NCBI RefSeq assembly: GCF_013403925.1
Contig: NZ_JABFDJ010000003.1
Location: forward strand, 248,001-312,000
Direction: 5' to 3'
DNA from: Winogradskyella wichelsiae
GTDB taxonomy: Bacteria; Bacteroidota; Bacteroidia; Flavobacteriales; Flavobacteriaceae
Length of the DNA: 64,000 nt
Made by a program: the position numbers and the translations under genes. Every line of letters begins with the position of its first letter. Position 1 is the first letter of the stretch. The notes below the pieces were generated by a model. It did not search any database. It saw only the letters and a program-made list of their open reading frames with translations, and was not told where the DNA came from. Shown here one piece after another: positions 1-64,000 of this stretch.

Positions 1-6
1 TGCTTA

Positions 7-14
7 TACATTTG
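7..14 (+). promoter_or_regulatory. putative -7 box (TACATTTG)
   Basis: TACATTTG matches the Bacteroidota -7 consensus TAnnTTTG. It would start transcription near position 21, about 25 nt before the ATG at 46, which supports that start codon. The -33 element would lie outside the window. Confidence 0.45.
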
Positions 15-45
15 AATCATATTAATTAACTAAATCCCTTATATT

Positions 46-192
46 ATGAAAACTAAAAAAAATCTAGTATTAGCAATTGCTATCTTTGGAGGAGTATTAT
101 TTACTGCACAAGCTTCTAACATTATTGACTTAGATGGACAAACTACAACACAAATTGAAAAGAAACTTAGAAAGCTCGTCCCAAACGGTTAA
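46..192 (+). CDS. small secreted peptide of unknown function (48 aa)
   Basis: This short reading frame starts at ATG 46 and stops at TAA 190-192. The first 23 residues form a textbook signal peptide: a lysine-rich N-terminus (MKTKKN), a hydrophobic core (LVLAIAIFGGVLFTA) and a likely cleavage after AQA. The mature part would be only about 25 residues, Thr/Gln-rich and then basic, ending LRKLVPNG. A TAnnTTTG promoter box sits at the expected distance upstream. Its last 59 nt overlap the next gene in another frame. I infer it is real because a signal peptide this clean is unlikely by chance. I do not recognise the family and assign no function. Confidence 0.6.
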   Translation: MKTKKNLVLAIAIFGGVLFTAQASNIIDLDGQTTTQIEKKLRKLVPNG

Positions 193-688
193 TAAAAGGT
201 TAAGTAGAAGTGCCATTGTTGGTACAATTATAGCCACTATAATAGTTTCTACACCTCTTTTATATTCTTTACATGAAAGTGTCCCCTCTGTCAAAGTTTG
301 GGACACTTTCCTATTTACTTACGATAGCGGTTTTTGGGAAGAGGCTCAGTACGCTATGTGGGTTTATACGAGCAAACTTATTCCTCTCATTTTATTAACT
401 ATATGGTTTTTCACTTGCCGTCATTGGTGGTACCACGCACTTTTGGTCCCTATTATTATGTATGCTTTTCAATCTATAAACAGCTGGAATTCAGAAGCAG
501 GAAGGCTTGATGAAGGAACATTTGTTATATTACTACCTATTTTAGTTCTTATTGTTCCTTCAATATATCTTATTAGAGCAAAAATGTTCAATAAAATTAA
601 TAATGTAGATAAAACACTTGAAGAACTTGAAGAGGAATTTATGATTAAACCTAAAGGTATTTGGAAAAAACTTAAGCAGTATTTTTAA
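134..688 (+). CDS. predicted multi-pass membrane protein, unknown function (184 aa)
   Basis: The protein has about four hydrophobic segments (roughly residues 27-47, 80-95, 98-112 and 130-148). These are followed by a charged C-terminal tail with the acidic run LEELEEEF and a basic end. The first 25 residues are polar and basic, as expected for a cytoplasmic N-terminus. An in-frame TAG lies directly before the ATG, so the gene cannot begin further upstream, and no good alternative ATG follows within the first 90 residues. The gene therefore overlaps the upstream peptide gene by 59 nt, which suggests translational coupling. I do not recognise the family. It lies 100 nt upstream of alanine dehydrogenase, and nothing in its sequence links it to that enzyme. 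Confidence 0.7.
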   Translation: MDKLQHKLKRNLESSSQTVNKRLSRSAIVGTIIATIIVSTPLLYSLHESVPSVKVWDTFLFTYDSGFWEEAQYAMWVYTSKLIPLILLTIWFFTCRHWWYHALLVPIIMYAFQSINSWNSEAGRLDEGTFVILLPILVLIVPSIYLIRAKMFNKINNVDKTLEELEEEFMIKPKGIWKKLKQYF

Positions 689-788
689 AGGTTTTGAAAT
701 ATAAAAATTATTTGAAGAAATAAATTATATCTAAATATACAAGGGTATTTGTTATATTGCAATGGTAAACCAAAGTCATTAACTTCAA

Positions 789-1988
789 ATGAGCATTTCT
801 TTATCACCTTTTACCAAAGCCCAATTATTACCTCAAGAAGAAACTTTAGAAATTCTTAAACAAAAAGGAGAACTCTTTATAGGGATCCCTAAAGAAGCTC
901 AATTTCAGGAGCGCCGAGTTTGTTTAACACCAGATGCTGTATCTGCATTAACAGCTAATGGCCATCGCGTATTATTTGAATCTGGTGCTGGTGAGGGAGC
1001 TAATTTTAAAGATAAAAGTTATAGCGAAGCTGGGGCAGAGGTAACAAAAGATACTTCTAAAGTTTACTCCTGCCCTATCATTCTCAAAGTAGAGCCTCCT
1101 TCTTTAGAAGAAATAAAACTTATTAATCCACAAACCTTATTAATTTCTGCACTTCAAATTAAAACTCAAAATAAAACTTATTTTGAAGCATTAGCAAAAA
1201 AAAGAATTACAGCTTTAGCTTTTGAATATATTAAAGATGACGATGGGCAATACCCTGCTGTAAGTTCACTTAGTGAAATAGCGGGTACAGCTTCAATTTT
1301 AATAGCTTCCGAACTACTATCAAACGTTAATGGCGGAAATGGTTTAATGATGGGAAACATTAACGGGGTTCCTCCTGCAGAAGTAGTCATATTAGGCGCT
1401 GGTACTGTTGGTGAATTTGCCGCTCGTTCAGCTATTGGATTAGGCGTTAATGTTAAAGTTTTTGATAGCTCAATTACAAAACTACGCAGGCTACAAAGTA
1501 AATTAGGACAATCTATTTACACATCAACAATGCAACCTAAAAATATTTTAAAAGCTTTAAAACGTTGTGATGTTGCTATAGGTGCTGTAAGAGGTGCAAA
1601 CAGAGCACCAATTATCGTAACAGAAAGTATGGTCTCTAACATGAAACCTGGCTCGGTTGTTATTGATGTAAGTATTGACATGGGGGGATGTTTTGAAACT
1701 AGTGAAGTAACTTCACACGACCGCCCAACCTTTGAATATAACGGCGTTATTCATTATTGTGTACCAAATATACCTGCTAGATACTCTAGGACAGCTTCGG
1801 TCTCAATAAGTAATATATTCACACCTTATCTTTTAGAAATAGGAGAATATGGTGGAATAGAAAATGCCCTCCGTTTTGATCGTGGTTTAAAAAATGGGTT
1901 GTATTTTTACCACGGTATTTTAACAAATAAATCTGTGGCTGAATGGTTTGGTCTAGAGTATAGTGATGCCAATTTATTAATTTTCTAA
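789..1988 (+). CDS. ald: alanine dehydrogenase family protein
   Basis: This enzyme family interconverts L-alanine and pyruvate plus ammonia with NAD(H), in the cytoplasm. The N-terminal AlaDh/PNT domain carries the substrate-side pattern IGIPKEAQFQERRVCLTP (about residues 32-50) with conserved Lys and Arg. The Rossmann domain begins VVILGAGTVGEFAARSA near residue 199. The PNIPARYSRTAS stretch near residue 327 is typical of the C-terminal half. At 399 residues it is slightly longer than the usual 370 because of an N-terminal extension seen in Bacteroidota homologues. The following DUF4258-like gene lies 45 nt downstream, an arrangement I recall from other flavobacteria. A 9-bp inverted repeat sits in that gap. 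Substrate specificity (alanine versus a relative such as transhydrogenase-like use) is inferred from family only. Confidence 0.9.
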   Translation: MSISLSPFTKAQLLPQEETLEILKQKGELFIGIPKEAQFQERRVCLTPDAVSALTANGHRVLFESGAGEGANFKDKSYSEAGAEVTKDTSKVYSCPIILKVEPPSLEEIKLINPQTLLISALQIKTQNKTYFEALAKKRITALAFEYIKDDDGQYPAVSSLSEIAGTASILIASELLSNVNGGNGLMMGNINGVPPAEVVILGAGTVGEFAARSAIGLGVNVKVFDSSITKLRRLQSKLGQSIYTSTMQPKNILKALKRCDVAIGAVRGANRAPIIVTESMVSNMKPGSVVIDVSIDMGGCFETSEVTSHDRPTFEYNGVIHYCVPNIPARYSRTASVSISNIFTPYLLEIGEYGGIENALRFDRGLKNGLYFYHGILTNKSVAEWFGLEYSDANLLIF

Positions 1989-2019
1989 TCTGTTTTTATC
2001 ATTAATAGTTAAAACAGAT
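1988..2019. repeat. hairpin between ald and the DUF4258-like gene
   Basis: Perfect 9-bp arms, ATCTGTTTT at 1988-1996 and AAAACAGAT at 2011-2019, enclose a 14-nt loop. The hairpin begins on the ald stop codon and lies 14 nt before the next ATG. No strong U-run follows, so it may be a weak attenuator or an mRNA-stabilising structure. Confidence 0.5.
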
Positions 2020-2033
2020 CTATTTATCTTATT

Positions 2034-2411
2034 ATGAAATTTATACATCGTTTAGGTTATTATCTTGGAGGTTTTACTTTAGGTTTAATTCTTCTTTTAT
2101 TTTTTTTAAATGGAAAAGATGCCTCTTGTGACTACGGTCCTAATGCCAGAACTGTAAAAAATATTAGCTCTAAGCCTTTTAAATATTCAGAGAAAGCTTC
2201 TCTTTTTATTTCAAAACAAGCTTTAGATTCTACAACCATTATCAATTTAGTGAAATTTGGAAATGTTAATTTTTCAGAAAGTAAAACAGAAATAGATTCC
2301 TGCAAAATATATCAGATAGAAAATAGTTTTAAAGATCGTGATTTAGAATTACAGATTAAAAACTGTGACTCAATTGTAACTGTTCTCGATATTATGTACT
2401 CTTACAACTAA
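2034..2411 (+). CDS. DUF4258-like membrane-anchored protein
   Basis: This 125-residue protein has one N-terminal membrane segment (about residues 8-25, LGYYLGGFTLGLILLLFF). A small exported or periplasmic domain follows, containing CDYGPNARTVKNI and three further features typical of the family: a lysine-rich strand, an EID-C-KIY strand and a C-terminal NCDSIVTVLDI strand. From memory this matches the DUF4258 proteins that follow alanine dehydrogenase in many Flavobacteriaceae. Three cysteines (near residues 32, 89 and 110) lie in the exported part. It is close behind ald and probably co-transcribed. Function unknown. Confidence 0.65.
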   Translation: MKFIHRLGYYLGGFTLGLILLLFFLNGKDASCDYGPNARTVKNISSKPFKYSEKASLFISKQALDSTTIINLVKFGNVNFSESKTEIDSCKIYQIENSFKDRDLELQIKNCDSIVTVLDIMYSYN

Positions 2412-2430
2412 TAAAATGAAATTAATAGCT

Positions 2431-2462
2431 TTAAAATTTAGACATTAACCTTTAAATTTTAA
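2431..2462. repeat. AT-only inverted repeat upstream of the epimerase
   Basis: TTAAAATTTA (2431-2440) and TAAATTTTAA (2453-2462) are perfect 10-bp arms around a 12-nt loop. The element lies between the DUF4258-like gene and the first polysaccharide gene. It could be a weak terminator or an operator. Its AT-only composition lowers confidence. Confidence 0.35.
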
Positions 2463-2485
2463 TCTTTGAAAGATTATTTAAAAAC

Positions 2486-3505
2486 ATGAAAATATTAGTA
2501 ACAGGCGCAGCAGGATTTATAGGATTTTATACATCTAAAATCCTAGTATCTAAAGGTCATCAAGTAGTTGGGTTAGATAACCTAAATGATTATTATGATG
2601 TTAATCTCAAATATTCAAGATTATTAGAATTAGGCATCGTTAAAGATGAAGCATCAATTTATAATACCATTTGCAAAAGTGCGTCTCAAGACTTCTCTTT
2701 TGTAAGAATGAATATTGAAGATCGCGAGGAGCTTCCTAAATTATTCAACAATGAAAAATTTGATATTGTTTGTAATCTAGCTGCTCAAGCTGGTGTTAGA
2801 TATAGTTTAGAAAACCCTGAAACTTATGTAGATTCTAACCTTGTTGGTTTTTTAAACATACTAGAATGTTGTAGAAATTATACCATTAAGCATTTGGTTT
2901 ATGCGAGTAGTTCTAGTGTGTATGGTATGAATAAGAAAATACCATTCGCTACAGCAGACAATGTTGACCACCCAATTAGCTTATACGCAGCAACAAAAAA
3001 AAGCAATGAACTTATGGCACATACATACAGCCATTTGTTTAAAATACCAACTACTGGCTTACGATTTTTTACCGTTTACGGACCATGGGGAAGACCAGAT
3101 ATGGCTATGTTTTTGTTTACAGACGCTATCGTTAAAAATAAACCGATTAAAGTCTTTAATCATGGGAAAATGGAGCGCGACTTTACTTATATCGATGACA
3201 TTGTTGAAGGAGTGATTCGAGTTATTGAAAAATCACCTAAAGAAAGGATCGATTCTAATCAATACTATAAATTATATAATATAGGTAATAATAGTTCTGT
3301 GAAATTATTAGATTTCATTAAAGAAATAGAAATAAACCTAAACAAAACAGCCACAAAAGACATGATGGAAATGCAACCAGGTGATGTAGAGCGCACTTGG
3401 GCAGATGTGGATGAATTAATCAACGATTATAATTACAGTCCTAAAACAACAATAAAACAAGGAGTAAAATCCTTTGTAAATTGGTATAAAGGCTATTATA
3501 ATTAA
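2486..3505 (+). CDS. NAD-dependent epimerase, probably UDP-glucuronate 4-epimerase
   Basis: An extended short-chain dehydrogenase of 339 residues. The N-terminal NAD-binding motif TGAAGFIGFYTS begins at residue 6. The catalytic Tyr and Lys lie in LYAATKKSNE near residues 166-171, preceded by the SSSSVYG serine motif. The GLRFFTVYGPWGRPDMAMFLFTDAI stretch, given here only by its ends GLRFF and TDAI, and the later FTYIDD are characteristic of the GlcA 4-epimerase branch (CapI/LpsL/WbnF-like). The expected reaction is UDP-GlcA to UDP-GalA. UDP-glucose dehydrogenase, which makes UDP-GlcA, is the next gene, so the pair should supply uronic acids to the polysaccharide locus downstream. An imperfect -7 box (AATCTTTG) ends 18 nt upstream of the ATG. 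Confidence 0.85.
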   Translation: MKILVTGAAGFIGFYTSKILVSKGHQVVGLDNLNDYYDVNLKYSRLLELGIVKDEASIYNTICKSASQDFSFVRMNIEDREELPKLFNNEKFDIVCNLAAQAGVRYSLENPETYVDSNLVGFLNILECCRNYTIKHLVYASSSSVYGMNKKIPFATADNVDHPISLYAATKKSNELMAHTYSHLFKIPTTGLRFFTVYGPWGRPDMAMFLFTDAIVKNKPIKVFNHGKMERDFTYIDDIVEGVIRVIEKSPKERIDSNQYYKLYNIGNNSSVKLLDFIKEIEINLNKTATKDMMEMQPGDVERTWADVDELINDYNYSPKTTIKQGVKSFVNWYKGYYN

Positions 3506-3620
3506 TCTTTAAAACTTAAATAAATTATATTTACATTATTAAAAACAATCAATCAACGAGGTCGTTTTATAATGAGATAGTATATATAAAATTGACTTTA
3601 ATCAAATTACATTAAAAAGC

Positions 3621-5000
3621 ATGAAAGTAACAAAAATTTGTTGTATCGGGGCAGGTTATGTTGGAGGTCCAACAATGGCAGTAATAGCAAAAAAGAATCC
3701 AAATATAAAAGTTACCATCGTTGATATAAATGAAGAGCGTATTGCGGCTTGGAATGATAAAGACGTATCAAAATTGCCTATTTACGAACCTGGTTTAGCT
3801 GAAATTGTAGAAGAAACTAGAGGTAAAAATTTATTCTTTACAACAGCTATTGATGAAGCTATTGCTGAATCTGAAATGATTTTTATTTCTGTGAATACCC
3901 CTACCAAAACTTATGGAAAAGGAAAAGGGATGGCTGCAGATTTAAAATACGTAGAATTATGTGCCAGAAATATTGCTGAAGTTGCAACTACAGATAAAAT
4001 TGTTGTTGAAAAATCAACTTTACCTGTAAGAACAGCTCAAGCAATTAAAAGTATTTTACACAATACAGGAAGTGATGTGAAATTTGAAATTTTATCTAAT
4101 CCTGAATTTTTAGCAGAAGGAACAGCGATTGAAGATTTATTAGATCCGGACCGTGTTTTAATAGGTGGTGAATCTGAAGATGCCATTGAAAGCTTAGCGA
4201 ATGTTTATGGAAGTTGGGTACCTCAAGAAAGAATATTAAGAACCAATGTATGGTCTTCTGAACTGTCTAAATTAACAGCTAATGCTTTTTTAGCACAGCG
4301 TATTTCTTCAATTAATGCCATTTCAGAATTATGTGAGCATACAGAAGCTAATGTAAATGAAGTTGCTAAGGCTATTGGTATGGATTCTAGAATTGGATCA
4401 AAGTTTTTAAATGCATCTATTGGTTTTGGAGGTTCTTGTTTTCAAAAAGATATTTTGAATCTTGTCTATATTGCTAGAAGTTATGGTTTAAACCAAGTCG
4501 CAGATTACTGGGAACAGGTTATTATTTTAAATGATCATCAAAAACGTCGTTTTTCTGATAATTTAATTAGTACACTTTACAATACGGTATCGGGTAAAAA
4601 AATAGCGATGCTAGGTTGGGCTTTTAAAAAGGATACAAATGACACCAGAGAATCTGCAGCCATTTATGTAGCAGACCACCTGTTAAATGAACAAGCTAAT
4701 ATCGCTGTTTATGATCCTAAAGTTAATGATAAGAAAGTTCAAAATGATTTAAATTATCTTAATACAAGAACAGAACAAGAGAACAAAGAATTAGTTACTT
4801 CCTTTGAAGATCCTTACGAAGCAACTAAAGATGCACATGCTATTGCAGTAATGACAGAATGGGATGAGTTTAAAACATACGATTGGAAAAAGATTTATAG
4901 TCAAATGAAGAAACCAGCTTTTATTTTTGATGGTAGAAACATTTTAGACAAATCAGAAATGGAAACAATCGGATTTGTGTATTCTTCTATTGGAAAATAA
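3621..5000 (+). CDS. ugd: UDP-glucose 6-dehydrogenase
   Basis: The enzyme oxidises UDP-glucose to UDP-glucuronate with two NAD+. Visible features are the N-terminal Rossmann motif [16 protein letters not shown], the central [14 protein letters not shown] motif, the catalytic [10 protein letters not shown] with Cys273, and the C-terminal nucleotide-sugar domain ([16 protein letters not shown]). At 459 residues it is closer to the eukaryotic-type length than to the short bacterial 390-residue form, as is common in Bacteroidota. It sits 115 nt after the epimerase in the same orientation and ends at a strong bidirectional terminator. The pair therefore forms a small uronate-precursor unit that can be transcribed separately from the main EPS operon. 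Confidence 0.93.
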
Positions 5001-5022
5001 ATTTCTAACAAATTATATATAT

Positions 5023-5060
5023 AAAAAGGCACTAAACCAATAAGTTTAGTGCCTTTTTTT
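5023..5060. terminator. bidirectional terminator between ugd and the lyase gene
   Basis: A perfect 10-bp stem, GGCACTAAAC / GTTTAGTGCC (5028-5037 and 5044-5053), has a 6-nt loop. It is flanked by an A-run on the left and a T-run on the right, so it can stop transcription from both convergent genes. Confidence 0.9.
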
Positions 5061-5078
5061 TATATCAAACATTTATAA

Positions 5079-8000
5079 TTAATTAACTATTAATTTTTTT
5101 GTTACCACTCTACTTTGATCTTCAAGCTTTATAAAGTAGACGCCTGATTGAAGCGCACTAACATCTATTTGTTCTGTTAGTGTACTGCTTAAATTTTCAT
5201 TGTTGACTTTAGAATGATGAACTAATTTACCCGTTACATCAATAATATTGATATTAGAGATAATAAATGAACCTGATATTTTTATATTAACGATATCTTC
5301 TGCCGGATTTGGATATAAATGTAGTGATAGGCTTGGTACTTCATCTGTATCATCTACAGGTTGACCTGAGGAGCAATTGGAATCTATTTCGACGCTAACA
5401 GTTGCTTCATCAAAATCCAAGTCATTAAAGACCGTAACTGAATAATCTGTAGATTCAATAGGAGATACTGATATATTTTGAGTAGTTTCTCCCGTACTCC
5501 AAAGGTAGTCATCACCTCCACTTGCTGACAATGTTACTAACTCGTTTAAACAAATTAAAACATCTTCACCTGCATCAGCAACAACAGGTTGTAAAACATT
5601 AACTATCACTTGTTTTTGATCATAACATTGCCCTACAAAGCCCTTTACTTCATAGACTGTTGTAATAGAGGGACCTACTGCTAGATTAGGTTGAGATCCT
5701 CCATTGTTCCATTCATAAGTATTTGCACCAGACACTGATAATGTTACAAAATCACCATTAAGAATATCAACATTTTCCCCATTAGCGATTACGACTTCTG
5801 GACTAGGATCTACATAGACGGTAACATCATCAGAATCCGTTTGTTCTCCTTGAGAAACAACAACCGTATACGACGTTGTAGATAATGGATTTACGGTAAT
5901 ACTCTGAGTGGTCTCTCCTGTACTCCATAAATAACTATCCCCCTCATTCGCAGTTAATATAACTTCATAACTCTCATTATCACAAACTCTTGAATCTACC
6001 CCTGCTGAAGCTTCAAATGATGGAATCACTGTTACTACGATTTCTACAATCTCACTGTTACACGAATCTGAAGTTCCTACAACACTGTATGTCGTCGTTT
6101 CTAGTGGGCTAACAGTAATAGAATTAGACACTTCACCTGTATTCCATAAATAAGTTAAAGCACCATTTGCGGTGAGAACGGTACTTTCTCCTTCTGTAAT
6201 ATTAATATTTTCACTGACACTTATTACTGGCAATGCATTAACATTAACAGTCACTGTATCTGAATCGGAACGACCTAAATTATCAAAGACTGTAACTGTA
6301 TAAGTCGTGGTTTCTATTGGATTAACATTTATTGATGCCTCTGTTTCTCCCGTACTCCAGTGATATATTGAACCACCTGAGGCATTTAAAATGACACTTT
6401 CTCCAAGACAAATTGCAACATCTTCACCCGCATTGGCATTTAATTCCTCTAATACTGTAACCGTAACCTCGACTGTATCTTGACAGCCATTTTCAGAAAA
6501 TCCTGTTACGGAATAAATTGTAGTATTTTCTGGGGATACACTTATTTCAGATATTGTATCACCTGTACTCCAAAGATATGAAGATCCTCCATTGGCTGAT
6601 AACGTGACTGAGCTTCCTATCATAATAAATAAATCTTCATTGACCGTTATAGTCGGCATATCATTTACAAAAACAGTAACTTCATCTGTATTAGTAAAGC
6701 CATAATCGTCTTCTCCAGTTACCGTGTAAGTTGTTGTGATCGTTGGACTAACACTTATTTCTGCACCAGATTGATCCGTGCTCCAGGTATAAATAGAGCC
6801 TCCAGAAGCTGATAGAGTTATACTTTCACCACTACATATAGTAATATCCTCTCCTGCACTAACCGTCATTTCAGGAATAACAGTGACTGTGACCTCCTCA
6901 TTACTAATACAGCCATTTTCTCCAATAGAAGTCACTGTGTAAGCTGTGGTTACTATGGGAGCTACTAATATTGATGTGGTAGTTTCTCCGGTACTCCATA
7001 TATAAGATTCACTCCCTGTTACAGAAAGTGTTGTCGACTCTCCTTCAATAATAACAATATCATCAGATACTGATACTTCTGGTGCTGCATTGACAATAAC
7101 AACAACATCATCTATACTAGAACAAAAATTATCACTAACTTCTACACTATAAATTGTCTCTTCCGTAGGACTTACCTCAATAGAAGCTGTTGTCTCTCCC
7201 GTATTCCATGTATATGACGTTCCCCCTGTGGCAGTTAGAACCGTAGAACTGCCGAAACATATAAACTGATCTTCACCTGCATATGCTGTTGGCATTGCAT
7301 TTACAGAAACCATTATATCAATAGCTTCAACCTGATCATAATTATCTGATATCGAAACACTATAAACTGTGGTTTCTTCTGGAGAGACTTCAATACTTTC
7401 CGTAATATCACCAGTATTCCATAGATAACTTGCTCCACCACTAGCTGTTAGAATAACACTTTCCCCATGACAAATTTGTTGGTCATTACTTGCGCTCGCT
7501 TGGAGCGCTTCGGGAAAAACCGTTATTTCAGTTGCGTCATAAAGTTCACCTTCTATTGATCTAAATGTTATTATTACTTCTCCTACAGAAATAGGAGTTA
7601 CAAGACCATTAATACTTACGGTGGCTATATCTTGATTACTTGAGGTCCAAGTTCCATTTTGGTTTGTTGTATTTACAGGTATAAAATTCACTGATATTTG
7701 AAGCGTATCTGACAATGCTAATTCTGTAGTATTTGGTGTTAATGTTACGCTTTCTGCAGCTATTGTATTATAATTATCTACTTGATTAACAAATTCTTCA
7801 AACCACGTATACCCACTGGAAGCCGTATCTGTTGCAGAAGCCCCGTTCATATAATTAGACTCCCAAGTATCTGCTATTCCATTTCCGTTTTCATCATAAT
7901 TATCTGGTCTAGTACTTAACGCAATATGAGAGACATTATTATGAAAATCCAAGTATCTTTGCTGACTTGTAAAGGTCTCAGGACTATTCTCATAAGTTTC

Positions 8001-9167
8001 ATAACTCCCCTCACCTAAGTTAATTACTTCTAGATAATCATCATCGATAAAATCAGATTCTCTTTGTACTACACCATTATTATCTATATATGCATTTGCT
8101 CCAACATCATTTATAACATCCGTAAATGAATCGGTTGCTGCATTAATTTCTACAGGTACTCCAAGTAAAGGGTAAGCTATATCATTGAAATAAATATCTG
8201 GAGCTGGAACATCTTGAGCTCCTAAATTAAACTCTACATATAACACCTTATTATCAGCTTCAGGATCTGTAAATATATTTTTGTCTATATAATTCCCTGC
8301 AGCATAAATAGAAGGACTATAGTTGGTATCAATACAATTTACTTCATTTCCTAAATTATTTCGACTCCCCATGCCATAATAATTGTTAATCATGTTAACT
8401 TCTCCATTGCCTCCTATTCTTGATAATCTAGCTTGCCAATCCCAAACGACATTATTAATAATGTCTCCTCTACCATCTGTAAATAAATTGGGATGTCTAT
8501 GCGATACATTAAAATATAAAGAATTATGAATACTTAAATCATAAGCTTCTGAAGGGGCACCAGTATTTCCAAAAAGAGTCCCTGTTTTACTTTCTGCAAC
8601 TAATAATCTTTGAAAAGTAATATTATAAGTTGGTTGACCACCATAAGATCTTGTGCTTACGGACTCATCACCTCCCCAATTAATTGATACATGATCTAAA
8701 ATAACGTCATATGAACTAATTATTTCAAAAGCATCAGAACCACTATAATCTGGTCTAATCCTGAGGTAACGAATAATAACGTTATTACACTGTTGCATTT
8801 TAATCCTTGTGCCTGTAATTGTAATTCCTCCTTGTGGTGCTGTTTGCCCCCAAATAGATAAATTTGACACATTTAGGGTTAACCAATCTTCAACTGGTTC
8901 TAATTCTATTGTGCCACTAACATTAAACACTATATTACCACCGTTAGTAACACCCGCATCTGATATGGCTTGTCTAAAAGAACCTAAACCTGTACTATTT
9001 AAATTGTTAACAAAATAGATAGGTTTTCCCCTGCCTCCTGACACATTGGCTCCAGCACCAAAAGCACTAGGAAAAGCTTTTTCTTGTGCACATATTTTAT
9101 AACCTGATAAAATAAATACTAATAAGAATAAATATAATGGTTTTTTTATTTTTGTAGGGGCTTTCAT
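5079..9167 (-). CDS. secreted pectate-lyase-like protein with ten Ig-like repeats and T9SS sorting domain
   Basis: Residues 1-28 are a signal peptide (cleavage after CAQ). Residues of about 30-440 form a parallel beta-helix of the polysaccharide lyase family 1 (pectate lyase) type: an N-terminal GGNIVFNVSGTI strand, NVIIRYLRIRP, ILDHVSINWG and a candidate catalytic arginine in HRHPNL near residue 224. Residues of about 472-553 look like a Big_2 domain (WTSSNQDIATVS, then GLVTPISVGEVIITF). Residues of about 555-1262 are ten tandem 70-residue Ig-like repeats with the core YLWSTGETT..I.VSP..TT.YTV. The last 80 residues are a type IX secretion sorting domain (LYPNPAED at its start, SGVYFIKL near the end). 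It should be exported and surface-attached or released. It runs against the EPS genes, so an own-polymer-processing role is possible. The exact substrate is inferred, not shown. Confidence 0.85.
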   Translation of the reverse strand: MKAPTKIKKPLYLFLLVFILSGYKICAQEKAFPSAFGAGANVSGGRGKPIYFVNNLNSTGLGSFRQAISDAGVTNGGNIVFNVSGTIELEPVEDWLTLNVSNLSIWGQTAPQGGITITGTRIKMQQCNNVIIRYLRIRPDYSGSDAFEIISSYDVILDHVSINWGGDESVSTRSYGGQPTYNITFQRLLVAESKTGTLFGNTGAPSEAYDLSIHNSLYFNVSHRHPNLFTDGRGDIINNVVWDWQARLSRIGGNGEVNMINNYYGMGSRNNLGNEVNCIDTNYSPSIYAAGNYIDKNIFTDPEADNKVLYVEFNLGAQDVPAPDIYFNDIAYPLLGVPVEINAATDSFTDVINDVGANAYIDNNGVVQRESDFIDDDYLEVINLGEGSYETYENSPETFTSQQRYLDFHNNVSHIALSTRPDNYDENGNGIADTWESNYMNGASATDTASSGYTWFEEFVNQVDNYNTIAAESVTLTPNTTELALSDTLQISVNFIPVNTTNQNGTWTSSNQDIATVSINGLVTPISVGEVIITFRSIEGELYDATEITVFPEALQASASNDQQICHGESVILTASGGASYLWNTGDITESIEVSPEETTVYSVSISDNYDQVEAIDIMVSVNAMPTAYAGEDQFICFGSSTVLTATGGTSYTWNTGETTASIEVSPTEETIYSVEVSDNFCSSIDDVVVIVNAAPEVSVSDDIVIIEGESTTLSVTGSESYIWSTGETTTSILVAPIVTTAYTVTSIGENGCISNEEVTVTVIPEMTVSAGEDITICSGESITLSASGGSIYTWSTDQSGAEISVSPTITTTYTVTGEDDYGFTNTDEVTVFVNDMPTITVNEDLFIMIGSSVTLSANGGSSYLWSTGDTISEISVSPENTTIYSVTGFSENGCQDTVEVTVTVLEELNANAGEDVAICLGESVILNASGGSIYHWSTGETEASINVNPIETTTYTVTVFDNLGRSDSDTVTVNVNALPVISVSENINITEGESTVLTANGALTYLWNTGEVSNSITVSPLETTTYSVVGTSDSCNSEIVEIVVTVIPSFEASAGVDSRVCDNESYEVILTANEGDSYLWSTGETTQSITVNPLSTTSYTVVVSQGEQTDSDDVTVYVDPSPEVVIANGENVDILNGDFVTLSVSGANTYEWNNGGSQPNLAVGPSITTVYEVKGFVGQCYDQKQVIVNVLQPVVADAGEDVLICLNELVTLSASGGDDYLWSTGETTQNISVSPIESTDYSVTVFNDLDFDEATVSVEIDSNCSSGQPVDDTDEVPSLSLHLYPNPAEDIVNIKISGSFIISNINIIDVTGKLVHHSKVNNENLSSTLTEQIDVSALQSGVYFIKLEDQSRVVTKKLIVN
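5375..7500 (-). repeat. ten coding tandem repeats (~210 bp, Ig-like) with alternating cysteine pattern
   Basis: Within the lyase gene, units of about 70 codons recur ten times. They fall into two alternating classes. One class has an early Cys in the pattern AGED..IC.GES and, with one exception, no late Cys. The other lacks the early Cys (IxxGES only) and carries a late Cys in the pattern ENGC or equivalent. The last four pairs follow this strictly. The second unit has both. The repeats are diverged at the DNA level, so they are old rather than recent duplications. Confidence 0.85.
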
Positions 9168-9479
9168 GAACGGTATTCTTTATATACTTCCAAATAGTGT
9201 CTCAATCTATCAAAACAAATAAATAAAAAGATGAAATCACTAATTTTTTCGACTAAACGAAATTAATTGTAAGAATTTTTATATTATACTGTAATTATAC
9301 TACATATTTACGACCAAAGATCATATTTAGACGTTATAAATTGATTTTTAACATATTAGAGAAATTATCTACGTTATTCTCATTCAATATTTTTTATTAA
9401 AAAAATTCTATTGATTTTATATCAAAACCTGTCAGTTATTAAAATAAAATCCGTTTTTTTACTAAAAGTTTATTAAATA
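9168..9479. other. 312-bp divergent intergenic region
   Basis: AT-rich DNA between the outward-facing lyase and asparagine-synthase-like genes. It must hold both promoters, but I see no exact TAnnTTTG box on either strand, no strong hairpin and no small gene. Confidence 0.5.
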
Positions 9480-11282
9480 ATGTGCGGTATATATTTAACT
9501 AACATACCTTATGAAGAAGGTATAATAAAAGACAAACTAAAATCAATTTCGTTTAGAGGTCCAAATTACACTGGGTTTAAAAAAGAAGGTATACTTTATT
9601 TTGGTCACTTACGGCTTTCAATATTAGATTTAGACCCACGTTCTAACCAGCCTATGGTTTCTGATAACTTAACAATTGTGTTTAACGGGGAAATCTATAA
9701 TTATAAAGATATTAAACAAGATTTAATAGAGCTTGGGTACTCTTTTAATACTGAAAGTGATACAGAAGTACTATTATTAGGATATAAACATTGGGGAAAA
9801 CATATTTTAGAAAAAATAAATGGCATGTTTGCTTTTTGTATTTATGATTCAAATACAAATAAGGTATTTTCTGCAAGAGACCGTTTAGGTGTGAAACCGT
9901 TTTATTATTATTGGAATAATGGCAGATTTGAAATTTGTAGTCAAATACGTCCCCTATTACAAGGTAAGTCAATAAATGAAGATGCAATATCAATGTATTT
10001 AGATACTGATTATATTCCCAGTCCTTATACAATTGCTGAAAATGTTTTTAAACTGCCTCCTGGTAATTTTTGTTTCATTGATTTAAATACTAACAAATTA
10101 AAAATAGAAGAGTATTGGAATTTAAAAGAAGTTAAGATTAAGGACATATCTTATAAAGATGCAAAAAACACCTTACATAATTTATTAATAGATGCTGTTA
10201 AAATTAGACTCCAATCAGATGTTCCTATCGGATCATTTTTATCAGGAGGCATCGATTCTGCACTAATTACTAGCCTTGCATCTAAAATATCCGATAAAAA
10301 AATAAATACATTCTCAATTGGTTTTGATAATCCAAAATATGATGAAAGTAATATTGCTGAGCAATTTTCAGAGATTTTAGGAACAAACCATAATACAACA
10401 ATTTGTACGTCAAAGGACATATTAGACTTAATTCCTAAATTAATCGAAGTATATGACGAACCATTTGCAGATAGTTCTGCGCTTCCTTCATTGCTTTTAA
10501 ATTCAATTGCTAAAAACCACGTTACTGTAGCTTTATCAGGCGATGGTGGTGACGAAAGCTTTTTAGGATATGACCATTTTGAATCTTTAGAAAGAAATAA
10601 ATTTATAATAAAAATCCCCTATTTTATTAGGAAATTTTTATCAGCACCTATATTCCTTAAAGCTATTGGAAAAGATTCTTACCGTGTTAGAAATGCGCTC
10701 ACAACAAAAACTGAAAATGATTTTATTGAAAATATTTTTTCAAGAAAGGGTTTTATTTTAAAAGAGAAAAGGCAAAACTGGACAGCGCATTATCAAGGTT
10801 ATAAAAAATGGTCTAATTCTTTATTACAAAAAGCTGCTGATCTAAATATAAAACTATGGTTAGAAAATGATAGTAATGTAAAAGTTGATCGAGCAAGTAT
10901 GGCATATTCTGTAGAGGTTCGCAGTCCTTTTTTAGATTACAGAGTTATAGAATATGCAAGATCTTTACCAACTTCTTTTAGATATAAAAAAGGCAGGCAA
11001 AAACGAATCTTGAGAGACATCTTAAAAGAATACATCCCTGAAGAGGTTTTTAATCTTCCAAAAAGTGGATTTAGCGTCCCTATTGGAGAATGGATGCGTC
11101 ATGAATTGAAAGATGAGTTTTATAAGGCACTCAATGATGACTTCTTAAATAAAGTACCGAACTTAAATAGTTCTAAATTTAAAATCTTATTAGAAGAACA
11201 TATGAAAGGGCAAAAAAATCATACTCCATACATATGGAAGGTATATGTACTCAGTAAATGGTATGATGAATTTAATTTTTAA
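9480..11282 (+). CDS. asparagine synthase (glutamine-hydrolysing) family protein, first copy
   Basis: A class II glutamine amidotransferase fused to an ATP-pyrophosphatase/asparagine synthase domain, 600 residues. Cys2 (MCGIYL) is the N-terminal nucleophile. SFRGPNYTG, FNGEIYNY and SDTEVLLLGY are the glutaminase-domain landmarks. FLSGGIDSALI near residue 252 is the ATP-PPase P-loop and VALSGDGGDESFLGYD follows. Paralogues of AsnB in O-antigen and capsule loci (WbpS-like) amidate sugar carboxylates. Placed directly before the glycosyltransferase operon and near uronate-making genes, this enzyme is more likely a polysaccharide amidotransferase than the housekeeping asparagine synthetase. Only about 36% of positions look shared by eye with the second copy at 18083, so the two probably have different acceptors (inference; no alignment was run). 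Confidence 0.8.
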   Translation: MCGIYLTNIPYEEGIIKDKLKSISFRGPNYTGFKKEGILYFGHLRLSILDLDPRSNQPMVSDNLTIVFNGEIYNYKDIKQDLIELGYSFNTESDTEVLLLGYKHWGKHILEKINGMFAFCIYDSNTNKVFSARDRLGVKPFYYYWNNGRFEICSQIRPLLQGKSINEDAISMYLDTDYIPSPYTIAENVFKLPPGNFCFIDLNTNKLKIEEYWNLKEVKIKDISYKDAKNTLHNLLIDAVKIRLQSDVPIGSFLSGGIDSALITSLASKISDKKINTFSIGFDNPKYDESNIAEQFSEILGTNHNTTICTSKDILDLIPKLIEVYDEPFADSSALPSLLLNSIAKNHVTVALSGDGGDESFLGYDHFESLERNKFIIKIPYFIRKFLSAPIFLKAIGKDSYRVRNALTTKTENDFIENIFSRKGFILKEKRQNWTAHYQGYKKWSNSLLQKAADLNIKLWLENDSNVKVDRASMAYSVEVRSPFLDYRVIEYARSLPTSFRYKKGRQKRILRDILKEYIPEEVFNLPKSGFSVPIGEWMRHELKDEFYKALNDDFLNKVPNLNSSKFKILLEEHMKGQKNHTPYIWKVYVLSKWYDEFNF

Positions 11283-11528
11283 GATCAGAGATAACTCTTA
11301 TTCAATTTTAAAAATAACATCATAAATTGTATTTTCTTAAAACGCTTTACTTCTACTCTTTTAATAATAAAATGATCTTAGTTGTTTGGAGTTAATCGTT
11401 AAAAACGAGTCTTTAATATATTAATTTAGAGTATATAAATTATTTCATTCAAATTTGTTTCAATTAATACTAAATCCCTTAAATAGATAAATCTAATTTC
11501 TAAAATTTAGCAAACTATTATTTTTTGA

Positions 11529-12470
11529 ATGGTAAATAAAATAAGTGTCATAATACCTGTTTATAATGTAGAAAATTACTTAGATCGATGCATTAATAGT
11601 ATCATTAATCAAACTTACCAAAACTTTGAAATTATACTAGTCAATGATGGCTCTTCTGATAATTCAGGTCATATATGTGATAATTACAAAATACAAGATA
11701 CTAGAGTTATTGTTATACATAAACAAAATGAAGGCTCTAGTTGCGCTAGAAATGCAGGATTAGATATAGCATCTGGTGATTATATTTCATTTGTGGATAG
11801 CGATGATTATATAAATGAATCAATGTTAGAGATTATGATTACTAATCTCACTAAATTTAATTTAGATGTTGTAGAAATTAACCCCACCAGCAACAATGTC
11901 GATTTAAACCTAAATTACAATTTTGAAATTCAAGATAAAGTTTCCATGATGAAGCGAATTATTCAAAATACTGCATTTTCAGTTTGGCGCCGCATGTACA
12001 AAACTTCTTTAATTAATGATTTAAGGTTTATACCAAAAATAATTCATCAAGATGTGTTTTTTACTATCGATGTTTTAGATAAAATAGATCAGATAGGTTA
12101 CATAAATCAACAATTATATCATTATAACACAGATAACGTTAGTATAATTAGAAGCAAGTATTCATTAGAAAAGATAAAAATAGGTATAAAGGCTACAGAA
12201 TATATTTGTAATAACATAACTCACTTACCCGAATTAAACCTAACAAAAAAAAACTACGTAACCAACTATTATACAGATCACTATTTTTTGCTATCTAGAA
12301 ATACAGATATAGACCCAAATAGAATATTTAGAAAAAAAATTAGAAAAGCGATTGGAGAATCTGTAAGTTTAAAAAATTATACTCTTAGGTCAGTTATGGT
12401 TATTACATTGCCTCTTGTAATTATGGAGTATATTTCTCATATCTATAGTAAACTGATCTCAAGATCATAA
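11529..12470 (+). CDS. family 2 glycosyltransferase
   Basis: A 313-residue GT-A type inverting transferase. The N-terminus SVIIPVYNVENYLDRCINSI is the classical GT2 start. VNDGSSDNSGHI follows, and the metal/nucleotide-binding DSDD lies near residues 91-94 (FVDSDDYIN). SSCARNAGLD precedes it. The C-terminal 100 residues are less conserved and end in a hydrophobic, probably membrane-associated stretch (MVITLPLVIMEYISHIYSKL). The flippase gene follows after 4 nt, so this is the first gene of a compact run 11529-21748 with gaps under 20 nt. The sugar donor cannot be read from sequence. Confidence 0.88.
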   Translation: MVNKISVIIPVYNVENYLDRCINSIINQTYQNFEIILVNDGSSDNSGHICDNYKIQDTRVIVIHKQNEGSSCARNAGLDIASGDYISFVDSDDYINESMLEIMITNLTKFNLDVVEINPTSNNVDLNLNYNFEIQDKVSMMKRIIQNTAFSVWRRMYKTSLINDLRFIPKIIHQDVFFTIDVLDKIDQIGYINQQLYHYNTDNVSIIRSKYSLEKIKIGIKATEYICNNITHLPELNLTKKNYVTNYYTDHYFLLSRNTDIDPNRIFRKKIRKAIGESVSLKNYTLRSVMVITLPLVIMEYISHIYSKLISRS

Positions 12471-12474
12471 ATTT

Positions 12475-14013
12475 ATGTCTAGAGTAGCATTAACTATAAA
12501 GAACGCTTGGATAGCTTTAATTTTTCAATTAATCTATATACTCATACAGTTTTTTTCTCGAAACATTTTTCTCGACAATCTTGGTAATGACTTTATTGGT
12601 ACAGTTGATACTCTAAAAAGTATATTGCAATTTTTAAATCTTTCAGAGCTAGGAATAGGTACTGCTGTTGGTTTTGCGCTCTATAAACCTATTTATGATA
12701 ACAATAAGGATAAAATTAATGAAATAGTTGGTTATTTAGGTTTTCTATACAAAAGAATAGGTTATTTTGTTTTAGGATCTTCTCTGTTGCTATTGTTCTT
12801 TTTTCCTTTTTTTTTCGAAGACACCAATATAAATCTTGCTAAAATAATATTCCTATTTGCAGCCTTATTAATAAGTAATTTATTAAGTTATTTTTTCGCA
12901 TATTATACATTTCTACTACAAGCAGATCAAAAAGGTTTTATAAACATAACCATAGGGCAATCTGTATTTATACTAAGATTGTTTCTACAGTGTTTAGTAC
13001 TAATCTACTTTAAGGATGTCTGGTTATGGATATTATTAGAATTACTAACCCCTTTTATTTATATTTTTATTTTAAGAAAAAAAGTTAGACAAACTTACCC
13101 TTGGTTAATATTTAATTTAAAGATTACTAAAGTTATACGTAACAATCAAAAAGGATTATTAAAAAAAATAAAGCAAATAAGTTTTCATAAGCTAGGAACA
13201 TTTGTAAGCAATAGCACAGACAATATTATTATTTTCTCGATGGTTAACCCTGCAATGGTAGCCTTCGTTGGTAATTACCAAATGATAATGAATAATATAA
13301 ACCTATTAGTCAGTAAAATGTTTGAAGGCACCAACGCTAGTGTAGGAAATCTTGTTGCTGAAAATAACATAGAAAATATGCTTAAAGTTTTTTGGGAATT
13401 TATGGCTTTACGTTTCTTTATTGCTGGTTGCTCAACAGTGTTATTATATTTAGGTTTTGATGAATTAATAACCTTATGGTTAGGTGAAGAGTATTTATTA
13501 TCTCAGACTATCCTAATTATTTTAATTATCATTTTTTTTATGCTTCAAGTAAGACAACCTATAGATAGTTTCAAACAAGCTTATGGACTTTATGGAGATA
13601 TATGGTCTCCTGTAATACAAAGTTTAATTAACTTATTTTTTTCTATATTATTTGTATTTAAATATGGTGTATTAGGTGTATTCTTAGGTACTATGATTAG
13701 TCAATTCATCATTGTAATGCTATGGAGACCATACTATGTTTTTAAATATGGTTTTAAAATTAATCATTGGATTTATTGGAAAGGTTTTATAATGCATTTA
13801 TTCTATTTATCTGTAGCTTTTATAAGCTACTATTACCTGTCAATGTATTTAGACAAAGAGGAAAACGCAAATTTGTTCTCTTTATTTACTGAACTGTTAA
13901 AATTTGGAGCACTATTTCTTGCCATTTATCTAGTCTTGTTAAGTGTATTTAGTTTAGGTTTTAAAAACTTAATAAAACGCTTTACAAATTTAATAAGAAA
14001 AAAAAATAAGTGA
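12475..14013 (+). CDS. Wzx-like polysaccharide flippase (MATE/MOP superfamily)
   Basis: A 512-residue integral membrane protein with roughly 12-14 hydrophobic segments. It belongs to the polysaccharide biosynthesis/export (RfbX-type) branch of the MOP exporter superfamily. The N-terminal NAWIALIFQLIYILIQFFSR and the central FHKLGTFVSNSTDNIIIFSM are typical of Bacteroidota Wzx proteins in capsule loci. It should translocate undecaprenyl-linked repeat units across the inner membrane. It lies between a GT2 and the putative polymerase with gaps of 4 and 7 nt. Wzx sequences diverge strongly, so assignment rests on topology, length and context. Confidence 0.82.
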   Translation: MSRVALTIKNAWIALIFQLIYILIQFFSRNIFLDNLGNDFIGTVDTLKSILQFLNLSELGIGTAVGFALYKPIYDNNKDKINEIVGYLGFLYKRIGYFVLGSSLLLLFFFPFFFEDTNINLAKIIFLFAALLISNLLSYFFAYYTFLLQADQKGFINITIGQSVFILRLFLQCLVLIYFKDVWLWILLELLTPFIYIFILRKKVRQTYPWLIFNLKITKVIRNNQKGLLKKIKQISFHKLGTFVSNSTDNIIIFSMVNPAMVAFVGNYQMIMNNINLLVSKMFEGTNASVGNLVAENNIENMLKVFWEFMALRFFIAGCSTVLLYLGFDELITLWLGEEYLLSQTILIILIIIFFMLQVRQPIDSFKQAYGLYGDIWSPVIQSLINLFFSILFVFKYGVLGVFLGTMISQFIIVMLWRPYYVFKYGFKINHWIYWKGFIMHLFYLSVAFISYYYLSMYLDKEENANLFSLFTELLKFGALFLAIYLVLLSVFSLGFKNLIKRFTNLIRKKNK

Positions 14014-14020
14014 AACTTCC

Positions 14021-15253
14021 ATGAAATATTTAATAGCCATTTTACTTATATTATTTGCTTCTTATGCTGATATTTTTTTTTTCAGAATAGGTGTTGTTCC
14101 CTTTCAACCTTCTTCTTTCTTCATACCTCTATTCTTAGGAGTTTGTATTGTAAAATATCCTGTACTAGATTATATCGATCTATTTAAATCTCATTCGTTT
14201 ATAGTTTTTACAGTAATACTCTTTTTTTCAATAATATATGCCGCAATATCTAAGGTGGATAGCGCTCTTATAATAACAAACATTTCTTTAAACGCCATAA
14301 CACTCTTAATGTATATTTTTGCTGTTCATTTTTTTAGAACAGAAGATAAATGGCTCGTTTTTTTAGTTATTTTCTGTGCTTTCACAACCTTAGCAGGTAG
14401 TGTGTGGTATGATTTTTTTATTGGTTTGCCTAAATATAATCTTCAATTAGCGGAAGCTGTGAGAAAAGGTGGCTTTGGTGAAAACCCTAATCAAGCCGCT
14501 TCAGGCATAAAGTTCTTGGCTTTAGGGGTGTTAGTTTTTTTATATAAATTTAAAACAAAACGAATTGTATTTATTAGCGCTATGGTTATCTCTGTATTCT
14601 TGACATTCTCAAGAAGTGGTATTATCTCTGTGATACTTATACTAATTTTTGGTACTGCTAATAGCTGGAACAAAAACTTTAAGATTACAACACCGATTCT
14701 AATCAAAAGTCTTTTTAAAATGGCAATTTTATTTACTGGTTTATACCTTGGACTTATTTTATTTGCTGGTGTAATTAAGGATAATTTTCCTGCATTTACA
14801 AGGGGTGCAGCTGGAGAAAGGCTAGATTTATTATTAGGGAAAAGCGATGGTAGCGTTATAGCAGAAGATGTTGGCTCTGGAGGAGGAAGAGGTGATTTAT
14901 TATTAATGTATTTTGATAAATTCAAAGAAAACCCATTAGGATACGGAACAGGCTATACAGCCGACCAAAGATTTGTGCCTTTAAACACACATAATTATTA
15001 TCTGTTTTTAGCAATCAACTATGGCTTTTTAGCATTAATAATTTATATTGTTTATTTATGGCGAGGTCTTAAGCTTTCTTTAAAAGAAGATCAATTTTAC
15101 TATCTTATATTCTTAGCTTTATTAGTTTTTGAAGGTCTTATATCTCATTCAATATATTACGAACGGTCATTGCTAATTAGTCTAGCTTTCTTTGATAGTC
15201 TATTATATAACAAAAACTCAAAAACAAGAAGTCAATTAAGCATGAGTAAATAA
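14021..15253 (+). CDS. putative O-antigen/EPS polymerase (Wzy-like)
   Basis: A 410-residue protein with about 10-12 hydrophobic segments and a long hydrophilic loop around residues 255-320, containing GERLDLLLGKSDGSV, RGDLLLMYFDKFKENPLGYGTGYT and NTHNYYLFLAINYG. This loop pattern (R-x-x-L..., NPLGxG, xxxHNxYL) is the signature of the O-antigen ligase/polymerase (Wzy_C) superfamily. Polymerisation rather than ligation is favoured by its place between the flippase and the glycosyltransferases. It is 7 nt after wzx and 6 nt before the acetyltransferase. Confidence 0.78.
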   Translation: MKYLIAILLILFASYADIFFFRIGVVPFQPSSFFIPLFLGVCIVKYPVLDYIDLFKSHSFIVFTVILFFSIIYAAISKVDSALIITNISLNAITLLMYIFAVHFFRTEDKWLVFLVIFCAFTTLAGSVWYDFFIGLPKYNLQLAEAVRKGGFGENPNQAASGIKFLALGVLVFLYKFKTKRIVFISAMVISVFLTFSRSGIISVILILIFGTANSWNKNFKITTPILIKSLFKMAILFTGLYLGLILFAGVIKDNFPAFTRGAAGERLDLLLGKSDGSVIAEDVGSGGGRGDLLLMYFDKFKENPLGYGTGYTADQRFVPLNTHNYYLFLAINYGFLALIIYIVYLWRGLKLSLKEDQFYYLIFLALLVFEGLISHSIYYERSLLISLAFFDSLLYNKNSKTRSQLSMSK

Positions 15254-15259
15254 AAGAAT

Positions 15260-15841
15260 ATGATACAATCAAAATCAGACTATTACCATTATGTCAAACA
15301 AGATAAAAAAGCTTTAAAAATAGAAGCTACTAGTACCGCACAATTATTTAAAAATATTGTATCACCTAATTACATTTGGAAATTTCAACAGTTATTAAGA
15401 AAAGTAGAGTATTTTCAAAATTGTAAAAAAGGTATCATTAATAAGTTGTATCTAAATTTTTTAAAATATAAATTTAAAGCTATTTCTATTAAATTAGGTT
15501 TTTCAATTCCCCCCAATGTATTTGGTCCCGGACTTTCTATAGTTCATTATGGTACTATCGTAATTAATAGTAATACTAAAGTAGGTAGCAACTGTAGAAT
15601 ACACGTTTGTGTAAATATTGGTGCATCAGGTGGTGAGTCAGAAGCACCTCAGTTGGGAGACAATGTTTATATTGCACCTGGTGCCAAAATTTATGGTAAC
15701 ATTTCAATTCCTAATAACACCGCTATTGGCGCAAACGCTGTGGTTAATAAATCCTTTAGTGAAGAAAATACGATGATAGCAGGTATTCCTGCAAGAGTAA
15801 TAAGTGAAATTGATATAAAAAAAATCATTAAACATTTATAG
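15260..15841 (+). CDS. serine-acetyltransferase-like hexapeptide O-acetyltransferase
   Basis: A 193-residue protein. The C-terminal half is a left-handed beta-helix with hexapeptide repeats (SIVHYGTIVINSNTKVGSNC, then VYIAPGAKIYGNISIPNNTAIGANAVVNKSF). The motif GLSIVHYG with its histidine and the GESEAPQLGDNVYIAPGA segment match the serine acetyltransferase/CysE-like branch used for sugar O-acetylation in capsule loci (WcaB/CapG-like). The N-terminal 80 residues are helical and basic, unlike the full CysE helical domain, and the protein is shorter than the usual 260-residue CysE. I infer it acetylates a sugar of the repeat unit rather than serine. Confidence 0.78.
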   Translation: MIQSKSDYYHYVKQDKKALKIEATSTAQLFKNIVSPNYIWKFQQLLRKVEYFQNCKKGIINKLYLNFLKYKFKAISIKLGFSIPPNVFGPGLSIVHYGTIVINSNTKVGSNCRIHVCVNIGASGGESEAPQLGDNVYIAPGAKIYGNISIPNNTAIGANAVVNKSFSEENTMIAGIPARVISEIDIKKIIKHL

Positions 15842-15847
15842 TTCTTA

Positions 15848-16918
15848 ATGGATAATAGAATAAAAATAATATTTATAATACCCTCCTTAGTACCAGGCGG
15901 CGCTGAGCGTGTCATTTCTTTTGTATCTCAAAACATTGATAAAGACAAATTCGCCCCCTTACTTTTAGTTATTGGTTACCCAGAAGACTCTGCTTATGAT
16001 GTTAGTAATGTTGAGGTTAAATATTTAAAGAAAAAGAGAGTCTTAAAAGCAATACCTACTATTGCATATTTAATATTTAAGCTTAAACCTAGTATTGTTT
16101 TAAGCTCTATATCTCATACAAATATTGCAATGTCCATAATTGCACCCTATTTTAAGAGAACAAAATTTATAGGAAGAGAAGCTACTATTTTAAGTAAAAG
16201 AAAAGATCAAACAAGTACAAAAAAATGGTCGCCTATTAACTTCGTTTCCAATCAATTTAATAATTTAGACATGCTCATTTGCCAATCAAATGATATGGCA
16301 GAAGACATGGTTAACAACTACAACGTACCAAGAAATAAAACGTGCGTAATTAATAACCCAATCTCAAATTTAGCATTAATAAAAGAAAAAACTAACAATG
16401 AAAACATTAGGAAATATATAACGGTTGGAAGACTTGTTAATGTAAAAGGCCATTTCCGGATTTTAGACATCTTATCGCAATTAAAATTCCCATTTTCATA
16501 TACCATAATCGGTGATGGGAATTTAAAAGAAGTAATTTTTAAAAAAGCAGAAGAATTATCTATTTTAAAATATATAATTCATATTCCTTTTACAAATAAG
16601 GTCAATGATTATATTATTAATCATGATTATTTTCTTCAAGGGTCATATCTAGAAGGTTTCCCAAACGCATTGCTAGAAAGTTGTGTGGTTGGCACACCGG
16701 TTATAGCTTTTGATGTACCTGGTGGCACAAAAGAAATTATAGAAGATGGTGTCAATGGCTTTTTAGTTAAAAATGAAATAGAATTTTTAGAAAAGCTCCA
16801 AGAAAAGAGAATCTGGGATCCTAAAAAAATTAGAGAATCTGTTTATCTAAAATTCAATAAGGAAAAAATTATTAAACAATATGAACAATTATTTATCGAT
16901 ATCTTAAAGTTACATTAA
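15848..16918 (+). CDS. family 4 glycosyltransferase (a)
   Basis: A 356-residue GT-B fold enzyme. The N-terminal FIIPSLVPGGAERVISFVS motif and the C-terminal LEGFPNALLESCVVGTPVIA motif, with its two family glutamates, are classical GT4. The intermediate YITVGRLVNVKGH marks the start of the C-terminal nucleotide-binding domain near residue 193. No membrane segment is evident, so it should act at the cytoplasmic face. It starts 6 nt after the acetyltransferase. It shares the GGAE opening and EGFPNAL motif with the next gene, suggesting an old duplication. Confidence 0.88.
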   Translation: MDNRIKIIFIIPSLVPGGAERVISFVSQNIDKDKFAPLLLVIGYPEDSAYDVSNVEVKYLKKKRVLKAIPTIAYLIFKLKPSIVLSSISHTNIAMSIIAPYFKRTKFIGREATILSKRKDQTSTKKWSPINFVSNQFNNLDMLICQSNDMAEDMVNNYNVPRNKTCVINNPISNLALIKEKTNNENIRKYITVGRLVNVKGHFRILDILSQLKFPFSYTIIGDGNLKEVIFKKAEELSILKYIIHIPFTNKVNDYIINHDYFLQGSYLEGFPNALLESCVVGTPVIAFDVPGGTKEIIEDGVNGFLVKNEIEFLEKLQEKRIWDPKKIRESVYLKFNKEKIIKQYEQLFIDILKLH

Positions 16919-16924
16919 ACTCCT

Positions 16925-18067
16925 GTGAACCCAGTTAAACAACATATTAGCATTTTAACCATAGCTTTAGGAAGCGGTGGAGCGGAAAAAGTAATAAGCC
17001 TCTTACTCAAAGAATTAAAGGCCGATTATAAGGTTACCCTTGTTATGCTTTATAATGTTACTCATTTTCCTATTCCAAAAGAGGTTGATGTTATTATTTT
17101 TAATAAAAATGGTCCTGATAGACCTACATATTTAAAATTTGTAGATACCATCAGTTTTATTATAAAATATTATCACTTTGTAAATAAACAAAATATAGCT
17201 ATTTCTATATCATTTTTAGCATTACCTAATCTTATAAATGGTATCATGTCTAGTTTTAACAGGTCTGTTAAAACAATTATCAGTGAGCGTGGTTTTCCTT
17301 CAGATAATGTTACTAGCAAATTATCACTTTATATTTCCAAATGGTTTTATCCTATTTTCTATAACCGATGTCATAAACTGTTTTCAAACTCAATACATAT
17401 CAATAAAGACTTAAGAGATAACTTTGGTGTTAAAATTCCGATGGAGGTTATTTACAACCCGATTGAAATTCCAAAAACAATTATTGATTCAAATAGATTA
17501 AATACCAAAACACTAAAACTTATAACTGCAGGAACTTTAAATAAGAGAAAAAATCATATCATGACCATTCGTGCCATAAAAGCCTCTAATTTAAAATATG
17601 AGTTTTCCATTTTAGGTGGCGGTGATTTATACAATTATTTACAAAATGAAATTAAAGAATCACAATTAAGCGATAACATTATCTTAGAAGGAAAAGTAAA
17701 AAATGTAAACAATTATTTGCTAAATAGCCATTGCTTTGTGTTGTCTTCATTTACAGAAGGTTTCCCTAACGCTTTAATCGAAGCCATGGCCATCGGTCTA
17801 CCAAGTATATCAACAAACTGTTTATCTGGACCTCTAGAATTATTAAATGAAAACGAAGAAATTAGTATTAAAAATGGTGAATTTTTTATTGCCAAATACG
17901 GTTTACTTGTTAATAATGATGACCATATAGGCTTGAGTAAAGCACTCGATTATTTTCACAATAATCCAGAAGAAAGAGTAAAATTTAGTCAATTAAGTTT
18001 ACAACGCTCAAAAGACTATCAATTAAAAAGTATTTATAAAAAATTCAATTACTTTATACAGCATTAA
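16925..18067 (+). CDS. family 4 glycosyltransferase (b), GTG start
   Basis: A 380-residue GT4 enzyme with the opening ISILTIALGSGGAEKVISLL, a linker LKLITAGTLNKRKNH at about residue 198 and FTEGFPNALIEAMAIGLPSIS near residue 278. The chosen start is GTG at 16925, six bases after the previous stop. No ATG occurs before the conserved GGAE motif, so GTG is favoured. It belongs to the same tight run as the flanking genes. Donor and acceptor are unknown. Confidence 0.87.
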   Translation: MNPVKQHISILTIALGSGGAEKVISLLLKELKADYKVTLVMLYNVTHFPIPKEVDVIIFNKNGPDRPTYLKFVDTISFIIKYYHFVNKQNIAISISFLALPNLINGIMSSFNRSVKTIISERGFPSDNVTSKLSLYISKWFYPIFYNRCHKLFSNSIHINKDLRDNFGVKIPMEVIYNPIEIPKTIIDSNRLNTKTLKLITAGTLNKRKNHIMTIRAIKASNLKYEFSILGGGDLYNYLQNEIKESQLSDNIILEGKVKNVNNYLLNSHCFVLSSFTEGFPNALIEAMAIGLPSISTNCLSGPLELLNENEEISIKNGEFFIAKYGLLVNNDDHIGLSKALDYFHNNPEERVKFSQLSLQRSKDYQLKSIYKKFNYFIQH

Positions 18068-18082
18068 TTAAGAGAGTATTAC

Positions 18083-19987
18083 ATGTGTGGAATTAACGGT
18101 ATTATAACAAAAACCAATCAGGATAAGGACCAAATATCATCCATCCTTAATACAATGAATAATCTCATTATTCATAGAGGACCAGATCAGGACGGTTTAT
18201 TTTCTGAAGAAACTGACCAATTTACGGTTGGTATGGGAATGAGAAGATTATCTATTATTGATTTATCTTCAGGTAAGCAACCTATATTTTCGGACGATAA
18301 ACAAATCGTTATTGTTTTTAATGGCGAAATCTATAATTATAAAGTCCTAAAATCAAAATTAGAAACAGAAGGTGTTCATTTTAAGACTTCTAGTGATACT
18401 GAAGTCATCTTAAAAGCCTATGAGAAATATGGTACAGAATCCTTTCAGTGGCTAGATGGTATGTACGGTTTTAGCATCTACGATAAAAATATTAACCAAT
18501 TATTTATTGCTCGTGATTTCTTTGGCGAAAAACCACTTTACTATACACATACTGATAACGAATTTATCTGGGCTTCAGAATTAAAATCCATTATAAACAC
18601 CATCGATTACACTCCTAACATTTCAAAAAAAGGGTTGAATCTTTATTTTAGACTCACTTACATTCCTGCACCACACACTATTTACGACAATATTTTTAAG
18701 TTAGAAGCCAATCATTATATTGCATATGATTTAGCTTCACACAACACTACCATTCATAAAATTAATGCTGAACCAAAACCAAAGGCAATCAACATTTCTT
18801 TTGATGATGCCAAGTCAAAAACAAAGGATCTCGTTTATAAAAGTGTAGATAGTAGATCTATTGCAGATGTTGGTTTAGGGACTTTTTTATCTGGAGGTGT
18901 TGATTCTTCTATAATTTCGTTGTGTTTAGCGCAAACCACAGACAAAAAAATAGATACATTTTCTATTGGCTTTAAAAAAGCATCTTACGACGAGACTGAT
19001 AAATCTAGAGTCGTTGCAAAAATGCTAAACAGCAATCATCATGAGTTTATTATTGATGAAAACGATCTTAAAAATAACATACATGAAATTTTAGTCAATT
19101 TCGATGAACCTTTCTCAGATACAGCGGCCTTACCTACTCACCTATTATCCGAGAAAACTAGAGAGCATGTAACCGTTGCTTTAACGGGAGATGGTGGAGA
19201 TGAAGTATTTGGTGGTTACAACAAGTATTACATTGGTAAAATGAATAAAAAATACACAAGTGTTATTCCTAAAGGGCTTCATAAAGGTATTTCAAAGTTG
19301 AGTAATAAGTATCTTATTAATAAAGATGATACGCGCGGTAGAAAATTTCAAATTAATAAACTCTTAAATTCTATAGACTACGATGGTGAGTTTTATTGGA
19401 ATATAATTTCTTTAGCTAATACAAGTCAGCAATTAGCTGAAATTATGTCTCCTGATTATTTTGATTCGGATATTTTTCAAGAGTACAAAGCTGTTTTAGG
19501 AAAACAAAAAATAGAAACGCTCACAGATTTTAGACTTGTAGATAAAGTGTTAAGTTTAGAAGGTGGCATGTTGGCAAAAGTAGATAGAACGAGCATGATG
19601 ACCTCGTTAGAATGTAGAGCTCCTTTCTTAAACAGAGAGTTATGGGAATTTACCAATACCTTACCCGAGAATTACTTAATGAAAGGCTGGAACAAAAAGT
19701 ATATCTTAAAAGAAGCTTTTAGAGATCAGTTTCCTGCAGAGTTTTTAGAAAAAGGAAAAAGCGGTTTTGGTAGCCCAACTGGAGATTGGTTAAGACAAAG
19801 CCTAAGAAAAGAATTAGAAAGTTATATTGAACCTCAATTACTTAAATCTCAAGGCATATTTAACACTGAAGTTATTACCAAATTGGTTAAAGACCATTTA
19901 GAGAGTAAAAAAGATAGCACGTTTAGAGTTTGGTCTTATTACTGTTTCCAAAAATGGTATAAATATAATTTCCTCAAACAAAACTAG
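18083..19987 (+). CDS. asparagine synthase (glutamine-hydrolysing) family protein, second copy
   Basis: A 634-residue glutamine amidotransferase/ATP-PPase fusion. Cys2 is the N-terminal nucleophile (MCGINGIIT). HRGPDQDG, FNGEIYNYKVL and SSDTEVILKAYEKYG mark the glutaminase domain, and TFLSGGVDSSII near residue 269 is the P-loop. VALTGDGGDEVFGGYNKYY and the later TSMMTSLECRAPFL are conserved in the synthase domain. It matches the AsnB length and motifs more closely than the copy at 9480. It sits between two GT4 genes in the compact operon, so a sugar-amidating role is likely, though cytosolic asparagine synthesis remains possible. Confidence 0.83.
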   Translation: MCGINGIITKTNQDKDQISSILNTMNNLIIHRGPDQDGLFSEETDQFTVGMGMRRLSIIDLSSGKQPIFSDDKQIVIVFNGEIYNYKVLKSKLETEGVHFKTSSDTEVILKAYEKYGTESFQWLDGMYGFSIYDKNINQLFIARDFFGEKPLYYTHTDNEFIWASELKSIINTIDYTPNISKKGLNLYFRLTYIPAPHTIYDNIFKLEANHYIAYDLASHNTTIHKINAEPKPKAINISFDDAKSKTKDLVYKSVDSRSIADVGLGTFLSGGVDSSIISLCLAQTTDKKIDTFSIGFKKASYDETDKSRVVAKMLNSNHHEFIIDENDLKNNIHEILVNFDEPFSDTAALPTHLLSEKTREHVTVALTGDGGDEVFGGYNKYYIGKMNKKYTSVIPKGLHKGISKLSNKYLINKDDTRGRKFQINKLLNSIDYDGEFYWNIISLANTSQQLAEIMSPDYFDSDIFQEYKAVLGKQKIETLTDFRLVDKVLSLEGGMLAKVDRTSMMTSLECRAPFLNRELWEFTNTLPENYLMKGWNKKYILKEAFRDQFPAEFLEKGKSGFGSPTGDWLRQSLRKELESYIEPQLLKSQGIFNTEVITKLVKDHLESKKDSTFRVWSYYCFQKWYKYNFLKQN

Positions 19988-19992
19988 AAAAG

Positions 19993-21129
19993 ATGGATAA
20001 AAAAAGAATATTACTTATTGCATCTTTTGCTGGCTCTTTAATACGTTTTAGAGGTGATTTTATTAAAAGTTTAATCGCTAACGACTTTGAAGTCTTTACT
20101 GCAGCACCAGAATATACAGAAAGTGATACTAAAATAATTAAAGCTATGGGCGCGATTCCTATTGAGTTTAATTTGCAACGCACAGGACTAAATCCTTTAA
20201 ATGATTTAAAATCTATTAAAGAATTAAAGTCTATAATGAAAGACAACAAGATTGATTTAGTATTTCCATACACTGTAAAACCAGTGATTTACGGATCGAT
20301 GGCTGCTAACAGTTGTAAAATACCAGTTATTTCTTTAATTACAGGACTTGGTTATGCATTTACTGGTCTCTCTGCAAAAGCGAGAACGTTACAACGTTTT
20401 AATGAAATATTGTATAAACTTTCCATTAGAAAGAATAAAATCATTGTATTTCAAAATAAAGATGATTATCAATTATTCTTAGACCGAAAAGTAATTTCTA
20501 AACAACAACGTGTAGATTTTGTAAGCGGTTCTGGTGTTAATCTCAATCAATTTACATTTAAAGAAAAAAATGCATCAGACAAGGTCAGTTTTCTATTAGT
20601 CGCTAGATTAATTCAAGAAAAAGGCATTGCACTTTACATGGAGGCTGCAAAACTATTAAAGGCCAAATATCCCAAAGCCGAATTTAATTTAATTGGAGCA
20701 CCCGAAACTTCACCTTCTGCTATTAGCGAAGATGAACTTAATGAAATGCATAAAGAAGGTATTATTGTTTTTCATGGGAAACAAAATAATATAGAAGAAC
20801 ACCTGCACCAAAATGACATCTTTGTATTGCCAAGTTACTATAGAGAAGGTTTACCAAGAACAACGCTAGAAGCCTGTGCTTGTGGCAATCCAATAATTAC
20901 AACTGATTCTGTTGGCTGCAGAGAAGCTGTAAAAGAAGGTGAAAATGGATTTTTAATTGAGCCTCAAAATTTAGAAGCTTTAGTTAAACCTATGGAATAT
21001 TTTATTACACATCCTGATAAAATAAAAGACATGGGAATAAACAGTAGAAAATATGCAGAAGAACGTTTTGATGTTAACATTATAAATAACGATTTAGTAC
21101 AATTAATAAAAAGTGTTCTTAAAATATAA
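19993..21129 (+). CDS. family 4 glycosyltransferase (c), PglA-like
   Basis: A 378-residue GT4 enzyme. SFAGSLIRFRGDFIKSLIAN at the start, FPYTVKPVIYGSMAA around residue 92 and GLGYAFTG around 117 are typical of the subgroup that adds the second sugar onto a lipid-linked primer (PglA/CapM-like). VARLIQEKGIALYMEAAK starts the donor-binding domain, and PSYYREGLPRTTLEACACGNPII carries the GT4 glutamates near residue 285. It lies directly upstream of the initiating transferase gene. The combination supports assembly of the first disaccharide on undecaprenyl phosphate. Confidence 0.87.
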   Translation: MDKKRILLIASFAGSLIRFRGDFIKSLIANDFEVFTAAPEYTESDTKIIKAMGAIPIEFNLQRTGLNPLNDLKSIKELKSIMKDNKIDLVFPYTVKPVIYGSMAANSCKIPVISLITGLGYAFTGLSAKARTLQRFNEILYKLSIRKNKIIVFQNKDDYQLFLDRKVISKQQRVDFVSGSGVNLNQFTFKEKNASDKVSFLLVARLIQEKGIALYMEAAKLLKAKYPKAEFNLIGAPETSPSAISEDELNEMHKEGIIVFHGKQNNIEEHLHQNDIFVLPSYYREGLPRTTLEACACGNPIITTDSVGCREAVKEGENGFLIEPQNLEALVKPMEYFITHPDKIKDMGINSRKYAEERFDVNIINNDLVQLIKSVLKI

Positions 21130-21133
21130 CGAA

Positions 21134-21748
21134 ATGAAACTATACGGTAATTTTATAAAACGGATTTTTGATTTTTTAGTCGCATTTTTTGGACTCTTAA
21201 TTATTTCGCCACTATTTATAGTTCTAATCATCTGCCTATTTATACTCAATAATGGAAAACCGTTTTTCTACCAGGCTCGAACGAGTAAAAATGGTAGAAT
21301 TTTCACCATTATTAAGTTTAAAACGATGACAGACAAAACGGATAAAGATGGAAATTTATTACCTGCATCAGAGCGTGTGACTAAGATTGGCAACTTTTGC
21401 AGAAAGTTATCTCTAGATGAGTTACCACAACTTATAAATATTCTAAAAGGTGATATGAGCTTAATTGGTCCGCGACCTTTATTACCAGAATACCTAGAAC
21501 GATATAATAAAAGACAATACAGACGACACGACGTTATACCAGGTATTACTGGTTGGGCTCAGGTAAACGGTAGAAATACCATTAGTTGGGAACAAAAATT
21601 TGAATTTGATGTGTATTACGTAGAGAATCAATCTTTTACTTTAGATCTTAAAATTTTTATAAAAACAATAGATAAAGTAATTAATAGAAAGGATATTAGC
21701 AGTTCAGAAACTCTAGACATGCCTGAATTTATTGGTACTAAAGAATAA
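21134..21748 (+). CDS. PglC-like phosphoglycosyl transferase (initiating sugar transferase)
   Basis: A small monotopic phosphoglycosyl transferase of 204 residues that starts lipid-linked repeat-unit synthesis. It contains the N-terminal re-entrant hydrophobic helix (FLVAFFGLLIISPLFIVLII), FYQARTSKNGRIF, FKTMTD, the Asp-Glu dyad in LSLDELPQLINIL, the GDMSLIGPRPLLPEY motif and PGITGWAQVNGRN. I chose ATG 21134 rather than an ATG at 21113, because the latter lies inside the preceding gene and adds seven residues not typical of the family. The length lacks the multi-pass N-terminal region of WbaP/WcaJ, placing it with PglC-type enzymes that often use 4-amino-dideoxy sugars. This agrees with the downstream aminotransferase/dehydratase pair. 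Confidence 0.9.
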   Translation: MKLYGNFIKRIFDFLVAFFGLLIISPLFIVLIICLFILNNGKPFFYQARTSKNGRIFTIIKFKTMTDKTDKDGNLLPASERVTKIGNFCRKLSLDELPQLINILKGDMSLIGPRPLLPEYLERYNKRQYRRHDVIPGITGWAQVNGRNTISWEQKFEFDVYYVENQSFTLDLKIFIKTIDKVINRKDISSSETLDMPEFIGTKE

Positions 21749-21767
21749 CTCTACTAATTTCAGACTA

Positions 21768-22424
21768 TTAAATAATATTAAAATCGTTGAAGTCTATAAT
21801 AAAATTTTGAGCTAAGTTTTCAGGATTCATATACGCATGAGATTCAAAATGTATATTCTTACCATTATCTATTAAAGCCACACTTTTCCAGCCTAAAGCA
21901 TTTGGTGCCACAAAATCCTTTTTTAAGTTGTCTGCAATATAGTAATACTTACTTGCTGGTAATGCTTTTTCTATAGCTTTAAAATTGACTTTACTTGGTT
22001 TTTCAGTACCTATTTCTTCAGAAACTATAATTGTATCTAAATAGCTTAGAATATTTAAACTTTTAAGTTTGGCTCTTTGGGTTTTTGATCTGCCATCTGT
22101 TACAATTCCTATTTTACCGTTTTTAGCTTTTATAGCATCAAAAACAGCAATAACACCATCAAACAAGTGAATATCTGGTTGGTGGTTTCTATACATATCT
22201 ATTAATGGCCCCATTTCTGTTTTATAAGCATCTGCAAGAAATCCAAAAACATTAATTTTACATCTATACAACGAAAACATCTTTGAATATAAAGACTTCC
22301 AATGGTTCGGTTCTAAAGATTTAGCGATAGCCTTGTAGGCCGATTTTAAATAATCTAACTCGTTATATAATGTATCGTCTAAGTCAAAGACAATAACGGT
22401 ATTTTTATTAACCTTTATATCCAT
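21768..22424 (-). CDS. HAD-superfamily hydrolase (phosphatase-like)
   Basis: A 218-residue protein of the haloacid dehalogenase superfamily. Motif I is VFDLDDTLYNE near residue 11, giving Asp nucleophile and Asp acid/base. Motif II is GIVTDGRSKTQ. The Lys of motif III lies in SEEIGTEKPSKVNFKAIEKA, and motif IV is in YYIADNLKKDFVAPNALGW. The cap is helical (subclass I, like phosphoglycolate-type phosphatases). Its start overlaps the ATP-grasp gene by 17 nt, so the two are translationally coupled. They run against the EPS operon. Such pairs occur in surface-polysaccharide clusters, but the substrate is unknown. Confidence 0.8.
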   Translation of the reverse strand: MDIKVNKNTVIVFDLDDTLYNELDYLKSAYKAIAKSLEPNHWKSLYSKMFSLYRCKINVFGFLADAYKTEMGPLIDMYRNHQPDIHLFDGVIAVFDAIKAKNGKIGIVTDGRSKTQRAKLKSLNILSYLDTIIVSEEIGTEKPSKVNFKAIEKALPASKYYYIADNLKKDFVAPNALGWKSVALIDNGKNIHFESHAYMNPENLAQNFIIDFNDFNII

Positions 22425-23379
22425 GTACTAAAATTTCATCATCATAACGAATCATTAATAAATTACTTTCCCAAACATCAAATTTATCAGCTATGGTTTT
22501 ATCAAATAAATATTCGTCAATAATCCATTTTGTATAGTTAGCTCCAGATAAATAAGATAGTGGATAGCCACCACCAAAACGAGGATTAATCTCTATAGCA
22601 TAAATTTTATTGTCATCCTTTTTATGTAAAAAAAACTGAGCAGTTATACATCCAACAGCTCCTTTAATAAATATTAAGTTTTGCTTTATATAATCTACTA
22701 AAACATTACTAACTGTCAACGCCTTATAAACCTCACCATCTCTAACTTCAACTCTTTTTCGAGGAACTACACATCTTAATTTGTGATCTTTACTAAAGTA
22801 TAAATCACAAGTAAATTCATCAAATTCGTTATGATCTAAATACTCTAAAAACATCAATTTATCATTATTAAAATGATAATCTGTCAATGCTTCTTTCGTT
22901 CTAATTAAATAAGTATCTACACTTCTACTGCCATCAATCGGCTTAATAAAAAGAGGCAAAACATAGTTATCTTTTGCATACTCTTTTGCTACCTTTATAT
23001 TGTTTTCTTCAAAAAACTCATGTATGACTCTTTTGTTTCTACATTTAGAAACAAATTCTTCTGATGAGATTAAAACAGAAATACCTTCTTGTTTAAATTT
23101 TATTTTATTTTTAGCAAGCTTAAGAAGTTCTGTGTCTATTGTTGGGATAACCAAACTAATGTTATGAGTCTTGCAAAAATTCAACAAAACAGAAATATAA
23201 TTGCCATCATTTAACCTTGGTACTTTAAAAAACCCATCTGCAATTTGGCATGCTGCAGATAGCATAGGGTCTGCATCTGTTGCGAATACTTTAGCTTGTG
23301 GGTTCTGTTTTTTTATTTCTTTCTGAAATGACTTTACGAGAGAAACTCTTCGCCCAGCTGAAGTAATTAAAATATTCAT
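22408..23379 (-). CDS. ATP-grasp ligase (carbamoyl-phosphate-synthase-like)
   Basis: A 323-residue ATP-grasp protein. The N-terminal pre-ATP-grasp domain starts NILITSAGRRVSLVKSF and includes VFATDADPMLSAACQIAD. The ATP-grasp core has PLFIKPIDGSRSVDTYLI, the lysine-containing lid and the metal-binding YAIEINPRFGGGYPLSYLSGANY with conserved Glu, Asn and Arg. ATP-grasp enzymes of this type ligate a carboxylate to an amine through an acyl phosphate. Coupled to the HAD gene and inserted between the initiating transferase and the aminotransferase, it may acylate an amino sugar with an amino acid. That role is inference from context. Confidence 0.8.
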   Translation of the reverse strand: MNILITSAGRRVSLVKSFQKEIKKQNPQAKVFATDADPMLSAACQIADGFFKVPRLNDGNYISVLLNFCKTHNISLVIPTIDTELLKLAKNKIKFKQEGISVLISSEEFVSKCRNKRVIHEFFEENNIKVAKEYAKDNYVLPLFIKPIDGSRSVDTYLIRTKEALTDYHFNNDKLMFLEYLDHNEFDEFTCDLYFSKDHKLRCVVPRKRVEVRDGEVYKALTVSNVLVDYIKQNLIFIKGAVGCITAQFFLHKKDDNKIYAIEINPRFGGGYPLSYLSGANYTKWIIDEYLFDKTIADKFDVWESNLLMIRYDDEILVHGYKG

Positions 23380-23679
23380 GCTATTTATTTAGATTAATTT
23401 TCTGTTTATTTTTATTCATCAAAAATATAAAGATAATTAATATTCTCCTTTGAGGATAGAAGGCTACAATTTAAATGATTAATACTATTATAATTATAAA
23501 AAGAATTAATTATTTTAGATAATTGATAACGACGTAAATATTTACTTTTCATCGTTTTAATTTGGTTCAAACCAAGTTAAAAATAGATATTTATAATCTT
23601 AAATCAGATTGTGTCTCTTTCCCCTCTTTTGACATAAAATTGAATAGTCATCAGATCAATTGTTTAATATTTTTTATTT
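23380..23679. other. 300-bp divergent intergenic region with a palindrome
   Basis: This lies between the outward-facing ATP-grasp and aminotransferase genes. Its one distinctive element is TTGGTTCAAACCAA at 23562-23575 (6-bp arms, 2-nt gap), which could be an operator. No small gene or terminator is visible. Confidence 0.45.
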
Positions 23680-24807
23680 ATGAAATCGAAAATATGGCTT
23701 TCGTCACCGCACATGAGCGGCAATGAGTTGCCCTACATACAGGACGCCTTCGATTCTAATTGGGTGGCTCCATTAGGACCAAATGTTAATGGTTTTGAGA
23801 AGGATTTACAAGCTTATATAAAAGAAGATAGACATGTTGCTGCTTTAGCTTCGGGTACTTCTGCCCTACATTTAAGTTTAATACTTTTAGATGTAAAACA
23901 AGGAGACGAAGTCATTTGCCAAAGTAAAACATTTTCTGCATCAGCCAACCCAATTGTCTATCAAGGAGCAACTCCTGTTTTTGTAGATAGCGAAAGAGAC
24001 ACTTGGAATATCTGCCCTATACAATTAGAAATTGCTATAAAAGATAGAATCGAAAAAGGCACCAAACCAAAAGCTATTATAGCGGTACATTTATATGGTA
24101 TGCCTTACAAAGTAGACGAAGTTAACGCTGTCGCCTCAAAATATAACATTGCTGTTATAGAAGATAGCGCTGAATCTTTAGGGAGTTATTATAAAGGTAA
24201 AAATTGTGGCACTTTTGGTGATTTCTCTGTATTATCTTTTAATGGTAATAAGATTATAACAACATCTGGTGGGGGGGCTTTAGTTACTAAAACTATAGAA
24301 TTAAAAGAAAAAGCAATTTTCTTAGCCACACAAGCTAGAGATAATGCACCTCATTACTTACATTCTCAAATAGGCTATAATTACAGAATGTCTAATATTG
24401 TAGCAGGCATTGGTAGAGGGCAAATGACTGTTCTTGATAGTCATGTTGAAAAAAGACGTTCTAATTATAAGTTTTATGTTGAAAGCTTTAAAAACAATGC
24501 TAAAATTGTATTTCTTAAAGAACCTGAAAATTACATTTCCAATCGTTGGTTGTCATGTATATTATTAGATACCAAAGAGACTCGCGAAGGTTTAAGGCTC
24601 GCTTTAGAACAAGAAAATATTGAATCTAGACCCTTATGGAAACCGATGCATCAACAACCTGTTTTTAAGAAATATCCAAGTTATCTTAATGGTGTTTCTG
24701 ATGACTTATTTGAAAAAGGCCTGTGCTTACCAAGTGGATCAAACCTTACCGACCAAGAATTAGAACGTGTTATTACTACTGTAAATAATTATTTTAGGAC
24801 ATGTTAA
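23680..24807 (+). CDS. DegT/DnrJ/EryC1 sugar aminotransferase (PglE-like)
   Basis: A 375-residue PLP-dependent aminotransferase that aminates a 4-keto (or 3-keto) nucleotide sugar. LASGTSALHLSLILL binds the cofactor phosphate. IEDSAESLGSYYKGKNCG carries the Asp that contacts the pyridine ring. SFNGNKIITTSGGGALV carries the Schiff-base lysine, near residue 191. The opening LSSPHMSGNELPYIQDAF and the downstream RPLWKPMHQQPVF are characteristic of the PglE/PerB-like branch. The next gene, a CapD/PglF-like dehydratase, overlaps it by 7 nt, so the pair probably makes UDP-4-amino-4,6-dideoxy-HexNAc, the likely primer sugar. Confidence 0.9.
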   Translation: MKSKIWLSSPHMSGNELPYIQDAFDSNWVAPLGPNVNGFEKDLQAYIKEDRHVAALASGTSALHLSLILLDVKQGDEVICQSKTFSASANPIVYQGATPVFVDSERDTWNICPIQLEIAIKDRIEKGTKPKAIIAVHLYGMPYKVDEVNAVASKYNIAVIEDSAESLGSYYKGKNCGTFGDFSVLSFNGNKIITTSGGGALVTKTIELKEKAIFLATQARDNAPHYLHSQIGYNYRMSNIVAGIGRGQMTVLDSHVEKRRSNYKFYVESFKNNAKIVFLKEPENYISNRWLSCILLDTKETREGLRLALEQENIESRPLWKPMHQQPVFKKYPSYLNGVSDDLFEKGLCLPSGSNLTDQELERVITTVNNYFRTC

Positions 24808-26696
24808 TTCAACTTTTAAATAAAATATCGGAAAAATATGCTTCAAAATGGCTTGTGCTATTATTTGACATTCTCGTTGTGATTGCTACATTTTTTTTAG
24901 CTTATTTAATTCGTTTCAATTTTCAAATAGATTTCGATTTTATAACCCTTTTAACCCAAATCCCATATGTTGCTGTTATTGCTGCCATAAGTTTTATAGC
25001 AGTTGGTTCATACAAAGGGGTTGTCCGTTTTACGGGGTTTAAAGACATTATAAACATCATTATTGGTGCCAATATTTTAGCAACAACGTTAATTTTATGC
25101 ACCTTTTTAAGCAGAAAAATTCTTGGTTCTGAAAGCCTATTAAATTTATCGGGATCAGTTATTTATATTCACTTATTACTAAATATTTTGTTTCTTATAG
25201 GAGCTAAGTTATTTATTAAATCCATTTACAATTCTATAACTCAAGATTTTCACTCAGTATCTAATGTTTTAATATTTGGCGCAGGGAATTCTGGTATGTT
25301 AACCTATGATGCCATTGAAAATGATACCAAAAGTGGTTTAAACGTTATTGGATTTATTGATGATGACGAACGTAAAATAGGAAAAAAAATCAACCTATTA
25401 AAAGTTTATAGCATCGAGTCAATTGACGTGCAATTTATTAAAAATAAAGCGCTTGAAGATGTCATTATCTCTATTCAAAACATAGAACCTACTCGATTAC
25501 TTCAAATCACAGGACATTTATTTTCATTGGGGCTTAAAGTAAAAATTGTTCCACCTGTACAAAGTTGGATTGATGGAGATTTAAGTGTTGGTCAGATTAA
25601 AGAGGTTAGAATTGAAGACCTCTTAGGAAGAGATCCAATAAACATAAAAAATCCCGATCTAGAAGAACAATACGATAATAAAGTGATTTTAATTACCGGA
25701 GCCGCAGGTTCTATTGGTAGTGAAATTTGCAGAAAAGTCAGTCTTTACAATTATAAAAAACTGGTCCTTATTGATAATGCGGAATCTGCACTTTACGATA
25801 TTCAACAAGAATTTTTACAACAGGGTTTAGAAAATATCGAAGCCATTGTTGCTGATGTAAGAAATAAAACAAGAATTGATCAAATATTTAACTTACATAA
25901 ACCCAAAATAATTTTTCACGCAGCAGCTTACAAACACGTTCCTTTAATGGAAAACAATCCATATGAAGCAGTAAGCGTTAATATTGGTGGCACAAAAAAT
26001 GTTGCGGATATCGCTGTTAAACATAGCGTCGATAAATTTGTATTTATTTCTACGGATAAAGCTGTAAATCCTACAAATGTCATGGGAGCTACAAAGCGTA
26101 TAGCAGAACTTTACGTTAGCTGCCTAAAAGGTAAAGGACATACAAAATTTATAACTACTAGGTTTGGTAATGTACTAGGTTCTAACGGATCAGTAATTCC
26201 TTTATTTAAAAAACAGATTGAAAAAGGAGGGCCTTTAACTGTTACCCACAAAGACATTACGCGTTATTTTATGACAATCCCTGAAGCTTGTCAATTGGTT
26301 TTAGAAGCCGCTGCAATGGGTAGTGGTGGCGAAATTTTTGTTTTCGACATGGGAGAACCGATTAAGATTTTTAATCTTGCAACCAACATGATCATTTTAT
26401 CTGGCTTACGCTATCCTGAAGATATTAATATAAAAATTACAGGCTTACGACCTGGTGAAAAAATATACGAAGAACTTTTAGCTGATGGCGAAAACACAAA
26501 AAAGACTTATCACGACAAAATTATGATTGCAAAATCTAGACAATTAGATATTTTAACTGTTGAAAAACAAATTAATAAACTTACCGCAATAAACTCGCTT
26601 ACACAGCCTTTAGAAATAGTATCTTCGATAAAAAATTTAATACCAGAATACATTTCAAACAATTCAACTTACGAGGTTTTAGATATTAAAAAATAA
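24801..26696 (+). CDS. CapD/PglF-like nucleotide-sugar dehydratase, membrane-anchored
   Basis: A 631-residue protein with four N-terminal membrane helices (about residues 18-145). A CoA-binding-like Rossmann fold follows (VLIFGAGNSGMLTYDAI). The C-terminal extended SDR catalytic domain begins VILITGAAGSIGSEICRKVS near residue 295. FHAAAYKHVPLMENNPYEAV and FISTDKAVNPTNVMGATKRIAE include the catalytic residues, with Lys in place of the usual active-site Tyr neighbourhood as in PglF/FlaA1-type 4,6-dehydratases. It should convert UDP-GlcNAc to the 4-keto-6-deoxy sugar used by the preceding aminotransferase. Its ATG lies inside the aminotransferase gene (7-nt overlap). Confidence 0.9.
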   Translation: MLIQLLNKISEKYASKWLVLLFDILVVIATFFLAYLIRFNFQIDFDFITLLTQIPYVAVIAAISFIAVGSYKGVVRFTGFKDIINIIIGANILATTLILCTFLSRKILGSESLLNLSGSVIYIHLLLNILFLIGAKLFIKSIYNSITQDFHSVSNVLIFGAGNSGMLTYDAIENDTKSGLNVIGFIDDDERKIGKKINLLKVYSIESIDVQFIKNKALEDVIISIQNIEPTRLLQITGHLFSLGLKVKIVPPVQSWIDGDLSVGQIKEVRIEDLLGRDPINIKNPDLEEQYDNKVILITGAAGSIGSEICRKVSLYNYKKLVLIDNAESALYDIQQEFLQQGLENIEAIVADVRNKTRIDQIFNLHKPKIIFHAAAYKHVPLMENNPYEAVSVNIGGTKNVADIAVKHSVDKFVFISTDKAVNPTNVMGATKRIAELYVSCLKGKGHTKFITTRFGNVLGSNGSVIPLFKKQIEKGGPLTVTHKDITRYFMTIPEACQLVLEAAAMGSGGEIFVFDMGEPIKIFNLATNMIILSGLRYPEDINIKITGLRPGEKIYEELLADGENTKKTYHDKIMIAKSRQLDILTVEKQINKLTAINSLTQPLEIVSSIKNLIPEYISNNSTYEVLDIKK

Positions 26697-26728
26697 TTCC
26701 AATTATTCAATCCATAACAAATTCAATC

Positions 26729-27505
26729 ATGAAAATTCGTTTTCTTATCATTTCAATATTAACAATTGCATTAGCAACCTCTTGTGGTTCTCGCAAAGAT
26801 TTCATCTATTTTCAAGATGAACCTTTAGAAGAAGGACAACTGAGTTCAGAACCTATTGAGTTAACTTACAAACCTGATGATATTTTAACAATTAATGTTT
26901 CTGCATTAGACCCAGACACCGTGAGACCTTTTAATTTACCTGTCGTTTCTAACAATACGCTAGACATTACAAGTGCGCAAGGCGGATTACAACAACAATC
27001 CTACTTAATAGATTATAATGGAAATATTGAATTTCCTGTTTTAGGAACCTTAAAAATTGAAGGACTGACACGTACAGAACTAACAGCATTACTTACAGAG
27101 CGTATTAAAGTTATGGCTAAAGATCCTATTGTAAATGTGAGGTTAGCAAATTTTACCATTACCGTAATTGGCGAGGTATCTACACCAGGTACGTTTACAA
27201 TGCAAGATGAAAGAGTTACAATATTAGAAGCTATAGGCTACGCCAATGATTTGACTATTTTTGGTAAACGAAAAAATGTTAAGCTGATCCGAGAAGTTAA
27301 TGGAAAAAAGAAATTTGCTATTATTGATTTAACCTCAATAAATTCGGTAAACTCACCGCTTTATTACCTGCAACAAAATGACGTTATATATGTCGAGCCG
27401 AATAACGCTAGAATTCGTTCTTCAACCTACAATCAAAATAACGGTGTTTTAATTTCTGCGATTGGTACATTAACAACAGTTATTGCTGTATTTTTGATTA
27501 GATAA
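26729..27505 (+). CDS. polysaccharide export lipoprotein (Wza-like)
   Basis: A 258-residue outer-membrane polysaccharide export protein. The signal peptide ends in a lipobox (LATSCGS), giving lipid-modified Cys19. The Poly_export domain follows (YKPDDILTINVSAL, then YLIDYNGNIEFPVLGTLKIEGLTRTE). An SLBB domain starts at VTVIGEVSTPGTFTM-like sequence near residue 148. The C-terminus has a hydrophobic helix (GVLISAIGTLTTVIAVFLI) that would cross the outer membrane, as in Wza. It is 11 nt before the wzc-like gene, so they form the trans-envelope export unit. Confidence 0.92.
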   Translation: MKIRFLIISILTIALATSCGSRKDFIYFQDEPLEEGQLSSEPIELTYKPDDILTINVSALDPDTVRPFNLPVVSNNTLDITSAQGGLQQQSYLIDYNGNIEFPVLGTLKIEGLTRTELTALLTERIKVMAKDPIVNVRLANFTITVIGEVSTPGTFTMQDERVTILEAIGYANDLTIFGKRKNVKLIREVNGKKKFAIIDLTSINSVNSPLYYLQQNDVIYVEPNNARIRSSTYNQNNGVLISAIGTLTTVIAVFLIR

Positions 27506-27516
27506 TTTAGTTTTAT

Positions 27517-29886
27517 ATGGAATCTAAAAATATTACGTCTTTAAAAGAAATAAAGAAAACACTCAACTTATACCTTTCTAAATGGAAATTTATTTCTCTG
27601 TTTGTCTTCGTTGCCTTAGCATTAGCTTTCACTCACTTGCGCTACTCCACAAATCAATACAAAGCTTCAGCTACCATAAAAATTAAGAATGAACAAGAGT
27701 CTCAAAAACTTCCTAGCCTTTCCGAACTTAGCGGAAACAGTCTATTATCAGGTAAATCTAACCAATTAAACGATGAGATTGAAACATTAACATCACGAAC
27801 TTTAATCGCTAACATTGTTAAAAATCTAAAACTTAATATTACTTATTTTGAACAAGGTAAAATTAAAGAGCAAGAAATATATAATAACCCTCCTGTAAAA
27901 TTAAATTTTTTCGCTCCAGATTCTGTTATACACACCGTTGATACAACACTCTTTATAAAGATAAAATCCCCATCCAAGTTTTTAATATTTAAAGATGATG
28001 GGAAATCATTAATTGATAGAGATGAAAACCTTGGAAAACCTTATGCTTTTGGTGATCGTATAAAAACCGGTTTTGGAGACGTGGTTATTATACCTAATAG
28101 CGGAAAATACAGCCCTAAAGTTGGTAGCAATTTAAGAATTACATTAAAATCGGTTGCTTTGGTTGTAAACAAATACCAAACGAGCCTTTATGTTTCTGCT
28201 GGTGATGAATCTAGTATTGTAAAGTTAGGACTCGAAGACAACATTCCTGAACGCGCTATAGACATTCTTAATCAAATGGTTAAAGAATACAATAATGATG
28301 TCATTATTGATAAGGAAGAAGTTGTAAAAGTAACATCTAACTTCATTAATAATAGATTAGAATTAGTTTTTAAAGAATTAGAAGAGGTTGATTTCTCTGC
28401 AGAACAACTTCAAAAAAGAAATAATTTAACAGCCCTTGGCTCTCAAGCAAATATTTATTTAGAAAGCGAAAGACAGAATGAATCTCAAATAAATAATACC
28501 ACAAATAACATTCAGTTAATCGATTATATGCAAGAGGAGTTAAAAGAAAAGAATAAAAATTCAGATCTTTTACCTTCAAACATCGGCTTGTCTGATGGAA
28601 ACATTAGTCAAGTTACAAAAAGTCATAATGAATTGGTTGCAGAACGAGATAAACTATTAAAAAACTCTTCTGAAAGTAATCCTGTAGTCATCAACTTAAA
28701 TAATCAGATTAGTTCTTTAAAACAAAATTTGTCTAATTCGCTAGAAAACATGAAAAAATCTAGTGAAATAACACTCACAAATCTTAACAGAGAAGATGCT
28801 AGAATTAGAGGGCAACTCTACTCAGCACCTACTAAGCAAAGACAATTGAGAGATATAGAACGTCAACAAAGTATTAAAGAATCGCTTTACCTTTACCTAT
28901 TAGAAAAACGAGAAGAATCAGCAATAAGACTTGGTATGTTTACGGCAAACGCTAAGGTGATAGATACAGCATACTCTACTTACACCCCTGTTTCTCCAAA
29001 TAAGATGTTTACTTATTTAGCTGCCATGCTCATTGGACTTGTAATCCCTGTTGGATTTCTTTACATAAAAGATTTATTAGACACTAAAATCTACGACAAA
29101 GATGATCTATTAGAAGTTCTGGATATTCCATACATTGGTGATATTCCGCGAACCAGTAGAAAAACAAAACTAATTACCAAAGTAGATTATTCTCCAAAAG
29201 CTGAATCCTTTAGAATTATACGATCTAATATCGATTTTACACTAAGAGACACTCAAACGAATACTAAAAAAGTATTTATCACCTCAACTAGAGCACAAGA
29301 AGGTAAATCACATACAAGCACAAATTTAGCAACGTCTATTTCTTTTTCAGAAAAATCTGTTTTATTAATTGAAATGGATATTAGAGTACCTAAAATAATG
29401 AAATACCTTAATGAGAAACCAACATCTCAAATTGGGTTATCAGACTTTATAGCCAATAAATCAATTAAACCAGAAGCTATAGTTAATAAACTAAAAACAA
29501 ACACTTACCTAGATGTTATTTCTTCGGGGACAATACCCCCTAACCCTTCTGAATTATTAATGAGTGATAGAGTTCAAGAATTATTCGATTATTTTGAAAA
29601 TAAATATGAATACATTATTGTAGATACATCTGCCGTAGGATTAGTAAGTGATACTTTACTAATTTCTAAATTCGCAGATATGTTTATCTATGTAGTTAGC
29701 GCTAATAATGTAGACAAAAGACAATTGGCTGCAGTAGCTAAACCACTTTATGACGATCATAGATTACCAAATATGAATTTACTTCTAAACGGCACCGATT
29801 TTAACAAAAAAGGTTATGGTTACGGCTATGGTTATGGCAACAATCCAGGAAAAAATAAAAAATGGTATAAATTTGGCAAAGCTTAG
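27517..29886 (+). CDS. Wzc-like polysaccharide co-polymerase / tyrosine autokinase
   Basis: A 789-residue inner-membrane protein that controls chain length and export. The Wzz domain has its first membrane helix at about residues 25-43 and a long periplasmic coiled-coil region (about 250-430). A GNVR-like stretch RQLRDIERQQSIKESLYLYL precedes the second helix at about 495-515. The cytoplasmic BY-kinase has Walker A (AQEGKSHTSTNLA, about 592-604), Walker A' (LLIEMDIRVPK) and Walker B (YIIVDTSAVGLVSD). The C-terminus bears an alternating Gly-Tyr run (GYGYGYGYG), which is the expected autophosphorylated tyrosine cluster. No low-molecular-weight or PHP tyrosine phosphatase gene is present in the window. 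Confidence 0.92.
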   Translation: MESKNITSLKEIKKTLNLYLSKWKFISLFVFVALALAFTHLRYSTNQYKASATIKIKNEQESQKLPSLSELSGNSLLSGKSNQLNDEIETLTSRTLIANIVKNLKLNITYFEQGKIKEQEIYNNPPVKLNFFAPDSVIHTVDTTLFIKIKSPSKFLIFKDDGKSLIDRDENLGKPYAFGDRIKTGFGDVVIIPNSGKYSPKVGSNLRITLKSVALVVNKYQTSLYVSAGDESSIVKLGLEDNIPERAIDILNQMVKEYNNDVIIDKEEVVKVTSNFINNRLELVFKELEEVDFSAEQLQKRNNLTALGSQANIYLESERQNESQINNTTNNIQLIDYMQEELKEKNKNSDLLPSNIGLSDGNISQVTKSHNELVAERDKLLKNSSESNPVVINLNNQISSLKQNLSNSLENMKKSSEITLTNLNREDARIRGQLYSAPTKQRQLRDIERQQSIKESLYLYLLEKREESAIRLGMFTANAKVIDTAYSTYTPVSPNKMFTYLAAMLIGLVIPVGFLYIKDLLDTKIYDKDDLLEVLDIPYIGDIPRTSRKTKLITKVDYSPKAESFRIIRSNIDFTLRDTQTNTKKVFITSTRAQEGKSHTSTNLATSISFSEKSVLLIEMDIRVPKIMKYLNEKPTSQIGLSDFIANKSIKPEAIVNKLKTNTYLDVISSGTIPPNPSELLMSDRVQELFDYFENKYEYIIVDTSAVGLVSDTLLISKFADMFIYVVSANNVDKRQLAAVAKPLYDDHRLPNMNLLLNGTDFNKKGYGYGYGYGNNPGKNKKWYKFGKA

Positions 29887-29930
29887 TCATCTTTAGAAAC
29901 GATACGCATATTTAAACATAAAAAAAAAAA

Positions 29931-29960
29931 GCCACTATATAAATAATAGTGGCTTTTTTT
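29931..29960. terminator. bidirectional terminator after the EPS operon
   Basis: A perfect 8-bp stem, GCCACTAT / ATAGTGGC (29931-29938, 29946-29953), has a 7-nt loop. An A-run lies to the left and seven Ts to the right. It separates the convergent wzc-like and proline dehydrogenase genes. Confidence 0.9.
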
Positions 29961-29984
29961 ATTTTATCAATAAAAATAATGCAA

Positions 29985-31157
29985 TTACGCTTTACGTCTC
30001 TTTTTTTCTGCTTTCAATAAGGTTAATTCTCTACTCGTCTGGCCAGATACAGAGGTATTCTCCTCTGCTCTTCTAATTAAATACGGCATCACATCCTTTA
30101 CCGGTCCAAAAGGAATGTACTTAGCAACATTATAACCTTGTGCCGCCAAATTAAAACTGATATGATCACTCATACCAAACAGCTGACCAAACCAAACATT
30201 ATTATCTTGCTTAGAAATACTTAAACTCTCCATAAGCTCCATTGCTAAATAACAACTTGCTTCATTATGTGTACCTATAAAAACAGAAATTTTATCTAAA
30301 TTCGTAAGTATGTAGTTTAAAGTGCCATTAAAATTATCATCAGTCACTTTTTTACTTTCACATATTGGAGAATCATAGCCTTTTTCTAAGGCTCTTTCTC
30401 GTTCTTTTTCCATGTAAGCACCACGCACAATCTTCATTCCAATTTTAAAACCACCTTCATTAGCACGCTCATGTAATTGCTTTAAATAATCAAAACGATC
30501 CCAACGATATAATTGAAGTGTATTATAAACTATAGTAACATCCTTATTGTAACGACGCATCATTTCTTCAACCAAATCATCAGCTGCATCTTGCATCCAA
30601 CTTTCCTCTCCATCAATTAAAACTTCAACATCTTTAGACTTTGCTAATTTACAAACCGCATCAAACCTATCTACAATTCGACCCCATTCAGCTTGTTCTA
30701 ATTCAGTTAAAGCTACTCCTTCTGTTTTTTTCTGATACAATATAAAACGACCAAAACCAGATGGTTTAAAAACCACAATTGGCATCGCTTCTCTAGCGTC
30801 ACAGAAATTTATAATCTTAAGTATTTTCTCTAAAGCATTATCAAACTGATTCTCTTCTGCTTTTCCTTCTACCGAATAATCTAATACCGAGCTCACGCCT
30901 TCGGTATACAATTTATCAATTACAGGTAAACAATCTTCCTCATTAACACCACCACAAAAATGATCAAACACGGTAGCTCGTATCAATTTTTCTACTGGCA
31001 AATGTGCTTTCAACGCAAAATTAGTTGCCATTGTACCAATACGAACCAAAGGTTCAGAAGAAATCATTTTAAATAAAAAATAAGCACGATCTAATTCTGA
31101 ATCAGATTTCAAAGTAAAAGCCGTACTGGTGTTCTCAAAAAGTGAACGATCTATCAT
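29985..31157 (-). CDS. proline dehydrogenase
   Basis: A 390-residue FAD-dependent PRODH of the (beta/alpha)8 barrel family. It oxidises proline to pyrroline-5-carboxylate and feeds electrons to the quinone pool. Landmarks are FCGGVNEEDC, VVFKPSGFGRFILYQ, VLIDGEESWMQDAADDLVEEM, KIGMKIVRGAYMEKER, FIGTHNEAS and the C-terminal substrate-binding YLIRRAEENTSVSGQTS with two adjacent Arg. This matches stand-alone Bacteroidota PRODH rather than bifunctional PutA. The gene diverges from aroB with a gap of 101 nt. A -7 box on the minus strand (CAAATATA on plus at 31179-31186) fits its start. Confidence 0.92.
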   Translation of the reverse strand: MIDRSLFENTSTAFTLKSDSELDRAYFLFKMISSEPLVRIGTMATNFALKAHLPVEKLIRATVFDHFCGGVNEEDCLPVIDKLYTEGVSSVLDYSVEGKAEENQFDNALEKILKIINFCDAREAMPIVVFKPSGFGRFILYQKKTEGVALTELEQAEWGRIVDRFDAVCKLAKSKDVEVLIDGEESWMQDAADDLVEEMMRRYNKDVTIVYNTLQLYRWDRFDYLKQLHERANEGGFKIGMKIVRGAYMEKERERALEKGYDSPICESKKVTDDNFNGTLNYILTNLDKISVFIGTHNEASCYLAMELMESLSISKQDNNVWFGQLFGMSDHISFNLAAQGYNVAKYIPFGPVKDVMPYLIRRAEENTSVSGQTSRELTLLKAEKKRRKA

Positions 31158-31178
31158 TAGCTAAAGAATATATTATTG

Positions 31179-31186
31179 CAAATATA
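31179..31186 (-). promoter_or_regulatory. putative -7 box of proline dehydrogenase
   Basis: On the minus strand this reads TATATTTG (TAnnTTTG), 22 nt from the ATG. No good -33 TTG is visible, so support is moderate. Confidence 0.35.
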
Positions 31187-31258
31187 TTTATTATAGTTTT
31201 ACTTTTTTTTCTAAAAAGGAAGTATTTTCACATCTTATTACTGATTATAATTTTTATT

Positions 31259-32329
31259 ATGAATTCTATCACCACAAAAGACGCCATTGTATACTTTAAT
31301 TCTGATGTTTACACAGAACTTAACACTTATATAAAAACAACTGAACCTTCTAAAATATTTGTTTTAGTTGATACCAATACGCATGACTATTGTTTACCCA
31401 AATTTTTAGAACGGTTAGAGTCTGGAGATATCGTAATTGAAGTTATGGAAATGCCTAACGGTGAAGAACATAAAACAATTGACATTTGTAAAGGGGTTTG
31501 GGAAGCATTATCAGAATATAACGCAGATCGTAAAAGCTTATTAATTAATTTAGGGGGCGGAGTGGTTACCGATTTAGGGGGGTTTGTAGCAAGTACGTAC
31601 ATGAGAGGTATTCCATACATTAACATACCTACATCCTTGTTAGCCATGGTTGATGCTTCCGTTGGGGGTAAAACAGGCGTTGATTTAGGAGTTTTAAAAA
31701 ATCAGGTTGGTGTAATTACTGAAGGTAAAATGGTTGGTATAGATACTTCATTTTTAGATACATTACCGCAAAATGAAATGGTTTCTGGATTTGCAGAAAT
31801 GCTAAAACACGGATTAATCTATGATGAAAAGTATTGGAATACGTTAACACATCTTGAAAAATTAGATATTTCTGATTTAGATAATTTAATTCACCAGTCG
31901 GTAATTATTAAAAATGATGTTGTAACGTCTGATCCTACAGAGCAAGGCCTAAGAAAAATATTGAATTTCGGACATACTCTAGGTCACGCTATAGAGAGTT
32001 ACTTTCTAGAAAATGATGAAAAAACAACACTTCTACACGGAGAAGCGATTGCAATAGGTATGATTTTAGAAGCTTACCTAGCGACTAAAGTTTGTGACTT
32101 AAGTGATAATGAATTAGAAATCATCAATGAAGGCATTCTAAAAACGTTTTCTAAAGTTGAAATTACTAAAACGGATCAATTACAAATTGTCGAATTATTA
32201 AAATACGACAAGAAAAATAGTCATGGTGTGGTAAAATTTGTACTTCTTGAAGCTATAGGACAACCTAAAATTGATTGCGTAGCTACCAATAAGCAAATCT
32301 CAGAAGCTTTTGACTATTATAACAATTAA
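31259..32329 (+). CDS. aroB: 3-dehydroquinate synthase
   Basis: The second enzyme of the shikimate pathway, converting DAHP to 3-dehydroquinate with NAD+ and a metal. Motifs are SLLINLGGGVVTDLGGFVA, the YINIPTSLLAMVDASVGGKTG block, FAEMLKHGLIYD, LNFGHTLGHAIES with metal-binding histidines, and LLHGEAIAIGM with a third metal-binding His. I chose ATG 31259 (356 residues, standard length). A start at 31142 would add 39 hydrophobic residues absent from the family and would run into the proline dehydrogenase gene. The stop overlaps the convergent DinB-like gene by 4 nt. Confidence 0.93.
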   Translation: MNSITTKDAIVYFNSDVYTELNTYIKTTEPSKIFVLVDTNTHDYCLPKFLERLESGDIVIEVMEMPNGEEHKTIDICKGVWEALSEYNADRKSLLINLGGGVVTDLGGFVASTYMRGIPYINIPTSLLAMVDASVGGKTGVDLGVLKNQVGVITEGKMVGIDTSFLDTLPQNEMVSGFAEMLKHGLIYDEKYWNTLTHLEKLDISDLDNLIHQSVIIKNDVVTSDPTEQGLRKILNFGHTLGHAIESYFLENDEKTTLLHGEAIAIGMILEAYLATKVCDLSDNELEIINEGILKTFSKVEITKTDQLQIVELLKYDKKNSHGVVKFVLLEAIGQPKIDCVATNKQISEAFDYYNN

Positions 32330-32835
32330 AGATAACGCGCTTTTATAATTAGGTTGTGATGCTGTTCATGACCTAAAATAATATAACCTAAAGCTCTAAC
32401 TGATATCGGAAAACCAGAAGCCTCACCTATAGAGAATAATGCATCAGCATTTAAAGAGGCAAATAAGGTAATTGTAGCAAATCTAACAGATTTATATTCT
32501 TCAATTAAGCTTTCCATAGATCGTTTTTTAGCAAAACCATGTTGAACATAGTCATCTTGCTCAAACCCCACTAGAGGCGTCTTATCTTGCCTAGCTATCC
32601 TCATTGCTCTGTAAGCTAAAATACGTTCGGTGTCTATGATATGTAATAATACATCTTTAACACTCCATTTTCCCTCGGCATAAGCATAATTATGCTTTTC
32701 TTCAGCAATACTGAGATAAAATAGAACAACGGCATCTAATTGTTGCTTCAAGCCCTCAATAATACTCAATTCTTTATTCGTTTTATCGATGTATACCTGA
32801 TAAAACGCATTGTATTCGGATGTATTTAAATTCAT
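32326..32835 (-). CDS. DinB-like (DfsB family) metal-binding protein
   Basis: A 169-residue four-helix-bundle protein of the DinB/YfiT superfamily. The expected metal-binding histidines appear in DVLLHIIDTERILAYR, near residue 66, and in LGHEQHHNLIIKARY near the C-terminus. EGKWSVKDVLLHI is a family signature. Members include thiol-dependent transferases, but Bacteroidota versions are uncharacterised. It is convergent with aroB, overlapping it by 4 nt, and lies downstream of the Lrp-type regulator with a terminator in between, so it is probably transcribed separately. Confidence 0.8.
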   Translation of the reverse strand: MNLNTSEYNAFYQVYIDKTNKELSIIEGLKQQLDAVVLFYLSIAEEKHNYAYAEGKWSVKDVLLHIIDTERILAYRAMRIARQDKTPLVGFEQDDYVQHGFAKKRSMESLIEEYKSVRFATITLFASLNADALFSIGEASGFPISVRALGYIILGHEQHHNLIIKARYL

Positions 32836-32848
32836 TAGCCTATGTTAT

Positions 32849-32880
32849 AAAAAAAAACCCCAAGTTATAATAACCAAGGG
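32849..32880 (-). terminator. terminator downstream of the Lrp/AsnC gene
   Basis: Arms at 32858-32868 and 32870-32880 form an 11-bp stem with one mismatch and three G-T pairs, followed on the minus strand by nine Ts (32857-32849). It ends the regulator transcript. Confidence 0.7.
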
Positions 32881-32908
32881 CTTGTTTAATTAATTTATAT
32901 TATAATGC

Positions 32909-33388
32909 TTACAATTCATTAAAAATGGTATGCATCAATCGTTTTTTATCATTAAGACTCTCTTCTAAAGAAATCATAGTCTCTGTTCTATAAACACCAT
33001 CAATATCATCCAATAGAAAGATAATATCTTTGGCATGCATAGTGTCTTTGGCTCTGATCTTACAAAAAATATTAAATTTACCTGTAGTAATATGTGCAAC
33101 TGTTACGTAAGGAATTTCTGAAATGCGTTCTAAAACAAACTTAGTTTGTGATGTGTTTTGAAGAAAAACTCCAACATAAGCTATAAAAGAGTAATCTAGC
33201 TTTTGGTAATTTAAGGTTAAAGAAGACCCCATAATAATACCTGCTTCTTCCATTTTCTTTACACGAACGTGAACTGTCCCTGCAGAAATCAGTAATTTTT
33301 TTGCTATATCTGTAAAAGGAATACGTGTATTATCAATCAACATATCTAGAATTTGGTGATCAACCTCATCTAATTTAAATTTTGCCAT
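32909..33388 (-). CDS. Lrp/AsnC family transcriptional regulator
   Basis: A 159-residue feast-famine regulator. The N-terminal winged helix-turn-helix spans about residues 6-55 (LDEVDHQILDMLIDNTRIPF, ISAGTVHVRVKKMEEAG). The C-terminal RAM effector-binding domain runs from YIAYVGVFL-like sequence at about residue 72 to the end. Such regulators sense amino acids. Proline dehydrogenase lies 1.7 kb away, but nothing here shows that it is a target. A minus-strand TAATTTTG box (33421-33414) lies 26 nt upstream. Confidence 0.9.
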   Translation of the reverse strand: MAKFKLDEVDHQILDMLIDNTRIPFTDIAKKLLISAGTVHVRVKKMEEAGIIMGSSLTLNYQKLDYSFIAYVGVFLQNTSQTKFVLERISEIPYVTVAHITTGKFNIFCKIRAKDTMHAKDIIFLLDDIDGVYRTETMISLEESLNDKKRLMHTIFNEL

Positions 33389-33462
33389 AATCTTATAATA
33401 TTTAAAGTAAATGCAAAATTAAGACATTTAACTTAACGAATACTCATTTTAAATGAATATTT

Positions 33463-34605
33463 TTAAGGTTTTAATGAGATTTCTTCATTATCTATCATTA
33501 CGAAAACGATTTCGGAACCTAGTATTAAGTCAGAATGGTCTAATGTTGTTACCGTAGAACCATTTGCATCTATTTCCTTATGTCCAAATTTAGGGCTTAA
33601 CTCAGTTATGGCATCAACAACAGGAACAAACCGTAATTCACTAGAAATCAACACTTCTTTATACTGAATAGCCACATCAACAAGCGCCCCCATATCAGAT
33701 CGTTTCACATTTCTGATTATAATATCGTTAAAAAGCTTACCGTTTTCAGGAATGGAAAAATAAGATTTATAGTTTTCTGGCTCAACGTTATCAATAAGAA
33801 CATCTAGACCTTTAAGAATGGCAATAAACATCAATCTTCTCACCTCTTCTCTGTCGTAATCATTGGCATAATGGCCGGCTTCATATAAAAGTGTAGGAAC
33901 ACCAAAATTCTGAAAGGTATCTCCTACGCAATTTAAATTAAAGCCATCATCATAGCGCCCTATCCCATTAGGAATTTCGTCCTGTAATAATCTATTGATT
34001 TCAGCTATTATAACCATAGCAGCCTTCCTATTGGCTGTGAGCGTGCGCTCTGAGTCTTGCGCTGGTGACAAAAACGATAATGTAGCTACATGGTTTGTTT
34101 CACCAGCACTAAACAATGTGCGTTGACCATGAAGATTAAAACAATAATCGGGCTTCTCTATATAGTAAGCTTGTCGAAGTATTTCGCTTTCGGGTTGAGT
34201 AAGGTCTTGAGCATCCCTATTTAAGTCCACTAAATTAGCATTTAAACGCGTGTAACGCTCTGCACCGTCGGGGTTTAATATAGGGATAACAACCAAAGTA
34301 CAGTGCTCTAAAAGACGTTCAGCTGTTTTATTGCCAGTTTCAAAAAGATTAAAACAATCAAACAGTGCTTTAGTAGAGGTAGATTCATTACCGTGCATCT
34401 GTGACCATAATAGAACTTTAATTGCACCATGTCCATAGGTTAAACTATAAATTGGTCGGTTTTCTACAGAATAACCTAAGGTCTTTTTTATTGGTTTTAA
34501 GAGCTTATCTAAACAAGGTTCTATATGAGAATTAGTAATGTAACGACCATGCAATTCTGGTGTTTTTACTTCAGTATACAAGGTGTTTAAAAGATCTAAT
34601 TTCAT
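33463..34605 (-). CDS. M14-family zinc carboxypeptidase
   Basis: A 380-residue metallocarboxypeptidase-like protein. The first zinc motif HGNEST gives His71 and Glu74. IPILNPDGAERYTRLNANLV carries the substrate-binding Arg/Asn region. YCFNLHGQRT gives the third zinc ligand, and the proton-shuttling Glu is in PTLLYEAGHY. No signal peptide is visible, so it acts in the cytoplasm, like other short M14 proteins of Bacteroidota that may trim peptidoglycan or small peptides. The C-terminal 90 residues form a beta-rich accessory domain. It diverges from the XRE gene, and operator-like repeats cover its predicted promoter. Confidence 0.85.
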   Translation of the reverse strand: MKLDLLNTLYTEVKTPELHGRYITNSHIEPCLDKLLKPIKKTLGYSVENRPIYSLTYGHGAIKVLLWSQMHGNESTSTKALFDCFNLFETGNKTAERLLEHCTLVVIPILNPDGAERYTRLNANLVDLNRDAQDLTQPESEILRQAYYIEKPDYCFNLHGQRTLFSAGETNHVATLSFLSPAQDSERTLTANRKAAMVIIAEINRLLQDEIPNGIGRYDDGFNLNCVGDTFQNFGVPTLLYEAGHYANDYDREEVRRLMFIAILKGLDVLIDNVEPENYKSYFSIPENGKLFNDIIIRNVKRSDMGALVDVAIQYKEVLISSELRFVPVVDAITELSPKFGHKEIDANGSTVTTLDHSDLILGSEIVFVMIDNEEISLKP

Positions 34606-34621
34606 AGGACTATTTTGTTGG

Positions 34622-34633
34622 TTACAAATGTAA
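34622..34633. promoter_or_regulatory. operator-like repeat O1 over the M14 promoter
   Basis: TTACA-AA-TGTAA is an inverted repeat with 5-bp arms. On the minus strand it contains TACATTTG (34632-34625), a -7 box 20 nt before the M14 start. A TTG at 34651-34649 is a possible -33 element with a spacer of 16. Confidence 0.6.
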
Positions 34634-34644
34634 TCATTTAACTA

Positions 34645-34658
34645 TTTACAATTGTAAA
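34645..34658. promoter_or_regulatory. operator-like repeat O2, perfect 14-bp palindrome
   Basis: TTTACAATTGTAAA is self-complementary over all 14 bases. It defines the consensus TTTACAnnTGTAAA to which the four neighbouring sites conform with few mismatches. It overlaps the predicted -33 region of the M14 gene. Confidence 0.65.
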
Positions 34659-34679
34659 CAACTGATTTCAATCGACAAG

Positions 34680-34691
34680 TTACATTCGTAA
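34680..34691. promoter_or_regulatory. operator-like repeat O3
   Basis: TTACATTCGTAA has 4-bp arms (TTAC/GTAA) with one off-consensus base in each half of the wider motif. It is followed by ACA, extending the right half-site. Confidence 0.45.
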
Positions 34692-34867
34692 ACACCTAAT
34701 ACTTTCTATACGCCATCAATATAACAGGTAGATTCTAAATCTTATTAGTTTTTAATAAATTGCACTTAAAACATTATATATCAGTTGATTTAAGGTGTTA
34801 ACAGAACAAAGACTTTAATAGTTAATTACTAAAGAAACTCTTTACTTAGGATATATTAATCATATTG

Positions 34868-34881
34868 TTTACATTTGTGCA
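34868..34881. promoter_or_regulatory. operator-like repeat O4 over the XRE -7 box
   Basis: TTTACATTTGTGCA matches the left half of TTTACAnnTGTAAA exactly and the right half with two mismatches. It contains TACATTTG (34870-34877), a -7 box for the XRE gene, giving a start near 34884. Confidence 0.55.
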
Positions 34882-34902
34882 AGCGACTAATACTACAAAT
34901 TG

Positions 34903-34916
34903 TTTACAATGATAAA
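34903..34916. promoter_or_regulatory. operator-like repeat O5 over the XRE start codon
   Basis: TTTACAATGATAAA lies within the longer inverted repeat TGTTTA...TAAACA (34901-34918). The ATG at 34909 is in its centre, so binding would block elongation, and the same hairpin could mask the start codon in the mRNA. Confidence 0.6.
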
Positions 34917-35352
34917 CACTGAAGAATTTACAAAACGTTTACAAAAAGTTATAGATTTTTACAACGAATCCGCATCTAGTTTTGCCGAAAAAATAGGTGT
35001 ACAACGCTCTAGTATTTCTCACATTTTATCTGGAAGAAATAAACCAAGTTTAGACTTTGTTATGAAAGTTTTAGACACATATCCTGAGGTAGAATTATAC
35101 TGGCTCTTAAATGGCAAAGGAACATTTCCATACCACCCTAACACTCCCCAAGCGCCAATACCTAAAACACAAGAACCAATAACACCAGCGACTCCAAATC
35201 TTAAACTACCTCCCGAAATTCACAAACAAGAAACCGAAACCAGACACAATGAGCCAACACCAAATTACAATCAGAATCTAGGTTTAGATTCTGAAATAGA
35301 AAAAATAGTCATCTTTTATAATAATGGAACTTTTAAGAGCTATAAGCCTTAA
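34909..35352 (+). CDS. XRE-family transcriptional regulator
   Basis: A 147-residue regulator. The N-terminal helix-turn-helix spans about residues 7-60, with SASSFAEKIGVQRSSISHIL as its helices 2-3 and SGRNKPSLDFVMKVLDTYPE as helix 4. YWLLNGKGTFPY closes the domain. A proline-rich disordered linker follows (residues ~70-120, TPQAPIPKTQEPITPATP-like), then a short C-terminal strand ending VIFYNNGTFKSYKP, which resembles the tail used for multimer contacts. I prefer ATG 34909 to the TTG at 34900. Five inverted repeats in the divergent intergenic region suggest it represses itself and the M14 peptidase gene. Confidence 0.85.
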   Translation: MINTEEFTKRLQKVIDFYNESASSFAEKIGVQRSSISHILSGRNKPSLDFVMKVLDTYPEVELYWLLNGKGTFPYHPNTPQAPIPKTQEPITPATPNLKLPPEIHKQETETRHNEPTPNYNQNLGLDSEIEKIVIFYNNGTFKSYKP

Positions 35353-35371
35353 TTTTAATTGAGCTATTGAT

Positions 35372-35379
35372 TATCTTTG
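35372..35379 (+). promoter_or_regulatory. putative -7 box of the small lipoprotein gene
   Basis: TATCTTTG matches TAnnTTTG and ends 13 nt before the ATG, giving a leader of only about 7 nt. No clear -33 element. Confidence 0.4.
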
Positions 35380-35392
35380 TCAAAAGATTATT

Positions 35393-35779
35393 ATGAAACT
35401 ACTCTTACCTATACTCGCCCTATGTTTATTAACCAGCTGCTACACAGCAGAACGTAATTGTTCTGATTTTAAAACAGGAACTTTTGAGTTTAGTTACACC
35501 ATAGACGGTACTGAGCGAACAAGCCGATTCAAGAGAACAGAAGACCTTAATATAGATTACCATGAAGGAGTTGAAGATTCTTCTTCTGTAAGATGGATTA
35601 ACGACTGTGAGTTTATTTTAAAAAAACTACACCCAACAAGTAATGCTGAAAAAGAAGCGATCCACATGAAGATTCTTTCTACATCTGAAGATTCATATAC
35701 TTTCGAGTACAAACGCGCTATAAAGAGAGCTAATAGACCTTCTCGCGTAGAAAAAGGTACAGCAAGAAGAGTCAATTAA
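35393..35779 (+). CDS. small lipoprotein of unknown function
   Basis: A 128-residue protein with a signal peptide and lipobox (LALCLLTSCYT), so the lipidated residue is Cys16. The mature part contains FKTGTFEFSYTIDG, an RFKRTED strand, SSSVRWINDCEFIL and a C-terminal EKGTARRV. It reads as a compact beta-rich domain with one further pair of cysteines (near residues 22 and 72). It is convergent with parC and ends at a shared terminator. Database entries for such proteins may carry topoisomerase labels from that neighbourhood, which the sequence does not support. Confidence 0.75.
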   Translation: MKLLLPILALCLLTSCYTAERNCSDFKTGTFEFSYTIDGTERTSRFKRTEDLNIDYHEGVEDSSSVRWINDCEFILKKLHPTSNAEKEAIHMKILSTSEDSYTFEYKRAIKRANRPSRVEKGTARRVN

Positions 35780-35823
35780 AACCTACAAGATCTAGAACAA
35801 CAAGGAAGTGGGTTTTTAATTAT

Positions 35824-35863
35824 AAAAAAAGCTGAAGTGATTTCTATCACTTCAGCTTTTTTT
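35824..35863. terminator. bidirectional terminator between the lipoprotein gene and parC
   Basis: A perfect 10-bp stem, GCTGAAGTGA / TCACTTCAGC (35831-35840, 35847-35856), has a 6-nt loop, with an A-run before and a T-run after. Confidence 0.92.
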
Positions 35864-35885
35864 ATAAGGAAAATAATTAATAAGA

Positions 35886-38531
35886 TTAAAATAAGGAACC
35901 TTGACTTTGATCCCCTTGGTCTTCATTATCAGCTTGGTCTTCATTATCAGCTTGAGACTCTGAACCGCTGGGAGATTTTGAGCTTTCCGTATCAACAACC
36001 GTTACCGCTTCTTCAGAATCTTCTAACTCATAAGGCAACGATTCTAGCAAGTTAACTTGGTTTATTTTATCTCTAGTTAACTGATTACCTAAGGCAGTAA
36101 TCCCTTTTACTGAAATAAATTCTTCAAGGTTAACTTCTAGGTTTGGCTTACGTTCTTTACTACGTTCTTTTGTAAATTCAACCTCCGCAATTGGACGCCA
36201 ATCAGTAGAAACAATCTCTATCTGAGAATCGGGATGGTCAGAAATAAAATCTTCTTCCCGACCTTCATGCTCAACTATAAATCGTTTTACATAATACCGC
36301 TCTTTTTCTCCATCGTAATAAATTACTGAAATCGGCTTTTTGGGAACCCATTTTTCCATAACAATCATGTCATTATCAAAATGCGCTGTCAACTCTGGTG
36401 TAATGGTTTTGACAATACCAGATTGATTAATAATCAGCAATCGATCTTCTCCTCTAAACTCACCAATTAATTCACCTCTTCCATCCACATTTAAACGACG
36501 AACCGTATCATCGAACCAAATTTTTCGTGGCTTCAACGTCGAAACTCCTTTTTCTTTCAGCTCAACACGTTTTATTGCATATTTTGTGACGGTATTCCCT
36601 TTTGAAACCCTACCTTTTATAAGAACATCAGCAAAATCCAAATCCCATTTCAACTTCTTTATACTACCAACTTGGCGTAACATTATAGTTACAACTTCGG
36701 CTTCTCCATTAGGGTTCGCTGAAAAATACCATAACGCAGAACCTTTGGTTCCATTCGTTAAATCGTATTCACGATCCCGCGTCATACTTGTTACTGCAAA
36801 TCGTTTTACATAAGAAGGTCCTGTTTTGCCATCACGGTAAATGAGGTTATAAATGGTACGCTTATCTTTTTTCTTAAAAACAGCAACATGAATAATATTC
36901 TTACCAATAAAGGTTTTAGAATCTACTTTGGTCACCATCATAGTACCTTGATTTGTAAATACAATAATATCATCGATATCACTACAGTCACAAACATATT
37001 CGTCACGCTTTAATGAGGTTCCAATAAAACCTTCTGCTCTATTTACATAAAGCTTTGTGTTTCTTATCACAACCTTAGTAGCATCAACATCATCAAAGAT
37101 TCTGATTTCAGTTTTACGCTCCTTTCCTTCACCGTAATCTTTTCTTAAACGCTCAAAAAACGCTATAGCATAATCGATTAAGTGCTCTAAGTGATGTTTT
37201 ACTTCAGCGATCTGATCTTCTAAAGCATCAATCTTTTGTTGCGCTTTATCAATATCAAATTTTGAAATACGTTTAATTCTTATTTCAGTTAAACGCGTAA
37301 TATCCTCAACAGTTATCTCACGTTTTAAATGTTTGATGTGCGGCTGAAGTCCGCGATCAATTGCCGCAATAACTCCATCCCAAGTTTCCTCTTCCTCAAT
37401 ATCACGGTAAATTCTCTTATCAATAAAAATACGCTCCAAAGATGCAAAATGCCACTGTTCTTGAAATTCGCTTAATTTTATTTCTAACTCACTTTTTAAA
37501 AGTTGAACTGTATTATCTGTAGAACGACGCAACATTTCAGTGACTCCTACAAAATAAGGTTTGTTATCTTCAATAACACAACCTAATGGTGAAATTGAAG
37601 TTTCACAGCTTGTAAATGCAAAAAGAGCATCAATAGTTTTATCTGGTGACAATCCAGCAGGCAAGTGAATTAAGATTTCAACTTTAGCAGCTGTATTGTC
37701 TTCAATCTTTTTTATTTTTATTTTACCTTTGTCATTCGCTTTTAAAATAGAATCTATAAGCGAAGTGGTCGTAGTACCAAATGGAATCTCTGTAATAACC
37801 AAAGTGTTTTTATCACGTTGAGAGACTAAAGCCCGCACTCTTACTTTCCCGCCACGTAAACCATCATTGTAATTAGTAAAATCGGCAATACCTGCTGTCG
37901 GAAAATCGGGTAAGATCGTAAAACGTTTTCCTTTTAAATGCTTCACAGAGGCATCAATCAGTTCTATAAAATTATGAGGTAATATTTTTGTAGACAAACC
38001 AACAGCAATACCTTCACCACCTTGAGCTAACAACAGCGGAAACATTACGGGTAAATTAATAGGTTCTTTTCTACGACCGTCATAAGAAGATTGCCATTCT
38101 GTAATTTTAGGATTATAAACCACATCCATAGCAAACTTAGAAAGTCGGGCTTCAATATAACGTGATGCTGCAGCACGATCTCCTGTTAATATATTCCCCC
38201 AGTTTCCTTGGGTATCAATTAATAAATCTTTCTGACCAATCTGCACCATAGCATCTGCAATACTTGCATCACCGTGAGGGTGATATTGCATAGTATGACC
38301 AACAATATTCGCCACCTTATTGTAGCGACCATCATCTAAATCCTTCATAGAATGCATGATACGGCGTTGAACAGGCTTAAAACCATCTTCAATTGCCGGA
38401 ACTGCTCGTTCTAAAATAACATAAGAAGCATAGTCTAAAAACCATTCTTTATACATTCCGGTAACTTTGGTAATAGTCTCCTGATTACCGGTATCCTCAT
38501 TTATAAATTCTTCATGTTCTTCTTCTGCCAT
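35886..38531 (-). CDS. parC: DNA topoisomerase IV subunit A (GyrA/ParC family)
   Basis: An 881-residue type IIA topoisomerase breakage-reunion subunit that decatenates chromosomes with ParE. The active-site Tyr125 lies in AASRYIEARL. AEDGFKPVQRRIMHSM-like sequence (winged helix) and YHPHGDASIADAMVQIGQ precede it. A coiled-coil tower and exit gate occupy about residues 330-470. Beta-pinwheel repeats cover the C-terminal domain. The tail (last ~50 residues) is acidic and low complexity, with two QADNED units encoded by an exact 18-bp direct repeat (35915-35950). The start codon abuts the stop of the linker gene (TAGATG), so expression is coupled with the upstream genes of the operon. Confidence 0.93.
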   Translation of the reverse strand: MAEEEHEEFINEDTGNQETITKVTGMYKEWFLDYASYVILERAVPAIEDGFKPVQRRIMHSMKDLDDGRYNKVANIVGHTMQYHPHGDASIADAMVQIGQKDLLIDTQGNWGNILTGDRAAASRYIEARLSKFAMDVVYNPKITEWQSSYDGRRKEPINLPVMFPLLLAQGGEGIAVGLSTKILPHNFIELIDASVKHLKGKRFTILPDFPTAGIADFTNYNDGLRGGKVRVRALVSQRDKNTLVITEIPFGTTTTSLIDSILKANDKGKIKIKKIEDNTAAKVEILIHLPAGLSPDKTIDALFAFTSCETSISPLGCVIEDNKPYFVGVTEMLRRSTDNTVQLLKSELEIKLSEFQEQWHFASLERIFIDKRIYRDIEEEETWDGVIAAIDRGLQPHIKHLKREITVEDITRLTEIRIKRISKFDIDKAQQKIDALEDQIAEVKHHLEHLIDYAIAFFERLRKDYGEGKERKTEIRIFDDVDATKVVIRNTKLYVNRAEGFIGTSLKRDEYVCDCSDIDDIIVFTNQGTMMVTKVDSKTFIGKNIIHVAVFKKKDKRTIYNLIYRDGKTGPSYVKRFAVTSMTRDREYDLTNGTKGSALWYFSANPNGEAEVVTIMLRQVGSIKKLKWDLDFADVLIKGRVSKGNTVTKYAIKRVELKEKGVSTLKPRKIWFDDTVRRLNVDGRGELIGEFRGEDRLLIINQSGIVKTITPELTAHFDNDMIVMEKWVPKKPISVIYYDGEKERYYVKRFIVEHEGREEDFISDHPDSQIEIVSTDWRPIAEVEFTKERSKERKPNLEVNLEEFISVKGITALGNQLTRDKINQVNLLESLPYELEDSEEAVTVVDTESSKSPSGSESQADNEDQADNEDQGDQSQGSLF
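35915..35950 (-). repeat. 18-bp direct tandem repeat in parC
   Basis: Two identical copies of an 18-bp unit (CTTGGTCTTCATTATCAG on the plus strand) encode consecutive acidic hexapeptides in the ParC tail. Copy number could vary by slippage. Confidence 0.85.
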
Positions 38532-39005
38532 CTATCCTAATTTGTGCGATTTATTTTCTTTTATAATCTTTTTTAAAGACTGCCTTACGTATCTTACTTT
38601 TTTACGTTTCAAAAGTGTAATATTAAAGCGCTCCTTTGAAACTTGCCCCTTACTATTTGTAGTATAAACAATTAGACTCTTATATAAATAATAATTAACA
38701 ATCTTATAACCTGTTAATTTATTTCTAGCGACTTCAACTTTATTTTCTCGATAATTAAAATAATCATTTAATATCAATCCACTATTGGTAATAATAACAT
38801 TGGCTCCATCACTATCATATTCAAAAAAACGCGCTACAAAATGTACAATAACCACAGCTATTAATAAACCCAATAGAACATACAAAGAACTTCCTTCTAC
38901 TAAATGATAAGACTTAAAAATAGTTGCTAATAAAATAGCCACGACTAATATTATAAAATAGATAGAAATGATAGTGTTTTTTATTTCCCTATTATCTGTT
39001 CTCAT
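38532..39005 (-). CDS. small membrane protein encoded inside the parE-parC operon
   Basis: A 157-residue protein with two hydrophobic helices near the N-terminus (about residues 11-30 and 40-62). A soluble domain follows, containing [20 protein letters not shown] and an [25 protein letters not shown] segment that looks beta-stranded, resembling PH/bPH-like membrane proteins. The C-terminus is very basic ([21 protein letters not shown]). Its ATG overlaps the parE stop (ATGA), and its TAG directly precedes the parC ATG, so all three are co-translated. I do not recognise a named family. The tight coupling is stronger evidence for a real gene than the sequence itself. Confidence 0.8.
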
Positions 39006-40873
39006 AAAGCATCTTCAACAACATCTAATTCAACTTTAAGATTGTCAATTATAAATTCTTGACGTGTTGGTGTATTTTTTCCCATATAGAAAGATAACAA
39101 TTCTTCAATGGACATATCTTTATCTAACATCACAGGATCTAAACGAATGTCTTCTCCTATAAAGTGGACAAACTCATCTGGCGAAATTTCACCCAAACCT
39201 TTAAATCGAGTAATCTCTGGTTTTGGTTTTAGTTTTTCCATCGCATCGCGTCGTTCTTCTTCAGAATAACAATAGATGGTTTCTTTTTTATTTCGAACTC
39301 TAAATAATGGGGTTTGCAAAATATACAAATGTCCATCTTTTATGACTTCAGGAAAGAATTGCAAGAAAAACGTTATCAACAATAAACGAATATGCATACC
39401 ATCGACATCGGCATCAGTTGCAATTACTACATTGTTATAACGTAAGTCTTCTAAAGACTCTTCTATATTTAAAGCGGCTTGAAGTAAATTAAATTCTTCA
39501 TTTTCATAAACAATCTTTTTACTTAATCCATAACAATTTAAAGGCTTTCCTTTTAAACTAAAAACAGCTTGCGTATTTACATCGCGCGACTTTGTAATAC
39601 TACCTGATGCAGAATCTCCCTCGGTAATAAATAAAGTCGATTCTAAATTTCGATCATGCTTTATATCTCCAAAATGTACACGGCAATCGCGTAATTTCTT
39701 ATTATGTAAACTGGCTTTTTTGGCTCTATCTTTTGCTAATTTTCGAATTCCGGATAATTCCTTACGTTCGCGTTCTGCTTGCAGAATTTTACGTTGAAGC
39801 TTTTCAGCAGAATCCGGATTCTTGTGTAAAAAATTATCTAAATAGGTTTTTACAAAATCATTAATATAAGTTCTTACCGTTGGCAATTCGCCTCCCATAT
39901 CTGTAGAACCTAATTTTGTTTTGGTCTGACTCTCAAAAACAGGTTCCATAACTTTAATGGCAATCGCCGTTACTACTGATTTCCTAACATCTGATGCTTC
40001 ATAGTTTTTACCATAAAATTCTCTAATGGTTTTTACTATAGATTCTCTATAGGCTGCTAAGTGCGTTCCACCCTGAGTCGTGTTTTGCCCATTTACAAAA
40101 GAATGATACTCTTCACTATATTGTGTTTTACTATGTGTTATGGCAATTTCAATATCATTACCCTTAAGATGAATAATTGGATACAACATATCAGTATCCT
40201 TAATATTCTCAGATAACAAATCCTTTAAACCGTTTTCACTATAAAACTTTTCACCGTTAAAAACAATCGTCAATCCCGGATTTAAATAAACATAATTTTT
40301 AAGCATCTTAACAACATACTCGCTACGATACTTGTAATTTTTAAATATAATTTCATCAGGAATAAAAGACACTTTCGTTCCTTTTCTTCGAGAGGTATCT
40401 TCTAAAAGATCTTGATTGGTAAGATTTCCTTGATTAAATTCTGCTGAGGCGGATTTATTATCTCTGGTAGACTCAACTCTAAAATAAGAAGAGAGTGCAT
40501 TTACCGCTTTGGTACCGACACCATTTAAACCTACCGATTTTTTAAAGGCTTTAGAATCATACTTACCTCCCGTATTCATTTTAGATACCACATCTACGAC
40601 TTTCCCTAAAGGAATACCACGTCCGTAATCACGGACAATAACGCGTTCTCCTTGAATAGAAATTTCAATCGTCTTTCCTGCTCCCATCACATATTCGTCA
40701 ATGGAGTTATCTAAGACTTCTTTTAGTAAAATGTAAATACCATCATCAGGAGAGGATCCATCTCCTAACTTTCCGATATACATACCTGGTCGCATTCGGA
40801 TGTGTTCTTTCCAATCGAGTGAGCGTATGTTATCTTCAGTATAATCCGTCTGTTCTGACATAGAGTTGGGCAA
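39002..40873 (-). CDS. parE: DNA topoisomerase IV subunit B (GyrB/ParE family)
   Basis: A 623-residue ATPase subunit. The GHKL ATP-binding domain has [13 protein letters not shown] (Asn and Glu of the N-box), [12 protein letters not shown] and [13 protein letters not shown]. The transducer domain includes [14 protein letters not shown] with its lysine/threonine loop. The TOPRIM domain has [13 protein letters not shown] and the metal-binding [13 protein letters not shown]. The short length and lack of a GyrB insert fit ParE. It is the first gene of the operon, with ATGA coupling to the next gene. Confidence 0.93.
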
Positions 40874-41035
40874 GTGTTAAGATGAAGGGCTAATATAATA
40901 CTATACCTTAAAAAATGAAATAATAGAGTACTAAAGTAATTAACAAAATAGCTTTAATAACTGTATGCACACTACAATCTCGGTAAACGGGTCAACATTC
41001 AATTCTTATGAACAAATCAAATCTATTGCAACTGA

Positions 41036-41043
41036 TAATTTTG
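41036..41043 (+). promoter_or_regulatory. putative -7 box of the PAP2 gene
   Basis: TAATTTTG fits TAnnTTTG and lies 25 nt before the ATG. A -33 TTG at the right distance is not clear. Confidence 0.35.
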
Positions 41044-41068
41044 TAAAAAACCTGTAAGAAACAAGACC

Positions 41069-41896
41069 ATGAAAATATTTGTCATAACATTAATTATAGC
41101 ACTCTTAAACCTTCCAGTAATGGCACAGCAAAAATCGGTGTCCCCATACGAATGGAAATGGACACGAGATGGTATATGGACAGTATCAGCGCTTGGAGCA
41201 AGTGCTTACGGATTGTCTATCATTAAAAATAAAGACGATCTAACCCAAACAGAACTCACAAATATAGTTAACAATCAAAACAATATTAACGGATTAGACC
41301 GTTGGGCTGCTGGTAACAACTCTGATAATGCCAGAGCACTAAGCGACATACCTTTTGCGCTCTCATTTGCAGCGCCATTGGTCTTACTTTTAGATGATGA
41401 AGTAAATGACCATACCGCTCAAGTGTTAGGAATTTATTTAGAAAGTATGGCTACAACTGGTGCGCTTTATACCATTACTGCTGGATTAGCCAACCGTTCG
41501 CGTCCTTATGTTTATGATACTGACAACTCAGATTTTAAACGCTTGTCTAAAAACGGACAACGTTCTTTTTACTCTGGACATGTAGCAGCGACAGCGACAG
41601 CGACATTTTTTACAGCAAAAGCATTTCAAGATTTTAATCCAGATTCTGCGGGAATCCCATACGTTTGGGCTGGTGCTATAGTATTGCCCGCCGCCGTTGG
41701 TTATTTAAGATTAGAGGCTGGTGAACACTTTTTAACCGATGTTTTATTAGGCTATACACTAGGCGCACTTGCGGGCTATTATATTCCAGAATTACACAAA
41801 CGTAAGGATGATGCCAAATTTGGGTTTTCACCTGTTATGGGCCAAACACGCTTTGGTGATACTTACCAAGGATTTAGCGTTAACTACACTTTTTAA
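41069..41896 (+). CDS. PAP2-family phosphatase
   Basis: A 275-residue exported phosphatidic-acid-phosphatase-type enzyme. Signal peptide residues 1-19 end in VMA-QQ. The three catalytic signature parts are visible: NRSRPYVYD (Arg/Pro), FYSGHVAATATATFF (SGH with the proton-donor His) and RLEAGEHFLTDVLLGY (nucleophilic His). Hydrophobic helices flank them. It may dephosphorylate lipid diphosphates such as undecaprenyl pyrophosphate, or phospholipids. The C-terminal 40 residues look like a strand-rich tail (GFSPVMGQTRFGD). It is a single gene convergent with ychF. Confidence 0.85.
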   Translation: MKIFVITLIIALLNLPVMAQQKSVSPYEWKWTRDGIWTVSALGASAYGLSIIKNKDDLTQTELTNIVNNQNNINGLDRWAAGNNSDNARALSDIPFALSFAAPLVLLLDDEVNDHTAQVLGIYLESMATTGALYTITAGLANRSRPYVYDTDNSDFKRLSKNGQRSFYSGHVAATATATFFTAKAFQDFNPDSAGIPYVWAGAIVLPAAVGYLRLEAGEHFLTDVLLGYTLGALAGYYIPELHKRKDDAKFGFSPVMGQTRFGDTYQGFSVNYTF

Positions 41897-42001
41897 ACTC
41901 AATAAATACTAAAAAAAAATGTATATCCATAATAGAAAAACGATTACAAATACACATTTATATATTTAAAAATCAGCTACAAACGGGCAGCCAAAAATAA
42001 C

Positions 42002-43096
42002 CTAAACGTTAAATAAGAAATGCATAACATCACCATCTTTTACCACGTAGTTCTTTCCTTCTACACGCATTTTACCAGCTTCTTTCACTTTAGCTTCACT
42101 TCCAAATTCTACAAAATCATTGTAAGCGATAACCTCTGCTCTAATAAAACCTTTTTCAAAATCCGTATGAATAACTCCTGCGGCCTGAGGGCCTGTTGCA
42201 CCAACATTTACTGTCCAAGCACGTACCTCTTTTACTCCAGCCGTAAAATACGTTTGCTGATTTAATAATTTGTATGCCGAACGAATCAACTTCGCAGAAC
42301 CTGGCTCTTCCAAACCAATATCAGATAAAAACATCTGGCGCTCTTCATAATCGTCTAATTCGTTAATATCTGCTTCTGTACCAACAGCCAACACTAAAAC
42401 CTCAGCGTTTTCGTCTTTTACAGCGTCTTTTACTTTATCTACATAAGCATTTCCTGTAGTTGCAGCGCTTTCATCCACATTACAAACATACATAACAGGC
42501 TTATCGGTAATAAACTGAGAAGGCACAACGAAATCTTCATAATCTTCTTCAGAAAATTCTAAAGCTCTTATAGAGACTCCTGCTTCTAAGTTTTCTTTTA
42601 TTTTTAAAAGTACTGCTTCTTCTTTTTGCGCTTCTTTATTACCAGTTTTTGCAGCACGCTTTACTTTATCTAATTTTTTATCTACAGTATCTAAATCTTT
42701 TAACTGTAATTCCATATCAATAGTTTCCTTATCTCTAATAGGGTCTACAGAACCATCAACATGAATAATGTTAGGATCATCAAAACAACGCAATACATGC
42801 AAAATAGCATCGGTTTCTCTAATGTTAGCTAAAAACTGATTCCCTAAACCTTCACCTTTAGAAGCTCCTTTTACTAAACCTGCAATATCAACAATCTCTA
42901 CAGTTGCTGGCATAACACGCTCCGGGTTTACCAATTCTTCTAATTTCTCTAATCTTGGATCTGGCACATTTACCACACCAATATTAGGTTCTATAGTACA
43001 AAACGGAAAGTTAGCACTCTGCGCTTTGGCATTAGATAAACAGTTAAATAAGGTTGACTTTCCTACGTTTGGTAATCCTACGATTCCTGCTTTCAT
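42002..43096 (-). CDS. ychF: redox-regulated ATPase YchF (Obg family)
   Basis: A 364-residue P-loop protein, unusual in preferring ATP to GTP. The N-terminus [21 protein letters not shown] is the Walker A region. [20 protein letters not shown] is the G3 area, and [11 protein letters not shown] is a family signature. The usual NKxD is replaced by YVCNVDE, as in YchF proteins. A coiled coil (about residues 125-175) and C-terminal TGS domain ([20 protein letters not shown]-like sequence) follow. It binds ribosomes and influences translation and oxidative responses. The leader contains a strong 19-bp palindrome. Confidence 0.93.
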
Positions 43097-43113
43097 CGAA
43101 AAACTTGTTTTTC

Positions 43114-43132
43114 ATTCCCTAAATTAGGGAAT
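43114..43132. repeat. palindrome in the ychF leader
   Basis: ATTCCCTAAATTAGGGAAT has 9-bp perfect arms around a single A, 18 nt upstream of the ychF ATG. It lies inside the predicted 5' untranslated region. Confidence 0.6.
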
Positions 43133-43147
43133 CTTGTTAATTAATTA

Positions 43148-43173
43148 TCGCAAATTTTGCGAGTGCAAATGTA
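43148..43173 (-). promoter_or_regulatory. ychF promoter region with palindrome
   Basis: Plus-strand CAAATGTA at 43166-43173 is TACATTTG on the minus strand, a TAnnTTTG -7 box. Just downstream lies a 15-bp inverted repeat at 43148-43162 (TCGCAA / TTGCGA). The transcript would start inside or beside that repeat. Confidence 0.45.
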
Positions 43174-43318
43174 GTTAATTCATAGAATAGTTTGAATTAT
43201 ATTTTTTGAAATGATTTTGGGTTCAAAATTTCTCATGCCACAGGCTCAGGCTTTCTATATGAATTTATAAGTTGGCGTATTCTTACATAATAAAACATCA
43301 TAATTTATAAGCTTATAA

Positions 43319-46300
43319 TTAAGGCGCAGGAATATAAATATTAAAAACAGCTCCTTCTCCTAACCCACTCTTAGCACTAATAAAGCCTTCATGGTTTTCT
43401 ATAATACGTTTTACAATAGCCAAACCAATACCTGTACCCGAATAATCTTCTCTAGTATGTAGACGTTGAAAAACTTCAAAAATCCTTTCGTGGTATTCTT
43501 GTTCAAAACCAATACCATTATCAGAAAAACGTATATGGCAATAGTTAGAATCTGGTTTTAAAGATGCAATACCAGTATCTTTTCCTTTTAAGATGTCGCA
43601 ACTAATCTTTATATGTACGGGGACATCTCCTTTAGAGAATTTAATAGAATTACTAATCAAGTTTAAAATCACCTGCTGAAACTGCACAACAATAATGTTA
43701 ACATCACAAATATCCTCAAGCTCAAAGAACACCTCGTTATCTTCCAGCTCTTCGCTTAGCGTTTCTTTAGCATCATCAATAATCGCTTCAAGACTATAAA
43801 CATCAAAAGTGCTCACCTGAGGATTGGTTCTAGAATAAGCTATTAAATCTTGTATTAAATTTTGCATCCTAGAAGCGGACACCTGCATTCTAGAAAAATA
43901 ATTCCTACCACTATCAGATAAACGATCTAACTCCTTTTCTTTTATGCGCGAGGCAAAGGTCTGAATCTTTCGCAAAGGTTCTTGCAAATCATGACTAGAG
44001 ATATAGACGAAAGACTGCAACTCTTTATTCATTTTTTCCAAATCTACATTCTTTTGTTGCAACTCGTTAGTACGCTGCTGCACCATATTTTCAAGCTTGG
44101 TTGTAGATTCTTTTTGTTCTTGAATGTCGGTACTGGTACCTACCCACATTTTAATAACTCCATTAGCATCCTTCTGAGGGATAGCACGGCTTAACTGCCA
44201 ACGGTATTCTCCATCATGCTTACGGAAACGATGTTCTAATAAAAAATCCTTGCCCAAGTTAATGGTCTCATTCCACACCCGTATATTTTCGGCGCTATCA
44301 TCGGGGTGTATCATTTGTAACCAACCATCTTTTTCTATCTGCTCTAAAGTCAATCCTGAAAAATCAAAAACCGATTGATTAAAATAATTAAGATGCCCCT
44401 CCGGATCTGAGGTCCAAATAAATTGCGGCATAGAATCTGCCAAAAGCCTAAACTTCTCTTCACGATCTAATAACTGCTGATGAAAGTTTCGTTCTTCTGT
44501 AATATCTCTAACTGTACCAAGCATACGTTCTGGCACATTATCAGCATCATAAAAAACTTTGCCTTTTACATCTTTCCAACGCAGCACTTGATCTTCTCCT
44601 ATTATCCGAACTTGGTAATGTAATACACCCGATATAAACGCTTTTTCAAAAGCCTTTTCTCTAAGATCTACATCATCAGGGTGTACAAAAGAAATTAACT
44701 TTTCTTGTGTTAAGGCATTGCCATCAGAAAAACCTAAAATATCATAACAACGATCCGATGCCTCCATCGCCTGAGTTCTAAGATTCAAATCCCAAATTCC
44801 TAGCTCACTAGCTTCTATAACAAGTTTTAATTTCTCTTCATTTTCTTCTATAAGATGCTTCGCTTTTACAGTAGCTGTGACTTCTGTAGCAACAACCATA
44901 ATACCTGTAATAACGTTATTTTCCTTTAACGGATGGTAAACAAAGTTAAAATAGCTAACTTTTGTTTTCCCTTTACGCGTTAACCCTATTGGAAACTCAT
45001 AACCATAAAAATCATTTCCGGTATCATAAATAGCGGCTATAATAGGAGCTATAGCTTCTTCAACTTCTGGCAAACTTTCAAAAAGTGGTTTCCCTACAAA
45101 TTCTGTTTCTGTTTTATCTATAATTTGCAAATAACTAGCATTGGCCATTTCTATAACATTCTCAGGACCTCTAAAAACAACAATACCTAACGGAGCTTGC
45201 ATTACAGAACTTCTAAAGCGTTTCTCACTTTCTTCTACTTTTTGCTTGGCTTCATTCAATTCGGTAACATCGGCTGCGGTATTCATTACAGAGTGAACAT
45301 GGCCGTCGGCATCTCTAATAGGTGTGAAATTATAATTAAAATAGCCGCGTTTTAGTACGCCGTGGGTTAAAATATCGGCATATTCATTTTTAGCATGAAA
45401 TGGTACTCCGGTGCGCAGCACCTGTTGCACTTGCTCAAAAACAGGCAGGTTATCAACTTCGGGTAATATATTGGTAAATAATTCTCCAACCACATCATTT
45501 CCTTTTCCCCAGACATCCATAATAGACTGATTAGCAAGCGTTATACGCATTTCCTCCCCTGCAAAAACCCCTATCGGAAATGGTGCACTATCAACTAAAG
45601 CACGCATATTTTGTTCACTTTCTTCCACCTTTTTTCGAGCTAAAACCTGTGAGGTAACATCATACCCTATGGCCATAATACCATTAATGTTTAATTCAGA
45701 ATCATAAAGGGCTTCGTAAGAAAAATTGATATATATGGTCTCTAAAATTCCTTTTCTTTTAATTTGAAGAGGACGCTCAGAGGTCGCGTAGCGGCGACCT
45801 GTCTCAGAAACAGCATCTAACAATTCCTTTATACCTTGAGAGATTAATTCTGGCATGGCATCAAAAATCGAAATATTAAGAACCTCTGCTGCTGTTTTCC
45901 CCCATAATTCTAAAGCGTATTTATTCGCAATTTCAACCTTATAATCACTATCTCTAAATATAGATATAGCCACGGGTGCCTGAAGAATCATAAGGCGTAG
46001 ATTTCGCTCGCTTTCTTCTATTTTCTTTCGGGCTATAACTCGATCCGTTACATCTTCTAAGGTACCTGTTAACCGGTAGGCTACTTGATGGGCATTAAAC
46101 CAAGCACGACCTCTGGCATAAACAATGGTTTCTTTTGAGGTGAGTGGGTTGATAATGGCATATTCGATATCATAATTACCTCCTGAACGGTATTCTAAGG
46201 CGTCTTTAATCGCATTAGAAACGCGTTCCTTATCATTTTTAGCAACGGCATTAAGGGCATCACTGAGTGCTAGTTCTGCTTCATCAGGCAAACCAAACCA

Positions 46301-46906
46301 GACTTTTAATCTGGAGTTGCAAGTGAATATGTTAGTGAGCGGGTTATAATCGTAGGTTGCTAGTTTAGAGGCTTCCAATACAAACTCCAATTCATTTTCA
46401 TGAGCCTTCTGTTCGCCTTCTATCTGTCTTTTATGGGGCACATCAACAATAGTGATTAGGACACCTCCAACGGCTCCAGAGACTAGCTTAATAGGACTAA
46501 AAGCTAAATCAAAATAGCAACTTTCAACGTCTCCATTCTGATTTAAAGGCAGCAAAAAATCTGAAAACCGAGCGGCTTCGCCTTTCATCGCCTTATCCAA
46601 CAGTGTACCAATAGGATCCCAAACCTCCTCCAAAGTGTCTCTTATACTTCGTCCTAAAGCATCAGGGTGTTTAGTGCGATCTAATAACTGGAGATAACCC
46701 GTATTGTAAATTTGAGTGTATGAGGGGCCCCAGGCAATACACATTCCAAAAGGATGGTCTAACATAGTCCTTACCATAGTCCTTAAAGATTCTGGCCAAG
46801 TTTCTGGGGCTCCTAAAGACGTAGTACTCCAATCTTTAGTTCTAATATGGGCTCCAACAGCACCGCCTCCTTCTAAAAAATTAAATTGTTCAGCTTTAAT
46901 ACTCAT
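43319..46906 (-). CDS. multi-PAS soluble sensor histidine kinase
   Basis: A 1195-residue kinase without membrane segments. An N-terminal PAS/GAF-like region (EGGGAVGAHIRTKDWSTTSL) is followed by about six PAS domains in tandem, covering up to about residue 940. Repeated linker motifs such as RKKIEESERNLRLMILQAP and RKKVEESEQNMRALVDSAP link them. A coiled coil precedes the HisKA domain with phospho-accepting His972 in SSHDLQEPLRK. The HATPase domain shows NLISNSIKFSKG, FSDNGIGFEQEYHERIFEVF and GTGIGLAIVKRI. I chose ATG 46906 because an upstream start at 46960 would overlap the receiver gene. It lies 7 nt downstream of a receiver-only gene, probably one phosphorelay sensing cytoplasmic signals such as redox or light. 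Confidence 0.9.
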   Translation of the reverse strand: MSIKAEQFNFLEGGGAVGAHIRTKDWSTTSLGAPETWPESLRTMVRTMLDHPFGMCIAWGPSYTQIYNTGYLQLLDRTKHPDALGRSIRDTLEEVWDPIGTLLDKAMKGEAARFSDFLLPLNQNGDVESCYFDLAFSPIKLVSGAVGGVLITIVDVPHKRQIEGEQKAHENELEFVLEASKLATYDYNPLTNIFTCNSRLKVWFGLPDEAELALSDALNAVAKNDKERVSNAIKDALEYRSGGNYDIEYAIINPLTSKETIVYARGRAWFNAHQVAYRLTGTLEDVTDRVIARKKIEESERNLRLMILQAPVAISIFRDSDYKVEIANKYALELWGKTAAEVLNISIFDAMPELISQGIKELLDAVSETGRRYATSERPLQIKRKGILETIYINFSYEALYDSELNINGIMAIGYDVTSQVLARKKVEESEQNMRALVDSAPFPIGVFAGEEMRITLANQSIMDVWGKGNDVVGELFTNILPEVDNLPVFEQVQQVLRTGVPFHAKNEYADILTHGVLKRGYFNYNFTPIRDADGHVHSVMNTAADVTELNEAKQKVEESEKRFRSSVMQAPLGIVVFRGPENVIEMANASYLQIIDKTETEFVGKPLFESLPEVEEAIAPIIAAIYDTGNDFYGYEFPIGLTRKGKTKVSYFNFVYHPLKENNVITGIMVVATEVTATVKAKHLIEENEEKLKLVIEASELGIWDLNLRTQAMEASDRCYDILGFSDGNALTQEKLISFVHPDDVDLREKAFEKAFISGVLHYQVRIIGEDQVLRWKDVKGKVFYDADNVPERMLGTVRDITEERNFHQQLLDREEKFRLLADSMPQFIWTSDPEGHLNYFNQSVFDFSGLTLEQIEKDGWLQMIHPDDSAENIRVWNETINLGKDFLLEHRFRKHDGEYRWQLSRAIPQKDANGVIKMWVGTSTDIQEQKESTTKLENMVQQRTNELQQKNVDLEKMNKELQSFVYISSHDLQEPLRKIQTFASRIKEKELDRLSDSGRNYFSRMQVSASRMQNLIQDLIAYSRTNPQVSTFDVYSLEAIIDDAKETLSEELEDNEVFFELEDICDVNIIVVQFQQVILNLISNSIKFSKGDVPVHIKISCDILKGKDTGIASLKPDSNYCHIRFSDNGIGFEQEYHERIFEVFQRLHTREDYSGTGIGLAIVKRIIENHEGFISAKSGLGEGAVFNIYIPAP

Positions 46907-46913
46907 GCAATAA

Positions 46914-47360
46914 TTAAGGTTCAATAATAAATTGAGCTCTCGAACGCTTTGACGTTTCAAGCGCAGTAACCTGCGAAATGGCTTTAGTAATCGCCTTTTT
47001 TATATTAGTGAATTCACAGGGCTTTTGTATGTAATAATGGGCGCCTAAATCATAGAGATGATTAACAACCGTACGATCTAACGAAGTAGAATAAATAACA
47101 ACAGGAATAGCCTTTAATTTAACCGAAGACTTCATAGCTTCTAAACATTCGCTCCCCGATTTTCGAGGCATATTAATATCTAAAAAAACAAGATGAGGAA
47201 CAGGGTTGTCCGCTGCCAATAAAAAATCCATAAGGGCTACACCGTCATTTAAAACCGAAAGTGTAAGGGTACTAGATATTTCATCTACAGCTTCCGTAAA
47301 GAAGTCGCAATCGTCAATATCATCATCAGCAAGCAAAAGGTGAAGCTTAGTATTTTCCAT
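46914..47360 (-). CDS. stand-alone response regulator receiver protein
   Basis: A 148-residue CheY-like receiver without an output domain. ADDDIDDCDFFTEAV near residue 10 gives the acidic pair, the phosphorylated Asp61 sits in LVFLDINMPRKSG, IYSTS gives the Thr/Ser position, and YYIQKPCEF gives the conserved Lys. The start at 47360 gives the standard length. An ATG at 47399 would add 13 residues before the fold. This resembles the Rcp1-like receivers that partner soluble PAS kinases. The kinase gene follows after 7 nt. Confidence 0.88.
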   Translation of the reverse strand: MENTKLHLLLADDDIDDCDFFTEAVDEISSTLTLSVLNDGVALMDFLLAADNPVPHLVFLDINMPRKSGSECLEAMKSSVKLKAIPVVIYSTSLDRTVVNHLYDLGAHYYIQKPCEFTNIKKAITKAISQVTALETSKRSRAQFIIEP

Positions 47361-48008
47361 GTTACAGAGTTTCAAGATGGGCATATACCTCCCAATCAAG
47401 TGATTTAAAATAATATTCTTACGAGATGCAAATTAATATTAAAAATTTAAGAATAATAAAATAACTTTATTTTATTAAAGTGTCAATTAACCCTTATAAA
47501 ATATATTTACGACGCTTTTTTTGTTTTATATAGCATAAAATTAAGCACATTAAACGTTACAAAACTAGAGCTCAAGTATTAAAAACAGTTAATAAATTGT
47601 TACCCTTAATTCTCAAACGAAATCTACAAATAAATTAACAAACTTGTAAGGTTCTTTTACAGGAATCATCTCTTTTGTTAACGGCTATTTTGAAACTTTA
47701 CAAACAAGACAAAACACGGCATTGCATTCTAATTTTAAAACGTGGCGACTTGGACTTCTATAAGAACTTTTTCAAATATTAAAACAATAAGAGGTTCTAT
47801 TTTTTGATCGCAATAGAATTAAAGGTGACAAAATTTATCCAATAATTAGCTAGCACAATAGATACAAAACAGAACAAAAAAACTAAAAAAACTACATACA
47901 ACCTACTAACTAAAAGTTGATTATAATAAAAATCCACATTATTTTCATAACCAAGCGCGTGTTTTTACTAAAAACGACATCTAAATACACAACATAAAAA
48001 TAGATCCT
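47361..48008. other. 648-bp divergent intergenic region
   Basis: AT-rich DNA between the receiver gene and the arylsulfotransferase gene. I see no convincing small gene, no hairpin with a T-run and no exact TAnnTTTG box on either strand. It is unusually long for this gene-dense window. Confidence 0.5.
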
Positions 48009-49274
48009 ATGAAAAACACATTGAAAATGAATTCAGCTAGCGTTACGTCTTTAGCCTTATTAGCCGTTATGGCACTATTTACAGCATGTAATGATGATGA
48101 TATTGAAAGTAGCGACGGTAGTGATACCGATACTACAACAGGAACAGATACCTCAACCTATATTTTGGTGGTAGACCAAACAGGGCAAGGTGCAGATATA
48201 ATTAATCACGATGGTGATGAAATATTTAGTTGGGACTTTGATGCCGCAATAGGCAATGATGCCAGTCTATTAGATGACGGTAGTATGTTAGTGTGTTTAA
48301 AAGCCAACGATGCGGCCATTACCTTTGGAGGGTATGGTGGTGTATTTCAAAAAATAAATGCCGACCAAACAACAGATTGGGAAGTGTCTTACAGTTCTAC
48401 CACGCAAACAGCCCATCATGATGTAGATTACTTAGCTAATGGAAATATTATATTCCCCGTATGGGAACAGCTTCTAGTTAGTGATGCAACAGAAATGGGA
48501 TTTTCAGGTAGTCAAGACATTTATCCTGAAGCGATCATTGAAATGAATCCTGTAACCCAAGAAATCGTTTGGGAATGGCATGCTACAGATCATTTAATTC
48601 AAGATCATGACAGTGCGAAACTTAATTATGGTACCGTACAAGACAACCCTAACAAAATAGACATTAACTACAACAGTGGGCAAGCCAATGGAGATATCAT
48701 GCATGCTAATGGTATTACTGTAGATGAAACAAATAACATTATCTATCTCACAATTAATAACTATAGCGAGATATGGGTGATAGACCACAGCACAACTACA
48801 GCCCAAGCAACAACAAGTACGGGCGGAAACTATAATTTAGGTGGAGATTTAGTGTACCGTTTTGGTAACCCACTAGCTTACGATAACGTAGGAGACGTCA
48901 CCATAAACGATGTACATTATCCTAATTTGTTAGATACAGGAAACATGTTAGTGTTTTCTAACAATATTTACGATAACCAATCGGCGGTTTTTGAATACCA
49001 ATTAAATCCACCTTATCAACTTGTTGCTGGTGAAGATAACGAACCAGAATTGGTATGGTCATTCACTGATTCAGAACTATACAGCTCCGGATTAGGAGGA
49101 GCCGTACGTACACCTAACGGAAACACGCTTATTGCCGAAGGTAGAGACGGAACAGTATGGGAAGTTTCGGATAGCGGTGAAGTATTATGGAAATATGCCG
49201 GATACGATACCCTCTGGAGAGTTTACTCCATACCTGTAGATGACGATCGACTTACTTTTTTAGGCGTGAATTAA
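48009..49274 (+). CDS. arylsulfotransferase-like lipoprotein (ASST family)
   Basis: A 421-residue exported protein. A signal peptide ends in lipobox LFTAC (lipidated Cys28), followed by the acidic run NDDDIE. In Bacteroidota, acidic residues just after the lipid-bearing Cys direct lipoproteins to the cell surface. The mature part is a beta-propeller of the Arylsulfotran_2 type. Repeat strands include ILVVDQTGQGADIINHDGDEI (given only as a location near residue 51), HHDVDYLANGNIIFPVW, MHANGITVDETNNIIYLT, and VRTPNGNTLIAEGRDGTVWEV near residue 364. Putative active-site histidines are in the HH pair and MHANG. The substrate may be a phenolic or sulfated algal compound, but that is inference. A strong terminator follows. 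Confidence 0.8.
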   Translation: MKNTLKMNSASVTSLALLAVMALFTACNDDDIESSDGSDTDTTTGTDTSTYILVVDQTGQGADIINHDGDEIFSWDFDAAIGNDASLLDDGSMLVCLKANDAAITFGGYGGVFQKINADQTTDWEVSYSSTTQTAHHDVDYLANGNIIFPVWEQLLVSDATEMGFSGSQDIYPEAIIEMNPVTQEIVWEWHATDHLIQDHDSAKLNYGTVQDNPNKIDINYNSGQANGDIMHANGITVDETNNIIYLTINNYSEIWVIDHSTTTAQATTSTGGNYNLGGDLVYRFGNPLAYDNVGDVTINDVHYPNLLDTGNMLVFSNNIYDNQSAVFEYQLNPPYQLVAGEDNEPELVWSFTDSELYSSGLGGAVRTPNGNTLIAEGRDGTVWEVSDSGEVLWKYAGYDTLWRVYSIPVDDDRLTFLGVN

Positions 49275-49288
49275 AAAATAAAGCCCTT

Positions 49289-49333
49289 AAAAAAATGACT
49301 TTTACTAAAGCCTTAGTAAAAGTCATTTTTTTA
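49289..49333 (+). terminator. strong terminator after the arylsulfotransferase gene
   Basis: A perfect 14-bp stem, ATGACTTTTACTAA / TTAGTAAAAGTCAT (49295-49308, 49313-49326), has a 4-nt loop and A- and T-runs on both sides. It makes the short reading frame across this site an artefact. Confidence 0.95.
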
Positions 49334-49492
49334 TGTAAAAGAAATCCAAATCCATACCAATCAGCGCAAACCAGATACAAACACATCATAATACACCAAC
49401 GATATGCCACCTTTACAGTAATCACCATAAAGGCTTACGTGTGCTTTCCGAACCAACCAAACCAATATGAAGCACGTTTATAATCTAAAAAA

Positions 49493-49517
49493 AATCCCAA
49501 GCCAAAGACTCAGGATT
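49493..49517 (-). terminator. terminator-like hairpin, copy 1 of a repeated core
   Basis: This copy has AATCCCAAG / CTCAGGATT arms with two mismatches around the loop CCAAAGA. It lies just downstream of the unknown gene at 49548 and is followed by an A-run on the plus strand (a T-run in the minus transcript). Confidence 0.6.
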
Positions 49518-49547
49518 TCGATATTAATTTGAGAGCAAACTTAGAAA

Positions 49548-49889
49548 CTATGCACTCTCACTGTTACGATCTAACAGTTTTTGAGAAACTTTATAAGTCG
49601 CCCCATAAACCAAATCAGCTTGGCGCTTCTTAAAATCAGATAAGGCTTGCGTATACCATTTGGGGTCTGTAGCTTTCTTCTTAGCTTTGTCGTGCCCATA
49701 TGTTCCAAAAACGGCACCTTCTAAACGAGCTTCTATAACATAGATTCCAAGACCAAAATGTGCTGCTCGTTCTAAAACGGTTGCAAATGCTGCTTCCGAA
49801 AAATAATGTGTCACTTCTGATTCATAACCATCATTGATGTTTTCTAAACCGGTAAATATATGTTGTTCTAAAAATTCGTTCTTTTCCAT
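49548..49889 (-). CDS. protein of unknown function (113 aa)
   Basis: I chose the ATG at 49889 (MEKNEFLEQHIFTGLE), because an ATG five codons upstream adds nothing family-like. The protein is soluble and probably alpha/beta. A central VLERAAHFGLGIYVIEARLE strand-helix and a C-terminal helix (WYTQALSDFKKRQADLVYGATY) are visible. There is no signal peptide, membrane segment or recognisable active site. It stands alone, with a terminator-like hairpin behind it. I do not recognise a named family. Confidence 0.65.
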   Translation of the reverse strand: MEKNEFLEQHIFTGLENINDGYESEVTHYFSEAAFATVLERAAHFGLGIYVIEARLEGAVFGTYGHDKAKKKATDPKWYTQALSDFKKRQADLVYGATYKVSQKLLDRNSESA

Positions 49890-50094
49890 AATATTATAAA
49901 TCAATTAAGGCATAAAGGCCAAATTCAATATTTAAATCTGACCTACTAAAACTGCTTCAGTATGCGTGGGCAAAGTTAGTTTTTCTTTACATTATAGATA
50001 TAATTAGCAGTAATTAATTTATAAAATAAAAATTCTATATTGTTTTTCCTAGGTAGAAGCCACGCCGATCACTAAGAGCTACCCCTATCCCCTT

Positions 50095-52635
50095 TTACAA
50101 AGCTTCAATGGTATAACCTGCGTCTTTTATAGCTGTTATCACCTGGACTGCTTCAACTCCATCGGTTTTTACTGTTAATATTTTATCCGCATTATCGGTA
50201 TCAACTTCCCATTGGTCTTTAGCTATTTTATCTAAATAAGGGGTAACTGTGGCAATACAGTGTCCGCAATTAATGTTTGTTTTGAATTTTAAAGCTTTAG
50301 TGTTCATCTTTTCAGTTTTTAAAGTATGCATATCAGTAGCGTTTGTAGACGAAACGGGGGCGTGTTCTAAAGACGCTGTTTCCTGTAATTTAGTGTTATT
50401 TTTAATTGCTAACTTTTTTCGTTTCAATCTTAAGCTGTTACTCACTACGCTAACACTACTTAAAGCCATAGCAGCACCTGCAATCATAGGGTTTAACAAG
50501 AAACCGTTTATAGGGTAAAGAATTCCTGCTGCTATAGGAATACCAATTACATTATAAATAAAGGCCCAAAATAGGTTTTGTTTTATAGTGGCTACGGTGT
50601 ATTTAGAGAGCGCAATAGCTTGAGGAATCTTCATTAAATCTGAGGAAATAAGCGTCATTTTAGCAACATCCATAGCAATATCACTCCCTTTTCCCATAGC
50701 AATGCTCACGTTTGCTGTAGCTAATGCTGTACTGTCATTAATCCCATCACCAACCATGGCAACAACCTTATTTTCGGCTTGTAATGCTGTTACAAATTCG
50801 GCTTTATCTTGTGGTAAAACCTCTGCCTTATAATGTTTAATTCCGGTTTGTTCAGCTATCGCTTTTGCTGTCGTTTCATTATCTCCTGTAAGCATATAAA
50901 CAACAATACCCATTTCTTGAAGTTCTGCAATAGCGGCCTTAGAACTCGGTTTTATAGCATCTGAAATCGCCATCACCATTAAAGCACGATCACTATTAGC
51001 AAACCAAATAACGGTTTTAGCTGCCGCACTCCAAGTATTAGCTTGAGCCTGCAATTGAATGTCGATCGTAATCTTATTTTCGTTTAAAAGTTTTTGATTT
51101 CCTACATAATAGGCTTTAGCATGATGCTTTGCTTCTACACCTTTACCGGTAAGACTGTTAAACGCTGTAACAACTTCCGATGGGTTTCCTTTAAAATGAG
51201 AAACCACAGCATCGGCGAGTGGATGCTCTGATTGTTGCTCCATGCCAAGTAAAATCCCTAATGAAGTAGCATCATTTTGCAGCCATTGAACATCCGTAAC
51301 TTTAGGTTGGCCTTCAGTAATCGTGCCCGTTTTATCTAAAACAATCGCATCAATTTTCTTTGCTAACTCTAAACTTTCAGCATCTTTAATAAGTATACCA
51401 TGTTCTGCTCCTTTACCAACCCCCACCAATATAGCAGTTGGTGTTGCTAAACCTAAAGCACATGGACAGGCAATAACTAAAACCGTAATGGCTGCTAATA
51501 GCCCTTGAACCATACCGTTTTCACCTCCTAGAAATAGCCACAACAGAAAAGTTAGCATTGAAATTCCCATAACTGTAGGTACAAAAATAGAGGCTATTTT
51601 ATCGACCAGTTTCTGAACAGGGGCTTTACTACCTTGTGCATCTTGCACCATTTTTATAATATGAGATAGCATGGTCTCCTTCCCTACTTTGGTGGCTTTA
51701 AATCTAAAACTTCCTTTCTGATTTATAGTGCCCGCAAAAACCAAATCGTCTTTCTGTTTTAATGCAGGTATGGGCTCTCCACTCAACATACTTTCATCGA
51801 CATAAGATTCACCAGAAATCAATGTACCATCTACAGCAATCTTTCCTCCTGGTTTTACTAATATAATATCGTTTACCTGAAGCTGTTCAATAGGTGTTTT
51901 TTGTTCTGCGCCATTTGGTAAAATTAACGTTACAGTTTTAGGCTGTAAACCCATTAGTTTTTTAATAGCAGATGAAGCGTTTCCTTTGGCTTTTTCTTCC
52001 ATTAATTTTCCTAGCAATATAAAAGCGATAATAACAGATGCTGCTTCAAAATACACATGAGCTTCCAAACCTCGTGTTTCCCAAAATTCAGGAAATAACA
52101 TATTTACCACACTAAAAAGATAGGCGATCCCTGTACTTAAAGCAACAAGCGTATCCATATTAGCCGAACGATGTTTGGCTTGTTTCCATGCATTTTTAAA
52201 AAAACCACGTCCAAACCATAATACCACAGGTGTTGCGAACAAAAACATGATTTCATTGGCATAAGGCATATTTAAAAAAAACATCCCTATCACGGCCACA
52301 GGAACGGATAATAGGACAGCCCAAGTCGCTTTTTGTTTTAATTGTTGATAGGCTTTTTTGTTAATAGCTTCTAAGGTATCTTGTTGCTCATCGTTATCTT
52401 CTATGAGAAGATCGTAACCTATAGATTGTACTGCTTTTTGAATTGCTTCCGCATTAGTTTCTTCAGTATTATAAGTAACAGATAATCGTGCAGAAGCATA
52501 GTTAACGGAAGCTTCATTAACCCCTTTAACAGATTGAGCAATAGTTTCTGCACTTACTGCACAAGAAGCGCAAGTCATTCCAAGTACTGGAAAACTAACT
52601 TTTATAAATTTAGAGTCTGACATATTTTCTTTCAT
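50095..52635 (-). CDS. copA: copper-type heavy-metal P1B-ATPase with extra C-terminal HMA domain
   Basis: An 846-residue heavy-metal exporter. An N-terminal HMA domain has the metal motif MTCASC near residue 20. Eight membrane helices follow. The actuator has SGES/SGEP motifs near residue 280. The metal pathway motif CPC lies at residues 390-392, the phosphorylated Asp434 in DKTGT, the SEHPLADAV motif near residue 490 and GDGINDSTALA near residue 640. The CPC and HP motifs place it with Cu+ (or Ag+) pumps. Unusually, a second HMA domain with CGHC (Cys790, Cys793) is fused to the C-terminus through a charged linker. It is 74 nt downstream of the HMA-AraC regulator, likely its controller. The start is the MKENMSD methionine. 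Confidence 0.92.
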   Translation of the reverse strand: MKENMSDSKFIKVSFPVLGMTCASCAVSAETIAQSVKGVNEASVNYASARLSVTYNTEETNAEAIQKAVQSIGYDLLIEDNDEQQDTLEAINKKAYQQLKQKATWAVLLSVPVAVIGMFFLNMPYANEIMFLFATPVVLWFGRGFFKNAWKQAKHRSANMDTLVALSTGIAYLFSVVNMLFPEFWETRGLEAHVYFEAASVIIAFILLGKLMEEKAKGNASSAIKKLMGLQPKTVTLILPNGAEQKTPIEQLQVNDIILVKPGGKIAVDGTLISGESYVDESMLSGEPIPALKQKDDLVFAGTINQKGSFRFKATKVGKETMLSHIIKMVQDAQGSKAPVQKLVDKIASIFVPTVMGISMLTFLLWLFLGGENGMVQGLLAAITVLVIACPCALGLATPTAILVGVGKGAEHGILIKDAESLELAKKIDAIVLDKTGTITEGQPKVTDVQWLQNDATSLGILLGMEQQSEHPLADAVVSHFKGNPSEVVTAFNSLTGKGVEAKHHAKAYYVGNQKLLNENKITIDIQLQAQANTWSAAAKTVIWFANSDRALMVMAISDAIKPSSKAAIAELQEMGIVVYMLTGDNETTAKAIAEQTGIKHYKAEVLPQDKAEFVTALQAENKVVAMVGDGINDSTALATANVSIAMGKGSDIAMDVAKMTLISSDLMKIPQAIALSKYTVATIKQNLFWAFIYNVIGIPIAAGILYPINGFLLNPMIAGAAMALSSVSVVSNSLRLKRKKLAIKNNTKLQETASLEHAPVSSTNATDMHTLKTEKMNTKALKFKTNINCGHCIATVTPYLDKIAKDQWEVDTDNADKILTVKTDGVEAVQVITAIKDAGYTIEAL

Positions 52636-52709
52636 TTTCTATTATGTTACAAAGTTCAGAAAACCTACAGACAAGTTTATTATAGTATTATGGAAAGGAT
52701 TTATGAGAT

Positions 52710-53273
52710 TTAGAGCTGATCTAAAGGTTTTCGCTTCTCATTACCAATTTTTTTGAAATGACTTGGCGTAAGCCCTGTGACTTTTTTAAACTGACTACTA
52801 AGATAAGCGACACTTGAATAATGAAGCTGAAAGGCAATTTCACTTAGGCTTAATTCATCATAAACTAACAACTCTTTCACCTTCTCTATTTTTTGAGCAA
52901 TAAAGTACTTTTCAATGGTGATACCTTCTACTTCGGAAAATAGATTAGAAAGCGCACTATAGTCTTGATGTAATGCTGTAACTAAATAGTCTGAAAGGTT
53001 AACATCGAGTTGGCTATTTTTATAATGTACGAGTTGAATAATACTGTTTTTAATCTTCTCTATAATTTGGCTTTTCTTGGAATCTATTAATTCAAAGCCT
53101 AAACGATTAAGACTAACACCAAGTTGAATCTTTGCTGGATTAGATAGCGTGTCATTAAGGATCACTTCTCCTAACTCTATAGATGTCACTTTTAAATGAT
53201 GTTCATCCAATATATTATGAACCGCAGTAATGCAACGGTTACAAACCATATTTTTAATGTGAAGTGTTTGCAT
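52710..53273 (-). CDS. AraC-family regulator with HMA-like N-terminus
   Basis: A 187-residue regulator. Residues 1-65 resemble an HMA/copper-chaperone fold with a CxxC metal motif, NMVCNRC (Cys11, Cys14). The C-terminal half is an AraC DNA-binding domain: an initial helix (about 85-105), then the first helix-turn-helix (ELSLSEIAFQLHYSSVAYLS) and the second (VTGLTPSHFKKIG). It likely senses copper or silver through the CxxC and controls the adjacent exporter gene. The combination of metal-binding domain and AraC output in one short protein is compact. Metal identity is inferred from the neighbouring CPC-type pump. Confidence 0.82.
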   Translation of the reverse strand: MQTLHIKNMVCNRCITAVHNILDEHHLKVTSIELGEVILNDTLSNPAKIQLGVSLNRLGFELIDSKKSQIIEKIKNSIIQLVHYKNSQLDVNLSDYLVTALHQDYSALSNLFSEVEGITIEKYFIAQKIEKVKELLVYDELSLSEIAFQLHYSSVAYLSSQFKKVTGLTPSHFKKIGNEKRKPLDQL

Positions 53274-53330
53274 TTTTAATTTGATTAATTACCTGTTTAA
53301 GCCTGTAAAGCAAACTACCTGTGAAGCAAT

Positions 53331-54026
53331 TTAATAGGTGATTAAAATTTGTGCTATTTGATTAAGATCAGAGGCTGTTATTTCGGTATCAGGTGCTAAA
53401 GGAAACTTTTGCTGACCTGGTCGACTTACAAATGCGGCTCTCCAGCCAGCCCAAAGCGCTCCGCCAACATCCCAACCATGTGCTGCAATTAGCATACAAT
53501 CTTCATTATTGACATTCATTTCTGCTGCTGCCCAATGATATGTTTCTGAAAAGGGTTTAAATTTACCGACGCTTTCGATACTTAATAAGGCATCGAAATA
53601 AGAGGTTAAACCTACATTTTTAAACTTGTTTTCTAAACTTTCTTTGGATGAGTTGGTAAGAGCTACCAATTTATAACCTTCTTTTTTTAACAAAGCTAAA
53701 GCTTCCTTGACTTCTGGATGTGGTGGTAAATTTTGCATAGATTTTACAACAATATTTTGTGCTTCAGTTTCTGATAGTACAATATTGTTATTAGCAGCCA
53801 CCATTTGCAATGCTGCTGCACCAATATGCCCAAAAGGCTTATATTGACCACTTGCTGAGGTGACTAAAGCATATTGCAGCATCGTTGTAAACCACAAAGA
53901 AAGTAAGCTATCATTGCCATTTAAAGCATCACCAACTTTCTTTTTCATAACGGTGAGATCTAAAAGCGTCTCATTAACATCAAAAAATAATACTTTAGGT
54001 CTACTTGGTTTGTTTTTATCCATCAT
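53331..54026 (-). CDS. haloacid dehalogenase type II-like protein
   Basis: A 231-residue HAD enzyme of the L-2-haloacid dehalogenase type. Motif I is LFFDVNETLLDL, with nucleophilic Asp near residue 16. VALTNSSKES gives motif II, KFKPFSETYHWAA includes the conserved Lys, and HGWDVGGALWAGWRAAFVSR gives motif III/IV. HAD type II enzymes hydrolyse halogenated carboxylates, but many homologues have other activities. The start could be either of two adjacent methionines (MMDKN). It follows a truncated methyltransferase-family gene after 54 nt. Confidence 0.82.
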   Translation of the reverse strand: MMDKNKPSRPKVLFFDVNETLLDLTVMKKKVGDALNGNDSLLSLWFTTMLQYALVTSASGQYKPFGHIGAAALQMVAANNNIVLSETEAQNIVVKSMQNLPPHPEVKEALALLKKEGYKLVALTNSSKESLENKFKNVGLTSYFDALLSIESVGKFKPFSETYHWAAAEMNVNNEDCMLIAAHGWDVGGALWAGWRAAFVSRPGQQKFPLAPDTEITASDLNQIAQILITY

Positions 54027-54080
54027 TAATAATTTATGTTATAAAAAATCTGTTTTATAAGATACAACATTTATCTTAAG

Positions 54081-54458
54081 CTAGGCCTGAGTAACGTTTT
54101 TAAAAGTAGGATGACTTTCTGTAATACTACCGACACCTTTCTTACTTAATTTAAAAGTAACATCCTTTACTGTGCTAAATAATATAACAGATAAAAAAGA
54201 GCTTTTTAAATGTGATTGTACTATTTTTAATGCAGCTTCTAAAGTCATTTCTTCTGCAATATCTTCTGTTTCCCTTGGTCTAAAGCTATATTTTAACATC
54301 ACCTTAAAACCATCATCAGAATTGATAGGTCTAAGAAAAATATTTTTTAACTCAGGTTTCCCTATTGTTTTTGCCATTGTTAATTTGGCAAATGTCCCTG
54401 CTTCTATACTTTGTTTTACCTGTTCCCAGAACACAATAAAATCATCTTGATATGTCAT
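54081..54458 (-). CDS. N-terminal part of a SAM-methyltransferase family, catalytic domain absent
   Basis: A 125-residue protein. From memory it resembles the N-terminal region of roughly 390-residue class I SAM-dependent methyltransferases of Bacteroidota. Shared features are F-KLT---(G)-ELKNI-LRPI near residues 23-45, a -KYSFRPRETEDI strand, and a LFSTVKDVTFKLSKKG strand before PTFK. In the full-length family a methyltransferase domain with a GSGKG-type SAM motif follows the position where this protein stops. No such motif occurs here. It is either a naturally stand-alone domain or a truncated gene. Function unknown. Confidence 0.5.
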   Translation of the reverse strand: MTYQDDFIVFWEQVKQSIEAGTFAKLTMAKTIGKPELKNIFLRPINSDDGFKVMLKYSFRPRETEDIAEEMTLEAALKIVQSHLKSSFLSVILFSTVKDVTFKLSKKGVGSITESHPTFKNVTQA

Positions 54459-54644
54459 ATACTTAAAAAATTAATGCTCCTAAAGTCGATTACTATAGCA
54501 GAAGGTTTTATCATTAAAAACCGATGTGCAAGTTAGTAATAATGATTACAAATTTATAATTACCGCAGCAATAGCTTTATCAAAATTACAATAACTTATA
54601 CATTGTTAGCTTCATTAAACATTTTCTTTTAGGTGCGCTATATC

Positions 54645-54833
54645 TTAAATCTTTAAAGGTACATCTAAAAATATTTCTTGATAATTCTCATCTATAAGAG
54701 AAATTATTTTTAATGTTTCGTAACTACTTCTAGCCTCTATATTAGACTTAATAAGCGCTTTATATCCTGAGATGTAGATTATATCTTCAACTTGACTAAA
54801 TTTTAAAGTTTTATTAATATCAAAAATTAATGG
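54645..54833 (-). pseudogene. decayed fragment related to the secreted protein at 56947
   Basis: On the minus strand this 62-codon open stretch reads PLIFDINKTLKFSQVEDIIY... and ends LDVPLKI-stop. Twelve residues around KTLKFSQVEDIIYIS closely match RTLKFSQVEDMVYIT of the intact gene at 56947-57534. It has no ATG, and an in-frame TAA lies immediately upstream, so it cannot be expressed as it stands. It seems to be a partial, degraded paralogue. Confidence 0.7.
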
Positions 54834-54945
54834 TTAAATAATTGATAACAATAAATTAGCCTATCAATCAAGCCTTACTCAGTCCATTAAAAATAAAAAA
54901 ATTCCTAAAAAAATAATTACCATTATTTTTTCACACTAACCTATA

Positions 54946-54983
54946 AAAAAAGTGCTCTATGCTTAAAACATAGAACACTTTTT
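54946..54983 (-). terminator. terminator of the GH30 gene
   Basis: Arms AGTGCTCTATG (54951-54961) and CATAGAACACT (54969-54979) pair with one mismatch around a 7-nt loop and have A- and T-runs outside. Confidence 0.85.
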
Positions 54984-55012
54984 AATTTTATTAAATTCTT
55001 TTTAGAATTACA

Positions 55013-56698
55013 TTATTTACTTTTTAAAAGTAATGTTTGAACAGCTCTAGGTTCAATTTTAGAGCTAAAAATTTTATCATCTAATTTAATCGATAAGTCT
55101 TGTGCTTCATCATTTCTATTAAAAACAACAACGGCAATTGAACCATCTGTATTTTTTGCTGCAGTGTAAATCAAGCCTTCTTTTTGGTCACCTTTCAAAG
55201 CAATTCTACGAGCTTCTGGACGGATAAACTTACTAAAATGACTTAATAAATAATAAAGAGGGGTGTAAATAACTTCATCGGTTTCCGGATTAATTAATAC
55301 CGGTGCGCTGTTATAGTTATTATAAGGGTTTGGCTGCCCTTTGTGACTTAGAATACTACACCACTCTACATAACCTTGAGTGCCATGATTTAAATCTGTT
55401 ATAATATCATAAGCATAAGTTTCAAAAGGTACAAAAGTACCTGCATAATCGGTACTAGCTCTCCAATATTGACCAATTGGGTCATTAGCGTCAATATCAA
55501 TACTAGACTCAGAATGAATCATTCCCTTGTTTGGCCAATTCTTTTGCAATTCAGCGACTTCATCAGCATACCAATGGTTCGCTTTTAACTCTGAATTGGT
55601 GTACCAATGAAAAGCTGTTCCCCAAGCATACTTAGAAGCTTCAGGATCTTCATAGGTTGCATTCACGTAATTATTCATTGTAGATTTATTATGATCGTAA
55701 ATCAATACACGTAATCCAGATTCTAAGTCATCGAGATTAAGGTGACCATCTTTTACAAGTTGAGGACCTAGGTGATCTCTTAAAAAATCGCGCCCTTGCT
55801 CTGGCGTAAACCCATTACTATCCCATTGTGCATCTATAGCATGCAAGGGCTCATTTTGTGGTGTTAACCCCCATAAAGTAATACCTTGAGCTTTGTAAGC
55901 GCTAACATATTTAGATAGGTATTCTGCCCAAAGGCCATAGTACTTAGGCATTAAAGAACCGTTGGTCATCTCTGCTGTCTCACCAGATTTCATCCAAGAG
56001 GGCGGACTCCATGGTGATGCTATAATATTAAAATCAGCACCAGGAATTTTAGAGGCTTCTAAAATCATCGGTATAAGATCATAGCCAGGTTCAACCAATT
56101 CTACTCCACGGACTTGCTCATTTTCATCTCCAGAAAATCCTTTCATATCTTCATTAATACTGAAGGTTGAAAGATCCTCATCCCCTGCTTCAACATAGGT
56201 GTAATGGGTATTTGAATAATCACTACTGTTAATATGAGTTCTTGTAAGCGTGAACCCTGCACCATCGGTAGGACTGAAAAGTTTAGTTAAAACGTCTTTA
56301 CGAGATGCTACAGGAATTGTTGCTAAATTCCACGCTGATGATTCGGTAAAGGAAGCACCAAAACCATAATATTTTTGAAATTCTTCATCTGGAAAAAGTT
56401 CTAGAGATACTTTACTTCCCTCTGACGTTATTTTATCAGAGACAGCATTCGATAATAATTTAAGATTATCACCTGCTTGTGATGTTTGATAAATAGTTGC
56501 CTCATAAGCATTATAGGGACCTTTTTTAGGTGGGTTAGAACACCCTACTAACACACCTGCTATAATTAGAAATTGCACCCCTTTAAGGTTTTTGAGGTTT
56601 AAATTAAATGGACTCTTCTTTTTTTCGGTGGAATTGTTCCGTTTGTCATTGAATGTAAGCATTCTCATTCTGTTCTTAGATTTTATTAGGTTGTACAA
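55013..56698 (-). CDS. GH30 family glycoside hydrolase, lipoprotein
   Basis: A 561-residue glycosidase of the glucosylceramidase/endo-beta type. A long basic N-terminus precedes the hydrophobic segment and lipobox LIIAGVLVGCSN (Cys near residue 53), so the real start may be one of the later methionines at residues 11 or 13. The GH30 TIM barrel follows: YYGFGASFTESSAWNLA, FTLTRTHINSSDYS, ASPWSPPSWMKSG, acid/base Glu283 in TPQNEP and nucleophile Glu397 in IHSESS. A C-terminal beta-domain (about residues 480-561) completes the family architecture. It should be membrane-anchored and cut beta-glucans or beta-glucosides. No SusC/SusD genes accompany it, so it is not in a recognisable polysaccharide utilisation locus. 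Confidence 0.88.
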   Translation of the reverse strand: MYNLIKSKNRMRMLTFNDKRNNSTEKKKSPFNLNLKNLKGVQFLIIAGVLVGCSNPPKKGPYNAYEATIYQTSQAGDNLKLLSNAVSDKITSEGSKVSLELFPDEEFQKYYGFGASFTESSAWNLATIPVASRKDVLTKLFSPTDGAGFTLTRTHINSSDYSNTHYTYVEAGDEDLSTFSINEDMKGFSGDENEQVRGVELVEPGYDLIPMILEASKIPGADFNIIASPWSPPSWMKSGETAEMTNGSLMPKYYGLWAEYLSKYVSAYKAQGITLWGLTPQNEPLHAIDAQWDSNGFTPEQGRDFLRDHLGPQLVKDGHLNLDDLESGLRVLIYDHNKSTMNNYVNATYEDPEASKYAWGTAFHWYTNSELKANHWYADEVAELQKNWPNKGMIHSESSIDIDANDPIGQYWRASTDYAGTFVPFETYAYDIITDLNHGTQGYVEWCSILSHKGQPNPYNNYNSAPVLINPETDEVIYTPLYYLLSHFSKFIRPEARRIALKGDQKEGLIYTAAKNTDGSIAVVVFNRNDEAQDLSIKLDDKIFSSKIEPRAVQTLLLKSK

Positions 56699-56838
56699 GA
56701 ATAAAGTAAATCTATACCTTATTTATATGTCGTTTAGTTCATTTGCAATTTACGGTATTTTGAAAAAATAAAAGACGGAAAAAGGTATATTTTCGAGCAA
56801 CTGCGCATAAAATTTTCAGACAATTTTAAGTACAAAAA

Positions 56839-56861
56839 ATCCTTAGCCAAAGACTAAGGAT
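56839..56861 (-). terminator. terminator-like hairpin, copy 2 of a repeated core
   Basis: Perfect 8-bp arms, ATCCTTAG / CTAAGGAT, enclose loop CCAAAGA, followed by an A-run on the plus side. It lies downstream of the secreted protein gene at 56947. Confidence 0.7.
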
Positions 56862-56946
56862 ACCAATTATTAACTTCCACAAGAAACCATGTCATAAATT
56901 AATGCTACTCACATGTCATACGTTTAGATATACGATATTAACACCC

Positions 56947-57534
56947 CTATTGTTCGGCTTTTTTAATAACCTCATTTTCTGCTGAAATTGGGTTATACCC
57001 GCGCTCGATAATCAGATTATTAAATTCACCCCAATTTATAATATAGTGATTTTTAGGGTCTGCTTCATCAATCTTAAATCTGTCAAATTCCAAAAGGATT
57101 TCTTGAGATTCTCTGGGACTTATTGCTGCGATGGGTTTGAGTTGCATTAATTCTGATTTAGGGTAAAGCTTAACTAAAATTTTATCTGTGATATGCTCAT
57201 AGGTTTCACCGATCCCTTTTCTTCCGTCTTTATAATCGATAAGAAAAAGCGCTTTAAAACGCTGATCAGGTGATGCCTCAGGATCTGGGTTTTTAAAAAA
57301 CACTTTTCTGACATTTTGAGCGACTAATGAATCTTTCACTACGACAAGCTCAGAATTGGGTAGGGCTTCACATTGATCAAACGCTGCACAACTTGTAATG
57401 TAGACCATATCTTCGACTTGGCTAAATTTTAAAGTTCTATTTTTAATTACACTATAATAATCTTGATCAAAAATTTTTGGTTGAGCAATTGCTGATAGTG
57501 TTCCTAAATAAAAAATTAGAATTAGAATTCTCAT
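56947..57534 (-). CDS. secreted protein of unknown function
   Basis: I chose ATG 57534, which gives a clean signal peptide (MRILILIFYLGTLSAIAQ). An ATG seven codons upstream would put charged residues before it. The mature part (about 177 residues) contains FDQDYYSVIKNRTLKFSQVE, ITSCAAFDQCEAL with two cysteines, and KALFLIDYKDGRKGIGETY. There is no membrane segment. A decayed relative of its N-terminal half lies at 54645-54833, on the far side of the GH30 gene. Function unknown. Confidence 0.72.
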   Translation of the reverse strand: MRILILIFYLGTLSAIAQPKIFDQDYYSVIKNRTLKFSQVEDMVYITSCAAFDQCEALPNSELVVVKDSLVAQNVRKVFFKNPDPEASPDQRFKALFLIDYKDGRKGIGETYEHITDKILVKLYPKSELMQLKPIAAISPRESQEILLEFDRFKIDEADPKNHYIINWGEFNNLIIERGYNPISAENEVIKKAEQ

Positions 57535-57625
57535 ACTTTTTATATTACATTTCATAATGGGTTGTTCTCTAAGTAAATATTCTATGCTTTCTAAATTTAA
57601 ATACCTTTATACCAAAACTAAGTTC

Positions 57626-58276
57626 TTAAGATAAGTTTTTTAGAGCCTTAATAATCTCCTCCGGTTCTGAACGTGTTCTATAATCGACATTGACATAACT
57701 CCATTTAACAATACCATCACTTCCTAATACAAAAGTGGCCGGAATTGGTAATATACGGCCATTACCATTATTAATTTGTTCTAAGTCGAGATGACGATCT
57801 ACGCGCATATGCTCCATTAAAAATTCGGGCACCTCCCAGGCAACTCCATATTGTTTAGCAACTTGTGCATCTTGATCAGACAATACAATAAATTCCATTT
57901 GACTTATTTCACTTTTGGTCATTGTTCCATCAGGTACTTCTGGACTTATAGCAACTAAAGTAGCTCCTAAAGCTTTAATAGCGCTTAATTTAGCTTGCAT
58001 GGCTCTAAGTTGCAAGTTGCAGTAAGGGCACCAACTGCCGCGGTAAAATGTAATAACAACGGGACCGTTATTTAATAAAGTTGTTAATGCTATGCTTTTA
58101 TTTTCAGGATTAGGCAATTCAAAATTTGGCGCTTTCTCTCCAATTTTAATGGCATCATCCCCTTGTTTAAAAGATTTTGCTTTATTAATAATAGCATCCA
58201 CTCCTTCCATAAAGTCTGGTTTAGCTTTTCGTCCCTCTGCTATTTTTGCATCTGTTTGATCTTTTAATGGCTTCAT
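57626..58276 (-). CDS. peroxiredoxin-like / AhpC-TSA family protein
   Basis: A 216-residue thioredoxin-fold protein. GEKAPNFELPNPENKSIALT opens the domain. FYRGSWCPYCNLQLRAMQ carries a CPYC motif near residues 83-86, more like thioredoxin-type disulfide chemistry than the usual single peroxidatic Cys with TxxC. LVAISPEVPDG, FIVLSDQDAQVAKQYGVAWEVP and ATFVLGSDGIVKWSYVNVDYRTR are conserved in the AhpC/TSA family. There is no signal peptide, so it is cytoplasmic. A 7-bp-arm hairpin (58343-58359) lies upstream. Confidence 0.82.
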   Translation of the reverse strand: MKPLKDQTDAKIAEGRKAKPDFMEGVDAIINKAKSFKQGDDAIKIGEKAPNFELPNPENKSIALTTLLNNGPVVITFYRGSWCPYCNLQLRAMQAKLSAIKALGATLVAISPEVPDGTMTKSEISQMEFIVLSDQDAQVAKQYGVAWEVPEFLMEHMRVDRHLDLEQINNGNGRILPIPATFVLGSDGIVKWSYVNVDYRTRSEPEEIIKALKNLS

Positions 58277-58342
58277 TATTTTTTTTATAATTAAGTTTAA
58301 AGGTTTAAAAATAGATATGCCTTTAATATTTAGTTTTCGTTG

Positions 58343-58359
58343 GTTGCTAAAATAGCAAC
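58343..58359. repeat. hairpin upstream of the peroxiredoxin gene
   Basis: GTTGCTA / TAGCAAC arms surround AAA, a perfect 7-bp stem, 67 nt upstream of the peroxiredoxin ATG. It could be an operator or leader structure. Confidence 0.45.
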
Positions 58360-58509
58360 TAAATTTAAATTTCTACTAAAAGTACTCGGTTTTGGAATAC
58401 CTGAATAAAAAGTAAAACGCCTACTCTACCTTTAGCTTTTAAATTTCCGCTTTCATAAAATTGCTCTTGTTAATTACAAGAAGATAAAATATAAAAGTAA
58501 TAAATTTCT

Positions 58510-58545
58510 ATTCATCATTTTTTGAAATAACTTGGAATGATGAAT
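58510..58545. repeat. inverted repeat behind the unknown gene at 58557
   Basis: ATTCATCATT (58510-58519) and AATGATGAAT (58536-58545) are perfect 10-bp arms around a 16-nt loop, just downstream of that gene. There is no clear T-run, so it is only a possible terminator. Confidence 0.45.
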
Positions 58546-58556
58546 GAGAAGTCGTT

Positions 58557-59033
58557 TTATGGAAAATCCTTTTTTAACTTTCTTCGTTCTAAAAACGCAT
58601 CAAGACTTTCCCAAATAGCGGGTGAATATTTAAAGCTAGCACCGTATTCAAATTCTATAATTTCACCAGAGTCGAGAGTGTCATGACCTAATAAATAATA
58701 GCTTTCACCAACATGATAGCTGAAATGTTTTTTTGCTGAAGTAAAAATTATTGTATCACCTATATGGTACTTTTTAAGTAGCGTTTTATCATTTTGAAAG
58801 ACGTCTTCTGAAGAAACATCTATATAATAATCCCTAAACCTGTTTGAGTTAATAGCACTTCGCTTTAATACTGATGGCTGTTTAACTAAAAAAGGGCGAT
58901 TCAAATAATCTTTAAAGCGTGTATCTTGAGACAAATCAGTACGTGATGAGTGAGCTATAAACCAAAAGAAAAAGGCAAAACATACAATTGCCATAACAAA
59001 CACACTTATTATAATTATTACAGATTTTCTCAT
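58557..59033 (-). CDS. membrane-anchored protein of unknown function
   Basis: A 158-residue protein with one N-terminal membrane helix (about residues 5-27, VIIIISVFVMAIVCFAFFFW). A 130-residue exported, mixed alpha/beta domain follows (RFRDYYIDVSSEDVFQND, KYHIGDTIIFTSAKKH, EIIEFEYGASFKYSPAIW). No known motif is visible. It sits with other small unknown genes in the accessory stretch 56.9-61.5 kb. I do not recognise it. Confidence 0.62.
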   Translation of the reverse strand: MRKSVIIIISVFVMAIVCFAFFFWFIAHSSRTDLSQDTRFKDYLNRPFLVKQPSVLKRSAINSNRFRDYYIDVSSEDVFQNDKTLLKKYHIGDTIIFTSAKKHFSYHVGESYYLLGHDTLDSGEIIEFEYGASFKYSPAIWESLDAFLERRKLKKDFP

Positions 59034-59119
59034 AATTTTTATCCCTATTTAAATTCTAAATAAGGTTGTTGTTTTAGATTAAGAACCTTAGCTATACATA
59101 AGAAATTGAAACCTAAGTT

Positions 59120-59530
59120 TTATTTCCAAAACTGCCACCATTTTTTTCCATTTTCTGAACGTTCGTTTTCAAACGGGTTTCCAAATGGATCTTTAAGGTA
59201 GTTTTCATCATATAGCTCACCGTCATCACCAATAACAACAGCGTTTAGATGCTTGGCAATAGAAAGCATCTTTTCTATAACCCAATGCTCGGGATGCTTT
59301 ACCGTTATTTCTCCATATTCTTCAGACAAGGTAAAAGGAACCGCGCCTTTATCTGATTTCCAAAGGCCACCATTTGGTGTAGAAACAGTTAACAATTCGT
59401 CATCTCCAAGGGCGGCAGAAAACCTTTCAATTCGATTAAATTCAGAGTCCGATTCCATATAATCTAGCCACTCCTTTTTATGAATCTTATGAGTTTCTTC
59501 GTCGCGTTTAATATGTAACTCGTATCCCAT
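59120..59530 (-). CDS. soluble protein of unknown function (136 aa)
   Basis: A cytoplasmic 136-residue protein: MGYELHIKRDEETHKIHKKE opens it, with a helix WLDYMESDSEFNRIE. A DDELLTVSTPNGGLWK strand and a HPEHWVIEKMLSIAKHL helix follow, then an acidic GDDGELYDENYLKDPFGN and a Trp-rich end (KKWWQFWK). It resembles small proteins found near toxin/immunity and accessory genes, but I cannot name a family. Flanking genes are also unknown. Confidence 0.62.
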   Translation of the reverse strand: MGYELHIKRDEETHKIHKKEWLDYMESDSEFNRIERFSAALGDDELLTVSTPNGGLWKSDKGAVPFTLSEEYGEITVKHPEHWVIEKMLSIAKHLNAVVIGDDGELYDENYLKDPFGNPFENERSENGKKWWQFWK

Positions 59531-59657
59531 AGTTTAATTTTAGCTCACATCTGTTATTCCATAGCTAAGTAACTAATTTAGTTAACAAAAACGAACCACA
59601 GAAATTTTAAGGATAAAACAATTAAAAAATCAATAAGCAGCATTACTTAATGTTTTT

Positions 59658-60851
59658 TTAAAATAGTGAATATCCTAATATGACAGATAATGTATCATAA
59701 TGAGAATGATACGCTTGATAATATTTTAACAAGTTTCTACTCGTATGATATCTCAATTCTAAACTATATTTATTATTTTGTTTGTACCCTAGGCCAAATC
59801 CTAAATTAGAGGAATTTTTAATATCCAATACTGTTCCCGTTTCATAGGATATTTTTGAGTTTTTTGTGATATCTAAGATATATGAACCATTAATGAATAG
59901 TTTTGAATTTTCATTTAAAAAGAAATAATATCTTACACCAATAGGCAATTCAATTGATGTATAATCTACGTTAATATCTGAAGTTGACAAGCCTACTTTT
60001 TCTGATTTAAAATATTGATAGGTTGGCTCAACAATAAGGGCCCATTTGTCTTTATTAAAAGGCAAAAGCAGCTGCGCTTCTAATCCGACTCTAAGTCCTA
60101 GTTGATTATCGAAGTCAATGGCTCTAGAGCTCGACATTGTATTTTTCATAGAATATGAAGAACTATTTAATCCGAATCGCAAAGCTAGACTTAATACATC
60201 TCTTCTTTGATTTTCGTCATAATTTACAATTTCTGAATTATGGCACGCATTATATTTAATAAATATATGGACGAGGTCTACTTTAGTATAACTTAGTTTT
60301 TCAATAGCCTTAGTTTTTATATGCTCACAGTCGAATACATTCAATAATTCTTGCTTAAATCCATTATTTTCTCTTATTAAATTTCCAGGGAGTCTATAGC
60401 TTTTAAAAACCAACTGCTTAATATTATTAGAATTCTGTATGCTATAAAAGTAACGATACAAATTTCCATCTTCATATTGGTACAAATTAGATGCACCTTC
60501 AACTAAAACCTTTAAAAAAAGTGTTTCTTCTTTAAAATCTGGATTTCTATTTTGACTTAAATCATCTATGTCTTCACTAGAACGGTCAATATTAACAGTA
60601 CTTCTTACATATTTAGAGTAATCATAAATCCCAAATTCCTTGACATCGGCTATAGTTAATTGAAGCTGTTTTGCGTTTTCCGATAGTCTGTATTGAATAT
60701 TTGTGGGATTATTTTTCCAATCAATATTTTTAATCAAACATTCTGTTTTTTGATCATTATTAGCAATAAAATAGCCTTTTTCGAATAAAATTTGTGAAAA
60801 ACACTGAGTACTTAAAATTGCGGTTAATATAATGAGTAGTGGTCTTTTCAT
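59658..60851 (-). CDS. outer-membrane beta-barrel-like secreted protein
   Basis: A 397-residue protein with a signal peptide (LLIILTAILSTQCFSQ). The N-terminal half contains a globular region (ILFEKGYFIANNDQKTECLI, EFGIYDYSKYVRS). The C-terminal half has alternating strands ending in aromatic residues, as in outer-membrane beta-barrels (VGLEAQLLLPFNKDKWALIV, YTSIELPIGVRYYFFLN, LFINGSYILDITKNS, LGFGLGYKQNNKYSLELRYH). The terminal phenylalanine (GYSLF) fits an outer-membrane barrel. Such proteins occur widely in Bacteroidota, often beside signalling or transport genes. No substrate can be inferred. Confidence 0.72.
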   Translation of the reverse strand: MKRPLLIILTAILSTQCFSQILFEKGYFIANNDQKTECLIKNIDWKNNPTNIQYRLSENAKQLQLTIADVKEFGIYDYSKYVRSTVNIDRSSEDIDDLSQNRNPDFKEETLFLKVLVEGASNLYQYEDGNLYRYFYSIQNSNNIKQLVFKSYRLPGNLIRENNGFKQELLNVFDCEHIKTKAIEKLSYTKVDLVHIFIKYNACHNSEIVNYDENQRRDVLSLALRFGLNSSSYSMKNTMSSSRAIDFDNQLGLRVGLEAQLLLPFNKDKWALIVEPTYQYFKSEKVGLSTSDINVDYTSIELPIGVRYYFFLNENSKLFINGSYILDITKNSKISYETGTVLDIKNSSNLGFGLGYKQNNKYSLELRYHTSRNLLKYYQAYHSHYDTLSVILGYSLF

Positions 60852-61242
60852 AAGTGTATTTATTAACGTTGCTCTAAATGACCTTTAATATATTTAAGTG
60901 AGACCAATTGCACGAATAAGCCTCCAATTTAGCCAATAAAAACAGAATACAAAACCCAATAGGATTTTTATTAAACACACAAAGACCAGCGATCAGTTAT
61001 ACACAGTTTAAATTGAAAGATAAATTTAAAAAAGACATAAGAGAAAAATGAATAGATACGCAGAAGTTTTAGACTTTCGTTAGAGCTAAATCGAGATCTA
61101 TATTTAATAAAAACGATAACAATGCCATATAAAATTTATAACAGTTATTTCTTTTTTTGTCAAAACACGCTACAAGAAACCAATATAGTCACTTTATGCT
61201 GCGATACGACGCATTGTTATAGCTATTTATATCATTCCAAGT
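60852..61242. other. 391-bp intergenic region, no gene seen
   Basis: AT-rich DNA with short purine-rich tracts. I see no supported gene, strong hairpin or exact -7 box. It is part of the loosely packed stretch 56.9-62.2 kb. Confidence 0.45.
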
Positions 61243-61476
61243 TTATTGTTTTCGTAACCACACCCTAATTTCTTTTCGTAAAGAAACCTCAGGTTTTGGT
61301 AACGGAATTTTTTGTCCAAATTGTTTACTTTTATTAAATGTTGAAAACATCATTTTATGTTTTTTCCAAGCTTCAGGATACAACTCTAAAAACTTATTAA
61401 AAAAACTTTGCTCATTAATTTCCGTTTCTATTTTAGAAAGTACTTCTTTAAATTTTTGTTCTTGTTCGATAATCAT
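61243..61476 (-). CDS. small charged protein of unknown function (77 aa)
   Basis: A 77-residue helical, highly charged frame: EQKFKEVLSKIETEINEQS, then FFNKFLELYPEAWKKHKMMF and a basic end (EIRVWLRKQ). It has no signal peptide, membrane segment or known motif. The composition (Lys/Glu-rich amphipathic helices) looks coding rather than random, but no family or context supports it. Confidence 0.45.
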   Translation of the reverse strand: MIIEQEQKFKEVLSKIETEINEQSFFNKFLELYPEAWKKHKMMFSTFNKSKQFGQKIPLPKPEVSLRKEIRVWLRKQ

Positions 61477-61827
61477 TTTGTTATTGTGTTGTAGTAAATA
61501 GAACTATTTTGAGCGCTCTAATTTTATATTTTTTTTATTATGAGTAATGGTACATATATGAAACCTAGCATGTAAAAAAACACAAAATTTTCGGAAAACC
61601 CATAATTAACTATGGTTTATATACATTTACATTGCTAACAAATGTGACCTTTTATCGCTACTATTTTAATCCGTCTATAGTCCGTTTAAAATTAAATTTA
61701 AGCTGTACTTTGGTACACATAATTAGGTGTTTCTATATTTAAAGATAGTGGTAATCTATTCTCCAGTTTTTTATTTTAAGAACTAGCGAATCAAACGGCT
61801 ATACAACGTACCCCCGTCATAACGTTG

Positions 61828-61863
61828 CATAAGCAATTGAGGCATCATTTTAAAATGCTTATG
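61828..61863. repeat. nested inverted repeat
   Basis: CATAAGCA and TGCTTATG are perfect 8-bp arms around a 20-nt loop. Straddling the loop and the right arm is the 12-bp palindrome CATTTTAAAATG (61846-61857). Confidence 0.55.
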
Positions 61864-61990
61864 GATACTAAAGCAGCCGGCAATCGCTCTCTAAACCTAA
61901 CGCTCTGCAGACTGTTTTTAAGGGCTGCTGCATTAGCTCCACTAGTTTTTTATAATAAAAAGTAACACCGCCTAAAGTCCTTACTAAAAA

Positions 61991-62009
61991 AAACAGCATC
62001 ATGCTGTTT
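61991..62009. repeat. 19-bp palindrome
   Basis: AAACAGCAT / ATGCTGTTT are 9-bp perfect arms around a single C. An A-run precedes it on the left. It could act as a terminator on the minus strand. Confidence 0.5.
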
Positions 62010-62130
62010 ACGCATATGACACACATTTTTAAGCATCTAATTAAAAAATAAATAAAACCGAATTCAATCGAAATACATACCACATATATGCCCCTTACAT
62101 AGCAAATTAACTCAAATTAAAACATAAAAA

Positions 62131-62155
62131 AATCCTGAGCCAAAGACTCAGGATT
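62131..62155 (-). terminator. terminator of the ferredoxin gene, copy 3 of a repeated core
   Basis: Perfect 9-bp arms, AATCCTGAG (62131-62139) and CTCAGGATT (62147-62155), enclose loop CCAAAGA. An A-run on the plus side gives the T-run in the minus transcript. Confidence 0.85.
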
Positions 62156-62184
62156 CCTACCAACAAGCGGTATATATTTAAAGT

Positions 62185-62541
62185 TTAATGACCGTCAGGG
62201 TGCATAAAACGTTGCTTCCCTAAAAGTTCTTCTTCAGTTTCCACATGGTCTTCATCAGGCACACAGCAATCTACAGGGCAAACTGCAGCACACTGAGGTT
62301 CTTCATGGAAGCCCATACACTCCGTACATTTATCTGGAGCAATGTAGTAAACTTCATCGCTAATGGGTTCTTGTGTTTCTTCAGAATCAACTTCTTTACC
62401 ATTTGGAAGTACTAATTTTCCTTCTAAACTTGTACCATCGGCATAACGCCAATCGTCAGCTCCTTCATATATCGCTGTATTCGGACATTCTGGCTCACAA
62501 GCTCCACAATTTATACATTCGTCTGTGATTATAATTGCCAT
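62185..62541 (-). CDS. 2x[4Fe-4S] ferredoxin
   Basis: A 118-residue ferredoxin with two cluster-binding motifs: [12 protein letters not shown] (Cys9, 12, 15, 19) and [20 protein letters not shown]. An extra Cys pair (DCC) follows. The inserted stretch between the motifs (about residues 25-70) is longer than in short bacterial ferredoxins and acidic, as in the YfhL-like long forms of Bacteroidota. It should transfer electrons in the cytoplasm. A promoter with a good -33/-7 pair lies upstream, shared with the divergent acyl-CoA reductase gene. A hairpin terminator follows. Confidence 0.9.
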
Positions 62542-62567
62542 AGTAATTTTTTTAGTATTGTTTGCTT

Positions 62568-62575
62568 AAATTTGC
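62568..62575 (+). promoter_or_regulatory. putative -7 box of the acyl-CoA reductase gene
   Basis: TAAATTTG (TAnnTTTG) sits 43 nt upstream of the ATG at 62619. No clear -33 element is seen. It overlaps the ferredoxin promoter region on the other strand. Confidence 0.35.
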
Positions 62576-62580
62576 AATTG

Positions 62581-62612
62581 CAAAAATAAAGCCAAAACAT
62601 CGTATAACCAAA
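62581..62612 (-). promoter_or_regulatory. ferredoxin promoter
   Basis: On the minus strand a TTTG (62612-62609) is followed after 20 nt by TATTTTTG (62588-62581). This matches the Bacteroidota TTTG-N(17-20)-TAnnTTTG pattern and is the best-formed promoter in the window. It overlaps the divergent gene's leader and start. Confidence 0.6.
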
Positions 62613-62618
62613 CTCTTT

Positions 62619-63677
62619 ATGGATTTACAAGATAGAATTAACGCTTTTGTAAAATTAGGCGAATTTTTAAATCAATTTCAAGATAACATTAGCATAAAAA
62701 ATGATAATGTCCAAGCCAACGATTTATTTTATGAGGGCTTTAAGCATCAACTAAAGCTAGCTCAAGAACATAATGGCTGGTTTACAAAACAAAATATTGC
62801 TTTTACCTTAAAAAATTGGTCGAGGGCCCTAACAGAAGAAAACATTAGCCAATGGTTAAAAAAGTATGATTTTCAAACTGTGAATCCGCAAACGGTAGCT
62901 ATAATTATGGCAGGTAATATTCCGCTGGTTGGTTTTCACGATTTTTTAAGTGTTCTAATTTCGGGTCATACTGTATTGGTTAAACAATCTTCTAACGACA
63001 AACATTTACTTCCTTTCTTAGCAAAATACCTAGAAATTGTTAATCCTGACTTTAAAGGAAAAATAAAATTTACTGAAGAAAAATTACAAAACTTTGATGC
63101 TGTTATTGCCACAGGAAGCAATAATACTGCACGTTATTTTGAATACTATTTTAAGAACAAACCTTCTATTATTAGAAAAAACAGAAACTCTGCTGCAGTT
63201 TTAACAGGAAACGAAACTAAGGAAGAACTCGAAGCTTTATCTGATGACATTTTTATTTACTATGGCTTAGGCTGTCGAAATGTTTCTAAAATATTTGTAC
63301 CAAAAGATTACAATTTTGAAGGTTTCTTTAATGCCGTATACAAATGGAACCCTATTATAAACGAATCTAAATACGCTAACAATTACGACTATAATAAAGC
63401 AGTGTATCTAATGAGTGAATTTGACATGTTAGAAAACGGATTCCTAATGATAAAGGAAGATGAAAGTTACGCCTCACCCATTGCTACTGTGTTTTATGAA
63501 TATTACGATAACAGTAAAACTTTACAAGAAAAACTAAAAACAGACGCCGATAAAATACAATGTGTCGTTTCACGTTCTTTTACTGACACTACAATTCAAT
63601 TTGGTGAAACTCAAAATCCAGAGCTTTGGGATTATGCAGATGGAGAAGACACTATTGAATTTTTGTTAAAAATATAG
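62619..63677 (+). CDS. acyl-CoA reductase (LuxC-like family)
   Basis: A 352-residue aldehyde-dehydrogenase-fold acyl-CoA reductase. I chose ATG 62619 (MDLQDRINAFVKLGEF), because the earlier TTG start at 62562 adds a basic extension through the promoter region. VAIIMAGNIPLVGFHDFLSV is the nucleotide-binding area, with LVKQSSNDKHLLPFLA following. FDAVIATGSNNTARYFEYYF and RNSAAVLTGNE precede the catalytic Cys in YYGLGCRNVSKIFVP. It reduces acyl-CoA to aldehyde with NADPH. In Bacteroidota this gene often precedes serC, as here. Substrate unknown. Confidence 0.88.
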   Translation: MDLQDRINAFVKLGEFLNQFQDNISIKNDNVQANDLFYEGFKHQLKLAQEHNGWFTKQNIAFTLKNWSRALTEENISQWLKKYDFQTVNPQTVAIIMAGNIPLVGFHDFLSVLISGHTVLVKQSSNDKHLLPFLAKYLEIVNPDFKGKIKFTEEKLQNFDAVIATGSNNTARYFEYYFKNKPSIIRKNRNSAAVLTGNETKEELEALSDDIFIYYGLGCRNVSKIFVPKDYNFEGFFNAVYKWNPIINESKYANNYDYNKAVYLMSEFDMLENGFLMIKEDESYASPIATVFYEYYDNSKTLQEKLKTDADKIQCVVSRSFTDTTIQFGETQNPELWDYADGEDTIEFLLKI

Positions 63678-63789
63678 AGTAAAAATTATCAATTCTATAA
63701 CACTAAATAACCAATTAATTAGCACCTTTGTAGCTCTTTAATTAATAAAATCATATTTCCGAAGCTTCGGAAATGAAATAATAATTTTC

Positions 63790-64000
63790 ATGAAAAAACA
63801 TAATTTTAGCGCAGGACCATGTATACTACCAAAGTCTGTAATGGAACAAGCAGCAGCAGCTGTATTAAACTTTGATGACGGTTTATCCTTATTAGAAATT
63901 TCGCATCGTAGTAAGCCGTTTGTGGACGTCATGGAAAATGCTAGAGCTTTAGCTTTAGAATTATTAGGACTTGAAGGCAAGGGTTACAAAGCTTTATTTC
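63790..64000 (+). CDS. serC: phosphoserine aminotransferase, 5' part
   Basis: The window ends inside this gene; 70 codons are present. The opening HNFSAGPCILPKSVMEQAA with the FSAGP motif, then SLLEISHRSKPFVDVMENA, is diagnostic of phosphoserine aminotransferase. It makes 3-phosphoserine from 3-phosphohydroxypyruvate and glutamate in serine synthesis. An imperfect -7 box (CACCTTTG, 63723-63730) lies 59 nt upstream. The reverse-strand reading frame here is a shadow. Confidence 0.93.
   Translation, partial: MKKHNFSAGPCILPKSVMEQAAAAVLNFDDGLSLLEISHRSKPFVDVMENARALALELLGLEGKGYKALF

Follow-up and report, generated by a model that had tools for sequence, protein, structure and literature searches.

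A proposed repressosome at a divergent XRE/M14 peptidase locus of the Flavobacteriaceae, with two operator clusters in helical register

In Winogradskyella wichelsiae, the gene for a short regulator of the XRE type (147 aa; positions 34909 to 35352, plus strand) stands back to back with a gene for an M14-family zinc carboxypeptidase (380 aa; 33463 to 34605, minus strand), and 303 bp separate the M14 start codon at 34605 from the XRE ATG at 34909. Positions throughout are those of the window, the whole 64-kb stretch of DNA that was analysed. The original prediction for this locus placed five palindromic operators in the intergenic region and proposed a compact autoregulated module. The question that the locus raises is what five operators would do in this region, and what governs the way in which they are spread over it.

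The operator array and the putative promoters it covers

All five predicted operators are present at their positions in the window. On the M14 side, site 1 (34619 to 34636; core 34621 to 34634, with GTTACAAATGTAAT at 34621) is kept in relatives, site 2 (34643 to 34660; core 34645 to 34658, with TTTACAATTGTAAA at 34645) is a perfect palindrome, and site 3 (34677 to 34694, with GTTACATTCGTAAA at 34679) forms the inner edge of the cluster. On the XRE side, the inner edge is formed by site 4 (34866 to 34883, with TTTACATTTGTGCA at 34868), and site 5 (34901 to 34918, with TTTACAATGATAAA at 34903) contains the XRE ATG, as had been claimed. Allowing at most two mismatches, TTTACAnnTGTAAA occurs at 23 places in the window, five of them within the 303-bp intergenic stretch, where 0.086 would be expected (Poisson P = 3.6e-8); any other 303-bp stretch that starts at a site holds at most two. 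When three mismatches are allowed, the excess over the whole window is slight (158 places where 127 would be expected). A further site, with two mismatches in the 18-mer, was observed within the M14 coding sequence (34563 to 34580).

Comparison of orthologous intergenic regions, which had been suggested as a check, showed the sites to be conserved in relatives, and their alignment extended the original 14-bp core to an 18-bp palindrome, TGTTTACnnnnGTAAACA. Site 1 lies 24 bp from site 2 in the window; this is also the commonest gap between adjacent strong sites in relatives (149/459), and 446 of the 459 such gaps below 80 bp measure 13-14, 22-25, 32-36 or 44-47 bp, steps like those of the spacer described below. 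The 24-bp spacing in 170/173 loci is not independent evidence, since a distance of 23-25 bp from site 2 was itself the rule by which site 1 was called. In eight loci from outside the genus, sites 4 and 5 lie about one turn (~10 bp) further upstream, at about -45 and -10, and retain their 4-5 spacing of 35-36 bp.

Promoters were called by consensus only, using the -7 consensus TAnnTTTG of the original prediction. By this measure, and as had been predicted, operators cover both putative promoters in the right orientation: a putative M14 -7 box, TACATTTG, lies inside site 1 (34625 to 34632, minus strand), and a putative XRE -7 box with the same letters lies inside site 4 (34870 to 34877, plus strand). 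Among the relatives, site 1 carries TAnnTTTG on its minus strand in 164/173 loci (plus strand, 3/173), and site 4 carries it on its plus strand in 159/166 (minus strand, 3/166). From these counts both sites look like composite operator/-7 boxes. The consensus is rare in site 3 (plus 14/152, minus 13/152) and in site 5 (plus 9/173, minus 1/173), and site 2 carries it on the plus strand in 49/173 loci and on the minus strand in 43/173. The original prediction had also worried that the motif might be a chance overlap with the -7 consensus; sites 3 and 5 argue otherwise, since they keep the palindrome in relatives, mostly without TAnnTTTG. In five own-genus loci the palindrome of site 1 has decayed and TAnnTTTG is kept, with another site 10 bp closer to site 2.

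The XRE protein, the M14 peptidase and their distribution

The XRE protein matches the HTH_3 family (PF01381) at 32 bits against a gathering cut-off of 23, and the peptidase matches Peptidase M14 (PF00246) at 45.6 bits against 21.6. Narrower assignments were tried and rejected. The murein tripeptide amidase MpaA (NF007897) gave 19.6 bits against an equivalog cut-off of 157; the RstR phage repressor (NF041951, 18.5 bits against a subfamily cut-off of 80) and the HigA antitoxin (TIGR02607, 16.9 bits against an equivalog cut-off of 47.7) likewise fell short, and a toxin-antitoxin or phage-repressor identity for XRE was set aside on these family cut-offs. Residues 1-74 of XRE, which hold the HTH, and the C-terminal tail are conserved, and the linker is variable. 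The proline-rich linker of the original prediction is a feature of this species; relatives vary in linker length and composition and conserve the tail. The tail (35290 to 35349, plus strand) is predicted to form a beta-hairpin with strands at residues 133-136 and 142-145, and I130, I133, F136, Y137, G140 and F142 each occur in at least 90% of 94 sequences. In the AlphaFold monomer, pLDDT exceeds 90 over residues 1-70, drops to block means of 52-63 in the low-confidence linker and is about 85 in the hairpin. Foldseek returned weak E-values (best 0.005, probability 1.00) to HTH proteins such as C.AhdI, the 434 repressor and SinR. SinR and C.AhdI (HTH_3, PF01381) share the DNA-binding domain with XRE, the top matches aligning over about 50-73 columns at the HTH, but leave its linker and hairpin unmatched.

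The first three residues of XRE, Met-Ile/Val-Asn (34909 to 34917), are near-invariant (N3 in 180/181), perhaps as a result of the overlap between operator 5 and the start codon. Downstream of XRE lies what we take to be a small lipoprotein-like gene (35393 to 35779), followed presumably by a gene of the topoisomerase IV subunit A type; between the two, a strong hairpin that has runs of A and T (35820 to 35870), on which the best low-scoring Rfam sRNA matches fall, is probably a two-way terminator.

At E 1e-15 or better, the XRE protein is found in 282/299 Flavobacteriaceae genomes and 193/203 genera, with one match per genome; a search of 60 relatives, own genome counted, was positive in 51, and the own genome holds a single match. 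M14 is divergent from XRE in all 184 loci in which it was detected. The 11 of 195 loci without a detectable M14 comprise three cut by a contig end or by the limit of the fetched stretch, and the rest come from other families. Every family locus with XRE (181/181) has at least two sites of score 9 or more, and 172 have at least four. We also searched 25 genomes for M14. Eight full-length homologues (42-51% identity), from genomes without an XRE hit, were scored, and the array is absent upstream of all eight, one alone carrying a single site (score 13.3). Another genome, counted as XRE-less in the family search, has a diverged XRE (34% identity) with two sites 177 bp apart, one of them at the XRE start, and the others gave fragments, distant paralogues or no match. 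By this comparison the array goes with the XRE gene. The 34 loci examined from other families of the order do not give a uniform picture. Six of them, none with an M14 detected next to XRE, carry one site close to the XRE start and another 179-202 bp away; in many, clusters stand near the XRE start alone; and in some (among them L187, L189, L311 and L316) the sites are all weak.

The original prediction had also called for a genome-wide search for other targets, and this yielded little excess over the reversed control: at two mismatches or fewer the 18-mer gave 40 sites, four of them at this locus, against 36 for the reversed pattern. A paired-site pattern gave 43 forward matches in the 60 genomes, of which, among the places listed, eight lie elsewhere and the rest at this locus; its reversed control gave 11 altogether. 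These searches give no clear sign of a wider regulon. One more paired-site match, on a short contig of one genome, is an apparent second copy of the locus. The proposal of a compact, autoregulated, divergent XRE/M14 module is thus supported, because the sites are conserved in relatives and the array is absent in the eight XRE-less cases, and because the six other-family loci with M14 undetected keep sites near XRE and there is no clear wider regulon. Autoregulation of the module is, as far as comparison goes, well supported. What the original prediction missed is the helical register of the two clusters and the DNA loop to which it points.

Spacer length in helical steps

The spacer between the clusters (34695 to 34865) is mostly unconserved in sequence. 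Among 29 own-genus loci the start codons nonetheless lie 301-305 bp apart, and among relatives the length of the spacer moves in steps of a helical turn. For the measurement of these steps, site 3 was taken as the best site at 18-52 bp from site 2, and site 4 likewise from site 5, and the analysis covers the XRE/M14 locus only. Eight of the 181 family loci were left out (two cut by a contig end, six failing the site rules), as were 28 of the remaining 173, in which site 3 or site 4 was not called; a separate analysis was made of 14 loci from other families. One locus (L020) lacks sites 1-3 for a technical reason, since its contig begins with what is presumably a sequencing-adapter remnant.

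Comparison shows the site 3-4 distance to be quantised. It falls within 2 bp of 10.5n in 142/145 loci, against about 43% by chance, the exceptions measuring 186, 174 and 176 bp. Seven loci fall at 168-170 bp, 64 at 174-180, 60 at 186-190, 10 at 198-201, three at 208-212 and one at 233, and the intervals 181-185, 191-197 and 202-207 are empty. The residual standard deviation is 0.97 bp, against about 3.0 for a uniform distribution, and regression gives a step of 10.4 bp per turn. Best-fit periods differ somewhat by pair (10.3 for sites 2 to 4, 10.6 for 3 to 4, 11.1 for 2 to 5); at a pitch of 10.5 bp sites 3 and 4 lie whole turns apart, placement on the same face depending on the pitch assumed. 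The prediction of helical steps was written before 137 of the loci, 123 of them in the family, were retrieved (L063-L199), and in these the site 2-4 distance (n = 109) has a period of 10.3 with R = 0.82, where a jittered null reaches at most 0.40. A second, named collection of 80 loci, from which three failed the rules, 13 were exact duplicates and eight of the remaining 64 lacked site 3 or 4, has 54/56 site 3-4 distances within 2 bp of 10.5n; duplicates were dropped only if the 280 bp upstream were identical, and close strains may remain among the 56. In both collections, then, separated operators stand in fixed helical register.

On a tree of XRE plus M14, turn class changes 31 times by parsimony. 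Length differs by 0-3 bp in 59 of the 72 nearest locus pairs, by 4-7 bp in none and by 8-12 bp in seven, and the remaining differences of 14, 16, 21, 22, 43 and 46 bp occur once each; of the 13 pairs that differ by at least 8 bp, four (8, 14, 16 and 46) misfit whole turns by more than 2 bp. Simulations of indels along the tree, when matched to the spread only, reached the observed periodicity in 0/1000, 29/999 and 0/1000 runs, the 29/999 being for uniform indel sizes, and with length bounds and the observed 63 changes they did so in 0/1000 under each of three models. The distance from site 1 to the M14 ATG, considered as a control, was not useful: one peak dominates its distribution and the other modes are minor (n = 166, R = 0.60 at 10.4 bp). 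We also observed that longer XRE proteins accompany longer spacers (turn class of at least 19), with a mean of 142.5 aa in the 19-turn class (n = 10) against 131-132 aa in classes 17-18, a relation confounded by kinship.

A hidden gene or RNA in the spacer was considered and rejected: the spacer holds no ORF of 20 aa or more except the start of XRE itself, no RNA structure was found in it (z 0.95 and 0.65), Rfam gave no match at gathering score between 33400 and 35900, and the length steps are not multiples of 3. The whole-turn register of the two clusters points to a DNA loop, for which we regard it as strong sequence-only evidence.

A proposed loop, its alternatives and its relatives

We consider it probable that the locus forms a repressosome like that of GalR and HU: a short XRE protein, ending in a conserved hairpin, would bridge two operator clusters and repress both promoters. 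The XRE protein, presumably as a dimer, would bind the 18-bp palindrome, and dimers on sites 1-3 and on sites 4-5 would bridge the clusters, most likely through the conserved beta-hairpin. Bridging would close a loop some 190 bp long (mostly 16-20 turns, depending on the species), in which the putative -7 boxes of both genes, in sites 1 and 4, would be covered along with the XRE start region in site 5. With these elements covered, XRE and M14 would be repressed together in an autoregulatory repressosome; we infer repression here rather than activation. A counterpoint is the long flexible linker of the AlphaFold model, which would relax the need of the protein contacts for phasing, though DNA twist would still matter.

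A protein of the HU/IHF family would probably bend the DNA near the loop apex, at a central conserved element (ATCAGTTGATTTA, 34780 to 34792, plus strand) that resembles the core of the IHF consensus. IHF sites have the consensus WATCARNNNNTTR; the likeness lies in a TCAR-n4-TTA core near the apex of the spacer, whereas here the base before TCAR is mostly T and extra conserved bases lie downstream. A pattern modelled on the IHF consensus, [AT]TCA[AG]....TT[AG], was searched for anywhere in the spacer and occurs in 107/145 spacers (113 matches); shuffles gave 11 loci on average, the opposite strand 11, two scrambles 15 and 3, and the reversed pattern 14. It is missing from 38/145, and the window's own copy of the element misses it at the last base. 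In the set used to represent loci outside the genus (L035 onward, which includes five own-genus loci) it occurs in 87/118. Of the 113 matches, 96 start 94-96 bp ahead of the centre of site 4; a free search for TCAG alone places it 93-95 bp ahead of site 4 in 90 cases and 104-105 bp ahead in six. Distances from the element to site 3 are mostly 84-85 or 94-95 bp, then 73-74 and 105-107, with singles elsewhere. By these distances, most whole-turn changes fall on the site 3 side of the element, which itself sits about midway along the spacer. An alignment anchored on the element (135 loci; offsets of 83-84, 93-96 and 104-106 only were admitted) has TCAR, TTA at +8 to +10 and more conserved bases as far as +37. 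The window's 34799-34818 matches the conserved TTA, TAAAGT and TTnA at +18 to +37, which lie beyond the IHF-like core and are not accounted for by it. The own genome encodes two HU/IHF-family proteins, neither of which scores above an NCBIfam cut-off for IHF or HU.

Register would matter equally if the whole of the roughly 290 bp were wrapped as a compact nucleoprotein particle, by an XRE oligomer or by HU/IHF together with XRE and with no discrete bridged loop, because all dimers would then have to face one protein surface. The step of about 10.4 bp shared by spacings within and between clusters is consistent with such a particle, as are the 38/181 family loci with 6-8 sites of score 9 or more and, in some species, extra sites upstream of site 4. 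In five loci (L082, L102, L105, L140 and L165) such a site lies 35 bp upstream of site 4, at about -68 from the XRE start. The other 143/181 loci, however, have only 2-5 such sites, so the spacer is usually not filled, and we judge a wrapped particle unlikely. We give still less credence to the reading in which phasing serves promoter geometry, through two divergent RNA polymerases or supercoiling coupling, with XRE a local, non-bridging repressor. With the putative -7 boxes in sites 1 and 4, the distance from promoter to promoter is quantised too; yet the spacings of sites 3 and 5, mostly without -7 boxes, also shift in one-turn steps, and the six other-family loci with M14 undetected beside XRE retain a second site 179-202 bp off. 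That a different DNA-binding protein occupies the sites, with the XRE gene no more than a target, is conceivable insofar as we infer XRE to be the binder, but it is highly improbable given the co-occurrence of array and XRE gene (181/181 against 0/8), the single XRE match in the own genome and the few excess sites genome-wide (40 against 36).

Returning to the bridged loop, one may plausibly guess that the inducing signal is a peptide on which M14 acts. A bolder version, in which M14 trims the XRE tail or a signalling peptide, so that the output of the peptidase would open its own loop, and in which a repressosome bridged by the hairpin would be near-universal in flavobacteria, we regard as a long shot.

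The system to which we compare this loop most directly is the gal repressosome of E. coli, formed by GalR plus HU. GalR is a LacI-family protein, whereas here a 147-aa XRE protein has a beta-hairpin tail, the sites form clusters of three and two, and the genes are divergent. The likeness lies in two operator positions that bracket promoters, in whole-turn spacing and in the repression of two promoters, which is shown for gal (PMC4693257) and proposed here. The same study places HU at the loop apex and reports that gal repression is best at 103, 113, 123 and 133 bp, is lifted at half turns, and persists in loops of up to 19 turns (PMC4693257). The gal spacer is 11 turns and the spacer here is mostly 16-20; by analogy, this natural series of spacers is the evolutionary counterpart of the gal spacing series. 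Looping between OL and OR by lambda CI combines an XRE-type HTH with multi-site operators, autoregulation and C-terminal bridging, and the XRE module would share all four, bridging being what we propose here. Lambda CI uses a globular domain and bridges kilobases, whereas the protein here has a short hairpin tail and the proposed loop of about 190 bp lies on the chromosome. A literature search on helical-turn spacing in NrdR returned no paper, and that precedent is not used here.

Our literature searches on the XRE/M14 module, whose XRE protein would be a nearly universal flavobacterial regulator with a minimal bridging module, found no earlier description of it; the one paper returned concerned RelE/ParE toxins. 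From sequence data by themselves, the comparisons make a case that a small DNA loop forms in these bacteria, a family in which a narrow literature search found no looping repressor. Evolution has in effect run a helical-phasing experiment over many genera, in which one-turn changes were repeated and fractional turns are rare, and this suggests a route to finding such loops by genome comparison alone.
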